Source of the DNA: Promethearchaeota archaeon
GTDB taxonomy: Archaea > Asgardarchaeota > Lokiarchaeia > Sigyniarchaeales > SOKP01
Direction: 5' to 3'
Length of the DNA stretch: 43,430 nucleotides
Assembly (NCBI GenBank): GCA_019894885.1
Contig: JAGXNP010000006.1
Location: 1 to 43,430 of the forward strand
The notes under the pieces are model-generated. The model searched no databases, was not told the origin of the DNA, and saw only the letters and a list, made by a program, of their open reading frames with translations. A program made the translations under genes and the position numbers. Positions 1 through 43,430 of this stretch are shown here, one piece after another. Within the stretch, counting starts at the first letter, position 1; every line of letters starts with the position of its first letter.

Positions 1-122
1 TATTGTATTTAAATTTTTACTATTTGATAAAGTAAGTATTGCATTTTGTGGGTTTAGAAAAGCGAAAAACTAACAACAAGAAACTTTATAATAATCATCT
101 AAAAAAATACATAATAGACTTA

Positions 123-590
123 TTAAAATCCCAGTTTTAGTTGCTTTAAAAGCTCAATTAAAGATTCGGTTAATTTATATGTTTTTAATTCTTCAAATGG
201 CACGAATTTAGCGTCTAACGCATCGGAATCCGGTATAGGTGGTTGATTTAGATCCTCCTCAGTTTGTTCTACGAAATAATTAATCAAAACATAATGGTAT
301 TCGATCTTCCCGGTATCATCGTATATTATTTTATCTATTATGCCGGCTAATTTTGTAACCTTCACCTTAAAGCCTGTTTCTTCAAAACCCTCTCTTTCAG
401 CAGCAGATTGTACTCTTTCACCAAGATCTAAGTGCCCTCCTGGAATCGACCAATATCCCGCGTCAGGATTGAATTTTCGTTTAACGAGTAATAACGAATT
501 ATCTCGAATCAATAGAACGCCTACTCCTACTAAAGGAACAATAGGATAACGTCTTAAGTCGAAAGGGGTTAAATTTTTATTATTTACCAT
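123..590 (-). CDS. Nudix hydrolase
   Basis: This 155-residue protein is a Nudix-family pyrophosphohydrolase, which cleaves a nucleoside diphosphate linked to another moiety. The Nudix box is complete at about residues 51-73: GGHLDLGE, then REGFEETGF, which fits GX5EX7REUXEEXGU and supplies the metal-binding glutamates. The preceding segment GYWSIPGG is typical of the ADP-ribose/NADH/8-oxo-dGTP-type subgroup. Length is normal for a single-domain member. The substrate cannot be told from sequence; a nucleotide-sugar or oxidised-nucleotide role are both possible. It stands alone, with the broken esterase gene upstream on the same strand about 140 bp away, so co-transcription is not evident. Confidence 0.9.
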   Translation of the reverse strand: MVNNKNLTPFDLRRYPIVPLVGVGVLLIRDNSLLLVKRKFNPDAGYWSIPGGHLDLGERVQSAAEREGFEETGFKVKVTKLAGIIDKIIYDDTGKIEYHYVLINYFVEQTEEDLNQPPIPDSDALDAKFVPFEELKTYKLTESLIELLKQLKLGF

Positions 591-732
591 TTTTAAACAA
601 AATCTTTAATAATATTATTAATAATTTTAGAATCTACTACTATAAATTGTTATTTTTATATAATCTACATTTATCTTCTCAATATAATTTTAATCATTTA
701 AATCAATAATTAACTTTTTTTTTAAATTTCTA

Positions 733-1626
733 TTAAAATTTTTTATTAATGAATTCACCTATTTTATTGATACCTTCTATACTTTCTGGCGCAAGAACAG
801 CAAATGCTTGAAATACGTGAATCATATCCTCCCAAATATCTAACTGTACTTCAACACCTGCCTCTTTAGCTCGTTTTGCTAATCGAGTGGAATCGTCAAG
901 TATAATTTCTGCACTTCCAACTTGAATACAGAGCGGTGGAAGCCCCTTGAAATTGGCGTATAAAGGTGATGCGTATGGATTTTTTGGGTCAGTTTTTCCT
1001 AAATACAATCTTGCATCGAATATTAACTCATCTGGGGATATAAAGGGATCTTCGTGGAGCTTAGTTTTTATTGATTCTCCAGTTGCCGCTAAATCTGTCC
1101 AAGGAGAAAGGCAAACCGCCGCAGCAGGTAGTGAAACTCCTTGATCTCGTAATTTTACAAGAGTAGCAATTGTTAAACCGCCACCAGCAGAATCTCCAGC
1201 AATAATTAATTTTTTAGGATTATATCCCTCACTGTTTATTAACCATTCATAAGCACGGACAGAATCTTCTAAAGCGGCAGGAAAGGGATGTTCTGGAGCT
1301 AATCGGTAACCCAATATCAGCACTTTTGTTTTTGAGACTTTAGAAATTCTTTGTGCTAAATCTTGATGAGAAGTAATCGAGCCTTCGATATACCCACCTC
1401 CATGTAAATACAATATCGCACGATCTTTAGCGATATCTGGTGTAATCATCCAAGCAGCGGGTATTCCACCAGCATCGACATTTTCTAATTTAGAATCTTA
1501 AAAAAGAGGTGCTAATCGTGCCATTTCTTCTAATCCCTCACGACTCTCTTCTACTCTTTTCTTTATTGCCTTCTCTTTATTTTCTTTTAGCATCTTTATA
1601 ACACTTTTCATGCCTCTACTTACCAT
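733..1626 (-). pseudogene. HSL-type alpha/beta hydrolase interrupted by an in-frame TAA
   Basis: The gene encodes a hormone-sensitive-lipase-family carboxylesterase. The downstream open part (ATG at 1447-1449) has the oxyanion motif HGGGY, the nucleophile elbow GDSAGG, a catalytic Asp region after LPPLCIQVGSAEIILDDS, and the final His in EDMIHVFQ. Reading upstream in the same frame past one TAA codon (1498-1500) gives a further open stretch that starts at ATG 1624-1626 and ends MARLAPLF before the stop. Reading then resumes as DSKLENVDAGGIPAAW, which is just how the N-terminal cap of this family runs into the core. The whole frame is 298 codons, the normal family length. Because the frame is kept, the lesion looks like a single substitution. 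Either it is a recent pseudogene, the short form starting at 1449 is translated without its cap, or the base is a sequencing error. Confidence 0.75.
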
Positions 1627-1835
1627 GTGGTTTCACCTAACAACGAAATTTCAATCAAATTCAATAACCTTAATGATAGTAGTTATATCTAATTCTATAA
1701 AAATATTATTGGAATCGTGATTTATTATTTATTATTAAACAAAACAATTTAATTCAAATATTATTAATTTGCATTAGGCATTCGATATTAAATTATAAAT
1801 ATCCGTTTAATGACATTACGAGAAAGGTCTAAATT

Positions 1836-3149
1836 TTGTCTATACTAATGAAAATCGCGCGTGAAGGTAAAATAACTGAAGAAATGAAACTTGTAGCCAA
1901 AAAAGAGCAAGTTGATGTAGATTTCATACGAAAGGGAATAGCTCAAGGACGCATTATTATTCCAAAATCCAACCAACGCAAAACTGAACCCATTGGGATA
2001 GGAGAGGGCTTACTAGTAAAAATTAACGCTAATGTTGGTTCGAGTAAACGAGTATGCGATATAGAGGGAGAATTAGAGAAAGCTAAAATTGCAGTAAAGT
2101 ACGGTGCCGATACAGTAATGGACCTGAGTACAGGGATCAGTGAGGAGGATGTGAAACTTATAAGAAAAAAAATACTAGATGAGATTAAGGTCCCAATTGG
2201 AACAGTTCCTATTTATCAATCAGCATTAAGAGCCCTAGAAAAAAAAGGTGCTGTCATTAATTTTGATGAGGATGATCTCTTTAATGTTGTCGAAGAACAA
2301 GCGAAAGAAGGTGTAGATTTTTTCACAATTCATGTCGGAGTCACAAAAAATATTGTTAATTACCTAAAAGATCATCCTAGAATGATGGGTGTTGTTTCTC
2401 GAGGAGGTACTTTTCTAGCAGCCTGGATACTTGAAAATGAGTTAGAAAATCCCTTTAATCGGAACTATGACTATTTGTTAGATATGGCTAAACAATATGA
2501 TTTTACCCTTTCGCTTGGAGATGGTATGAGACCGGGGAGTATCTTTGATTCAACAGATTACGCTCAAATTCAAGAACTTATGGAAATATCCAAATTAGTA
2601 AAGCGCGCTTGGGCACAGAATGTGCAAGTTATGGTAGAGGGCCCGGGTCATATACCAGCTAATGAAATTGAGAGAAATATTAAAATTATGAAATCTTTAT
2701 GCGATAACGCTCCTTTTTATGTGTTAGGTCCGTTAGTAACAGATATCGCACCAGGTTATGATCACCTTGTAAGTGCTATAGGTGGTGTTATAGCTGGATT
2801 GGCAGGAGCTGACTATCTCTGTTACGTTACCCCTTCTGAACATTTAGCATTACCGAATAAGGAAGAAGTTAAGAGAGGTGTAATTGCATCTAAAATCGCA
2901 GCACACGCTGTAAACATCGCCAAGTACGGCAAAAAAGTATCAGATTGGGATTACAAAATGGATATCGCAAGAAAAAATCTTGATTGGGAAGGAATGATAA
3001 AACACTCAATCGATCCAGAATTATCTCGAGAAATACATTTTAGAAATGGACATGTTGACGATGGTGTGTGTAGCATGTGTGGGGAATTTTGCGCAATTAA
3101 AATCCTGCAGGACGCATTAGATAAACGAGCGTCGAAAAAAATCCTGTAA
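1836..3149 (+). CDS. thiC: phosphomethylpyrimidine synthase ThiC
   Basis: ThiC is a radical-SAM enzyme that rearranges aminoimidazole ribotide to hydroxymethylpyrimidine phosphate, the pyrimidine half of thiamine. The 437-residue protein is the shorter archaeal/Gram-positive-like form. Diagnostic stretches are TVMDLSTG, MGVVSRGG, SLGDGMRPGS, VMVEGPGHIP and LGPLVTDIAPGYDH. The C-terminal cluster ligands are visible in CSMCGEFC. I keep the TTG start at 1836 because AGAAAGGT lies seven bases before it; the next start is ATG 1848, and most relatives begin with a similar short lead before the ITEEM segment. The thiDN gene, which makes and uses the next intermediate, converges on it 31 bp downstream. 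I see no TPP riboswitch core in the leader. Confidence 0.96.
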   Translation: MSILMKIAREGKITEEMKLVAKKEQVDVDFIRKGIAQGRIIIPKSNQRKTEPIGIGEGLLVKINANVGSSKRVCDIEGELEKAKIAVKYGADTVMDLSTGISEEDVKLIRKKILDEIKVPIGTVPIYQSALRALEKKGAVINFDEDDLFNVVEEQAKEGVDFFTIHVGVTKNIVNYLKDHPRMMGVVSRGGTFLAAWILENELENPFNRNYDYLLDMAKQYDFTLSLGDGMRPGSIFDSTDYAQIQELMEISKLVKRAWAQNVQVMVEGPGHIPANEIERNIKIMKSLCDNAPFYVLGPLVTDIAPGYDHLVSAIGGVIAGLAGADYLCYVTPSEHLALPNKEEVKRGVIASKIAAHAVNIAKYGKKVSDWDYKMDIARKNLDWEGMIKHSIDPELSREIHFRNGHVDDGVCSMCGEFCAIKILQDALDKRASKKIL

Positions 3150-3180
3150 TAAAGCCAGCAAATATGTTCTAAAAATAATC

Positions 3181-4587
3181 TTACTGTTTTTCTATTGCTG
3201 TGATAATTTTTTCAAGTTTTTCTATCATATTTTTTGAGTTTTTCCCGAATAATCTGATAATTGGTTCTTTACCCATTGCCCCCTTATCCCATATTATATC
3301 AGGTATTTTTCCGGATCGCTCTACGCTTTCTTTAATTAACCATTGCATGGTAGAAAATTCTTTTTTTTTGATTTCGAGGGGTTGATTTTCCCTAATTATT
3401 TCTTGCAAATCTAAATCAGTGTTGTCTTGAATTGCTTTTATCCAATCTGGGTTGTACTTCAGATTCGTGACAAAATTAATCGATTTATCGTATTCTTTAG
3501 CAGAGAGAATCAAACGTGCAGTATGATCTGATACTCCGAATTTGATTTCTCCAGACGCTTGAGGATATCCATTGATTAGAGTTATTCTACCTTCTATGGC
3601 AGCAATATCTTCTTGAGTTGTTGCTGATTGCAGTGATCCAGAAATGTTCATTCTGACTTCCGGAATTAAGATGCTGAATTTCTTCGATTTCGAAATATAA
3701 TTGTAAACCTCTTTAATTTGGTTTATTACCTCAATATTTTGCTCGGAAAGGGTTAAGTCTAATATCATTCCTTCATTAGGTAATTCGATGAATTTTTGAA
3801 ATCGAGAATCAAAGAAAGCTTCTGCTTTTTCGATCGCTATGCTAATGGGATATCCTTTAGCAAGAAATCCCGTTATTGCAGAAGAAAAAACGCAACCTGT
3901 ACCGTGAATATTTCCTTTAAGAGAGAGTTTTGGTTTTGTATAAGTCCTGAAATCGAAATTTTCTTCTCTTTCACCGTTCCTTCCGATGCATACTAAATCA
4001 AATACTTTGTCTATAGTTGTTCCGGCACTCTTAATAACTACTCCTTTTTCTTCTTTAGGATGTTTACCTTCTATATGTAATTTTTTTACAAGGATTTTGG
4101 CTGCATTTTTGAGTTCCTCGATATCGGTTTCATGCCTATTAAACAAGTCCGAGTTAGTGTAAAAACTAGCTTCATTAACATTTGGAGTAAGTATTTTAAG
4201 GTGAGGAAACAAATCTCTTTCTATTTCCAATTCCAGTCCTTCGCTCGAAATCCTAGCACCTGCGCTAGAAACCGAAACTGGATCTAATACGGCGATTAAT
4301 TCGTATTTTTTCACATTTTCAACAATGATATCTAAAGCTTTTACATCGGGGATCATTCCTATTTTGACATATTTAACTGGGTAACTTCCTAAAATTGAGT
4401 CCAACTGGTTTCCTAGATCGTCAGAGAGAGATTTGTATCCTACAAATTCGGTCGCATTTTGATAAGTAATAGCTGTAATTGCTGAGAACGGATGAACTCC
4501 GCACCTATCAAATGTCCTAATATCTGCTTGAATTCCCGCACTGGAGGTAGGATCTGAACCCGCTATTGTTAAACAAAAAGGTTTCAT
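3181..4587 (-). CDS. thiDN: ThiD-ThiN fusion: HMP/HMP-P kinase and archaeal thiamine-phosphate synthase
   Basis: This 468-residue bifunctional protein phosphorylates hydroxymethylpyrimidine (phosphate) and then couples the product to the thiazole phosphate. The N-terminal ThiD part (about 1-265) has the ribokinase-fold entry TIAGSDPTSSAGIQAD, the AVLDPVSVSSAG strand and the anion-hole motif GNIHGTGCVFSSA. The C-terminal ThiN part (about 285-468) shows LIPEVRMNISGS, IAAIEGRITLINGYP and FGVSDHTARL, the archaeal replacement for bacterial ThiE. Fusion of these domains is standard in archaea. It lies tail to tail with thiC, so the pathway is clustered but not a single transcript. Confidence 0.95.
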   Translation of the reverse strand: MKPFCLTIAGSDPTSSAGIQADIRTFDRCGVHPFSAITAITYQNATEFVGYKSLSDDLGNQLDSILGSYPVKYVKIGMIPDVKALDIIVENVKKYELIAVLDPVSVSSAGARISSEGLELEIERDLFPHLKILTPNVNEASFYTNSDLFNRHETDIEELKNAAKILVKKLHIEGKHPKEEKGVVIKSAGTTIDKVFDLVCIGRNGEREENFDFRTYTKPKLSLKGNIHGTGCVFSSAITGFLAKGYPISIAIEKAEAFFDSRFQKFIELPNEGMILDLTLSEQNIEVINQIKEVYNYISKSKKFSILIPEVRMNISGSLQSATTQEDIAAIEGRITLINGYPQASGEIKFGVSDHTARLILSAKEYDKSINFVTNLKYNPDWIKAIQDNTDLDLQEIIRENQPLEIKKKEFSTMQWLIKESVERSGKIPDIIWDKGAMGKEPIIRLFGKNSKNMIEKLEKIITAIEKQ

Positions 4588-4613
4588 AGTATAATATTAG
4601 TAAAACTCAAATC

Positions 4614-5189
4614 CTAATTAATTCTTTCATAAGCCCATTTGGCTTTATCGTCCAAACCTAGAGCTTCGTATGCCTTTCCAAGATATAAAAATCCGTCAGG
4701 ATAATTATATTTCTCTTTTACTAATTTAAATAGGTGATTAATGGCAAGATCAAAGCGTCCTCGCATGTAGTTTATCTTACCTTTTAGGAATAGAATATCT
4801 TGCTCTTTTTTATTTGAAAGGTTCGAATCTTCGTGCAATTCTAAACGCGATAAAGCATAATCATACTCTTGTTCGTTAATTAGGATATTGATAGATTCAA
4901 TAAATTTCAGAAAAGTCATTTTCGAGGCAATTACTTCCATTTTTTTTAACTCTTCTTTTTTGAGTTCGCTATCTAATGTTGCTAGTTTCTCATCTTCTCG
5001 AAGTTTTATAAAATCTTTGAATTCGTCAAGCACTTCATTTGGATACGGTTCTCTACATAACGGACAATTAGATGAATGAAGTAACCACTCCTTCAAACAA
5101 TCAGTGTGAGCCAGATGCCCATTAGGACAATTGTGAGAAGAATCTACGCCTTCAATAATGCCCAAATGACAAATTATACAAGTAGCCAT
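4614..5189 (-). CDS. RING-H2 finger protein with TPR-like C-terminus
   Basis: The first 45 of 191 residues hold eight metal ligands in RING-H2 spacing: C4-x2-C7-x13-C21-x3-H25-x2-H28-x2-C31-x10-C42-x2-C45, with the hydrophobic LKEWL between the second His/Cys pair and CPLC. RING-H2 fingers usually bind a ubiquitin-loaded E2 and act as E3 ligases. Residues about 50-105 are charged and helical, probably coiled coil. Residues about 110-190 hold TPR-like repeats, clearest in GRFDLAINHLFKLV and DGFLYLGKAYEALGL. It lies 26 bp beyond the start of thiDN on the same strand and is divergent from the first roadblock-GTPase gene, with 103 bp between the starts. No E1, E2 or ubiquitin gene is in the window, so E3 activity is inferred from the ligand pattern only. 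Confidence 0.8.
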   Translation of the reverse strand: MATCIICHLGIIEGVDSSHNCPNGHLAHTDCLKEWLLHSSNCPLCREPYPNEVLDEFKDFIKLREDEKLATLDSELKKEELKKMEVIASKMTFLKFIESINILINEQEYDYALSRLELHEDSNLSNKKEQDILFLKGKINYMRGRFDLAINHLFKLVKEKYNYPDGFLYLGKAYEALGLDDKAKWAYERIN

Positions 5190-5292
5190 GTCAATTAGAA
5201 AACTATTTAATAAATTATAAAATTATTACTTTTAAGTATATGGTGTTTTTAATATTTCACTCTAATATATTCGTATTACCCTTGAATCGATT

Positions 5293-6858
5293 ATGTCTTT
5301 AAACAAAAAACGATTGTTTAATGAGCTTCTAACAAATTTTTTATTAATATATGAAGATGTAGATGCTCTGATTGTATCAGATCATGAAGGGTTTATAATT
5401 GCTGGGCAAAAAAGAGCAAGTATTGATATGGAATTAGTATCTGTTTTAACAACTTTACTCAATCCTATTTTAGAAAGAATTAGAGAAGAATTTGCATTCA
5501 AGAAATTTGGATCAGCTAGTTTTGATACCGAAAACAATCGACTGTTATTTATATCTATTGACGAGAAGATTACTCTCAGTGTCGTATTAGATACACTTTC
5601 CTCCATTGATAAAATCAGCCCTTATGTGTATTTTTTGGCAGAAAAGACAGCTCAAATTATTTATGCTGGAGAAAGCGATGTAATTCAAGTTAAAATACCC
5701 AATTTTGACACAGAATCCGAGAGCTTAAAAGAACCCGAAAGAATAAAAGATCAAATCTATCAAATGCGTTTAGATTCAGGAGGAATTTATAAATTTAAAT
5801 TTATAATCGTGGGCGACAAAGCTGTTGGAAAATCTTCGATTGTAAGAAGATTTGTAGAAAATAAATTTTCTCTTGATTATAGGTCTACTCTTGGCTTAAA
5901 TGTCCTCTCTCATTCATTAAAATTCTATGGAAACGAAGTCTACTTTTCACTTTGGGATGTAGGTGCACAAGAATATTTTAAACGCTTTAGAAAGACTTAT
6001 TATGTAGGCGCACAAGCTGCTTTCATCGTGTTCGATGTTTGTATAAGAGATTCCTTCGCAAATATGAAAGTATGGTACAAAGAAATAGAAGATTTTCTCG
6101 ATAAAAAAAAAATACCAATAGTAATTGTAGGTAATAAAATAGATTTAGCAGATCAGAGAAGTGTCTCATATAAAGAGGGTATTGAGCTAGTTGAAGAACT
6201 CACAAAGGAGAATATTGGAACTCACTTCTCTTACATTGAAACAAGCGCATTAACTGGCGAAAATATAGAAGATGCTTTCAGCTTAATAGCTTACCATTAT
6301 ATAATGAAGAGCAAAGAGAGAGAGGAACAAAAGTTAAAAGAGAGCTTAATGGATCAAATCAATTCGTTATTAACTAAAAGAGGAAAATTAACCATCTCTT
6401 TTATTACTGAAAGCCCATTCTGGAGCCCAGGATTGCAGATCCTAAATGATGTGAATATATTATGCGAGTGTGAAAAATTAATAGAAGATAAAGATAAAAG
6501 ATTGTACGAATACTCCAACGGGCTAATTATTAATAATTTTTTATTCGATAAAATAGATATTAAAGATTCTGATGGTGTATTTGTTATATTTGACGCAAGA
6601 AAAAAAAAGCATATCGAGCAAAAATGGAAAGATGTGGTTATGAACATTATAAGCAATTTAAAAGAAAATAAAGTTGCACTAATTGGCGTGAGAGTATCAG
6701 ATGAAACCGATTGGTCTAATATAATGGAAGAATTTAATGTCAATCAATATTTAGAAAAGAAAATGGTATCTCTTTTGTTTTTTAAGATTGGTTTCGAGTA
6801 TAGATTGGAAATTTACGATCAACTCGAAGTAATGTTTAACACCATCATAAACCTCTAA
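5293..6858 (+). CDS. roadblock-Ras-like GTPase-degenerate GTPase fusion protein (paralog 1)
   Basis: This 521-residue protein has three parts. Residues about 1-125 look like a roadblock/LC7 (MglB-type) domain, with DALIVSDHEGFIIAGQKR, a long helix and the FKKFGSASFDTE...RLLFISID strands. Residues about 168-345 are a Rab/Ras-like GTPase: G1 GDKAVGKSS (174-182), G2 STLG, G3 WDVGAQE, G4 GNKIDL, G5 ETSAL. The catalytic Gln position is kept (AQE). Residues about 355-521 lack a P-loop but follow the second half of a GTPase fold: a strand DGVFVIFDAR, a helix, a strand KVALIGVRVSD, a strand MVSLLFFKIG and a final helix. I read that part as a pseudo-GTPase domain. Roadblock domains bind or activate small GTPases, so the fusion probably self-associates. 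It has no lipidation motif at its C-terminus. Confidence 0.85.
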   Translation: MSLNKKRLFNELLTNFLLIYEDVDALIVSDHEGFIIAGQKRASIDMELVSVLTTLLNPILERIREEFAFKKFGSASFDTENNRLLFISIDEKITLSVVLDTLSSIDKISPYVYFLAEKTAQIIYAGESDVIQVKIPNFDTESESLKEPERIKDQIYQMRLDSGGIYKFKFIIVGDKAVGKSSIVRRFVENKFSLDYRSTLGLNVLSHSLKFYGNEVYFSLWDVGAQEYFKRFRKTYYVGAQAAFIVFDVCIRDSFANMKVWYKEIEDFLDKKKIPIVIVGNKIDLADQRSVSYKEGIELVEELTKENIGTHFSYIETSALTGENIEDAFSLIAYHYIMKSKEREEQKLKESLMDQINSLLTKRGKLTISFITESPFWSPGLQILNDVNILCECEKLIEDKDKRLYEYSNGLIINNFLFDKIDIKDSDGVFVIFDARKKKHIEQKWKDVVMNIISNLKENKVALIGVRVSDETDWSNIMEEFNVNQYLEKKMVSLLFFKIGFEYRLEIYDQLEVMFNTIINL

Positions 6859-6905
6859 AATTTTCTACATTGAAATAGCTACTTTTAAAAATAAGTTATA
6901 TTATC
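6805..6905 (+). repeat. Left copy of direct repeat flanking the GTPase-receptor block
   Basis: The last 18 codons of the first roadblock-GTPase gene and about 45 bp after it recur at 9921-10045. Over the 54 coding bases six differ, five of them synonymous. The following 27 bp (6869-6895) are identical to 10010-10036. The right copy has about 24 extra bases between the two matching parts. Confidence 0.85.
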
Positions 6906-7030
6906 ACTTATTCTAAGAAATCAGCATGTTTTCTTTAAAATTGACAAATATTTAAATAATTCTTATTTATTATTTTATCACCCATTTGTATTTAAAATAA
7001 CATTGGGTAAAGGTGAGGTCTTTGGGAGAA

Positions 7031-7555
7031 ATGGCTTATAAAATATGTATATTTGGAGAAAGTGGAGTAGGAAAAACTACTTTAGCACATCACTATTTAA
7101 AAGGTTATTTTGAAGAGGACATAAAACTTACAATGGGTGCTGAAGTTTTTGTAAAATATATTAATATAGAAAATATAAGAGTAGTTCTGCAAATTTGGGA
7201 TTTTGGGGGTGGAGATGATTTTAAATTCCTATTACCTTTGTACACTAAGGGATCATCTGGTGGGATTTTCATGTTTGATCTGAGTAATAAAGCCTCATTA
7301 AACCATATAAATGGCTGGATTGAGATTTTTAAAAAGGGTTTAGTATCCAGTGAAAAAGAAATTCCAATATTAATGGTTGGGGGAAAATTAGATCTGCAAG
7401 ATCAAATTGTTATAACTGAAAGTGAAATACTGGGCATCGCAAAAGATCATAATCTATATAAACATATCAAATGTTCATCTAAGACAGGAGTAAATGTTGA
7501 AATTATTTTTGAAACATTAGTAAGAGATATTTTGAGATTTCAGAATTTAATCTAA
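7031..7555 (+). CDS. Ras/Rab-like small GTPase with altered G3 and G4 motifs
   Basis: This is a free-standing small GTPase of 174 residues counted from ATG 7031; a GTG at 7013 would add six residues (MRSLGE). I prefer the ATG because MAYKICIFGESGVGKTT places the first strand right at the N-terminus, as in relatives, and GGTGAGG lies upstream. G1 is GESGVGKTT. G3 is WDFGGGDDF, so the usual catalytic Gln after DxxG is not present. G4 is GGKLDL, with Gly where NKxD has Asn. G5 is CSSKTG. The rest of the fold is complete. The changes suggest slow hydrolysis or dependence on a partner. There is no C-terminal Cys for prenylation. It opens the block that also holds two seven-helix membrane proteins. 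Confidence 0.88.
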   Translation: MAYKICIFGESGVGKTTLAHHYLKGYFEEDIKLTMGAEVFVKYINIENIRVVLQIWDFGGGDDFKFLLPLYTKGSSGGIFMFDLSNKASLNHINGWIEIFKKGLVSSEKEIPILMVGGKLDLQDQIVITESEILGIAKDHNLYKHIKCSSKTGVNVEIIFETLVRDILRFQNLI

Positions 7556-7594
7556 ATAATTAAATATTTCGCATTAATATTAAACTAGAATTTG

Positions 7595-7623
7595 ATAGTT
7601 TTTTTTACACTCATAAAAACTAT
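7595..7623 (+). terminator. Possible hairpin between GTPase and receptor 1
   Basis: ATAGTTTTT (7595-7603) and AAAAACTAT (7615-7623) form a perfect 9-bp inverted repeat with an 11-base loop, 40 bp after the GTPase stop and 28 bp before the next start. It contains a run of eight T. It could end part of the GTPase transcript or be a chance AT-rich fold. Confidence 0.3.
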
Positions 7624-7650
7624 TTGAGCTTTTATTCTATGAGATAACAA

Positions 7651-8784
7651 ATGTTTGTTCAGATCGAATATGGTAAAGAACTACAATTTCTAGCTTATTT
7701 AGTTCCGGTAATAATGGGTATTCAATTATCTATTTATTTTTATACTCATTATAAGAAACTTAAAGATGAGGATCTTCCCCTCAATATTATTTTATTAGCA
7801 TTTGGCTCTTTCATTTTATTCATTGTTATTGGACCCTTATTTATTCAAATTGCGAGAAATTTTATTGTAAATGAGTCCGTTTATGAGATAGTATATAGAA
7901 TTGGCTGGGCTTTAACTTTTTTTTCTACGATAGTTTTTTCAAGATTCATTATCCTTAAGGAATTTTCTTTAATTATTAATTTAAAAGTAGCAAAAACTTT
8001 ATTGATTCTAAATTGTATACCAGTTTTTTGCGTTTTTATTTTACCCTCATTACAGTCTCCAATCTTTATTGGAAGTATTTTTTTTGTCGTATTGAATGGG
8101 TTATATATAATTAGATTTCAAATAATATTAATTCAAAAATCAATAGGAAGGGTAAGAGCAAAAATTAGATTTTTTCTTTTTGGAGCTTTAATTAGTCTCG
8201 TTGCATTAGTTTTTGCTACAATAGTGGGATTACGCGTTTTACCTCCGATTATTAATGAGATTATGTATTTTATAGGAGTACTGGATCTATTTATAGGTTT
8301 CTTAATAATATATTTTTCTGTTTACAATTTTCCACCTCTTTATGAATTTGAGTGGCGTGATAATCTTATTAAACTATTTATTTTTAACCCCAACAATTTT
8401 AAGACCTTATATCATTTGGATTTAGTTCAAAATTCTCATTCAAATAATTATTCAGAAAATATTGATCGGATTTTTTCAAAAGGAATATCTGGAATTGAAA
8501 AAATAATAGCTTTAATTACTAATACAAAGACAGAGAGAATAAATAAAATACAGCAAGAAGATTTTCTAATAATGTTTGAGTATGGAAATACTCCTTTTTC
8601 ATTAATCTATGCTTTAATTGTTAAAAAGGATTTAAATAGTTCAAAACATTTATTAAAAATCGTTAGAATACAATTTGAGTCATTTTTCAAGGAAATAATA
8701 TTAAATTTAGATAATATAGAGGAAGATCAAGAAAGTATATTTACTAGCTTTAATGATATGATGGAAGAAATATTACAGGGATGA
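7651..8784 (+). CDS. Seven-helix membrane protein with cytosolic longin/roadblock-like tail (receptor 1)
   Basis: I do not recognise a named family. The 377-residue protein has seven hydrophobic segments at about 11-32, 42-68, 77-102, 113-134, 136-161, 169-194 and 200-225. Positive charges cluster in the first, third and fifth loops (HYKKLKDED; LKEFSL...LKVAK; QKSIGRVRAKIR), which predicts N-terminus outside and C-terminus inside. The tail begins with YEFEWRDNLIKLFIFNP and, as in the next protein, looks like a strand-strand-helix-strand domain of longin/roadblock type: LFIFNPNNFKTLYHLDL, a helix around IFSKGISGIEKIIALI, then FLIMFEYGNTPFSLIYALIV. The seven-helix part resembles in layout the 7TM sensor regions of bacterial receptors. 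The position between GTPase genes suggests a membrane input to the GTPases. That role is inference. Confidence 0.65.
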   Translation: MFVQIEYGKELQFLAYLVPVIMGIQLSIYFYTHYKKLKDEDLPLNIILLAFGSFILFIVIGPLFIQIARNFIVNESVYEIVYRIGWALTFFSTIVFSRFIILKEFSLIINLKVAKTLLILNCIPVFCVFILPSLQSPIFIGSIFFVVLNGLYIIRFQIILIQKSIGRVRAKIRFFLFGALISLVALVFATIVGLRVLPPIINEIMYFIGVLDLFIGFLIIYFSVYNFPPLYEFEWRDNLIKLFIFNPNNFKTLYHLDLVQNSHSNNYSENIDRIFSKGISGIEKIIALITNTKTERINKIQQEDFLIMFEYGNTPFSLIYALIVKKDLNSSKHLLKIVRIQFESFFKEIILNLDNIEEDQESIFTSFNDMMEEILQG

Positions 8785-8833
8785 TAAAATTATTTTTCCT
8801 ATAACCGATCCACTAAGATTTGTAACTTTAATA

Positions 8834-9898
8834 TTGGAATGGATCTTCATCGTTTTGTGTTTTGAATTAGGATTATATTTTCAAGTAAAATATAAAAAGC
8901 AACCAGTGCAGATTAAAAATTCACAGGATATTGGATTTTCCACGCTATTTTATGGAATTTCACTTATGAGATTCTTCCTATTAATAGGTGATTATTATGC
9001 TATTGAAACGATAACTTCCCCTTTTTTAATTTGGTCAAGTGGGAGTTTTAGATTTCTATTTTTAACTTTTGGATATTTATCAATAAATATTGGATTCTTA
9101 TTGTTTACTTTTTATATGGAAAAATATAAAAAATTCTTATTAAAAAAATATTTTTTCACCCTTTGCTTTTTAATACATATTTTTATTTTCATTTCTATGG
9201 TTTTAATTGATCTTGCTAGTATTCCTTATCTTTCAGTTTTACTATTACCGCTTTTCATCATATTTCTACTTATCTATGCAAAAATTTTTGATAAACAAGT
9301 TAAAAAACACAAGATATTTTCTAACGATGGTTTGAAAATGGGATTCTCAATTCTACTTATGCTATCTGGTCATATGCTTACAATAGATTTAGTTTGTTAT
9401 TATTTTGGATTCATAACTAGATTATTCGGAATCAGTATGCAGCTTATCGCGATTGGCTTGACTTTTAAATTGTTCAGAAGTTTTGTTCCCTTTTTTGAAT
9501 TTAATTGGCAAGATAAAATCGAAAATATATATATTTTGAATAGAGATGGGATTAATCTATATAGCAAATCTTTTTTAGAAGAAAGAAAAACTATCGATGA
9601 CCATTTCATATCTGGAGCATTATTTTCAATAAATATTATGCTTAATGAATTAATGAATACCAAAGAAAATAAAATTTCGATCATTAAGAAAAAGAATAAA
9701 ACAGTAACTATTTTTACAAGTGTTTATATTATTGGTGTATTAGTTAGCACAGAGGAACTAGAATTTTTTAAACATAACCTTAAGAGATTAGTTTTAAAAA
9801 TTGAAGTGCTCTATAGAAACCTACTAATCAATTGGAATGGAGATAGAACCCAATTTTATCCAGTAAAAAATATTGTGTCTGATATCTTTTCAATGTGA
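8834..9898 (+). CDS. Seven-helix membrane protein with cytosolic longin-like tail (receptor 2)
   Basis: This 354-residue paralog of the preceding protein starts with TTG at 8834; the frame is open back to a TGA at 8759-8761 but offers no ATG or GTG. Seven hydrophobic segments can be drawn at roughly 2-20, 32-55, 63-92, 105-128, 131-152, 165-195 and 197-220. The junction FFEFNWQDKIENIYILN matches the YEFEWRDNLIKLFIFN junction of receptor 1. The tail (about 225-354) is a clearer longin-like domain: IYILNRDGINLYSKSF, then DDHFISGALFSINIMLNEL, then VTIFTSVYIIGVLVS and a long helix. The same pattern ends the TPR protein at 28952-30670. The start follows the receptor 1 stop by 49 bp, so the two are probably co-transcribed. 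Confidence 0.63.
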   Translation: MEWIFIVLCFELGLYFQVKYKKQPVQIKNSQDIGFSTLFYGISLMRFFLLIGDYYAIETITSPFLIWSSGSFRFLFLTFGYLSINIGFLLFTFYMEKYKKFLLKKYFFTLCFLIHIFIFISMVLIDLASIPYLSVLLLPLFIIFLLIYAKIFDKQVKKHKIFSNDGLKMGFSILLMLSGHMLTIDLVCYYFGFITRLFGISMQLIAIGLTFKLFRSFVPFFEFNWQDKIENIYILNRDGINLYSKSFLEERKTIDDHFISGALFSINIMLNELMNTKENKISIIKKKNKTVTIFTSVYIIGVLVSTEELEFFKHNLKRLVLKIEVLYRNLLINWNGDRTQFYPVKNIVSDIFSM

Positions 9899-9920
9899 AT
9901 AGATTCTTTCTAATTCTTCC

Positions 9921-10045
9921 TTGGAAATCTACGACCAACTTGAAGTAATGTTTAATATCATCATAAATCTCTAAAATTTTCACTAATACTGCTAACTAAA
10001 ATTTTATAAATTGAAATAGCTACTTTTAAAAATAAGGTACATTAT
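9921..10045 (+). repeat. Right copy of direct repeat: relic of a roadblock-GTPase gene 3' end
   Basis: In-frame codons from TTG 9921 to TAA 9972-9974 read LEIYDQLEVMFNIIINL and stop, matching the C-terminus of the first roadblock-GTPase protein with one amino-acid change (Thr to Ile). Before 9921 the similarity ends abruptly, 22 bases after the receptor 2 stop. After the stop the trailer of paralog 1 is also kept, up to the region that precedes paralog 2. This is a gene-end remnant and not a coding gene. Confidence 0.8.
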
Positions 10046-10101
10046 ATTTATGATAAGATGAAGTTTTTCTTTGTCCTATTCAAAAAAGGTGGTAAATTCA
10101 A

Positions 10102-11655
10102 TTGTTAGTAAACAGGCAAAAGCTTTTTAAAGAGATACTTAATAATTTCTTGGAACGCTTTTTCGAAATAGAAGCTATAATTATCTCAGATCTTGAAGGT
10201 TTCGTGATCGCTGGAGAAAAAAGGAAGGATATCGATAGTAACATCGAGATCATATCTGTTCTAACAACGTTTATTAACCCAGTTTTAGAAAGGATAAGAA
10301 ATGAATTCAGTTTCAAGAAATTTGGAACTGCTTCGTTCGATACGGATGAACATCGCTTATTGTTTATTACAATTGACGAAGAAAGAATTTTAAGCTTAAT
10401 TTTTAATAGCATGGCATCAGTTGAAAAAGTGGCACCCTATACCTATTTTTTAGCTGAGAAAGCTGCCCAAATACTTAACATGCAAGGGGATGAATTAATC
10501 CAGCTAGATATCCCCGATTTTGATTCTGAAGCAGATAGGCATGAAAAGCTTAAAGAATCTATATGTCAATCAGAATTGGATGAGTGTGCTAATTATGCCT
10601 TTAAATTTGTTATCGTAGGATCACACGAGGTAGGAAAAACTTCTTTAATCCGACAATTCGTAGAGAGAAAGTTTTCGCACGATTACCGAGCAACTATAGG
10701 ATTAAATATTTTTGCTCATAATTTTGACTTTCAGGGAAACGAAATTCACGTCCAGCTCTGGGATATAGGCGCGCAGCAATATTTTAAAAGATTTCGCAAG
10801 ATATACTACAACGGTGCAGAAGCAGCTTTTATTGTTTTTGATATTACTAACAGAGAATCATTTGAGAAAATCAAAGAGTGGCATGGAGAGATAAATCAGC
10901 TTATTGATGAAAAAAATATCCCTATAGTTATCGTGGGAAATAAGGTCGATTTATCTGAGCAAAGAGTAATATCCACAGCTGAAGGAGAAGATTTAGCCAA
11001 ATTACTATCAGAAACCTATATAGAAACCAGTGCTCTTTCCGGTGAAAATGTGATCGACGCTTTTGAATTAATTGCTTACCACTACATCATTAAAACCAAG
11101 AAAAAAGAAAAAGACGTAATTCGAGAAGATTTAGTGGAAGCTATTCTCTCAACCTTAAAAGAACTCGTTATCTTAGAATTAACATTCATATCTGAAAACA
11201 TGAGTTGGGATCCAGGCTTCCAAACGATAATTAACCTAGAGAACCTCGGTGATTATTCAAAACTCAAGGATAGCAATAAAGAAAAATTATATCCTTATAA
11301 GAACGGTCTAATTTTAAGTAGTTTTGCCTACGACGATTTTAATCTATCTAATTCGGACGGAGTATTCTGCATGTTCGATGCTCGCGATAGGGAAAACATT
11401 GATCCTAAATGGAAGGATATACTTATTGATATTGTTAGAAAAGTGAGAAAGAAACGCGCTGTAATTGTAGGTATTCGAGTATCTGACGACAAAAACTGGT
11501 CTCGGTTAATGGAAGAATTTGTAATCGATAAGGATTTAGAAGAGAAGGTTGTGTCGGTTCTATTCCTAAAAATTGGTCCAGACTATAGAGAAAAGATATA
11601 CGAACATTTGAAGTTAATGCTAGATGTTATAGTTACCACGAGAAAATTAAAATAA
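10102..11655 (+). CDS. roadblock-Ras-like GTPase-degenerate GTPase fusion protein (paralog 2)
   Basis: The 517-residue protein matches the protein at 5293-6858 along its whole length. The start is TTG 10102, supported by AAAGGTGG ending nine bases before it and by alignment of LVNRQKLFKEILNNFL with the N-terminus of paralog 1. The roadblock part covers about 1-125. The GTPase part has G1 GSHEVGKTS (173-181), G2 ATIG, G3 WDIGAQQ, G4 GNKVDL and G5 ETSAL. The C-terminal region again lacks a P-loop but keeps DGVFCMFDARD, RAVIVGIRVSD and VVSVLFLKIG as GTPase-like strands. G1 has His-Glu where paralog 1 has Lys-Ala. The conserved architecture in two copies argues that all three domains are functional. 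It converges on the dehydrogenase gene with only a few bases between the stops. Confidence 0.85.
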   Translation: MLVNRQKLFKEILNNFLERFFEIEAIIISDLEGFVIAGEKRKDIDSNIEIISVLTTFINPVLERIRNEFSFKKFGTASFDTDEHRLLFITIDEERILSLIFNSMASVEKVAPYTYFLAEKAAQILNMQGDELIQLDIPDFDSEADRHEKLKESICQSELDECANYAFKFVIVGSHEVGKTSLIRQFVERKFSHDYRATIGLNIFAHNFDFQGNEIHVQLWDIGAQQYFKRFRKIYYNGAEAAFIVFDITNRESFEKIKEWHGEINQLIDEKNIPIVIVGNKVDLSEQRVISTAEGEDLAKLLSETYIETSALSGENVIDAFELIAYHYIIKTKKKEKDVIREDLVEAILSTLKELVILELTFISENMSWDPGFQTIINLENLGDYSKLKDSNKEKLYPYKNGLILSSFAYDDFNLSNSDGVFCMFDARDRENIDPKWKDILIDIVRKVRKKRAVIVGIRVSDDKNWSRLMEEFVIDKDLEEKVVSVLFLKIGPDYREKIYEHLKLMLDVIVTTRKLK

Positions 11656-11662
11656 TAGATGT

Positions 11663-12727
11663 TTATGCTTTTAGCCTATTTTTAAGTTTAATAGAAATTA
11701 GATCACCCATTTCTATAGTGGTAAGTGATTTCAAGCTATCATTTTTAATGTCAGTAGTCCTTCCTTCTAATAAAGCCTCTTCAACAGCAGTATCTATATC
11801 CTTTCCTATTTCGGACGAGTCAAATGATTCTTCGAACATTAATTTTACGCTTAAAATCGTGCCTATAGGATTTGCAATTCCTTTTCCAGCTATATCGGGG
11901 GCCGAGCCGTGAATTGGTTCGTACATTGACACCTTTCCGGGATGAATGTTTCCACTTGAGCCCATTCCTAGACCTCCTATAAGGAACGCCCCTTCATCGC
12001 TAATAATATCTCCAAACATATTTCCTGTGACTACAGTTTGAAATCTATGAGGTGCTCTTATTAGCCACTGGGTAAATGCGTCAATGTATATATCTTCTGT
12101 TTCTATATTTGAATAGTTTCCACTCATTTCGTGAAAGATTTTTCTCCATAATTTACTTGTGTTCAGAAGATTAGCTTTATCAACGGAGGTAACAATTTTA
12201 TGGTCCTTTCTTTGTGCAAATTCAAACGCAAATTTAATAATCCGCTCGCAACCGTCTCTGGTGTAAAGCATTAAGTTCTCTGCTGAGTCTTCTCCCAAAT
12301 TACCTACATTCTTATAAAGCCCTTCGGTATTTTCCCTCACAAAAGTAATGTCAATACCCCTTCCTATAAATTCGCTTTTTAAAGGACATTTCTCGCGAAG
12401 TACATTATATAATTTAATGGGTCTCAAATTAACATATAAATCTAAACCTTGCCGTATTTTCATAATAGCACTTTCTGCTACACCAGGGGGTAAATCAGGC
12501 AAACCAAGAGCGCCAAATAATATTGCATCAGAATTTTTAATAGTATCAAACGATTTTTCAGGAAGGTTAGTACCAAATTCCTTCCAAACTTCACCTCCTG
12601 CTGGCGCGTCTTTAAATTCAAAATCATAATCCGTGAACTCTGAAACGATCTTGAGAATTTTAACTCCTTCGTTCACAACTTCGGGGCCGCAACCATCACC
12701 ACGAGTGATTGCTATTATTTTCTTCAT
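11663..12727 (-). CDS. 3-isopropylmalate dehydrogenase-type decarboxylating dehydrogenase
   Basis: This is a member of the isocitrate/isopropylmalate dehydrogenase family, which oxidatively decarboxylates (2R,3S)-3-hydroxy acids with NAD or NADP. In the 354 residues I see RGDGCGPEVV at the N-terminus, the substrate-binding arginines in KIRQGLDLYVNLRP, FVRENTEGLY, the Lys in SVDKANLL, the metal-binding aspartates in TGNMFGDIISDEGA, and the cofactor loop EPIHGSAPDIAGKGIANPIG. HGSAPDIAGKGIANP fits leucine-pathway enzymes (LeuB), but homoisocitrate or tartrate/malate dehydrogenases of the family look alike. No leuA, leuC or leuD gene is beside it, so I give no symbol. Confidence 0.85.
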   Translation of the reverse strand: MKKIIAITRGDGCGPEVVNEGVKILKIVSEFTDYDFEFKDAPAGGEVWKEFGTNLPEKSFDTIKNSDAILFGALGLPDLPPGVAESAIMKIRQGLDLYVNLRPIKLYNVLREKCPLKSEFIGRGIDITFVRENTEGLYKNVGNLGEDSAENLMLYTRDGCERIIKFAFEFAQRKDHKIVTSVDKANLLNTSKLWRKIFHEMSGNYSNIETEDIYIDAFTQWLIRAPHRFQTVVTGNMFGDIISDEGAFLIGGLGMGSSGNIHPGKVSMYEPIHGSAPDIAGKGIANPIGTILSVKLMFEESFDSSEIGKDIDTAVEEALLEGRTTDIKNDSLKSLTTIEMGDLISIKLKNRLKA

Positions 12728-12864
12728 ACCGATTATCTACTATATTTTTAAAAAACTACTTAGTATCTATAATAGAAGATTTAAATATTATTCTTAATTC
12801 TTCTTGTTTAAAATTATTCAAAGTGAGTAAAAATGTCGTCGTTAGCTGATAGTTTTTTTGATGT

Positions 12865-13116
12865 ATGGTTTACACACTTACTATTTTTATCATCTTTACT
12901 GGAACTTTATTTGTAACATTTATTGCTCCTATGAATGTTTTTCCAGGAAGCATTCTATTTCCTAAATATGTCGAAGTTTGTGAGCTAAGCTGTTACATGA
13001 CAGAAATCCCCATTAACAACCTCTGGGGTGGACTGATTAATGGTGCTGTTTATGGAGTATTAGGAACGATGGGATATCTAGGTGTTCGTTCGATTTGGAG
13101 AAAGTTAAAGAAATGA
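12865..13116 (+). CDS. Small membrane protein of unknown function
   Basis: The 83-residue protein has two likely membrane segments: about residues 2-22 (TLTIFIIFTGTLFVTFIAP) and about 50-73 (LWGGLINGAVYGVLGTMGYLGV). A loop between them holds two cysteines (CELSC). The C-terminus is basic (RSIWRKLKK), which would sit in the cytoplasm. A stop codon just upstream in frame (12859-12861) fixes the start at or after 12865. I do not recognise a family. It stands alone between a gene on the other strand and an acetyltransferase 119 bp further on. Confidence 0.6.
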   Translation: MVYTLTIFIIFTGTLFVTFIAPMNVFPGSILFPKYVEVCELSCYMTEIPINNLWGGLINGAVYGVLGTMGYLGVRSIWRKLKK

Positions 13117-13235
13117 AAAAATTACATAATAATTTATTATCGATTTTTTAGGTAATTAATTAAAATACTATTTATAATAAAATTAGAAAAGATAAAATGC
13201 AATCAAGATCAGTTTTAATATAGAAATAAGAGAGA

Positions 13236-13826
13236 ATGAGTGAAATGGAAATTATTGTTAGACCTTTGAGTTCTAAGTTAATTGAAGACTTCTTAAATTT
13301 TTTCGACAATGTAGCTTTTACAGATAATCCCGATTGGTCTAGATGCTACTGTCAATTTTATCATTTCCCTGGAAGTATAAAAGAATGGAAAGATACTTCA
13401 AAAGAGGAAAACAGAAACGCATCAGAAAAATTAATCCTTGAGGAAAGGATGAAAGGATTTCTCGCTTATGTAAACAATCAACCAATTGGGTGGTGTAATG
13501 TTAATAACAAAGAAGTTTATACAAAGATTCCCTACGAGGACGAATCTGAAGAAGATACGAAAGATAAAATTGCTTCAATCGTTTGTTTTGTAATCTCACC
13601 CACTTACAGGAAAAAAGGCGTAGCACGTTTTTTATTGCAAAAAACAATAATTAATTTAAGGGAAAACGGATTCAAATGGTTAGAATCGTATCCTAGAAAG
13701 GGTGAATTATCTGATGCTCATAGCTACCATGGACCAGTTTCATTATACTCTTCTGAAGGATTTTTTGTAGTTAAAGAGACAGAAGATTTTTTGGTAATGA
13801 GGAAAAATTTAACTAATCCTACTTAA
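13236..13826 (+). CDS. GNAT-family acetyltransferase
   Basis: The 196-residue protein fits the GNAT fold, which moves an acetyl group from acetyl-CoA to an amine. The core is at about 65-185: FLAYVNNQPIGWCNV, then IVCFVISPTYRKKGVARFLLQ, where RKKGVA is the pyrophosphate-binding motif A (R/QxxGxA), then a strand and helix ending in SLYSSEGFFVV. The N-terminal part contains WSRCYCQFYHFPGSIKEW, a Cys/Trp-rich segment known from a subset of GNATs that act on small molecules or drugs. It is not closely similar to the three tandem acetyltransferases further on. The substrate is unknown. Confidence 0.85.
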   Translation: MSEMEIIVRPLSSKLIEDFLNFFDNVAFTDNPDWSRCYCQFYHFPGSIKEWKDTSKEENRNASEKLILEERMKGFLAYVNNQPIGWCNVNNKEVYTKIPYEDESEEDTKDKIASIVCFVISPTYRKKGVARFLLQKTIINLRENGFKWLESYPRKGELSDAHSYHGPVSLYSSEGFFVVKETEDFLVMRKNLTNPT

Positions 13827-14192
13827 AATATGTGTTCTATTAAATAAAACCTTATTCTATCATTTAATTTTTCTTATCAGGAGAAATATAATACCAATAA
13901 TTAGTATTTAAAGAATTGGTATAATATTTCATTAAACTAAATTAATCCTAGTACACATTTCCAAATTAAAAAAAATCTCTGATCTAAAAGCTCAACAGTG
14001 TGTTTATCGCCTTTCTTCTCTCACATCGCAATTTTGTCGATCGGGCGATATTATTAACCGAAACATATACTATCGAAAAAATTAGGCAACTTTTAAATAT
14101 ATGAATGAAAATATATTATATAATAAAGTTCAAAGTAAAATATAGGAACTTTATAAAAAATATTACTAAATTAAAAGTGGAGGAATGAAATA
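13827..14192. other. Intergenic region with a GC-richer foldable island
   Basis: The 366 bp before the histone gene hold no supportable ORF. A perfect inverted repeat ATACCAAT/ATTGGTAT lies at 13891-13898 and 13915-13922. A patch that is clearly less AT-rich than its surroundings (about 13979-14060) contains TATCGCC (14005-14011) pairing with GGCGATA (14044-14050) and, inside it, ATCG (14025-14028) pairing with CGAT (14038-14041). On the minus strand the patch is followed by eight T. A small RNA is possible; I could not place it in a known class. Confidence 0.3.
14116..14124 (+). promoter_or_regulatory. Candidate TATA box for the histone gene
   Basis: TTATATAAT lies 69 bp before the histone start, which would give a leader of about 45 bases. 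A second candidate, TTTATAAAA at about 14150-14158, is nearer. The coding start itself has the ribosome binding site GGAGG at 14179-14183, nine bases before ATG. Confidence 0.35.
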
Positions 14193-14405
14193 ATGGCTAA
14201 AAAAGTATTTGCCTGGTCACCAGTTAGGAAATTAATGAAAGATAACGGCGCTGAAATGGTTGCTCGTGAAGCAGTTGATGCATTAATCGATTATCTTGAA
14301 AAAGTTGCCAGAGGCGTAACAAATAAAGCTCTTGAAATGACTCGTCACGCTGGTAGAAAGAAACTAACTGATAACGACATGAACTTGGCAATGAAATTAA
14401 TGTAA
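14193..14405 (+). CDS. Archaeal histone
   Basis: The 70-residue protein is a single histone fold of the HMf type, the DNA-wrapping chromatin protein. The three helices can be followed: SPVRKLMKDNGAEMV, then REAVDALIDYLEKVARGVTNKALEMTRHAG, then TDNDMNLAMKLM. The loop RHAGRKKLTDND keeps the Arg and Thr-Asp pairing residues that join loops L1 and L2 with DNA contacts. There is no N-terminal or C-terminal tail. It has a strong ribosome binding site, its own candidate promoter and a T-rich end, so it is probably a monocistronic, highly expressed gene. Confidence 0.95.
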   Translation: MAKKVFAWSPVRKLMKDNGAEMVAREAVDALIDYLEKVARGVTNKALEMTRHAGRKKLTDNDMNLAMKLM

Positions 14406-14428
14406 AAGGAAAAATATTGAATTTCAAT

Positions 14429-14451
14429 TATTTTTTTTATTTTTTTTTATA
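14429..14451 (+). terminator. T-rich terminator of the histone gene
   Basis: Two T runs of eight and nine bases, separated by a short spacer, begin about 25 bp after the histone stop. Archaeal RNA polymerase terminates at such T tracts. Confidence 0.6.
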
Positions 14452-14482
14452 AAATTATTTAAACTAAATTCTATTCAAAACT

Positions 14483-14504
14483 AAGTTCGAACTATCTCGA
14501 ACTT
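14483..14504. promoter_or_regulatory. Operator-like inverted repeat before the MFS gene
   Basis: AAGTTCGA (14483-14490) and TCGAACTT (14497-14504) form a perfect 8-bp dyad around a 6-base spacer. It lies 58 bp before the MFS start, roughly where a promoter would be, so a dimeric repressor of the transporter could bind here. The spacing also permits a small hairpin in RNA. Confidence 0.4.
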
Positions 14505-14562
14505 TGTAATCATTAAATTAATAAAAAATGAATTCTGGTTAATTTTATATGAGTGATATCTC

Positions 14563-15753
14563 GTGAGTCAAGAAGAATCTAAAAATAAATTCTCAGGAAA
14601 TATTTGGAAGTTCTATTTGTATGCATTTATCTTTGGAATTCATACCGTCAGGGGTGTATACTACCCTTATATGACGGTGTGGGGTGGTTTAACCTTCTTT
14701 GAGATGATGCTCTTACAAAGTTATTTTATGTTTATGATTTTTATCCTTGAAATCCCCTCTGGAGCTATCGCTGATCATTTGAGTAGGAAAACTGCGTTGG
14801 CTTTATCTGCTTTATGCGTAGTTTCAGCGGCATTTACATACAGTATATTTCCGAATATTTTTTTATTCTTATTAGCAGAAACATTGTGGGCGTTTGGTAT
14901 TGCTCTATCTTCAGGTACAGACGAAGCGTTTATGTATAGCACTTTAAAAATGTCAGACGAAGAAGATAAATTACCAAAGATTTTGGGAAGAACTCAATTT
15001 ATGTATCTAATAGCAAATGTTATATCAGCGCCTTTAGGTTCTGTTATTGCAGAGGTTGTCTCTTTAAAGTTTACTATGACTTGTTTAGGATTGATTTATA
15101 TTGGAGCATTTCTTACTTCACTTACCTTTAAGGAACCTAAATTTAAAAGAGAAGAAAAAACCAAAAGTTACTTAACGATATTAAAAGACGGTTTTAACGA
15201 GCTAAAAAAAAATAAAATTTTACGAATCCTTTGTTTCGACAGATTATATATAAATATTTGTATATACCTCTTATTCTGGACTTATCAACCCTATCTAGCT
15301 GCTGTCAATATCCCAATAGTATTGTTTGGATTTATCCTGGCGGGAATGAATATATTCAATGCAATTTTCAACGAATTAATTCCGAGATTCTTAAAAAAAG
15401 TCAATAAAAAGAAAGATTTATTGATTTTTGTTAATCTTATCAGCGGATTTGCATTTGTTATACTAGGATTTGCTGTAATTCCCCTTTTAGGTATATTTAT
15501 GCTTTTTCTTATTGTTGGTTTTGGATACACTCGAGGACTGATTTATATTCATGGTATTAATACGCAAATTGAATCTGAAAATAGAGCTACCGTTCTTAGC
15601 ACGATTAACATGTTTGGAAGCATATCAAGGGCGATTTTGTATCCATTTATCGGACTTGTTGTAGAATGGAACCTTTTTGCTATGTTTATAATAATAGGAA
15701 TTATGATTTTAATCCTTACAGCTTTTACTAGAGTAAAAAGTGAATATCTTTAG
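14563..15753 (+). CDS. Major facilitator superfamily transporter
   Basis: The 396-residue protein has about twelve hydrophobic segments in two halves joined by a charged central loop near 185-225 (EPKFKREEKTKSYLTILKDG). The MFS signature between helices 2 and 3 reads GAIADHLSRKTAL, close to the G-x-x-x-D-x-x-x-R-R/K consensus. DEAFMYSTL in the fourth or fifth helix region is common in small-molecule and drug/sugar MFS members with unknown substrates. The start is GTG 14563; an earlier ATG at 14549 runs into a stop at once. The operator-like dyad upstream suggests regulated expression. The substrate cannot be inferred. Confidence 0.87.
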   Translation: MSQEESKNKFSGNIWKFYLYAFIFGIHTVRGVYYPYMTVWGGLTFFEMMLLQSYFMFMIFILEIPSGAIADHLSRKTALALSALCVVSAAFTYSIFPNIFLFLLAETLWAFGIALSSGTDEAFMYSTLKMSDEEDKLPKILGRTQFMYLIANVISAPLGSVIAEVVSLKFTMTCLGLIYIGAFLTSLTFKEPKFKREEKTKSYLTILKDGFNELKKNKILRILCFDRLYINICIYLLFWTYQPYLAAVNIPIVLFGFILAGMNIFNAIFNELIPRFLKKVNKKKDLLIFVNLISGFAFVILGFAVIPLLGIFMLFLIVGFGYTRGLIYIHGINTQIESENRATVLSTINMFGSISRAILYPFIGLVVEWNLFAMFIIIGIMILILTAFTRVKSEYL

Positions 15754-15842
15754 CCAATTCCATTTATAGTCATTATTTTCGCAGTTCCAAATTATATTGA
15801 AGAATTCTTAAATTATAAAAGGAAATTGGTTAATTTATGTTG

Positions 15843-15899
15843 GAAATTCAAATGGAAGAAAATAGAAAAAATTTTAATTCTTTCTTCCATTAAAATTTC
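15843..15899 (+). terminator. Long hairpin between MFS gene and acetyltransferase cluster
   Basis: AATGGAAGAAA (15851-15861) pairs perfectly with TTTCTTCCATT (15881-15891). An outer stem GAAATT (15843-15848)/AATTTC (15894-15899) and an inner GAA (15865-15867)/TTC (15878-15880) extend it. It starts 90 bp after the MFS stop and ends 44 bp before the first acetyltransferase. It could end the MFS transcript, stabilise an mRNA end or be a palindromic protein site. Confidence 0.4.
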
Positions 15900-15942
15900 T
15901 CATTCAAAGTAAAAAATTATTGATAAATTTTAGGTTTAAAAC

Positions 15943-16533
15943 ATGACTGAAGTTAAAGAAAATAAGGAACACGAAATCGAGGTTTTTCCTTTCATTGAGG
16001 GAGAATCCATTGATTTAGTTGCTACAAATTCTAAATGGGTACAATTAATGTGCAAATGGCAAAATGATCCAAATGTTCGTCGTTACGCTCGAAATATGTG
16101 GCCCATTACTATAGAAGAAGTAAAAAAATGGTTCGAGCCTACTCCAGACAAGCATACGAGAGAATTCGTTGTTTTTAATATTTACCATAAACGCGACAAA
16201 CGCCCAATCGGTACAGTTGGATTTGGACGTATAAATTGGGTTAACAGGAATGCAAATATTTTCGCTGCTATTGGAGAGCCGGAATATTGGGGAAAGGGTA
16301 TCGCTATTGAGGCAAATAAATTATTGATTAAATATGGATTTACTGAATTAAACTTTCATAAAATATATGCAGGAGTATTTACGCCGAATAAAAGATCACT
16401 TCGAGCAGCAGAGAAATTGGGTTTTGAACAGGAAGCAATTTTAAAAGAAGAGATGTTTGTTGACGGAGTGTATCATGATCTTCATAAATTCGCACTTTTC
16501 AAGAGAGATTGGATTAAATCCAATCAAAATTAA
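15943..16533 (+). CDS. RimJ/RimL-type GNAT acetyltransferase, tandem copy 1
   Basis: This is the first of three adjacent paralogs. The 196-residue protein follows the RimJ/RimL pattern, N-acetylation of a protein N-terminus or of a small amine. It shows the N-terminal LVATNSKWVQLMCKWQNDPNVRR with the conserved W-x-N-D-P, then DKRPIGTVGF, then GEPEYWGKGIAIEANKLL holding the CoA motif WGKGIA, then the PNKRSLRAAEKLGF helix and a final strand FKRDWI. All three start with a short acidic leader ending IEVFPFIEG. Copies 1 and 2 share a stretch of 51 identical bases (16285-16335 against 16965-17015), so their duplication or conversion is recent. The substrate is unknown. Confidence 0.88.
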   Translation: MTEVKENKEHEIEVFPFIEGESIDLVATNSKWVQLMCKWQNDPNVRRYARNMWPITIEEVKKWFEPTPDKHTREFVVFNIYHKRDKRPIGTVGFGRINWVNRNANIFAAIGEPEYWGKGIAIEANKLLIKYGFTELNFHKIYAGVFTPNKRSLRAAEKLGFEQEAILKEEMFVDGVYHDLHKFALFKRDWIKSNQN

Positions 16534-16536
16534 TCA

Positions 16537-17303
16537 TAAGACTTTTTTTTGTAAGGTTTGATCTTCAAAATAAGAAAATTTAATCAAATTGAAAGAGATT
16601 AATTGATTTAAAGTTGCAAACTATGCCGGAAGAAAAAGAAAATAGTAAAGAAGAGATTGAAGCCTTCCCATTTATCGAAGGGAAAACTATTGATTTAGTC
16701 GCAGGTAATTCTAAATGGGCAGATTTACTTTGTAAGTGGAGAAATAACCCAAACGTGCGCCATTACGATCGAAATATGTGGCCCCTTACTCTTGAAGATA
16801 TAAAGAAACATTTTGAACCCTCACCAGATAGGCGCACAAGGGATTTTGTCATTTTTACAATATACCATAAGCACGATAAGCGTCCTATTGGGTTAGTTGG
16901 CCTTGAAGATATCAATTGGGTAAGCAGAACTGCCAATATTTTCGCAACGATTGGAGAGCCCGATTATTGGGGAAAGGGTATCGCTATTGAGGCAAATAAA
17001 TTATTGATTAAATATAGTTTTACTGAGTTAAATTTACATAAAATATATGCAGGAGTATATACCCCGAATAAAAGATCACTCCGAGCAGTAGAGAAATTAG
17101 GTTTTGAAAAGGAAGCAATATTAAAAGAGGAGGGTTATGTTGATGGAGTATATCACGATATTCATAAATTCGCACTTTTCAAGAGAGATTGGATTAAATT
17201 AAATCAAAAAGAATCATAAGACTTTTTTTCTGTAAGTTTTTGTCTTCAGAATGAGAAATATTAAACAAATTGGAAGATATTAATTGATTTAAAGCGTTAA
17301 ATA
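16537..17303 (+). repeat. Duplicated spacers of the acetyltransferase tandem array
   Basis: The spacers 16534-16622 and 17220-17303 are homologous: each begins CATAAGAC followed by seven or more T and ends with ATTAATTGATTTAAAG before the next start. The repeat period, ATG to ATG, is 680 and 681 bp. So whole gene-plus-spacer units were duplicated. Confidence 0.8.
16623..17219 (+). CDS. RimJ/RimL-type GNAT acetyltransferase, tandem copy 2
   Basis: I place the start at ATG 16623 and not at TTG 16614 because copy 3 begins with the same MPEEKE and lies 681 bp further on. The protein of 198 residues has the same motifs as copy 1: CKWRNNPNVRH, DKRPIGLVGL, GEPDYWGKGIAIEANKLL, PNKRSLRAVEKLGF. It is nearest to copy 1 from about residue 110 onward. 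Changes are concentrated in the N-terminal half, which shapes the acceptor pocket in this family, so substrate choice may differ. The spacer before it (CATAAGAC, a T run, then ATTAATTGATTTAAAG) is repeated before copy 3. Confidence 0.88.
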   Translation: MPEEKENSKEEIEAFPFIEGKTIDLVAGNSKWADLLCKWRNNPNVRHYDRNMWPLTLEDIKKHFEPSPDRRTRDFVIFTIYHKHDKRPIGLVGLEDINWVSRTANIFATIGEPDYWGKGIAIEANKLLIKYSFTELNLHKIYAGVYTPNKRSLRAVEKLGFEKEAILKEEGYVDGVYHDIHKFALFKRDWIKLNQKES

Positions 17304-17894
17304 ATGCCAGAAGAAAAAGAAAAATGTAAAGAAGAGATTGAAGTCTTCCCATTTATCGAAGGGAAAATTATTGATTTAGTTGCCCAAAACTCAAAATGGG
17401 CTGAACTCATATGTAAATGGAGAAACGATCCAAATGTTCGACACTATTCAAGAAACGCATGGCCAAGGAGTCTGGGTGATGTTAAAAAAAGGTTTGAAAC
17501 TATTCAAGATGAGTTTGGACATACCCGGGATTATGTAGGTTTCATAATTTATCACAAATGTGATAAGCGTCCAATTGGAGAGATAGGATTGAACCGCATT
17601 GATTGGGTAAGTCGTCATGCTAACATTTTCGCAATGATTGGTGAACCAGAATATTTGGGGAAGGGTATAGTCGGTGAAGCAGCTCAATTAGTACTCAAAT
17701 ATGCATTTACAGAATTAAACTTGCACAAGATAAAAGCTGGCGTATTTACACCAAATGAAAGATCTCTTCGTGCAGCTGAAAAACTAGGGTTAAATAAAGA
17801 AGCAGTAGTGAAAGAAGCGATGTACGTTGACGGAAAATACCACGATATTCATAAATGGGGCTTAACAAAAGAGGAATGGCTAAAAAAAAATTAA
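17304..17894 (+). CDS. RimJ/RimL-type GNAT acetyltransferase, tandem copy 3
   Basis: The 196-residue third copy is the most diverged. It keeps CKWRNDPNVRH, DKRPIGEIGL, a CoA motif LGKGIVGEA where copies 1 and 2 have WGKGIAIEA, and PNERSLRAAEKLGL. It has a short insertion near residue 70 (DEFGHTRD) and ends KEEWLKKN in place of FKRDWIK. The shared leader and spacer show that it came from the same duplication series, but earlier. All three are likely independently ended by the T runs in the spacers. Confidence 0.87.
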   Translation: MPEEKEKCKEEIEVFPFIEGKIIDLVAQNSKWAELICKWRNDPNVRHYSRNAWPRSLGDVKKRFETIQDEFGHTRDYVGFIIYHKCDKRPIGEIGLNRIDWVSRHANIFAMIGEPEYLGKGIVGEAAQLVLKYAFTELNLHKIKAGVFTPNERSLRAAEKLGLNKEAVVKEAMYVDGKYHDIHKWGLTKEEWLKKN

Positions 17895-18024
17895 TTTTAA
17901 CTACATAAAGATTAATCATGACTAAATACATAATTTTACATTTATCCAAGGAATTATCATCATTTTAATATCTTTTTAAAGATGATTGGTTAAAGCTAGA
18001 GAAAGAAAAATAGTTTACATAAAG

Positions 18025-18038
18025 AAAAAAAAAAAAAA
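18025..18038 (-). terminator. T-tract terminator of the AOR-moaD operon
   Basis: A run of 14 A on the + strand is a T run in the minus-strand transcript, about 20 bases after the last moaD-like stop. Confidence 0.5.
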
Positions 18039-18057
18039 TTAAATTTATAAATTTACA

Positions 18058-18309
18058 TTACCCTCCCGCTAATGGAGGGAAAATTGCTACAATATCACCA
18101 TCCTTAATTAGTGTCTCTCTCTTTTGGTGCGGGGAACCATTAATTAGAATGATCAATTTAGTTTCTATTGAAATTGTAAATAAATCTAATATTGTACTTA
18201 CAGTGCTTCCTATAGGCAATGTCACAATTTTCTTCGGCGGAGCAATATCTCGTAAATTAGCAAAAAATTTGACATTCACGGTGATGTTTTTTTTATCATC
18301 CATCTTCAT
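18058..18309 (-). CDS. MoaD/ThiS-family sulfur carrier with C-terminal Gly-Gly
   Basis: This is a beta-grasp sulfur carrier; its C-terminal thiocarboxylate donates sulfur, for MoaD in pterin cofactor synthesis. The C-terminus reads DGDIVAIFPPLAGG, with the essential terminal Gly-Gly. The frame is open further upstream to 18375, but those residues (FLRICHYYTNG) overlap the preceding gene and do not look like the family. The likely starts are ATG 18309 or ATG 18303, giving 83 or 81 residues. The first of these overlaps the preceding stop (stop 18296-18298), so translation is probably coupled. Its place behind an aldehyde ferredoxin oxidoreductase gene suggests service to the tungstopterin cofactor. 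Confidence 0.85.
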   Translation of the reverse strand: MKMDDKKNITVNVKFFANLRDIAPPKKIVTLPIGSTVSTILDLFTISIETKLIILINGSPHQKRETLIKDGDIVAIFPPLAGG

Positions 18310-18583
18310 TTCTTGTAAAGTACCATTTGTATAGTAGTGACATATTCTTAGGAAATAGGCCAACTCTATCGCCATCTTTTAATTTTTTATTAAATCCCGA
18401 ATATGATCCATTAACAAATAGATGACTAGTTTCCTCTTTTTCAATTGCATATTTATTCAATACATCAGCAATAGTTTCGATTTCATCGCTTTCAATATGT
18501 AAGTTTAATGGTAATGAACCCGAAATCTTAGATCCTTCAATTTTTTTCCGTAAATCTCCAAAAATTTTTACTAAGATAGTCAT
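18296..18583 (-). CDS. MoaD-like beta-grasp protein lacking Gly-Gly
   Basis: The 95-residue protein has the MoaD pattern in its body: VKIFGDLRKKI at the start, a helix IADVLNKYAIE, HLFVNGSY, and KLKDGDRVGLFP at the place where MoaD proteins normally finish with two or three residues and Gly-Gly. Here the chain runs on for about twenty residues (KNMSLLYKWYFTRNEDG) and ends in a single Gly. Neither alternative frame restores Gly-Gly. It may be a non-carrier ubiquitin-fold protein, may need trimming, or may have lost its carrier tail by mutation. The start lies about 10 bp after the oxidoreductase stop, in one operon. Confidence 0.7.
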   Translation of the reverse strand: MTILVKIFGDLRKKIEGSKISGSLPLNLHIESDEIETIADVLNKYAIEKEETSHLFVNGSYSGFNKKLKDGDRVGLFPKNMSLLYKWYFTRNEDG

Positions 18584-18592
18584 TTTTAAAAG

Positions 18593-20329
18593 CTACGCGC
18601 CCCAAACTTTATCTAATTCTTCATCAGTTACATTGAAAACTTCATTGTGTGGCGCTAATTTTTCTTTTAAGAAGAATTCTGGTAGTCTATCGTGTTTATC
18701 TGTAAAACCTGCTGCTTTATTAAACTCTCTTTCAGTATTTATGATTTGCATGCCATAACCTGGAACATCATCTACAGTAAGACTCGTTCCTAATACTCCA
18801 TTTAGTGTATCGACGACACCTTCTAATCCTTCAGGAATATCTAATATCGCAAAAGCAATGAAAAGACAATATCCCGTTGCATCAATAGCAGCAGTAGCAA
18901 CTTGTAAATTACGCGATAATTCTGCTTTTTTAGGGTCTTTAGGATCTGCTGTTCCACCGACTCCCATAATTTCAGTAGCGATGGCATAACCTGCCGTGTG
19001 ATCTGCACCTTGAGGAGTTGTTGCATAAGTTACGCCAATTCCTTTAATTGCTCGGGGATCGTATGCAGGTAAGCTTTGACCTTTTACAACGGGGACTCTG
19101 GTCACACCTAATGCTTGTGCTGTAAAGGCTGTACCATTAGCTAGAATTCTCCCAGTTGGAGTCTTATTCTTAATCTCCTCAATAAGTTTTAGAGCTTTTT
19201 TACCATCTCCAAATTCAGCTAAACCTCCTTCCATCGCAACTCCCATCATACCTCCTGCTTCAATAGTATCTAATCCCAAATCATTACACGCCCTGTTTAA
19301 TTCACCAATATCATCTAAATTGTAAATTCCACAATTAGGACCAAGAGCCCATAAACTCTCATATTCTAGTACTCCCATGGGATCTTTTCCACCAGGTTTT
19401 GTCCACACCTCAGAACATTGAATAACACATCCTGGACTACAGAAATGAGGACGAACACCTCCTCGCTTCTTTATTTCGTCAGCCTTTACCTCTCCAGATA
19501 CTTTTTCAGATCTGTCGTCTTGACCAGATGAAAAATTACGCTGTGGTAAACCCCCTGCCTCGTTAATAATGTTGACTAATACACTTGTACCAAATGAATT
19601 AAGTGCTCCACCAGGTTTTGTTACATCGTGAGTAGTTAAAGCATTCCACAATTTTTTGACACCCATATTAAAAGCTTCTTCGTTTAGAATCTCTACTCCA
19701 GGAGCTCCAGTTTCATCTACTATAATAAATTTTAGCCCTTTTGAAGCCATAACAGCACCAAGTCCGCCCCTTCCTGCGTATCTGCTTGGTAATCCTTCAG
19801 GATCGTTAAAACAGACTCCAGAAGCAGCCCCCGATATTTCAGCCGCAATACCAACACCACAAATACCTACTTTATTTCCAAATTCCTTATATAGTTCTTT
19901 ATAAGTGTCATAGAGTCCTTTATTTGACCACTTATTTGCTTTCATGAATTCTGTGCCATCATTTTTAATTTTCAGTAGATAATAATCATCACCCTTATGC
20001 ATACCTTCGACAACTACTGCTGCGATTCTCATTCTTCCTAATTTTTGAGCAAAATTTGTACCTACATTTGCCTCTTTAATCCCCCCTGTTAATGGAGATT
20101 TTCCTCCAACAGATAATCGACCAGATGTTGGAGCTTTTGTTCCTGTAACCAGTCCTGGAGCAAAAACGAGCTTATTATTTGCTCCTAATGGATGGCAAAG
20201 GGGATCAACTTCTTTCGCGACAATTGTGGAAGTAAGAGCTCGTCCACCTAAAGCTACGAAATCTGCTGGTAAATCCTCAAATTTGGCTTCAAGCTTTGTC
20301 ATATTTACTCTTAATATTCTTTTTGACAT
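18593..20329 (-). CDS. Aldehyde ferredoxin oxidoreductase (tungstopterin enzyme)
   Basis: AOR-family enzymes oxidise aldehydes to acids, or the reverse, with ferredoxin, using a tungsten bis-pterin centre and a [4Fe-4S] cluster. The 578 residues show the N-terminal pterin-binding part (GGRALTSTIVAKEVDP; TSGRLSVGGKSPLTG), the cluster ligands C297, C301 and C305 in FCSPGCVIQC, a probable fourth ligand further on, LGLDTIEAGG, and the second pterin-binding stretch YATTPQGADHTAGY. The spacing C-x3-C-x3-C belongs to a common AOR subgroup distinct from the classic Pyrococcus C-x2-C-x3-C enzymes. The substrate may be an aliphatic or aromatic aldehyde. The ribosome binding site GAGGTGA (20336-20342) is a near-perfect match to the 16S tail, with a six-base gap to ATG, so strong translation is expected. 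Confidence 0.93.
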   Translation of the reverse strand: MSKRILRVNMTKLEAKFEDLPADFVALGGRALTSTIVAKEVDPLCHPLGANNKLVFAPGLVTGTKAPTSGRLSVGGKSPLTGGIKEANVGTNFAQKLGRMRIAAVVVEGMHKGDDYYLLKIKNDGTEFMKANKWSNKGLYDTYKELYKEFGNKVGICGVGIAAEISGAASGVCFNDPEGLPSRYAGRGGLGAVMASKGLKFIIVDETGAPGVEILNEEAFNMGVKKLWNALTTHDVTKPGGALNSFGTSVLVNIINEAGGLPQRNFSSGQDDRSEKVSGEVKADEIKKRGGVRPHFCSPGCVIQCSEVWTKPGGKDPMGVLEYESLWALGPNCGIYNLDDIGELNRACNDLGLDTIEAGGMMGVAMEGGLAEFGDGKKALKLIEEIKNKTPTGRILANGTAFTAQALGVTRVPVVKGQSLPAYDPRAIKGIGVTYATTPQGADHTAGYAIATEIMGVGGTADPKDPKKAELSRNLQVATAAIDATGYCLFIAFAILDIPEGLEGVVDTLNGVLGTSLTVDDVPGYGMQIINTEREFNKAAGFTDKHDRLPEFFLKEKLAPHNEVFNVTDEELDKVWGA

Positions 20330-20375
20330 GATATTTCACCTCAATTTTTAGGCATTTAATATATGTGATAGATGG

Positions 20376-20385
20376 TTATATAAAT
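20376..20385 (-). promoter_or_regulatory. TATA box of the AOR operon
   Basis: Read on the minus strand the sequence is ATTTATATAA, 47-56 bases before the AOR start. Transcription would begin about 25 bases downstream, leaving a short leader that carries GAGGTGA. Confidence 0.5.
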
Positions 20386-20447
20386 CTGCGTTATGTAAAG
20401 ATAAACCAGACGATATACTCATTTAATTGGTCAAAAAATGCTAAGAT

Positions 20448-20456
20448 AAAAAAAAA
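20448..20456 (-). terminator. T-tract terminator of tRNA-Arg
   Basis: Nine A on the + strand give a T run in the transcript directly after tRNA base 73. Confidence 0.6.
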
Positions 20457-20471
20457 CAGGCCCGAGGGGAT

Positions 20472-20501
20472 TTGTTCAAGAAGCGCGAACTACGTATCTC
20501 A
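20472..20501 (-). other. tRNA-Arg intron 2 (in the T-loop, between bases 58 and 59)
   Basis: The intron is 30 bases. GTTC pairs with GAAC as the central 4-bp helix, with bulge AAT on one side and AAA on the other; the intron end helix GAGA/TCTT closes it with one G-T pair. Cutting AA/T and AA/A restores the T-loop TTCAAAT. Confidence 0.8.
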
Positions 20502-20522
20502 TTGAACCCCCGACCTTCTGCT

Positions 20523-20540
20523 TTCTCCATACAAATTATG
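20523..20540 (-). other. tRNA-Arg intron 1 (between bases 37 and 38)
   Basis: The intron is 18 bases. A 4-bp helix CTCC/GGAG is flanked by the 3-base bulges TAC and AAA, and cutting after the second base of each bulge gives the exon ends TA and AG. Outside the helix ATA pairs with TAT. This is the canonical position and geometry. Confidence 0.85.
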
Positions 20541-20758
20541 TAGGAGGCAGCCGCGATATCCATGCTTCGCCACGGGCCTAATTTTAAAATAATGAGTGTT
20601 ATGATCTAAAAATAACTATAAAATAAAAAAGTAGAGATAATAGTGTGATCTTTTTAACCATAAAAGGAAACATTAATCAAAAGGTTTTAATTTTCAAATT
20701 TAATCTTACATATTATAATAGATTATTTTGAAATATTTTTTTCTTTGAGCTAATTATA

Positions 20759-21034
20759 ATGGAGAAAAGAAATTATCAACAAGGTAAACCGAATAGACCC
20801 ATTGATTATTTGAAGAATTCTGTTGATAAGGTTATATTGATAAAAGTCAAGAGAAACCGTCTCTTCAGAGCAGTATTACGCTCGTTTGATGAACATCTTA
20901 ATCTTTACATTGAAGATGCAACACAACTTTTCGAATATATGGATGAAGATGGAAATGTTAAAGAAGAACATGAAACCCTTGGCAATATCGTGTTACGTGG
21001 GGACAATGTCATCTTTTTGAACCTTGCAAGTTAG
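20759..21034 (+). CDS. Sm-like archaeal protein (Lsm)
   Basis: The 91-residue protein is an Sm fold that forms a ring and binds U-rich RNA. The Sm1 motif is at about 27-57 (KVILIKVKRNRLFRAVLRSFDEHLNLYIEDA), with the Asp and Asn of FDEHLN that line the RNA pocket. The Sm2 motif is LRGDNVIFLNL near the end, with Arg-Gly-Asp that contacts the base. An insertion of about eight acidic residues (EYMDEDGNVKEE) lies between them, and a basic 16-residue tail precedes the fold. In many archaea this gene is followed by the ribosomal protein L37e gene; that is not seen here. Confidence 0.92.
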   Translation: MEKRNYQQGKPNRPIDYLKNSVDKVILIKVKRNRLFRAVLRSFDEHLNLYIEDATQLFEYMDEDGNVKEEHETLGNIVLRGDNVIFLNLAS

Positions 21035-21214
21035 TTTAAAAAAATACAAATCCTTGTTCCATTGGGATTTCGTATTGTAATTAAAAATCATAAATGATCT
21101 TTACTTTCATTTAGATTAGGTAAAAAACATATAAAAGTTAAAACCTTTTTCAATAAGTGAGAAACCTAATATTAAATTTGATTGATTTGTTTTAATAAAA
21201 AGAGATTCTAATAA

Positions 21215-23305
21215 GTGATTGAATCAGAATATATCAAACTCCGAAATTCATTGGTAATTAGCCCTAATTTAGGCCATCCTCTATTTATCGGCATGGATCG
21301 TGAGTTAAAGCAGATTGAATTTGAAGTAAATCTTCTAGTTGCGAGTAATATTACGGATTCATCAAATTTTGAGGGTTTTCTAAGGGATAACCTAAAGCTT
21401 ATTCCAATTCTAGAATACAAGTGGAAGCTAGCCAAATTATTTGAAAGAAAAAAAAAAAAGGGGATTTGGGCTAAAATTAAAAGTTTTTTTTCCAGAGACA
21501 AGAAACGCAGAAAACAGGAGACTCAAGTAATTAAGGAATTCAATGACTCAATGGGTAATACTTTTGATATGGTCCAAAAGGAGAAGATAGAAAATTTAAA
21601 GCCGCGGGCTTTTCGAGGGGATATAATAGACTGTATAGTTTTGAATATTCAGAGTGTAAATGAGTGTGAGATCGATAATCCAGAATACGACGATTATCTT
21701 AGTCCTCAAAATTATTTAGTCAAACATGAAATTTTTGGGAGTTTAAATAAATTCTACTCAGCAACAATTTATTTTAAACTGACAGATGAGGTTATTGAGT
21801 TTTTAAAGAGTTATAACTTCGTAATGTTTGATATTCTCCAGCAAAACCCGAATAAAGGTGATCGGATTAACTATCACTCGATTGTAATTTCAAAGAATGA
21901 TTGGACCAATTTCAAATTTTTACATGCCACAGATTTACATTTAGCCGAAAGAAACGATAGAATCTATGAAATTGTTAAAAAATGGCAAAAATCAGTTAGA
22001 AAATCAGAAATTGGCGAAATTATAGCTCAAAGTGTTAAAGCAGTCTCTTTTTTTCAGAGAATGTTAATGAAAAAACCAGTGGAAAAAGTTGAAACAACTA
22101 AACCACTGCACAAACGGTTTATTAATCCTAATAATAATTTTAGAAACTTTATCAAGCACGCAAATAAGAATGTGAATCAGAACGATTTAGATTTTATAGT
22201 GTTAACAGGAGATATCATCGATTTTTCTATTCTATCAAAAATAAATAAAGAGAAGAGGAAGACTTTAGACTTTAATTACAACTTTAGCAATTGGCGGATT
22301 TTCAAAGAAATTTTACTAAACCACCCTCAAGAAATGAAAAGGGGAATGGTTACTGGAGAAGAATTACTTTGTCCCATTTTTACAATCCCGGGAAACCATG
22401 ATTATCGTCCGTATCATTACGATCTTCGTTGGGGTAATTTGTACAAAAAAATAGGATTGAATGGTAACGAAGCGATTGCTTTGAACGACGAGTTAATGGC
22501 AAATCCCATCAGTTCTATTACGAAAAATTTCAGGGCTTTAAAAGCCTATTTAAGAGAAATCAATTCGTCATTAGATTTTTCTCTCAAGCTTGGAAATAAT
22601 ATTTTCGTTTTTCTAAACTCCGGATCCGATTCTTTTAAAAATATTATAGATTTTGTTAGTGGACACCCCTCCGTAACTGGAGTTACCAACAAACAAATAA
22701 GGTTTCTAGAGAATTTAATAAATAAAACCATTAAACTCGGAAACAATACATTTCTTATGATCCATGGACCTCCAATTAACCCAAAAAAAACCATGAGCCC
22801 CAAACGATTTTCTCTTTCAAAACCTTCAAAGGATAAAATTCAGTCTCTTGAAGAGTTTAAAGAATCTATTATGGAAAAATTGGGAATGAGTCCTTCCTCA
22901 ATTCGAATCGACGATAAATTTGATTTAAAATTTGGAACAATTTCTTCAAATTGGGCAAAGATCATTAAATTTTGCCTCGATTATTGTGTCCTTACTCTTT
23001 CAGGGCATACTCATCGATTAAAAGAGTTTAGGTTGAGGAATCCTCAACAAAAATCTATTAATCCTAATCAAACGATTCCAATTAAACTAGAAAAATTAGA
23101 CAATTTTGTAGCTGTATATTACGATTATTATTCTGAAAGACTAAAAAATCAAGATGAAGTTGAAACCAACGCTCCTTATGTCGTTCAAACTCCAGCTCTA
23201 GGATTAGGGAGTTATACCGGTTCTAATTTAGCCGGGGCTTATCGAGAGATCATAATTGAAAAAGGAAAATTAACTTCTTTTAAAGTTAAGTATGTAAGGC
23301 GATAA
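21215..23305 (+). CDS. Large calcineurin-like metallophosphoesterase
   Basis: The 696-residue protein carries the five metallophosphoesterase blocks in order: HATDLHLAERND (first Asp and His), VLTGDIIDF, IPGNHDYRP, the late His in MIHGPP, and SGHTHR. All metal ligands are present. The catalytic domain begins only at about residue 234. The first 230 residues are an unknown domain with a strongly basic stretch at about 72-105 (ERKKKKGIWAKIKSFFSRDKKRRKQ), which could touch membranes or nucleic acid. Another 70-residue basic insert follows the first motif. The start is GTG 21215. The substrate is unknown; such proteins act on nucleotides, phospholipids, DNA or phosphoproteins. Confidence 0.85.
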   Translation: MIESEYIKLRNSLVISPNLGHPLFIGMDRELKQIEFEVNLLVASNITDSSNFEGFLRDNLKLIPILEYKWKLAKLFERKKKKGIWAKIKSFFSRDKKRRKQETQVIKEFNDSMGNTFDMVQKEKIENLKPRAFRGDIIDCIVLNIQSVNECEIDNPEYDDYLSPQNYLVKHEIFGSLNKFYSATIYFKLTDEVIEFLKSYNFVMFDILQQNPNKGDRINYHSIVISKNDWTNFKFLHATDLHLAERNDRIYEIVKKWQKSVRKSEIGEIIAQSVKAVSFFQRMLMKKPVEKVETTKPLHKRFINPNNNFRNFIKHANKNVNQNDLDFIVLTGDIIDFSILSKINKEKRKTLDFNYNFSNWRIFKEILLNHPQEMKRGMVTGEELLCPIFTIPGNHDYRPYHYDLRWGNLYKKIGLNGNEAIALNDELMANPISSITKNFRALKAYLREINSSLDFSLKLGNNIFVFLNSGSDSFKNIIDFVSGHPSVTGVTNKQIRFLENLINKTIKLGNNTFLMIHGPPINPKKTMSPKRFSLSKPSKDKIQSLEEFKESIMEKLGMSPSSIRIDDKFDLKFGTISSNWAKIIKFCLDYCVLTLSGHTHRLKEFRLRNPQQKSINPNQTIPIKLEKLDNFVAVYYDYYSERLKNQDEVETNAPYVVQTPALGLGSYTGSNLAGAYREIIIEKGKLTSFKVKYVRR

Positions 23306-23325
23306 TGAGTTGAAGATTGAATAAA

Positions 23326-24819
23326 TCAATCGTTAAAATGTAAAGGTCTTCCTTTTTTATGAATAGCCATACCATAAACATCTTCCATCCCTTCTAAAAC
23401 CATCTCTGAAATTGTTGGATGGCTATGTATTGTAGAAGCAACATCGTGGACGGTTAATCCATGTTGCATAGCTAAAGAAATCTCAGATATTAATTCGGAA
23501 GCTTCAGAACCAATACACGATGCGCCTAGTATTTTGCTAGTTTTTTTATCAGCGATAATCAGTATGAATCCATCTTCCTCACCCATACACTTCGCCTTCC
23601 CTAACGAGATATAGGGGAATCTTCCAGTGATTAAGTCATATCCTGAATCTTTAGCATTCTTTCTCCTCATTCCTACTGCTCCTATGTTTGGACTCGTGAA
23701 AATGGTTGCGGGAATCACCCTGTAATCTGTAGCTTTTTCTTTAACTTGAAACTCATCTAAACTTGCTAATACATTTGCCACAGCAACATCGCCTTCATGT
23801 CTAGCAACATGAGCAAGCATCATTCCACCTGTAACGTCACCGATAGCAAATATTCCTTTTACAGAAGTTTCTAATGTCTTTGGATCTACTTTTATTGCTC
23901 CGCGCTGTGTTTCTATTTTTAAGTCTTCTAATCCTAAATTTCTAGATTTTTTTGCTCGGCCAATTGTAACCAAACAGTAATCAGCTTCAAAATAAGATTT
24001 TTCAGCCGTTTCTATCTGCTCTCTTGGAACATCAGCTGAAATTGTTGTTGCTTTCACGCTTGGTCCTGTGTTTACTATTGATAAAACATTTTGTGAAACA
24101 AGAATTTCGATACCAAGACTATCGAACTTTTTTTGTATTTCTTTCACTACCATAGGCTCTTCTGATGCAATTGGAGAGGGAAGATATTCCAGTATCGTAA
24201 CTTTGCTTCCAAAACTAGCAAAAATATTAGCAAACTCACACCCAGCTACTCCAGCACCGATAATAAGCAAATTCTCTGGCAAAAATTTAAAGTTAGGGTG
24301 TAGGACATCGTCAGTAGTTAATATTCTATCGTGGTCAATATTGAAAACAGGAATTAACACTGGAGTTGAACCTGTAGCAATTATTACCCTTTTAGCTTTA
24401 ATTTTTTTATTATCATCCCCTTCAATCAAGATTTCAAATCCATTATTTGCGTTTCCTTTTAAAATCTTACCATGTCCCATATAGACATCGTTTTTCCATG
24501 CATTTTCTAATGTCGCAATTCCATCCGTTAATTCTTTAACAACCCTATTTTTACGATCAACGGCTTTACTGAAGTCTAACTTAAAATCACAGAGAATTCC
24601 ATGATCCTCTCCATTTTCCTTAAGTTTCTGAATAAACTCTGCAGATGCGTAGAGAGCTTTTGCTGGTATGCAGCCCCAATTTAAGCACGTACCTCCTAAT
24701 TTATCTTCTTCAATTAAGGCAACTTTAGCCCCAAATTGGGCAGCTCTGATAGCGGAATGGTATCCTCCTGGTCCTGAGCCAATTATTGCAATATCATACA
24801 ATTCTGAGCCTGACATCAT
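23326..24819 (-). CDS. lpdA: Dihydrolipoamide dehydrogenase
   Basis: This flavoprotein reoxidises protein-bound dihydrolipoamide with NAD. The 497 residues show the FAD motif GSGPGGYHSA, the redox-active pair C45 and C50 in GGTCLNWGC, the NAD motif GAGVAGCEFA, the second FAD motif GIFAIGDVTGG and the C-terminal active-site HSHPTISE. A Pro-Ala-Lys follows the disulfide (CIPAKAL) where most enzymes have Pro-Ser-Lys. No E1 or E2 genes of an oxo-acid complex and no glycine cleavage genes are nearby, so it may serve the glycine cleavage system encoded elsewhere. The gene converges on the phosphoesterase gene with a 20-bp gap. Confidence 0.95.
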   Translation of the reverse strand: MMSGSELYDIAIIGSGPGGYHSAIRAAQFGAKVALIEEDKLGGTCLNWGCIPAKALYASAEFIQKLKENGEDHGILCDFKLDFSKAVDRKNRVVKELTDGIATLENAWKNDVYMGHGKILKGNANNGFEILIEGDDNKKIKAKRVIIATGSTPVLIPVFNIDHDRILTTDDVLHPNFKFLPENLLIIGAGVAGCEFANIFASFGSKVTILEYLPSPIASEEPMVVKEIQKKFDSLGIEILVSQNVLSIVNTGPSVKATTISADVPREQIETAEKSYFEADYCLVTIGRAKKSRNLGLEDLKIETQRGAIKVDPKTLETSVKGIFAIGDVTGGMMLAHVARHEGDVAVANVLASLDEFQVKEKATDYRVIPATIFTSPNIGAVGMRRKNAKDSGYDLITGRFPYISLGKAKCMGEEDGFILIIADKKTSKILGASCIGSEASELISEISLAMQHGLTVHDVASTIHSHPTISEMVLEGMEDVYGMAIHKKGRPLHFND

Positions 24820-24946
24820 TCTTTTTAAATCTTCAAATGTAATATAAATACTTATCTTACTGAGATAGATTATACATATAATATTAATTTTAATTAAATA
24901 TCTCTAGAAGCATAATTAATTTTTTTCTTTAAAATTGTTGATTTAA

Positions 24947-26374
24947 ATGTATATACAAAATTATTCGCAATTAATTTCAGAGAGCCTAAATACAAATTTC
25001 TTAGAGTTAAGAAAAATAGGGCTGAAGTCATTGGAAATAGCAATCAGTTCGGTCGAGCCTAGAAAATTAATTGGGAATGGTTTAAAGATTTATGATGAAA
25101 ACCTTATAATCGAGGAGGATAAATACGATCTTAAGAAATTTGAGAGAATTTTAATTATTGGGGGCGGAAAGGCAACTGCTCAAATGGCTATTGCATTAGA
25201 TGAATTACTAAAAAACTACTCCAAAATTGTATATGAGGGATTTGTGAACATCCCTGACGATCAAGAATTAAAATTTCTTGGCTCGACAAAGAACATTAAA
25301 ATGAATTTAGCATCTCATCCTATACCAAATGAAGCTGGGTTAAACGGTGTTAATAAGATGTTAGAACTTGTTGAAGGTACCAATAAAGAGGATTTAATAA
25401 TTTGTTTATTTTCTGGAGGTGGTTCTGCTTTACTACCTCTGCCAAAAAAAAATATCACTCTCATAGACATTCAAAAAACCAATTCGCTGTTATTAGCCTC
25501 GGGTGCGTCAATTCACGAAATTAACACGATACGAAAACATATCTCTGACTTCAAGGGAGGTAACCTCGCAAAGAGAATCTATAAGAGTAGTAAGGCAACT
25601 ACGCTGACACTTATAATTTCTGATGTTGTAGGGAACAAATTGGATTCAATTGCGTCTGGTCCTACCGTTCCTGACTTAACAACTTTCAGCGACGCATATC
25701 AAGTTTTGTCGAAATACAATTTACTTGATAGGATTCCTATGACTGTTAAGGAGGTTATTATGGAAGGTGTAAAAAATCCACAATTAGAAAATCCATCTAA
25801 GAACGATCCCATTTTCGAAAATATCCATACTTATCTAATTGGAAGCGTCGAAATAAGCGTGAAAGAGGTGTCTGATTATCTAAGGAATTACAACTTTGAG
25901 ATTGATTATTTTTCAAGCGAAATTTCGGGAGAAGCAGCAGACTTTGGAAAACATCTTTACGATTTAATAACAGAAAAACTTAGGGAATACTCGAAAGTAT
26001 CTAAAAAATCAAGGATAGCAATGATCGGAACTGGAGAACTTACTGTAACATTACGAGGGAAAGGAATTGGTGGAAGGAACCAAGAAATGCTTTTAAATTT
26101 TCTCAAAACAATAAATAGCGAAAAAATTGATTATAATTTCTTTGTATTAGGATGTAATCTCGACGGGATTGAAGGAAATAGTAAGGCTATGGGTGCAATC
26201 GTAGATAATACTTTATTAATGGAAACTATTAAGAATAATGTTAACATCGAAGATTATTTAAAAAACAATAACTCTAATGCCTTTTTTAACCTTCTAAATG
26301 GAGAAATTTTCACTGGTCCTACGGGCGTTAATGTGAGCGATATAATTTTGATTCTCCTCGAACCCAATCTTTAA
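24947..26374 (+). CDS. gck: Glycerate 2-kinase (MOFRL family)
   Basis: The enzyme makes 2-phosphoglycerate from glycerate and ATP, used in the archaeal semi- and non-phosphorylative sugar routes and in glycerate or serine use. The 475 residues show the N-terminal domain (RILIIGGGKATAQMAIAL; LFSGGGSALLPLP; TLIISDVVGNKLDSIASGPTVPD) and the C-terminal MOFRL domain (IGTGELTVTLRGKGIGGRNQEM; FVLGCNLDGIEGN). The length fits the archaeal enzymes. The bacterial GlxK type is unrelated in these motifs. It is divergent from the dihydrolipoamide dehydrogenase gene, with 127 bp between starts, so both may be controlled from that spacer. Confidence 0.93.
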   Translation: MYIQNYSQLISESLNTNFLELRKIGLKSLEIAISSVEPRKLIGNGLKIYDENLIIEEDKYDLKKFERILIIGGGKATAQMAIALDELLKNYSKIVYEGFVNIPDDQELKFLGSTKNIKMNLASHPIPNEAGLNGVNKMLELVEGTNKEDLIICLFSGGGSALLPLPKKNITLIDIQKTNSLLLASGASIHEINTIRKHISDFKGGNLAKRIYKSSKATTLTLIISDVVGNKLDSIASGPTVPDLTTFSDAYQVLSKYNLLDRIPMTVKEVIMEGVKNPQLENPSKNDPIFENIHTYLIGSVEISVKEVSDYLRNYNFEIDYFSSEISGEAADFGKHLYDLITEKLREYSKVSKKSRIAMIGTGELTVTLRGKGIGGRNQEMLLNFLKTINSEKIDYNFFVLGCNLDGIEGNSKAMGAIVDNTLLMETIKNNVNIEDYLKNNNSNAFFNLLNGEIFTGPTGVNVSDIILILLEPNL

Positions 26375-26409
26375 TGTAGAAAAATAATAGTTTTTATACT
26401 ATAATAAAT

Positions 26410-26586
26410 ATGAAGATAGTGATGAATCTAGACTCCAACTTTATTATAACATGCCCTGCGTGCGGCTATTCATTCAAAAAACCAAATATAATACCTAAGG
26501 AAAAGAGATTCATATGCCCTATGTGTAGATATGATTTTAAAAGCCATAACGACATGTCTTCTAAGTTTGACGATGTCACTATCTAA
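26410..26586 (+). CDS. Small zinc ribbon protein
   Basis: A 58-residue frame starts with ATG 26410 (or ATG 26422) and ends in TAA. It holds two C-x2-C knuckles 17 residues apart: CPACGYSF at 15-22 and CPMCRYDF at 36-43, each followed by an aromatic pair. This is the usual form of a small zinc ribbon, found in archaeal RNA- and transcription-related proteins. It begins 35 bp after the glycerate kinase gene on the same strand. The function is unknown. Confidence 0.65.
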   Translation: MKIVMNLDSNFIITCPACGYSFKKPNIIPKEKRFICPMCRYDFKSHNDMSSKFDDVTI

Positions 26587-26790
26587 AACTATCATTAAAA
26601 AAATGTTGAGTATCGGATCACCTTGGAAATATGTTTAACATGGATTAATAATAACGATTTATGAATTTCTGCTTTCTAAAGATACTATCCAGTTTGGATA
26701 TAAACATTTGACATTTTTGCTTAATTCTTATTAAATTTTATGGTAATATAATAGATGATTTTAATAATAATAGATTTTTAGAAGATTCAT

Positions 26791-28941
26791 ATGGAGAACA
26801 AGAATCAGAGGAAAATTACGCCTCAGGGAAGAAAAGATAAAACTGTAATAGAGCGTCTTGCTGAATTTTGGCCAGAACCACGAGAACAATTACATTTTGG
26901 AGGATGGCAAACCACTTACGATCTAGTAGAGAGGATGAGTTTAGATAAGGTAGACCGGCTTTTGGATATATGTTGTGGTGAAGGAGGAACTGCAAATTGG
27001 TTAGCAAAGAAATATAAAAGGAAAGTTTCAGGAATTGATATATTAGAGGAAGCAATAAATACAGCTAATACTCAAACAAAAAAAATGGACATAAATGAGT
27101 TAGTAGATTTTAAAGTAGCCGATATATTTAAAATCCCCTATGCAGATTCTACTTTTAATATAGTTTATGGACAAGACCCAGACGGATTAGCACATAAAGA
27201 TCGAAAATTGATATTTCAAGAGATTTTTCGAGTTTTAAAACCACATGGTATGTTAGCTTTTCAATTATGGATTCCTTGTCCAAGTATGCCAGATGATAAA
27301 GTAAAATATTTTGAAGAAGTAACAGCTAATTCCGGTTTTCCTGAAATGTCTCGCCTCTCAGTTGATAACTTTATTGAAGATCTAAAGCAAGCAGGTTTTA
27401 CTAACATCATTATCGATGACTTGAGTGAGATTTATCTTAACCATATGAAAAAAATGAGTGAAAAATTTCATTTAAAACTTAAGGCTCCGGATACTTGGCA
27501 TAAAATGCTTTTAGATTTGATGGAAGAAAACTATAAATTTGGAGTAAGAATAATTGCGAAAGTAAACAAGCATAAAAACAATATAGAATATACAAAAGAA
27601 TTACCTAAAGCTGAAGAACTTTATTTTTACGGAACAGGTGTATTTAGTCCCGATTTCATATTTGATTTTGATACTATTGCTCAGGAACGAGAATATCGCG
27701 TAAAAATATTAGGTTATTTAAGAGAAAATTATCCACAGTTCGAATGGTCTGCAGAAGGAGAAGGAATACTTGCTTCGGGAGCAGTTGATAATTATTCTCC
27801 TCCAAAAGTAGGAAGTTTTTTAAGAGTGGATTTGAATAATACAATTCAATCCAAAAAATTTAATATTCGTATTGATGATGGTAAATATTTAGATTGTTGG
27901 ATTGATGAGATTCATATTGATTTTTACAGGTTTAATTGTGCCTTAGTACATTTTATGGTTTATATCCCCGAGGAGGCTTGGCAGAACAAGGATATATTAG
28001 AACGCATGCGATTTTTCATTCAGAGGCATTCCCATCCTCTAGGAGAATTTGGAATAGATATGGAATCAATATTTGCTATATTTATTTCAGAGCTCAATAC
28101 GATTTTCAAACAAGTAATAAATGATATAAAGCCTCCAATATTGAAAACACCATTTTTGGATTTTACTAGTTTAAGTGAAGAAATTAAGACACAATTATTT
28201 TGGACTCATTGTACTATTGTTGCAGCCATGCCTGAGGGATTTGATGTTAATTCAAATCATTTTCAAGAGGTATTATTAAACTTAAATCCAGAAGGTATCT
28301 ACAATTATTCGATTTTTCCAAACATTTTTGCATATGTTGAATCAGGTGATTCTCTTATATGTTTACCTAATACTTTAGATATTCAAGCTAGAACTCCAAA
28401 AAGGATTGTAAATGAGGATTGGATACCCTGGATTGCAATTCACCATTATACTTGGAAGACTGTTTGGGAGCTTGATAGAGGTTTTTATATTTTACTTAAC
28501 TTAGTGACATCTCATCTGAAATATAAGAGGACTGAACAATATCGTGATGTTTATGCTGTCAATGCGTTAATTAACCATATAAATCTTGTATTGGATACTC
28601 ATAAATCCCGAAACTTAACATCAACTTACTATAGTATGCATTTTATTGAAAAAATAAGTGATGCATGGCGTACTGGCGAGATTTTGGAAGCAGCAACCTC
28701 AAAAATGGATGTACTAAAAGATTTAATAGGGCAATTAGATGAAATAGAAAGTGCTAGAAGGAGCAGACGTGTTGAATTTTTTTTAACATTTTTAGGTGTT
28801 TTTGCTTTAGGAAGTCTGGTTTTAGATTTTTTAGGCTCAATATCATTTGGGAATTTAATTCCCGATTGGATAACGTTAATATTAGGATTAGGGATACCAT
28901 TTGGATTTTCTATTATCGCTTATAAATTACTTAAAGAATAA
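26791..28941 (+). CDS. SAM-dependent methyltransferase fused to an unknown region and two C-terminal membrane helices
   Basis: Residues about 35-270 form a class I methyltransferase: SAM motif I LLDICCGEGGT (57-67), the acidic end of strand 2 in SGIDILEEA, VADIFKIPYADSTFN, and VLKPHGMLAFQ. The general layout is that of small-molecule methyltransferases of the UbiE/sterol type. Residues about 280-655 match nothing I know; they include DWIPWIAIHHYTWKTVW and, near 635-660, a charged helix ending ESARRSRR. Two hydrophobic segments close the protein, about 664-683 and 691-711, followed by KLLKE. The protein is thus probably anchored in the membrane with the enzyme facing the cytoplasm. The 10-bp gap to the convergent TPR gene says nothing about function. 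Confidence 0.75.
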   Translation: MENKNQRKITPQGRKDKTVIERLAEFWPEPREQLHFGGWQTTYDLVERMSLDKVDRLLDICCGEGGTANWLAKKYKRKVSGIDILEEAINTANTQTKKMDINELVDFKVADIFKIPYADSTFNIVYGQDPDGLAHKDRKLIFQEIFRVLKPHGMLAFQLWIPCPSMPDDKVKYFEEVTANSGFPEMSRLSVDNFIEDLKQAGFTNIIIDDLSEIYLNHMKKMSEKFHLKLKAPDTWHKMLLDLMEENYKFGVRIIAKVNKHKNNIEYTKELPKAEELYFYGTGVFSPDFIFDFDTIAQEREYRVKILGYLRENYPQFEWSAEGEGILASGAVDNYSPPKVGSFLRVDLNNTIQSKKFNIRIDDGKYLDCWIDEIHIDFYRFNCALVHFMVYIPEEAWQNKDILERMRFFIQRHSHPLGEFGIDMESIFAIFISELNTIFKQVINDIKPPILKTPFLDFTSLSEEIKTQLFWTHCTIVAAMPEGFDVNSNHFQEVLLNLNPEGIYNYSIFPNIFAYVESGDSLICLPNTLDIQARTPKRIVNEDWIPWIAIHHYTWKTVWELDRGFYILLNLVTSHLKYKRTEQYRDVYAVNALINHINLVLDTHKSRNLTSTYYSMHFIEKISDAWRTGEILEAATSKMDVLKDLIGQLDEIESARRSRRVEFFLTFLGVFALGSLVLDFLGSISFGNLIPDWITLILGLGIPFGFSIIAYKLLKE

Positions 28942-28951
28942 ATTTATGAAT

Positions 28952-30670
28952 TTAATTTAATAATATTGCTCGTTCAACAAATACTTCATTAACCAGAAGA
29001 TCAAGTGAAGGAATGTCTTTTACTTGAATAAGCCGGTTTGCTTGATAATATTTTTTAATAGGTTCCCAAATTTTGTTATCATTTTGAATAGCATCGATAA
29101 AATGCTTCATTCTCTGCTGAGCTAAGAATGATTGTCCTTTAAATAAATAACAGATGATAAATGGAGAGATAACATTCATGATTATTGTATATTCCCCAAA
29201 AATAGCACGATCTAATCCTTGAGCGAACATCTCATCACTAAAGGAATTAACAGCAGATAGAAAACCTCCAAACAAATGATCTTGAAATGACCATCCCTTT
29301 GCAAATGATTGGGAGAAGATTGGGTTTCCGCCTTTTGATATAATTAAAATTACTACAGACTCTTCATCTTGAATCTCATCTAGTTCAACCACACGTTTTC
29401 GAAGTATATTATCCATTTGCTCATTTAACCGAGCTAATTTCAGACGTTCAGTTAATGGTGCTTCTAATTTTTTTAAGTCTTCCCAAATTGTTAACTGCTT
29501 GAGTAATTCATCGTGTTCATTTGAAATTTTTCTAGCTAACATTTTAAGTCCATATTTTTCAGCAACTTGTTGTCCTTGAGTCAAAAATCGCTTAGCCTTC
29601 TGTATATCAAAGGTTAATAGTGACAATTTTGCTTGTAAAAGATGAGTTTCACACAGAATCCAGTAAGAGTGCTGTTGCTCAGCAAAATCTAATAACTTTT
29701 GAATGTATGGTTGTATCTCGTCTATTATTTCGGGATAATTAGTAATACGCAGTTCAATAAGGAGTAAATCACAAAGATTAATAATAGTAAAAATACGTTT
29801 TTTAGCCCAAAATGATTTTATACCACCAGAAATATCTTCATTATCAATAATTTGTTTTAATAGTTTTTCAGATTTAACTCGATTTTCTGAACGTAGACTC
29901 GTTTTCAACAATACAGCTTTATAATATCGATATAAAATGTCGTTTATTTTACTTTTATCTTTTTCTCTAATCTCAATTATCTGTTGGAAGTAATTATTTG
30001 CCTCTTCAATATCACCATTATCAAGCAAAATATCAATTATAAATCCTAGCTGATACATTAACCAAGGCTGATATTGAATCTCTAACGCACGCTCTGCATA
30101 CAATTTCGCGTTATCATAATCACCTAACAATTCATATTTTTCAGCAATATTGATAAGACTCCCAGAAATCAGTTCTTTATTATTACTACCTTTTGCAAGT
30201 TCAAAAGCCTCTTTATTAAGTTCTAGAGAACGATGAATTTCACCTCTCCAAGTACATATATTAGCTTTTATTCTAACCAAAAAAGATTTTCTTTCTCTTA
30301 AATCTATCGTTGATGTTCCCTTAATTTTCTTAAAAAGATTATCAGCCTTTTTAATTATATCTTCACTTTCACTTACATTTCCAAGCATTATATTTGCAAA
30401 TGATTTGATTATTAATGCATCTAGATAAGTTAATAAATCTCCTTGTTTCTGGCTCTCTTTAAATAATTCATCAGTGTAGATAATGGCATCTGAATATTTC
30501 ATTGATCTATATAAAAGATTTGCTTTAAGAAGTTTGCATAAAAGCAATTCCTCAGCTGTGAGATTCTCATAATTCTCTAAACCTAAAACTATTTGGTGAG
30601 CTTCTTTAATTCGGCCCTCTCTAATAAGGTTTTTTGCTTTAATCAACTCTTTCATTTCGGAATGAGACAT
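28952..30670 (-). CDS. TPR-repeat protein with C-terminal longin/roadblock-like domain
   Basis: Residues about 1-400 of 572 are a run of helix pairs of TPR type; the clearest repeats are around MKYSDAIIYTDELFKES, GEIHRSLELNKEAFELAKG, GDYDNAKLYAERALEI and FDIQKAKRFLTQGQQVAEKYG. A coiled segment follows (LTERLKLARLNEQMDNILRKR). The last 140 residues form a small alpha/beta domain: VVILIISKGGNPIFSQSF, DHLFGGFLSAVNSFSDEMF, YTIIMNVISPFIICYLFKG, then a long helix. This is the same order of elements as in the tail of the seven-helix proteins at 7651-9898 and fits a longin-like fold. Such domains are adaptor or GTPase-regulating modules in eukaryotes. The assignment is by pattern only. Confidence 0.7.
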   Translation of the reverse strand: MSHSEMKELIKAKNLIREGRIKEAHQIVLGLENYENLTAEELLLCKLLKANLLYRSMKYSDAIIYTDELFKESQKQGDLLTYLDALIIKSFANIMLGNVSESEDIIKKADNLFKKIKGTSTIDLRERKSFLVRIKANICTWRGEIHRSLELNKEAFELAKGSNNKELISGSLINIAEKYELLGDYDNAKLYAERALEIQYQPWLMYQLGFIIDILLDNGDIEEANNYFQQIIEIREKDKSKINDILYRYYKAVLLKTSLRSENRVKSEKLLKQIIDNEDISGGIKSFWAKKRIFTIINLCDLLLIELRITNYPEIIDEIQPYIQKLLDFAEQQHSYWILCETHLLQAKLSLLTFDIQKAKRFLTQGQQVAEKYGLKMLARKISNEHDELLKQLTIWEDLKKLEAPLTERLKLARLNEQMDNILRKRVVELDEIQDEESVVILIISKGGNPIFSQSFAKGWSFQDHLFGGFLSAVNSFSDEMFAQGLDRAIFGEYTIIMNVISPFIICYLFKGQSFLAQQRMKHFIDAIQNDNKIWEPIKKYYQANRLIQVKDIPSLDLLVNEVFVERAILLN

Positions 30671-31233
30671 CTCTATAGTGAGCTTGATATATCTATACTA
30701 TTTTGTATATACTTATTATTATAAGTTTTTGTATAATCTTAAAATTCTTATAATTCAGAGAATAGAGCCTTTTACTTATACTACCATTTCTTAATGATAG
30801 TATTGAATGCCTCATGAACTCTTTGCCCTCGTTTTGCTGATGTTAAGTAATTTCCGAGAAAATCTCGTTCTTTTACAACCTCTCGAATTTTCGTTATATC
30901 AATATTGTTTTCCTAAATTAAATCAAAATAAACAATCAGATGAGATATTGAAATTATTAGATGAGATTTTAGAGATATTTTTTTATACAAAATCACATTC
31001 TTTCAACTAAAACGGATAGAATTTTGTTTCCAAGCCCTCCAAAATTACCAAAAATGTATAATAAAATACAATTATTTATTGCTTTAGCAAATAAATTTAA
31101 TTTACATGCAATAAGTAATTTTTCATTAATAAGATAATAATAATTATTTTCTTTTTAAAAGAATACAAGCTAAGAATTAGATAATTAAAATTTTATAAAT
31201 ATTATTACATTTAGTGTTAAAAATATGTAATAT
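30671..31233. other. Intergenic region, 563 bp
   Basis: The region is AT-rich and holds one 67-codon frame (30807-31010), described separately. Both flanking genes are transcribed away from it. I see no repeat, tRNA or strong hairpin. Confidence 0.5.
30807..31010 (+). CDS. Doubtful short ORF, possible gene remnant
   Basis: The frame encodes 67 residues starting MPHELFALVLLMLSNF. It has a hydrophobic start and a leucine-rich helical end (EILKLLDEILEIFF). I do not recognise it and see no ribosome binding site. It could be a real small protein, a decayed fragment, or chance. Confidence 0.2.
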   Translation: MPHELFALVLLMLSNFRENLVLLQPLEFSLYQYCFPKLNQNKQSDEILKLLDEILEIFFYTKSHSFN

Positions 31234-32511
31234 ATGAGAGTTGTCAATAATTTGTTAATAAATGAAATTGTCCACGATGATAGAATACGAGAAATTATTA
31301 ATTCAGATTATAAAAATGACGAAATCGTAAATTTAATGCGAAATATTACTAAGGAAGCTATTGAATCTAATCCCTTTTATAAAGAACTCGCTAATAAGGA
31401 GAATTTTAATTTAGATGATTTGAATAAAATTGACGATTTAGCATTAATTCCTCGCGTACCTGCTCCCCTTTTCAAAGAATCAACGGGCATGTATGAAAAA
31501 CTTTTAAAAATTCCTTTAAAATCTCCTGAGTTTGAGCTATGGAATGTTTCTTCTTGCACATCGGGAGATCCATCCTTAGTCGGGCGTTCAAAAGATGATA
31601 TAGAATTATTAGCGAGTATGACTATCAAATGTATTTATGAATTTATTCCAATTCCAGAAGATGAATGGTTTAATACTATCTCATTTGATTTCGCACCAAG
31701 TGTAACTTTCTTAAATAGGATTGCTATGAGATATACAAAAGTTAGGCCTATTAAATTATATGGAAGTATTTTGCATGAAATATCAACAAGAATGTCGAAT
31801 CCGAAATTCTTAATTAAGTTCTTTATCCTTAAAGCGTTTAAGGAAATAATAAAAAAGCATGGTCTTGCAGGTGCTTTTGGAATAAATTCAAAATATGTCA
31901 TTAATGAAGTTAGAAAAAATTCAGAAAAACCAGTGAATAAACAAAAACATATCTCATTTGGAGGAAGCCTTCAATTACTAAATATTTTTATGAACAAAAT
32001 CATGAAAGAAAAAAATCTTAAATTCGACTTACCTGATAGTGTCGTCAATTTTGGTGGTGGTGAATGGAATGTTCATAAGTCTCAATTGAAACATCCTCCG
32101 ATAGACAAGACAAAATTTATTTCTGATTGTGTGGAATCATTTGGTACTAAATCTGATAGAATCACCGACATGTTTGGTTTTACTGAAACACCGATAACTT
32201 TTGGTAGTCACTGGTCAGATAAACATCAAGATTTTATATTCCATTGCCCATCTCAAGCAAGAATAATAATTAGAGATTTAAATACTTTAGATCCATTAAA
32301 AAAAGCTGGTGATAGAGGTTTTCTAGAAGTTCTTACACCATTTGGTGTAGCAGCTTCTGTAAATCATGCTGTAATTGTTGATGATTTAGTAGAATTAGTA
32401 TCAAAAAATAAATGTCCTGAGTGCGGATATCAAGGCGATACATTTATTGTTCATGGCAGGATTGAAGATAAACAAGGTCTTGGATGTTCATCAATAATAG
32501 AATGGATCTAA
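31234..32511 (+). CDS. LuxE-like acyl-activating enzyme
   Basis: The 425-residue protein follows the acyl-protein synthetase (LuxE) branch of the adenylate-forming superfamily, which activates a carboxylic acid with ATP. The N-terminal helix region ends in IPRVPAPLFKES, the family hallmark; the nucleotide loop reads VSSCTSGDPSLVGRS; FGGGEWN and TDMFGFTET mark the adenylate-binding part. The C-terminus carries CPECGYQGDTFIVHGRIEDKQG, with two Cys in C-x2-C and the R-x-x-D hinge region. Bacterial LuxE works with LuxC and LuxD in fatty-acid reduction; those are not here. The thiolase genes converge from the other side. The substrate acid is unknown. Confidence 0.8.
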   Translation: MRVVNNLLINEIVHDDRIREIINSDYKNDEIVNLMRNITKEAIESNPFYKELANKENFNLDDLNKIDDLALIPRVPAPLFKESTGMYEKLLKIPLKSPEFELWNVSSCTSGDPSLVGRSKDDIELLASMTIKCIYEFIPIPEDEWFNTISFDFAPSVTFLNRIAMRYTKVRPIKLYGSILHEISTRMSNPKFLIKFFILKAFKEIIKKHGLAGAFGINSKYVINEVRKNSEKPVNKQKHISFGGSLQLLNIFMNKIMKEKNLKFDLPDSVVNFGGGEWNVHKSQLKHPPIDKTKFISDCVESFGTKSDRITDMFGFTETPITFGSHWSDKHQDFIFHCPSQARIIIRDLNTLDPLKKAGDRGFLEVLTPFGVAASVNHAVIVDDLVELVSKNKCPECGYQGDTFIVHGRIEDKQGLGCSSIIEWI

Positions 32512-32644
32512 TCACATAAGGCAATTCAAGAAAATAAAATATTTGCTCTTTATATTTCTTCTCTTTAAAATGAATTAAAACAAGTAAATTTAAGCTCCAT
32601 CCATAATGTTCATTTTTGGATTAAAAAAGTCGCCAATTGCGTTG

Positions 32645-33871
32645 TTATTGAACCAATCTTTCAGCTATAATCGATATAATATTATTCCCAAATCCTCCAA
32701 AATTACATGTAATCCCAGTTTCCGCACCATCAACTTGTCTTTTACCAGCTTCACCCCTAATTTGCCAGACTAACTCTACCACTTGAGCAACACCTGTGGC
32801 ACCTAAAGGATGACCACGGGCTTTTAAGCCTCCAGAAGGATTGATTGGTATTTTACCACCTATTCCTGTTAAGCCCTCATGTGCCGCTTTTGCTCCTTCT
32901 CCTTTTTTAAAAAAGCCTAGATCCTCACTCTGGATCGCTTCAAGAATAGCAAATGCATCATGTGCCTCACATACATCAATATTTTCAGGAGTTTTTTTTG
33001 CCATTGTATATGCTTGAGAAGATGCTAATTTTAAAGCTTTTAATGTGGTAATATCCTCACGTTCATATATTATATGAGTATCAGTAGCTTGTCCAACACC
33101 ACTAATTAAAACGGGAGTATCAGTAAATTCTCTTGCTTTTTCAGCATCACATAAAACTAGAGCAGCTGCACCATCTGATATTGGACAAACATGAAACAAT
33201 CTTAGTGGATCAGCTATTATTGGATTTCTTTTTTCGTCTTTTAGAAACTCGTAAACATTAGTCCAATTCCCTTTTCCTTTTGTAATTGCACTCTTCATAA
33301 AATCTTCAATAGTCCTTTGAAAATGAGCATTAGGATTAAGAGCCCCATTTTTATGATTCTTAATTGCTATTTCCGAAAGCCACTCCAATTTAGCATTATA
33401 TTTCTCAAGATAAATACGAGTTAGTAATCCAGCAAATGAAGGAAGTGATACTCCATGAGGGCGTTCGGCTTCAGGATGGGTGAGCGTAGCAACATTTGAA
33501 GTGACATACCCTGGAATGGTTAAGTGTGTCATTTTTTCTCCACCAACAACCAAAACCAAATCACTCATCCCTGAAGCAATAGCCTGAAAACCTACTTTTA
33601 CTGCAGAACCTCCACTTGCGGGTCCATTTTTAATGTGATCTGCTGCTGCAGGAATTAGTCCAATTTTATCCACTAAAGCACTAGCTATTCCGGATAAATT
33701 ATTAAAAGCTGAAGGACTCATGGCACCAACATAAACAGAATCAAAGTTTTTATCACTGGTATTTGAATCCTGAATTGCTTCTAACGAAGCATTTGACAAT
33801 AAATCTATGAGTCCCTCAGTCGATCTACCAAATTTTGTATGACCAACTCCTATTATTGCTACTTTATTCAT
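32645..33871 (-). CDS. Thiolase-family protein lacking the nucleophilic Cys
   Basis: The 408-residue protein is of the archaeal/SCP2-type thiolase group: VAIIGVGHTKFG, the SVYVGAMSPS strand, CEAHDAFAI at the NEAF position, GHPLGATG with the active His, and CNFGGFGNN with the second Cys. At the position of the acylated Cys (normally C-A-S-G) it reads K-N-G-P-A-S-G-G, with Pro84 (codon CCC) in place of Cys. Without that Cys normal thiolysis or condensation is not expected, so the protein may be a structural partner or have another CoA-thioester role. A full canonical thiolase is encoded upstream on the same strand. Confidence 0.85.
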   Translation of the reverse strand: MNKVAIIGVGHTKFGRSTEGLIDLLSNASLEAIQDSNTSDKNFDSVYVGAMSPSAFNNLSGIASALVDKIGLIPAAADHIKNGPASGGSAVKVGFQAIASGMSDLVLVVGGEKMTHLTIPGYVTSNVATLTHPEAERPHGVSLPSFAGLLTRIYLEKYNAKLEWLSEIAIKNHKNGALNPNAHFQRTIEDFMKSAITKGKGNWTNVYEFLKDEKRNPIIADPLRLFHVCPISDGAAALVLCDAEKAREFTDTPVLISGVGQATDTHIIYEREDITTLKALKLASSQAYTMAKKTPENIDVCEAHDAFAILEAIQSEDLGFFKKGEGAKAAHEGLTGIGGKIPINPSGGLKARGHPLGATGVAQVVELVWQIRGEAGKRQVDGAETGITCNFGGFGNNIISIIAERLVQ

Positions 33872-33948
33872 GATGCTTAAGATTTTTAAGAAAGTTGAGA
33901 TGAATTGTGTAATATTTGGCTTTAATACGATATTAAGTTTAATATTTG

Positions 33949-33963
33949 AAAAAAGAAAAAAAA
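33949..33963 (-). terminator. T-tract after the canonical thiolase gene
   Basis: An A-rich run on the + strand with one G gives a T tract in the minus-strand transcript 20 bases after the canonical thiolase stop. It may separate the two thiolase transcripts. Confidence 0.4.
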
Positions 33964-33984
33964 GAATATTTGCAGATTTTACTT

Positions 33985-35331
33985 CTATTTAGGATGTTCG
34001 TTTTTCACGATCGTTGCTGCTCCCATTCCTAAGCCTACGCACATTGAGCTAATAGCGAATTCTTTTCCAGATCCCTCCAGTTGATGGACATTTGAACCAA
34101 TTAGCCTTGTTCCAGTAGCCCCTGTCGGATGACCTAGTGCAATAGCGCCTCCCCAAGGATTAAAACTCGAATCTTTCCAATCTAAACCAAGATCATAACA
34201 ACAGGCAAATATAACGGGACTAAAAGCTTCGTTGATTTCAATAAAACTCATATCATCAAATGTCAAATTTGCTCTTTTAAGCGCTTCTGGCATTGCTTTT
34301 ATTGGTCCAGTTAGTTGCAATACAGGATCCGTGCCAACAACAACATAGCTCACAATTGAAGCTCTAATTTTTAAACCATATTCCTCAGCTAATTCACGCG
34401 TCATCCAAAGTTGTACTGCTGCACCATCGCTGGTTGGACAACTATTTCCTGCAGTCAAGAACGCTTTACTTTTCCTTCCAATAATGGTTCTTAAACCCGC
34501 TAGGGTCTCCATTGAAGTATTTGGACGAGGAGCTTCGTCTCTCTCAGTGAGAACTGATAAGCTCGAATCTTTTGCTACTTCATTATTTTCATCTAACATC
34601 GGTTTTCCGCTCTCGTCAAGCTTAGGACACCAAATAGGTTCAATCTCTTTTCCTCTCTCATCCCAAGTTTTAATAGCTTTTTGATGTGATGCGAATGAGA
34701 GGCTATCTAATTCAAGTCTGAATTCTTCTAGAGTTTTTCCTGATTTCTCCATCCAGTGTTGACCAAGATCGTGAGCAGAATTAATTTGACCTGCAAAGGA
34801 AGTTTTGTATTCTTTTAGTTTTTGAGCTACCTCTGGATTAGATAATATTTTTTTATTTGGGGCTATCATCACCACTTTGTTTTGTTCTTTATCAAAAATA
34901 TTTGCGTCTGACATAATAGGATATCGATTTTGCACTTCTATTCCACCACAGATAACGCAATCAACTATCCCTGAGGCAACAGCTTGCCAACCGGACATAA
35001 CTGATTGAGCACCACTAGCACATTGGCGATTAATAGACATACCAGGTATACTTACTGGCAGATGAGCTGCCAATACAGATGTTCTTCCAATATCTAAAGC
35101 ACAATCCCCGATTTGACTGTTACAACTAACCATAGAGTCCCCAATTATATTAACATCGAAGTCGTTCCGATTAACAATAGTTTCGTAGCAATGTACTACT
35201 AAATCATCTCCTCTGTGACGTCCTACCGTTCCTTTTCTTCTACCTATTGGCGTTCGAACGTAATCAATTAATACTGGTTCCCGTTTTGGGTCTTTGAAAT
35301 ATTTTTCATACATACTTACTGGTTTTGCCAT
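33985..35331 (-). CDS. Acetyl-CoA acyltransferase (thiolase)
   Basis: The enzyme either cleaves 3-oxoacyl-CoA or condenses two acyl-CoAs. The 448 residues have all catalytic elements: the acylated Cys104 in NRQCASGAQSV, INEAFSP, GHPTGATGTRL with the active His, and the second Cys in SMCVGLGMGAA. RRKGTVGRHRGDDL at the N-terminus and the long segment between residues 200 and 280 are like the FadA/AtoB-type thiolases. The direction (degradation or synthesis) is not shown. Together with the Cys-less thiolase and the enoyl-CoA hydratase at the window end it points to acyl-CoA metabolism. Confidence 0.93.
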   Translation of the reverse strand: MAKPVSMYEKYFKDPKREPVLIDYVRTPIGRRKGTVGRHRGDDLVVHCYETIVNRNDFDVNIIGDSMVSCNSQIGDCALDIGRTSVLAAHLPVSIPGMSINRQCASGAQSVMSGWQAVASGIVDCVICGGIEVQNRYPIMSDANIFDKEQNKVVMIAPNKKILSNPEVAQKLKEYKTSFAGQINSAHDLGQHWMEKSGKTLEEFRLELDSLSFASHQKAIKTWDERGKEIEPIWCPKLDESGKPMLDENNEVAKDSSLSVLTERDEAPRPNTSMETLAGLRTIIGRKSKAFLTAGNSCPTSDGAAVQLWMTRELAEEYGLKIRASIVSYVVVGTDPVLQLTGPIKAMPEALKRANLTFDDMSFIEINEAFSPVIFACCYDLGLDWKDSSFNPWGGAIALGHPTGATGTRLIGSNVHQLEGSGKEFAISSMCVGLGMGAATIVKNEHPK

Positions 35332-35440
35332 AATTCTTCACTTATTAAGAAATTTTATAGAATCTAATGTATTTTTATTAATTAATTTTATTTTAAGCAA
35401 ATGTATAATTATTCATAAAAATCATTAATGTGAAATTATC

Positions 35441-36349
35441 ATGTTAAATGGGATACACTTTCTCCTCACTTACAAATGTAATTACGAATGTGACCATTGC
35501 TTTTTGTATTGCGGACCTCATTCTGAAGGTACTTTTACTTTGGAACAAATTAGAAATGTTCTTGACGAAGCTGTTAAAATCGGCACAATAGAATGGATAT
35601 ATTATGAAGGCGGAGAGCCCTTTCTGTTTTATCCTATAATGCTTGAAGGGATTAAACTTGCTAATGACAAAGGATTTAAAATTGGCATTGTAACAAATTC
35701 ATATTGGGCAACATGTAATGAGGATGCAGAAGTGTGGCTTAAATCCCTTACTAAATTAGGTGTAAAGGATTTCACAGTAAGTGACGATGAATTTCATTTT
35801 GAAAATAAAGATTATAACCAGTCCAAAGTAGCAAGGAGCGCAGCAGATAAATTAAACATTCCTACTTCTTCAATCAGTATCAATGAACCAAAAGTAGAAA
35901 TGAGATCGGAATCCGAATATGAAAAGGGAAAGCCCGTAATAAGTGGCGGAGTAACTTTTAGAGGTAGGGCTATTGAAACATTGATAGAAGGTCTACCTCG
36001 TACAAAATGGGAAGAATTAAAAGAGTGTCCATATGAAGATTTAAAGGGATTAGGGAGAGTTCATGTTGATTCTTTTGGTAACGTCCAAATCTGCCAGGGT
36101 TTAAGTATAGGTAATTTCTGGGAAACACCTCTTTCAGAATTAGTAAGAAATTATAAACCTGATAATCATCCGATATGTGGTCCGTTACTTCGAGGAGGCC
36201 CAGCTCAATTAGTAAGAGATTACGATATTAAGCACAAAGATTCGTATGTAGATGAATGTCATATGTGCTATAAAGCGCGTCTAGCCCTAATCGAAAAATA
36301 TCCTCAATATCTTACGCCAAGACAAGTATACGGACTGGAAGAAGAATAG
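35441..36349 (+). CDS. Radical SAM protein
   Basis: The 302-residue protein has the cluster motif C-x3-C-x2-C as CNYECDHC at residues 13-20, followed by the SAM-contact strand YYEGGEPFLF and GIVTNSYWA. The C-terminal third has further cysteines (VQICQG; HPICGPL; DECHMCYKARLAL), like a short SPASM or twitch region that could hold an extra cluster. Members of this group modify peptides or anaerobic enzymes. No precursor peptide or partner enzyme gene is beside it. The gene starts 109 bp from the divergent thiolase gene. Confidence 0.85.
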   Translation: MLNGIHFLLTYKCNYECDHCFLYCGPHSEGTFTLEQIRNVLDEAVKIGTIEWIYYEGGEPFLFYPIMLEGIKLANDKGFKIGIVTNSYWATCNEDAEVWLKSLTKLGVKDFTVSDDEFHFENKDYNQSKVARSAADKLNIPTSSISINEPKVEMRSESEYEKGKPVISGGVTFRGRAIETLIEGLPRTKWEELKECPYEDLKGLGRVHVDSFGNVQICQGLSIGNFWETPLSELVRNYKPDNHPICGPLLRGGPAQLVRDYDIKHKDSYVDECHMCYKARLALIEKYPQYLTPRQVYGLEEE

Positions 36350-36634
36350 AATTATTTGTATGTTAAAAATCTACGTAAATCGCTGGCTTAAACGGAATAT
36401 TATTTGTTATTGAATTAAATGATTTTTAATTATTTACTTATTTTTAAAAAGCGAAATTTATATCCATTTTCCACATAATTATCCATTTTAAATCACGATA
36501 TGAGCACAATTAGACGAGAAAGAGTGATATTTATATTTGATAGTGACTCGTACTTTATACAATTGACAAGAAGTTAAATTAAAAATGTGTTATATTATAT
36601 ATAATTCATTTTTTTTTAAAAATTAGGGTTGATA
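36350..36634. other. Intergenic region before the sensor kinase
   Basis: This AT-rich stretch of 285 bp has no supportable gene. TTATATTATATATAAT around 36590-36605 may act as the promoter of the kinase gene. Confidence 0.35.
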
Positions 36635-39600
36635 ATGGAATTTAAATCAAATATTGATGATATTGAAAATAGATTTTCGATGCTATTAAAGAGCATCCCG
36701 ATACCCGCTTTAATTTGGAAAAAAATGTATAATTCTTTAACGCTTGTAAATAGTAACGAAGAGAGCTATAGAATTAGTAGAGGAAAAATTAAAGAATATA
36801 TTGGAAGGAAAGCCTCAGAGATATATAAAAATAACTCTCAGCTATTAAAAGTAATGCAGGAGTGTGCGTTAAATAACCATAAACTTAATTTAACTACAAA
36901 CAATGGTAATCCAATTGTAAATAATGGAAATTCTTATAACACTTCTTTTGAACTTATAGCTCCTGATACGATTGTTCAATATTTTACTACTAACTCTTCA
37001 GTTAACAAAAAAATTCTTAAAAATGATATTTCTAAAAAGAATGGAAAACAAAATCGTTTAATACAACAAGCCACATTAGATAGTATATATAAAGCGGCAC
37101 CAATTGGCATTGGAATGGTTGTTAATCGAAATTTTGTTCATGTAAACCACAGATTCTGCGATCTTGTAGGTTATGATAGAGAGGAATTAATAAATAAAAA
37201 TGCCAGAGTTATATATCCTACAGATGAAGAATACGAGTATGTAGGAAAAGAGAAATACGATCAAATTAATAAATACGGGATTGGAACAGTTGAAACGCAG
37301 TTTCGGAGAAAAGATGGGAAGATCATTCAAATTTTACTTAGTTCTGCCTATGTTGATCCTAAGAATCCCTTATTAGGTGCCACATTTACAGCTTTAGATA
37401 TCACGAAGAGAAGAATAATAGAAAAAGAATTAATTAATAGGGAGAAACGATTCCAAGATTTCGTCAATTTGTTACCTTTAGTTGTATTTGAAACAGATGC
37501 ACTCGGAAATCTTAGCTCTGTGAACGAGAAAGGTTTTGAAATTTTTGGATATAGTCCAGAAGACATTGAGAATGGTGTTAATAGTCTCCAGCTAATTATT
37601 CCACCAGATAGAAGGAAAGCATTGAGAAATACGGCAACAAATTTAATAGAGGAAGATATAAGTGGAGTAGAATATCTGGCACAAAAAAAAAACGGAGATA
37701 TATTTCCTGTTTTAGTCTATACTCATCCTATAATATATGATGAAAAACCTATTGGTTTCAGAGGGATTCTAATAGACATTACGGAGCGTAAGAATAGAGA
37801 GATTAAATTAAAAGAATCGGAGGAAAAATATAGAATACTTTCGGAAAATTCAGATGATTTAATTTCTCTCTATGACGAAAAATTTAGAATGACTTATATA
37901 AATGCAGAGAGTCACTCTAGAGTTTTGGGTTATCCTGCGAAGAAGTTTTTAAAAGCCTCGTTTAAAAATATAATTGCTCATAAGGATGATGTAATTACTT
38001 TGATTAACATCATTAAGAAAGGGATTAAAGAGGGAAGTTACAGAGGTCAAATTAGGTTTAAACATCAAGAGGGATATTATTTGTGGTTCCAACTTACTGC
38101 CAAATTTTTCAGCGTGGAATCAGAAAATAGAAAACTTCTTGTAATAGCAAGAGATATAACTGATATAAAGCAATTTGAAGAAAATTTGAGAGAATCTGAA
38201 GAAAAATACCGGTTCCTCACAGAAAATTCAGATGATTTAATAACCCTTTACAACGATAAGATTGTAGCAGATTATATTAATACCGAGACTCATTCAAGGG
38301 TCTTAGGATACCCCCCGGAGAAATTTTTAAAAAAATCTTTTAAAGGAAAAATCACTCATAAGGATGATATAATCCCATACTTAGAGAGCTTCAAAGAGGG
38401 TTCAAAAAGCGGAAATTATCTTACTCAAGTTAGATTTAAACACAAAGAGGGGTACTATCTTTGGTTTCAAATCTATGCTAAATTCTTTAATGACATTCTA
38501 AATAAACGAAAGTTATTAGTAGTTGCTAGGAACATTACAGATATTAAACAAGCAGAGAAAAACTTGAAAGAATCTGAAGAAAAGTTTAGAATAATCGCTG
38601 AACAAGCATTTATGGGCATAATGATAATGCAAGATGATAAACTTAAATATGTAAATTCGGCATTATTAGATATTTTTGGGTTTTCTTCTAAAGATACAGA
38701 AGGGTGGACAAAAGAAGATATAACCAGATTAGTTCATCCAGAAGACTTAGACTTCCTAAGAGTGTATAGGCGAAATTTAAAAGAAGGAGTTCTAGGTATA
38801 AAAAATTATAATTCTTATAGGGTTTTTACGAAAAATGGAAAACTAAAATGGATAGATCAATTTTCCAAAAATATCATCTTTAAAGGGGAATCTGCAGAAT
38901 TAATAACTATAATTGATGTTACTGAAAAGAAAGAAGCTGAAGAAGAACTAATAAAACTTAACAACTTAAAATCTGAATTGTTTGTAAGAACATCTCATGA
39001 ATTAAAAACTCCACTAGTTTCTATTAAGGGATTTTCTGATCTCTTGTTGACTGTGCATAAAAGTAAATTAGATGATTATTCCATATCAAAAATAACAGCT
39101 ATTAAGAATGGAGCTGATAGATTACAGAAATTGATAGGAGATATATTAAAAGCAGCGGAGCTGGAATCAGGATATACTAAAATAAAATTAAATTTTGATA
39201 ATTTATCTCAACTAATAATCGTGTGCATAAGAGAAGTTCAAGGTTTTGCTGATTTAAGAAATCATGAATTAGAAATCAACATTCAACAAAAACTTATAGC
39301 GAATTTTGAGCAAGAACAAATTCATAAAGTTATTAGTAATCTATTACATAATGCAATAAAATACACGCCTCCTGACGGAAAAATAGAAATCAGATCTGAA
39401 ATTAGAGACAATCTTATAATCACTTCTGTAAAAGATAATGGTATAGGTTTTACAAGTGAAGAAAAGGAAATGATTTTTAAACAATTCGGGAAAATTGAAA
39501 GGTACGGTCAAAACCTAGAAGTAGTACCAGATGGTACCGGTCTTGGCTTGTTTATTTCAAAAAAAATAATAGAACTCCACGGAGGGGAAATCTGGGCAGA

Positions 39601-39664
39601 ATCAGAGGGTAGAAATCAAGGTTCGACATTTTATTTTACCTTACCATTAACTCAGCGTCAATAA
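36635..39664 (+). CDS. Multi-PAS sensor histidine kinase
   Basis: I start at ATG 36635 (1009 residues); a TTG at 36629 would add two residues but sits directly on the AGGG ribosome binding site. A degenerate PAS-like region (about 5-120) is followed by five PAS domains at about 148-265, 268-388, 392-515, 517-640 and 645-765. The kinase core comes last: the phosphorylated His788 in SHELKTPLVSIKGF, N-box NLLHNAIKYTPPDG, G1 DNGIGF and G2 GTGLGLFISKKI. No membrane helix is seen, so it is a cytoplasmic sensor. PAS 3 and PAS 4 are near-duplicates (SENSDDL.SLY and TENSDDL.TLY; both end YYLWFQ..AKFF). No receiver-domain partner gene is next to it. Confidence 0.93.
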   Translation: MEFKSNIDDIENRFSMLLKSIPIPALIWKKMYNSLTLVNSNEESYRISRGKIKEYIGRKASEIYKNNSQLLKVMQECALNNHKLNLTTNNGNPIVNNGNSYNTSFELIAPDTIVQYFTTNSSVNKKILKNDISKKNGKQNRLIQQATLDSIYKAAPIGIGMVVNRNFVHVNHRFCDLVGYDREELINKNARVIYPTDEEYEYVGKEKYDQINKYGIGTVETQFRRKDGKIIQILLSSAYVDPKNPLLGATFTALDITKRRIIEKELINREKRFQDFVNLLPLVVFETDALGNLSSVNEKGFEIFGYSPEDIENGVNSLQLIIPPDRRKALRNTATNLIEEDISGVEYLAQKKNGDIFPVLVYTHPIIYDEKPIGFRGILIDITERKNREIKLKESEEKYRILSENSDDLISLYDEKFRMTYINAESHSRVLGYPAKKFLKASFKNIIAHKDDVITLINIIKKGIKEGSYRGQIRFKHQEGYYLWFQLTAKFFSVESENRKLLVIARDITDIKQFEENLRESEEKYRFLTENSDDLITLYNDKIVADYINTETHSRVLGYPPEKFLKKSFKGKITHKDDIIPYLESFKEGSKSGNYLTQVRFKHKEGYYLWFQIYAKFFNDILNKRKLLVVARNITDIKQAEKNLKESEEKFRIIAEQAFMGIMIMQDDKLKYVNSALLDIFGFSSKDTEGWTKEDITRLVHPEDLDFLRVYRRNLKEGVLGIKNYNSYRVFTKNGKLKWIDQFSKNIIFKGESAELITIIDVTEKKEAEEELIKLNNLKSELFVRTSHELKTPLVSIKGFSDLLLTVHKSKLDDYSISKITAIKNGADRLQKLIGDILKAAELESGYTKIKLNFDNLSQLIIVCIREVQGFADLRNHELEINIQQKLIANFEQEQIHKVISNLLHNAIKYTPPDGKIEIRSEIRDNLIITSVKDNGIGFTSEEKEMIFKQFGKIERYGQNLEVVPDGTGLGLFISKKIIELHGGEIWAESEGRNQGSTFYFTLPLTQRQ

Positions 39665-39686
39665 ATATTTTAATTGATTACTGGAA

Positions 39687-42575
39687 TTAAGTTTCTAAGT
39701 AAATTGCAGGTTTATTAGGTAGAGCTTTAGTTGATCGCTTTTTAGGGTCGTAGTCTGAATTAATTATTATATTACTGTTTATTCTTTTTTCAATATAACC
39801 TTTGTATTCTTCTAATAGCTCCTGTTCTTTCAAATTAGCCAGAATCTTTTCCCAAATCCGATTTTTTATCTGATTTTTAACAAATGGAATTAACTTCGAA
39901 TTTTTCATAAAATCCGGTATTTGCTTACATTCTTCGATAATCTTCTTGAAATTTCCCTCTTTTGAAATAATTATTTTTACAACCTCGTATTTCCAGCTTG
40001 GAGCAGTGTATAGATAAGTTTTGCTTAGATCACTGGATGAAACAATTTTTTTAATATTTAGAATGTCAGTTATTACATCAGAAATATAGTTAAATTCACT
40101 TTCTATATCGTTGTTAATGTATGCTTTGTTAAAATCATCCCAAATGACTTTTGAAAGGAAATCGGTGTTTCCCATCATTTCCCATAGTTCTTCGCATAAA
40201 TGAGGCATGGTTAAGGAAAGTATTTTTACCCAGTTTGGAAAAATAATTTTATAAACTTCTAAAACATCATTCGCATCTTCACAATATCTATTAAAATCTT
40301 GAATTATGTTAAAAACCTCGTAAAAAGAGAGTTGAAGGTATTTTCTTATGTTTAAATCTTTCAAAGCAATTTCCGCTTCAACAAATTTCTTAGTGCATTT
40401 CGATATAATGATATTTGCATATTTTGTGTTAAGGTTATCTACTTTTCCCTCAATTTTACTTAGTTTAATTGTATTTTCCGAAATAAAATTATAGAACCGC
40501 ATTATGTGATTTTTTACAATTTGTAATTGTTTTTCACGCCAATCTACACTAATTCCAAAGTCAGCACTATGAGAAATATAAAACCGAAATAAATCAGCTG
40601 AGTAATTTGCTTTAATATTTGCTATTGAAATTACATTTCCTTTAGATTTTCCCATTTTTTGACCTTCTATAATTACTGGTTCTATTAGAGAGACAATTTT
40701 TGGCCAATGTTCTTCTGGAAAAATAGCTACATGATGAAATATATAAAAGCTCAAATGATTGGAAATGTGCATTATTGCTGTATGCCTGTGATCTACTGGA
40801 TACCAATAGCAAAATTCTTTTTGCATTTGTTTTAATAAAGTTACTTCAATCTTAGTATGGTTAGATAGACTTCTGATATCACCTATATTTAATAATACAT
40901 AATCAAAAAACGCGGGTATAAGCTGTTCTGGTTTGAGATCATTTTTCTTTATCAGATGAATTATGGTGTAGAAACTCATATATATGGTAGAATCGCTTAA
41001 AGACTCGATAATCCATTTCTTATCAAACGGAAGCTGAGTTCCAAGGCCTCTCTTCCGCGCACAGGGTCTTTTCTCTAACCAGTTAAAAATGTTCTCGAAA
41101 TTCATGCGATATTTATTAGGGACAATTTTCATATTATTCAAGCATTTTGACGCTTTTTGCTTCCAATCTCCCGCATTAAAATTTAAAAACCACTGATCGG
41201 ATAATATCGAGACCGATATTTCTTTTCCACACTTACATCTAAGATCTTTAGTAATAGGTAGAAAAATCTTATCTGCCTTTTCATTCTCAATTAAATTATC
41301 GATGACCTTAATTACCGCTTCGTTTACTTTTATTCCTTTATATTTTCCGCACTTATCATTCAGCACACCGTTATAATATTCTACCTTATAATTTTCAGAT
41401 GTTGCCTTATCTAATTTTTCAAAATCTGTTTGAGTATGGACATTGAACTTTTCACAAAAAACTTTTGCGGGAAAATCTTCGAAATCCAATAAGTCAATGA
41501 TTTGAATAGGCTCTATTTTCTTTATTTCCTCTGAATTCAATTTGAACTCTTTTATAGTTGCATCATTTTTTTGTAGGTCTAATAATGCTATATAATCATA
41601 TGGAGCGTGAGCCGGTACTGAGTAGACTACACCAGTTGCAACTGTAGTATCTACAAATTCTCCTGGCAAAATTAGAAGATCTCGGGTACCATCTATACTC
41701 TTAACCTTTCTTCCAATTAAATCTACTCCCTTCAATTTCTCGAGTATTTCTACATCCTTATTCTGATTCTTTAAAAGTAAAGTTGCTTCCTCAGAAATAA
41801 CCCATGTATCCCCATTCAATTTAGCGTAAACATAGATACCAGTAGGATTTATCCATAGGTTAGTTGCACCGTAGATTGTTTCGGGTCTCAATGTAGAAGG
41901 AACTAGATAAGCATCCTCAAATGGAAATTTTACGCAAGTATATTCGTTAATCTCTAAATTTAATTCGTCTCCACTTGAAATATCATCTTCACCTACAGCG
42001 TTTTCACATTGAGGACAAAACAAAATAGGGTACTCGCCTTTTTCTAAATATCCCTGTTCGAATAGTTTATGATATTGCCACTCAATTAGCTTATTGTAGA
42101 GTTTATCACCAGTTGTGAATTCTCTTCTCCAATCCAAACTCATACCTAATGCTTTAAAATCGATTTTATAAGTGTTCGAAAAATAGTTCACAATATTCCA
42201 CGGTTCTACAAAGCTTTCGACTATCTTTTTTACTTGTTCTCGATCAGTTGTATGTAACGATACGTACTCTTCCATTCTTTCAATAGTTTCTTTATCGTTT
42301 CTTTCAATGGAAGAAGATATTGCTAACACAGGAGTTCCTGTAATATGAAATGCCATTGGATATAATACATTATACCCTTTAGCACGATAATATCTCGCAA
42401 AAACATCTCCGTTCACAAAACTCCTACCATGGCCTATATGTGAAGGTCCAGAAGCATACGGATAAGGAGAGGTAATAAAAATCTTCTTTCTGTCTGGATT
42501 TGGGTTAGCTTCAAATATTTTTGCCTGCTCCCATTTATCTTGCCACTTTTTTTCAATCTGTTGCGGGTTATACAT
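39687..42575 (-). CDS. leuS: Leucyl-tRNA synthetase, archaeal type
   Basis: The enzyme charges tRNA-Leu. I start at ATG 42575 (MYNPQQIEKKW, 962 residues); a TTG at 42587 would add four. HIGH is intact at residues 46-49 (SHIGHGRS). The KMSKS motif is KMGKSKGN at about 640-647. The editing domain lies between, with TLRPETIYGATNLW and VYSVPAHAPYDY. WLEKRPCARKRGLGTQLPF is typical of archaeal and eukaryotic cytosolic LeuRS. The anticodon-binding helical domain and the C-terminal tail to IYLET are complete. It is divergent from the enoyl-CoA hydratase gene. Confidence 0.96.
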   Translation of the reverse strand: MYNPQQIEKKWQDKWEQAKIFEANPNPDRKKIFITSPYPYASGPSHIGHGRSFVNGDVFARYYRAKGYNVLYPMAFHITGTPVLAISSSIERNDKETIERMEEYVSLHTTDREQVKKIVESFVEPWNIVNYFSNTYKIDFKALGMSLDWRREFTTGDKLYNKLIEWQYHKLFEQGYLEKGEYPILFCPQCENAVGEDDISSGDELNLEINEYTCVKFPFEDAYLVPSTLRPETIYGATNLWINPTGIYVYAKLNGDTWVISEEATLLLKNQNKDVEILEKLKGVDLIGRKVKSIDGTRDLLILPGEFVDTTVATGVVYSVPAHAPYDYIALLDLQKNDATIKEFKLNSEEIKKIEPIQIIDLLDFEDFPAKVFCEKFNVHTQTDFEKLDKATSENYKVEYYNGVLNDKCGKYKGIKVNEAVIKVIDNLIENEKADKIFLPITKDLRCKCGKEISVSILSDQWFLNFNAGDWKQKASKCLNNMKIVPNKYRMNFENIFNWLEKRPCARKRGLGTQLPFDKKWIIESLSDSTIYMSFYTIIHLIKKNDLKPEQLIPAFFDYVLLNIGDIRSLSNHTKIEVTLLKQMQKEFCYWYPVDHRHTAIMHISNHLSFYIFHHVAIFPEEHWPKIVSLIEPVIIEGQKMGKSKGNVISIANIKANYSADLFRFYISHSADFGISVDWREKQLQIVKNHIMRFYNFISENTIKLSKIEGKVDNLNTKYANIIISKCTKKFVEAEIALKDLNIRKYLQLSFYEVFNIIQDFNRYCEDANDVLEVYKIIFPNWVKILSLTMPHLCEELWEMMGNTDFLSKVIWDDFNKAYINNDIESEFNYISDVITDILNIKKIVSSSDLSKTYLYTAPSWKYEVVKIIISKEGNFKKIIEECKQIPDFMKNSKLIPFVKNQIKNRIWEKILANLKEQELLEEYKGYIEKRINSNIIINSDYDPKKRSTKALPNKPAIYLET

Positions 42576-42587
42576 AATTTTTATCAA

Positions 42588-42912
42588 TTAATTTCTTTTT
42601 TTCAGCTATTGATAATCCGCCCCTTAAGCTTTTTCAGTTAAATTTTATGCTCTTAGCAAACAAATCCGTCAAAAATTTAAAAGAAAAAGATAAAGCGGAT
42701 TTGTATCGCTCATAATAATAATTGTAATAATGCCTGAAGTAATACTCTTTTCCGTAAAAATTCTTTTACTGAGCTCGTTAAAGCCGTATTATTCGTAAAC
42801 ATTATTAATTTATGCAAATCCCTTCTGTTTTATAAATTTTATCTTAGATTAAAAATAAGATTGGTGATGAAGCTCTATACATTTAAAATTGATTGTTAAT
42901 TAAGAATAAACT
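42588..42912. other. Divergent intergenic region with an inverted repeat
   Basis: The region contains the promoters of leuS and the enoyl-CoA hydratase gene. ACAAATCCG (42660-42668) and CGGATTTGT (42696-42704) form a perfect 9-bp inverted repeat with a 27-base A-rich spacer. It could be an RNA hairpin or a protein site. No gene is evident. Confidence 0.35.
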
Positions 42913-43430
42913 ATGAAATTTGAAAGTTTAATTTATAGGGAAAATGAAGAGACTGCTTGGATATTTCTCAATAGACCAGAAGTTATGAATGCATTAAGTA
43001 TGAAACTTTCAGAAGAAATTGTCGCTGCGATAGAAATAGTAAAACAATCTACAAAACTTAAATTCTTGGTTATTAAAGGTGAGGGTCCCAACTTCTGCGT
43101 TGGAGATGATATTAAAGAGATGATTAAATGGGGAAACGCTAACGATATAACTCGAAGATGTCGGTATTATCAAAATATGGCTAATCAACTAGAGGAACTG
43201 GATAAAATTACTATAGCTGCCGTAGACGGTTATGCTGTGGGAGGTGGATTAGAGATTACTATGGTTTGCGATTTTGTTATAGCTACTGAACGTTCAAAAT
43301 GGGGTATGCCTGAAGTAGATGTTGGAATAACTCCCGGATGGGGTGGTACGACACGCTTAGCACGATTAATAGGTCGAAGAAGAGCGAAAGAAATCAATCT
43401 TATTGGAGCGCTTCATACGAGCAAAAAGGC
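42913..43430 (+). CDS. Enoyl-CoA hydratase/isomerase (crotonase), cut by the window end
   Basis: The first 172 codons are present and the frame runs off the window. The crotonase fold is clear: FLNRPEVMNALS, the oxyanion-hole strand FCVGDDIKEM, AAVDGYAVGGGLEITMVCDF, and MPEVDVGITPGWGGTTRL. Both glutamates used by true hydratases are present (GGGLE and MPEV), so 2-enoyl-CoA hydration is likely. Close relatives also include isomerases. It belongs with the thiolases to acyl-CoA metabolism. The stop codon is outside the window. Confidence 0.92.
   Translation, partial: MKFESLIYRENEETAWIFLNRPEVMNALSMKLSEEIVAAIEIVKQSTKLKFLVIKGEGPNFCVGDDIKEMIKWGNANDITRRCRYYQNMANQLEELDKITIAAVDGYAVGGGLEITMVCDFVIATERSKWGMPEVDVGITPGWGGTTRLARLIGRRRAKEINLIGALHTSKK

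Follow-up and report, generated by a model that had tools for sequence, protein, structure and literature searches.

The segment between positions 4,614 and 11,655 of the window, the 43,430-nt stretch of DNA that we analysed (contig JAGXNP010000006.1 of a Promethearchaeota archaeon, Lokiarchaeia; assembly GCA_019894885.1), is two modules pushed together, not one unit. Module 1 consists of a RING-H2 gene and two roadblock–GTPase fusions (RBG1 and RBG2), and module 2, inserted in it, is a cassette of a free small GTPase and two seven-helix (7TM) proteins with longin tails. By analogy with known longin platforms, we give an even chance to the composite reading in which the cassette would encode a 7TM-longin heterodimer that recruits, and most likely activates, its partner GTPase. 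The original prediction took the whole segment for one receptor-to-GTPase signalling locus. Its open reading frames (RING, fusion 1, free GTPase, two 7TM proteins and fusion 2) are as described, according to Pfam, AlphaFold and the ORF list; of the locus itself, what survives is a conserved 7TM pair that is specifically linked, across eight genera, to free small GTPases, and the roadblock–GTPase fusions drop out.

Table 1. Features of the two modules and of the repeats at their junctions (positions in the window).
Feature	Positions	Strand	Evidence and assignment
RING-H2 + TPR protein	4614-5189	-	Pfam zf-RING_2; module 1, stable island
RBG1 (fusion 1), roadblock – Rab-like GTPase – CT	5293-6858	+	Pfam Ras E 4e-43; module 1
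Direct repeat, left copy	6805-6918	+	RBG1 3′ end and intergenic box TTGAAATAGCTACTTTTAAAAATAAG (box 6870-6904)
Free Rab/Ras-like small GTPase	7013-7555	+	Pfam Ras 2e-35; module 2 (cassette)
7TM-longin protein A	7651-8784	+	clade A, 100/99 support; module 2
7TM-longin protein B	8792-9898	+	AlphaFold, Foldseek; module 2; TTG at 8834
Direct repeat, right copy	9921-10058	+	RBG1 C-terminus remnant and second box (10011-10045)
RBG2 (fusion 2), roadblock – Rab-like GTPase – CT	10102-11655	+	Pfam Ras E 5e-48; module 1

Module 2 is an insertion at the 3′ end of RBG1 in this genome, since a duplicated RBG1 3′ end flanks it. The two repeat copies match at 4e-24 in BLASTN (repeat family D2, 92%); the left copy stands upstream of the free GTPase, and the right copy carries what is left of the RBG1 C-terminus, LEIYDQLEVMFNIIINL-stop (9921–9974), with its box upstream of RBG2. 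The intergenic box between RBG1 and RBG2 is present in all relatives compared, the junction of the two genes is uninterrupted in most of them, and free GTPase, 7TM-A and 7TM-B lie between RBG1 and RBG2 in no other genome among those examined. Between the repeats there is no integrase gene, and the copies, ~85–92% alike, share no identical att core. A copy of the box found ahead of RBG2 also lies ahead of the cassette, which may therefore be co-expressed with the RBG1/RBG2 pair.

Module 1 is syntenic in ~18 genomes of the genus, between thiC/thiD and a dehydrogenase gene and with the two fusions side by side, and the RING gene keeps its place and orientation beside fusion 1 in ~18 genomes. The RING-H2 protein matches zf-RING_2 at E 8e-8 (Pfam; 32.8 bits against a cut-off of 27.3), while its TPR match is weak. 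RBG1 orthologues, 51–91% identical, stand directly upstream of RBG2 in relatives, and RBG pairs are equally conserved where the genome has no close 7TM cassette; RBG1 and RBG2 are a conserved GTPase pair of their own, probably a heterodimer. The structure model of a fusion (pLDDT 74, moderate) has a roadblock domain of α-β-β-α-β-β-β-α order followed by an intact Rab-like G domain. The parts list first drawn up was correct in its genes and domains but missed a third, C-terminal domain (CT) of ~170 aa in each fusion, which is probably a degenerate second G domain; in a Foldseek search with the fusion model this domain was swamped by a list dominated by Rab matches. Asgard roadblock–GTPase and longin–GTPase fusions have been published, as has an operon that encodes a pair of Rag-like GTPases (Tran et al. 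2024, PMC10933270); RBG1 and RBG2 (517–521 aa) are of the same kind as those fusions but differ in their third, C-terminal G-like domain.

The two 7TM proteins both end in a cytoplasmic longin domain. In the AlphaFold model of 7TM-B (pLDDT 86), seven long helices are followed by a tail with the β-β-α-β-β-β-α order of longins, mostly well predicted with the exception of residues ~250–280. Foldseek matches of this tail include COPZ1, MglB, LAMTOR, VAMP7 and sigma-adaptin, with longin-class matches at probability 1.0. The tails had been called longin-like from the start, and both AlphaFold topology and Foldseek agree; by sequence profile, TRAPP longins are their closest PDB entries, Bet5/TRAPPC1 for 7TM-A (E 0.025) and Trs23/TRAPPC4 for 7TM-B (E 8.7e-4), both weak matches. 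The A and B tails are homologous to each other (hhalign 99.6%, E 9e-25). No longin Pfam model was matched over its curated threshold, and weak matches to MON1-type and Sybindin longin models came from single 7TM-longin members (Sybindin 0.0035, Fuz_longin_1 0.0099). The window's two 7TM proteins have no Pfam match; among 88 7TM-longin members none matched a Pfam 7tm GPCR model, and 1 of 38 A members gave a weak match to 7TMR-DISM_7TM (E 0.007). Loops 1, 3 and 5 are rich in Lys/Arg, so that the N terminus is predicted to lie outside and the C-terminal tail in the cytoplasm. Longin tails are also found on TPR proteins, on large extracellular receptors with wHTH and on an MFS-like protein. The gene for 7TM-B exists as predicted, but its start had been placed at 8834, too far downstream. 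The frame is open upstream of this position, with a conserved FPI motif from ~8792 and no ATG, GTG or TTG, and a non-canonical start upstream of 8834 is likely on this sequence pattern.

7TM-A and 7TM-B are ancient paralogues kept as a pair. They form two reciprocal clades: a single branch separates A from B in 100% of bootstraps, and the subtrees on its two sides match. The pair is kept in 44 loci. In Lokiarchaeia it is a gene cassette, often with a small GTPase gene of its own. Small GTPases make up 13 of 84 adjacent genes compared with 2 of 175 at a distance of ≥5 (p 1.3e-5, for loci that are not phylogenetically independent), and no gene family other than that of the free small GTPases recurs across genera beside 7TM pairs. 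A GTPase lies within three genes in 19 of the 44 pair loci, spread over 8 genera; the linkage is not obligatory, because the remaining 25 have none at that distance. The closest cassettes, found by a contig scan with an 8-row alignment of closer 7TM-A sequences, all have the order GTPase–A–B (7/7), with the GTPase orthologue directly upstream of 7TM-A, and a stand-alone longin is added in 4 of these 7. At least four GTPase lineages were found beside pairs, in genomes that contain 46–96 GTPases each. No GTPase was found near the 7TM-B-like single genes of other Asgard classes.

The P-loop GxxxxGK[ST] and DxxG are both present in the cassette GTPase, as a motif check indicated. GKLD stands where NKxD is expected, and DFGGG leaves no Gln after DxxG; given GKxD and the lack of the catalytic Gln, nucleotide affinity and cycle are uncertain. 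These two features were considered as a hallmark of cassette GTPases and rejected, since GKxD, and E in the Gln position, are common in the wider Loki GTPase subfamily, whose other members have unrelated metabolic neighbours. We also rejected the idea that GTPase ORFs of 139–141 aa beside 7TM pairs lack a P-loop, which is found in frame upstream of their first ATG.

Longin pairs form platforms for Rab GTPases in TRAPPC1/C4 (Bet5/Trs23) and Mon1/Ccz1; longins also have roles that do not involve GTPases, as in SNAREs and adaptors. We propose that free small GTPase, 7TM-longin A and 7TM-longin B work together as one unit, encoded by a mobile cassette. A and B would heterodimerise, and their paired longin domains would offer the GTPase a binding platform at the membrane. 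The 7TM part would sense a signal, its seven helices reading a ligand or the state of the membrane, and the platform formed by the tails would change, contact the partner GTPase and regulate it, recruiting it and most likely activating it through nucleotide exchange. The cassette looks like a membrane-signal-to-small-GTPase module. A fuller version is less likely than not: Lokiarchaeia might possess paired 7TM receptors whose longin-tail heterodimer serves as an exchange platform for a dedicated Rab-like GTPase encoded next to them, and this would be one example among several of Asgard membrane receptors with a longin as their cytoplasmic output domain.

That the 7TM proteins signal to the adjacent RBG1 and RBG2 fusions, as originally proposed, is very improbable. 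Adjacency in the window and the position of the cassette behind a box copy like that upstream of RBG2, with possible co-expression, speak for it. Against it, a roadblock–GTPase–CT gene is near none of the 43 other 7TM-pair loci and a 7TM-longin gene near none of the 20 other fusion loci; the expected conserved neighbourhood of 7TM and roadblock–GTPase genes is absent from relatives, the arrangement being found in no other genome examined, and RBG pairs are just as conserved where no close cassette is found. The pair could instead be a Ragulator-like anchor or effector that captures the GTP-loaded GTPase and so positions a complex or membrane machinery, with no need for sensing. Ragulator-type roadblock/longin platforms are scaffolds, LAMTOR chains are among the Foldseek matches, a slow switch would fit a GTPase without the catalytic Gln, and the closest cassettes often include the additional longin; by sequence profile, however, the exchange-factor longins of TRAPP are nearer than Ragulator subunits, and two paralogues with seven helices exceed what an anchor needs. 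We regard this alternative as rather unlikely.

Less probable still is a 7TM part that acts as an enzyme or transporter, with the longin as a local regulator and GTPase adjacency as a by-product of high GTPase content. The range of other proteins with longin tails, the single 7TM-B-like genes without a GTPase nearby and the abundance of GTPases in these genomes would all suit such an arrangement. Yet GTPases are enriched beside pairs over distant genes of the same contigs, several of their lineages have been recruited there, same-subfamily GTPases elsewhere adjoin unrelated metabolic genes, and a family search of the members matched the 7TM part to no enzyme or transporter family.

Small GTPases number in the dozens in Asgard genomes, and neither their regulators nor their targets are known. 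Whether operons might point to the targets of the Loki GTPases was a question raised in a 2016 review (PMC4917890); a later study found that Asgard GTPase genes as a rule do not share operons with roadblock/longin genes and concluded that genome layout is of little help (Tran et al. 2024, PMC10933270). The cassette is a concrete exception, since it points to a particular GTPase, to a candidate membrane platform of two proteins and to an interface that can be tested. Should the tails prove to regulate the GTPase, signal-coupled control of membrane GTPases by longin heterodimers would exist outside eukaryotes, with a bearing on the origin of Rab/TRAPP-type control.

We found no 7TM-longin proteins in the open-access literature, the scope of our search (subscription journals and preprints lay outside it), and they are absent from the descriptions in PMC10933270. 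The predicted N-out/C-in seven-helix layout with a GTPase partner gene resembles eukaryotic GPCRs; the cassette differs from a GPCR with its heterotrimeric G protein in having a small GTPase, a separate longin platform and no Pfam GPCR match. Bacterial 7TMR-DISM receptors likewise place an intracellular module, diverse among them, after seven helices, and to our knowledge longin tails are not among these modules. In the MglA/MglB system a soluble homodimer of the roadblock protein MglB regulates a Ras-like GTPase. The cassette shares the combination of a roadblock/longin-class platform and a small GTPase, and MglB ranks with the best Foldseek hits; unlike MglB, the 7TM tails follow the longin order and are parts of seven-helix proteins. 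Mon1–Ccz1, a second longin-pair Rab exchange factor, is similar in joining a longin pair with a Rab-like GTPase. TRAPPC1/TRAPPC4 (Bet5/Trs23), the best PDB profile matches of the tails, are alike in setting two different longins beside a Rab-like GTPase. No Bet3/TRAPPC3 subunit was seen at the cassette locus and, in contrast to TRAPP, each longin of the cassette is fused to a seven-helix part of its own.

The original prediction treated 4614–11655 as a single receptor-to-small-GTPase locus, and an ORF check placed each of its six genes where it had been called. A Ras domain was found by Pfam in RBG1 and RBG2, the two roadblock-GTPase fusions, and in the free GTPase, and the 191-aa protein has a RING finger and a weak TPR match. 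7TM-A and 7TM-B, the two seven-helix proteins, have no Pfam match. The AlphaFold model of 7TM-B (50 homologues; pLDDT 86, pTM 0.79) shows seven long helices followed by a tail of order b-b-a-b-b-b-a, for which Foldseek searches of the PDB returned COPZ1, MglB, Ragulator subunits, VAMP7/Ykt6 longins and sigma-adaptins (E 0.004–0.02, probability 1.0). Lys/Arg enrichment in loops 1, 3 and 5, with none in loops 2, 4 and 6, places the tail on the predicted cytoplasmic side. In the RBG2 model a domain of roadblock order is followed by a Rab-like G domain and an extra C-terminal domain. The top PDB profile match of this fusion domain is Rho6 (E 0.004, residues 77–133 on 79–135), and its alignment to this set's G domains is in register; the domain is probably a second G domain that has degenerated and lacks the P-loop, a reading kept tentative because the hhalign probability is low, at only 20%.

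Comparison with relatives divides the locus into two modules. The order thiC, thiD, RING/TPR, RBG1, RBG2, dehydrogenase is found in about 18 genomes of the genus, in nearly all of which RBG1 directly adjoins RBG2. Among the genus genomes compared, only the window has the free GTPase, 7TM-A and 7TM-B between the two fusions, and the proposal that the roadblock-GTPases form one system with the 7TM proteins fails the synteny test that the prediction itself had set. The cassette is flanked by a direct repeat, parts of whose copies are 85–92% alike, and sits after insertion behind one copy of the box found upstream of RBG2. In G017, a relative's genome, the same junction holds a different insert accompanied by a 157-nt duplication of the end of RBG1 (3′), and a third, distinct insert is present in G013 (L194:1–2490). 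Since these three genomes hold different inserts, with the RBG1 end duplicated in two of the three, the junction accepts insertions, and the RBG1 3′ end has repeatedly served as their site. No integrase gene was found between the cassette repeats, from which we infer that the cassette may have arrived on DNA bearing an RBG1-like end, through homologous recombination. Elsewhere in the window, tandem GNAT acetyltransferase genes (15943–17894), here three, vary in copy number among relatives at the same island.

Coordinates of repeats and domains in the window and compared loci (L-numbers)
Feature	Position	Description
Left direct-repeat copy	6805–6918	True RBG1 end and conserved intergenic box
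Right direct-repeat copy	9921–10058	17-codon remnant of RBG1 end with stop, then box again
G017 repeat of RBG1 3′ end	L183:3327–3483 and 4032–4188	
C-terminal domain of roadblock-GTPase fusions	6350–6858 (RBG1) and 11130–11655 (RBG2)	Resembles second, P-loop-less G domain
Other longin-domain proteins	L270:4820–8185, L268:3064–5379, L271:1997–6997, L251:2847–4436, L273:6780–7469	

7TM-A was found in 43 and 7TM-B, often as the tail only, in 69 of the 77 relatives searched. The two genes lie side by side on the same strand at 44 loci across 34 genomes, nearly always with A leading; carriers among named MAGs are Lokiarchaeota, Helarchaeota and Sigynarchaeota. The two tails are homologous (E 9e-25), and one branch divides A from B in 100% of bootstraps, the subtrees being largely mirrored. 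The window groups with G005, and G013, of the same genus, with G046, of another; these groupings suggest lateral movement of the cassette, with differential loss as the alternative. Beyond the class, B-like genes in the loci inspected are mostly single, without an A partner, and no GTPase was detected near them with a Lokiarchaeia-built profile whose sensitivity may be lower there; one of the 20 regions fetched belongs to the order of the window itself and carries a GTPase fragment at a distance of six genes.

With 46–96 Ras-family GTPases per genome, chance adjacency is a real concern, which we addressed by using the same contigs as control; the window's RBG1 and RBG2 are excluded from the GTPase count. 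GTPases account for 13/84 immediate neighbours of 7TM pairs, 8/75 second neighbours and 2/175 genes at least 5 away (immediate versus distant, Fisher p 1.3e-5, indicative as loci are related). When all neighbours were clustered, the GTPase alone recurred in this way across genera, others being clade-specific or metabolic. As a recurrent neighbour of the pair, the free GTPase retains the receptor–GTPase idea in a new form, lost for the roadblock-GTPases. GTPase, A and B lie on one strand in all seven closest cassettes (window, L231–L236), and up to four of these also encode a longin or longin-like protein that stands alone. Close cassette L234 has a third, tailless seven-helix protein and after it a stand-alone longin-like protein (8580–9296 and 9813–10265). 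The label "beside a 7TM pair" changes at least 4 times on the GTPase tree, so several GTPase lineages have joined 7TM pairs; the nearest unlinked GTPases have metabolic, unrelated neighbours. The free GTPase (7013–7555) belongs to a Loki subfamily with several copies per genome (L245–L265), in which GKxD replaces NKxD and Glu or another residue occupies the catalytic Gln position. GTPase genes beside pairs in L061, L063, L064, L081, L088 and L103 lack ATG/GTG/TTG at the expected start, as does 7TM-B in the window (about 8792) and G005; an in-frame upstream P-loop (GTPases) or FPI motif (7TM-B) suggests ATT/ATA/ATC starts, or a small frameshift.

Roadblock- and longin-GTPase fusions have been described in MK-D1, in a study which states that GTPase genes generally lie outside operons with such regulators (PMC10933270); 41 longins have been counted and the operon question posed (PMC4917890). 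Searches of the open-access literature returned nothing on 7TM-longin proteins. The same longin domain is also carried by TPR proteins, by large extracellular proteins that have TM and a C-terminal wHTH, by an MFS-like protein and by a soluble wHTH protein, so Asgard membrane proteins may use longins generally as a cytoplasmic module.

Against PDB sequences, the B-tail profile ranks Trs23 first (E 8.7e-4) and the A-tail profile, searched separately, Bet5 (E 0.025), both weak matches. It is established that Trs23 and Bet5 are the two longins at the core of TRAPP that binds Ypt1 (summarised also in PMC10933270). From these matches we infer that A and B could form a heterodimer that presents the GTPase with a membrane-borne longin platform, its probable role being nucleotide exchange. 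The longin pair might alternatively be an effector or scaffold, a possibility raised notably by the GKxD motif and missing catalytic Gln of the cassette GTPase.
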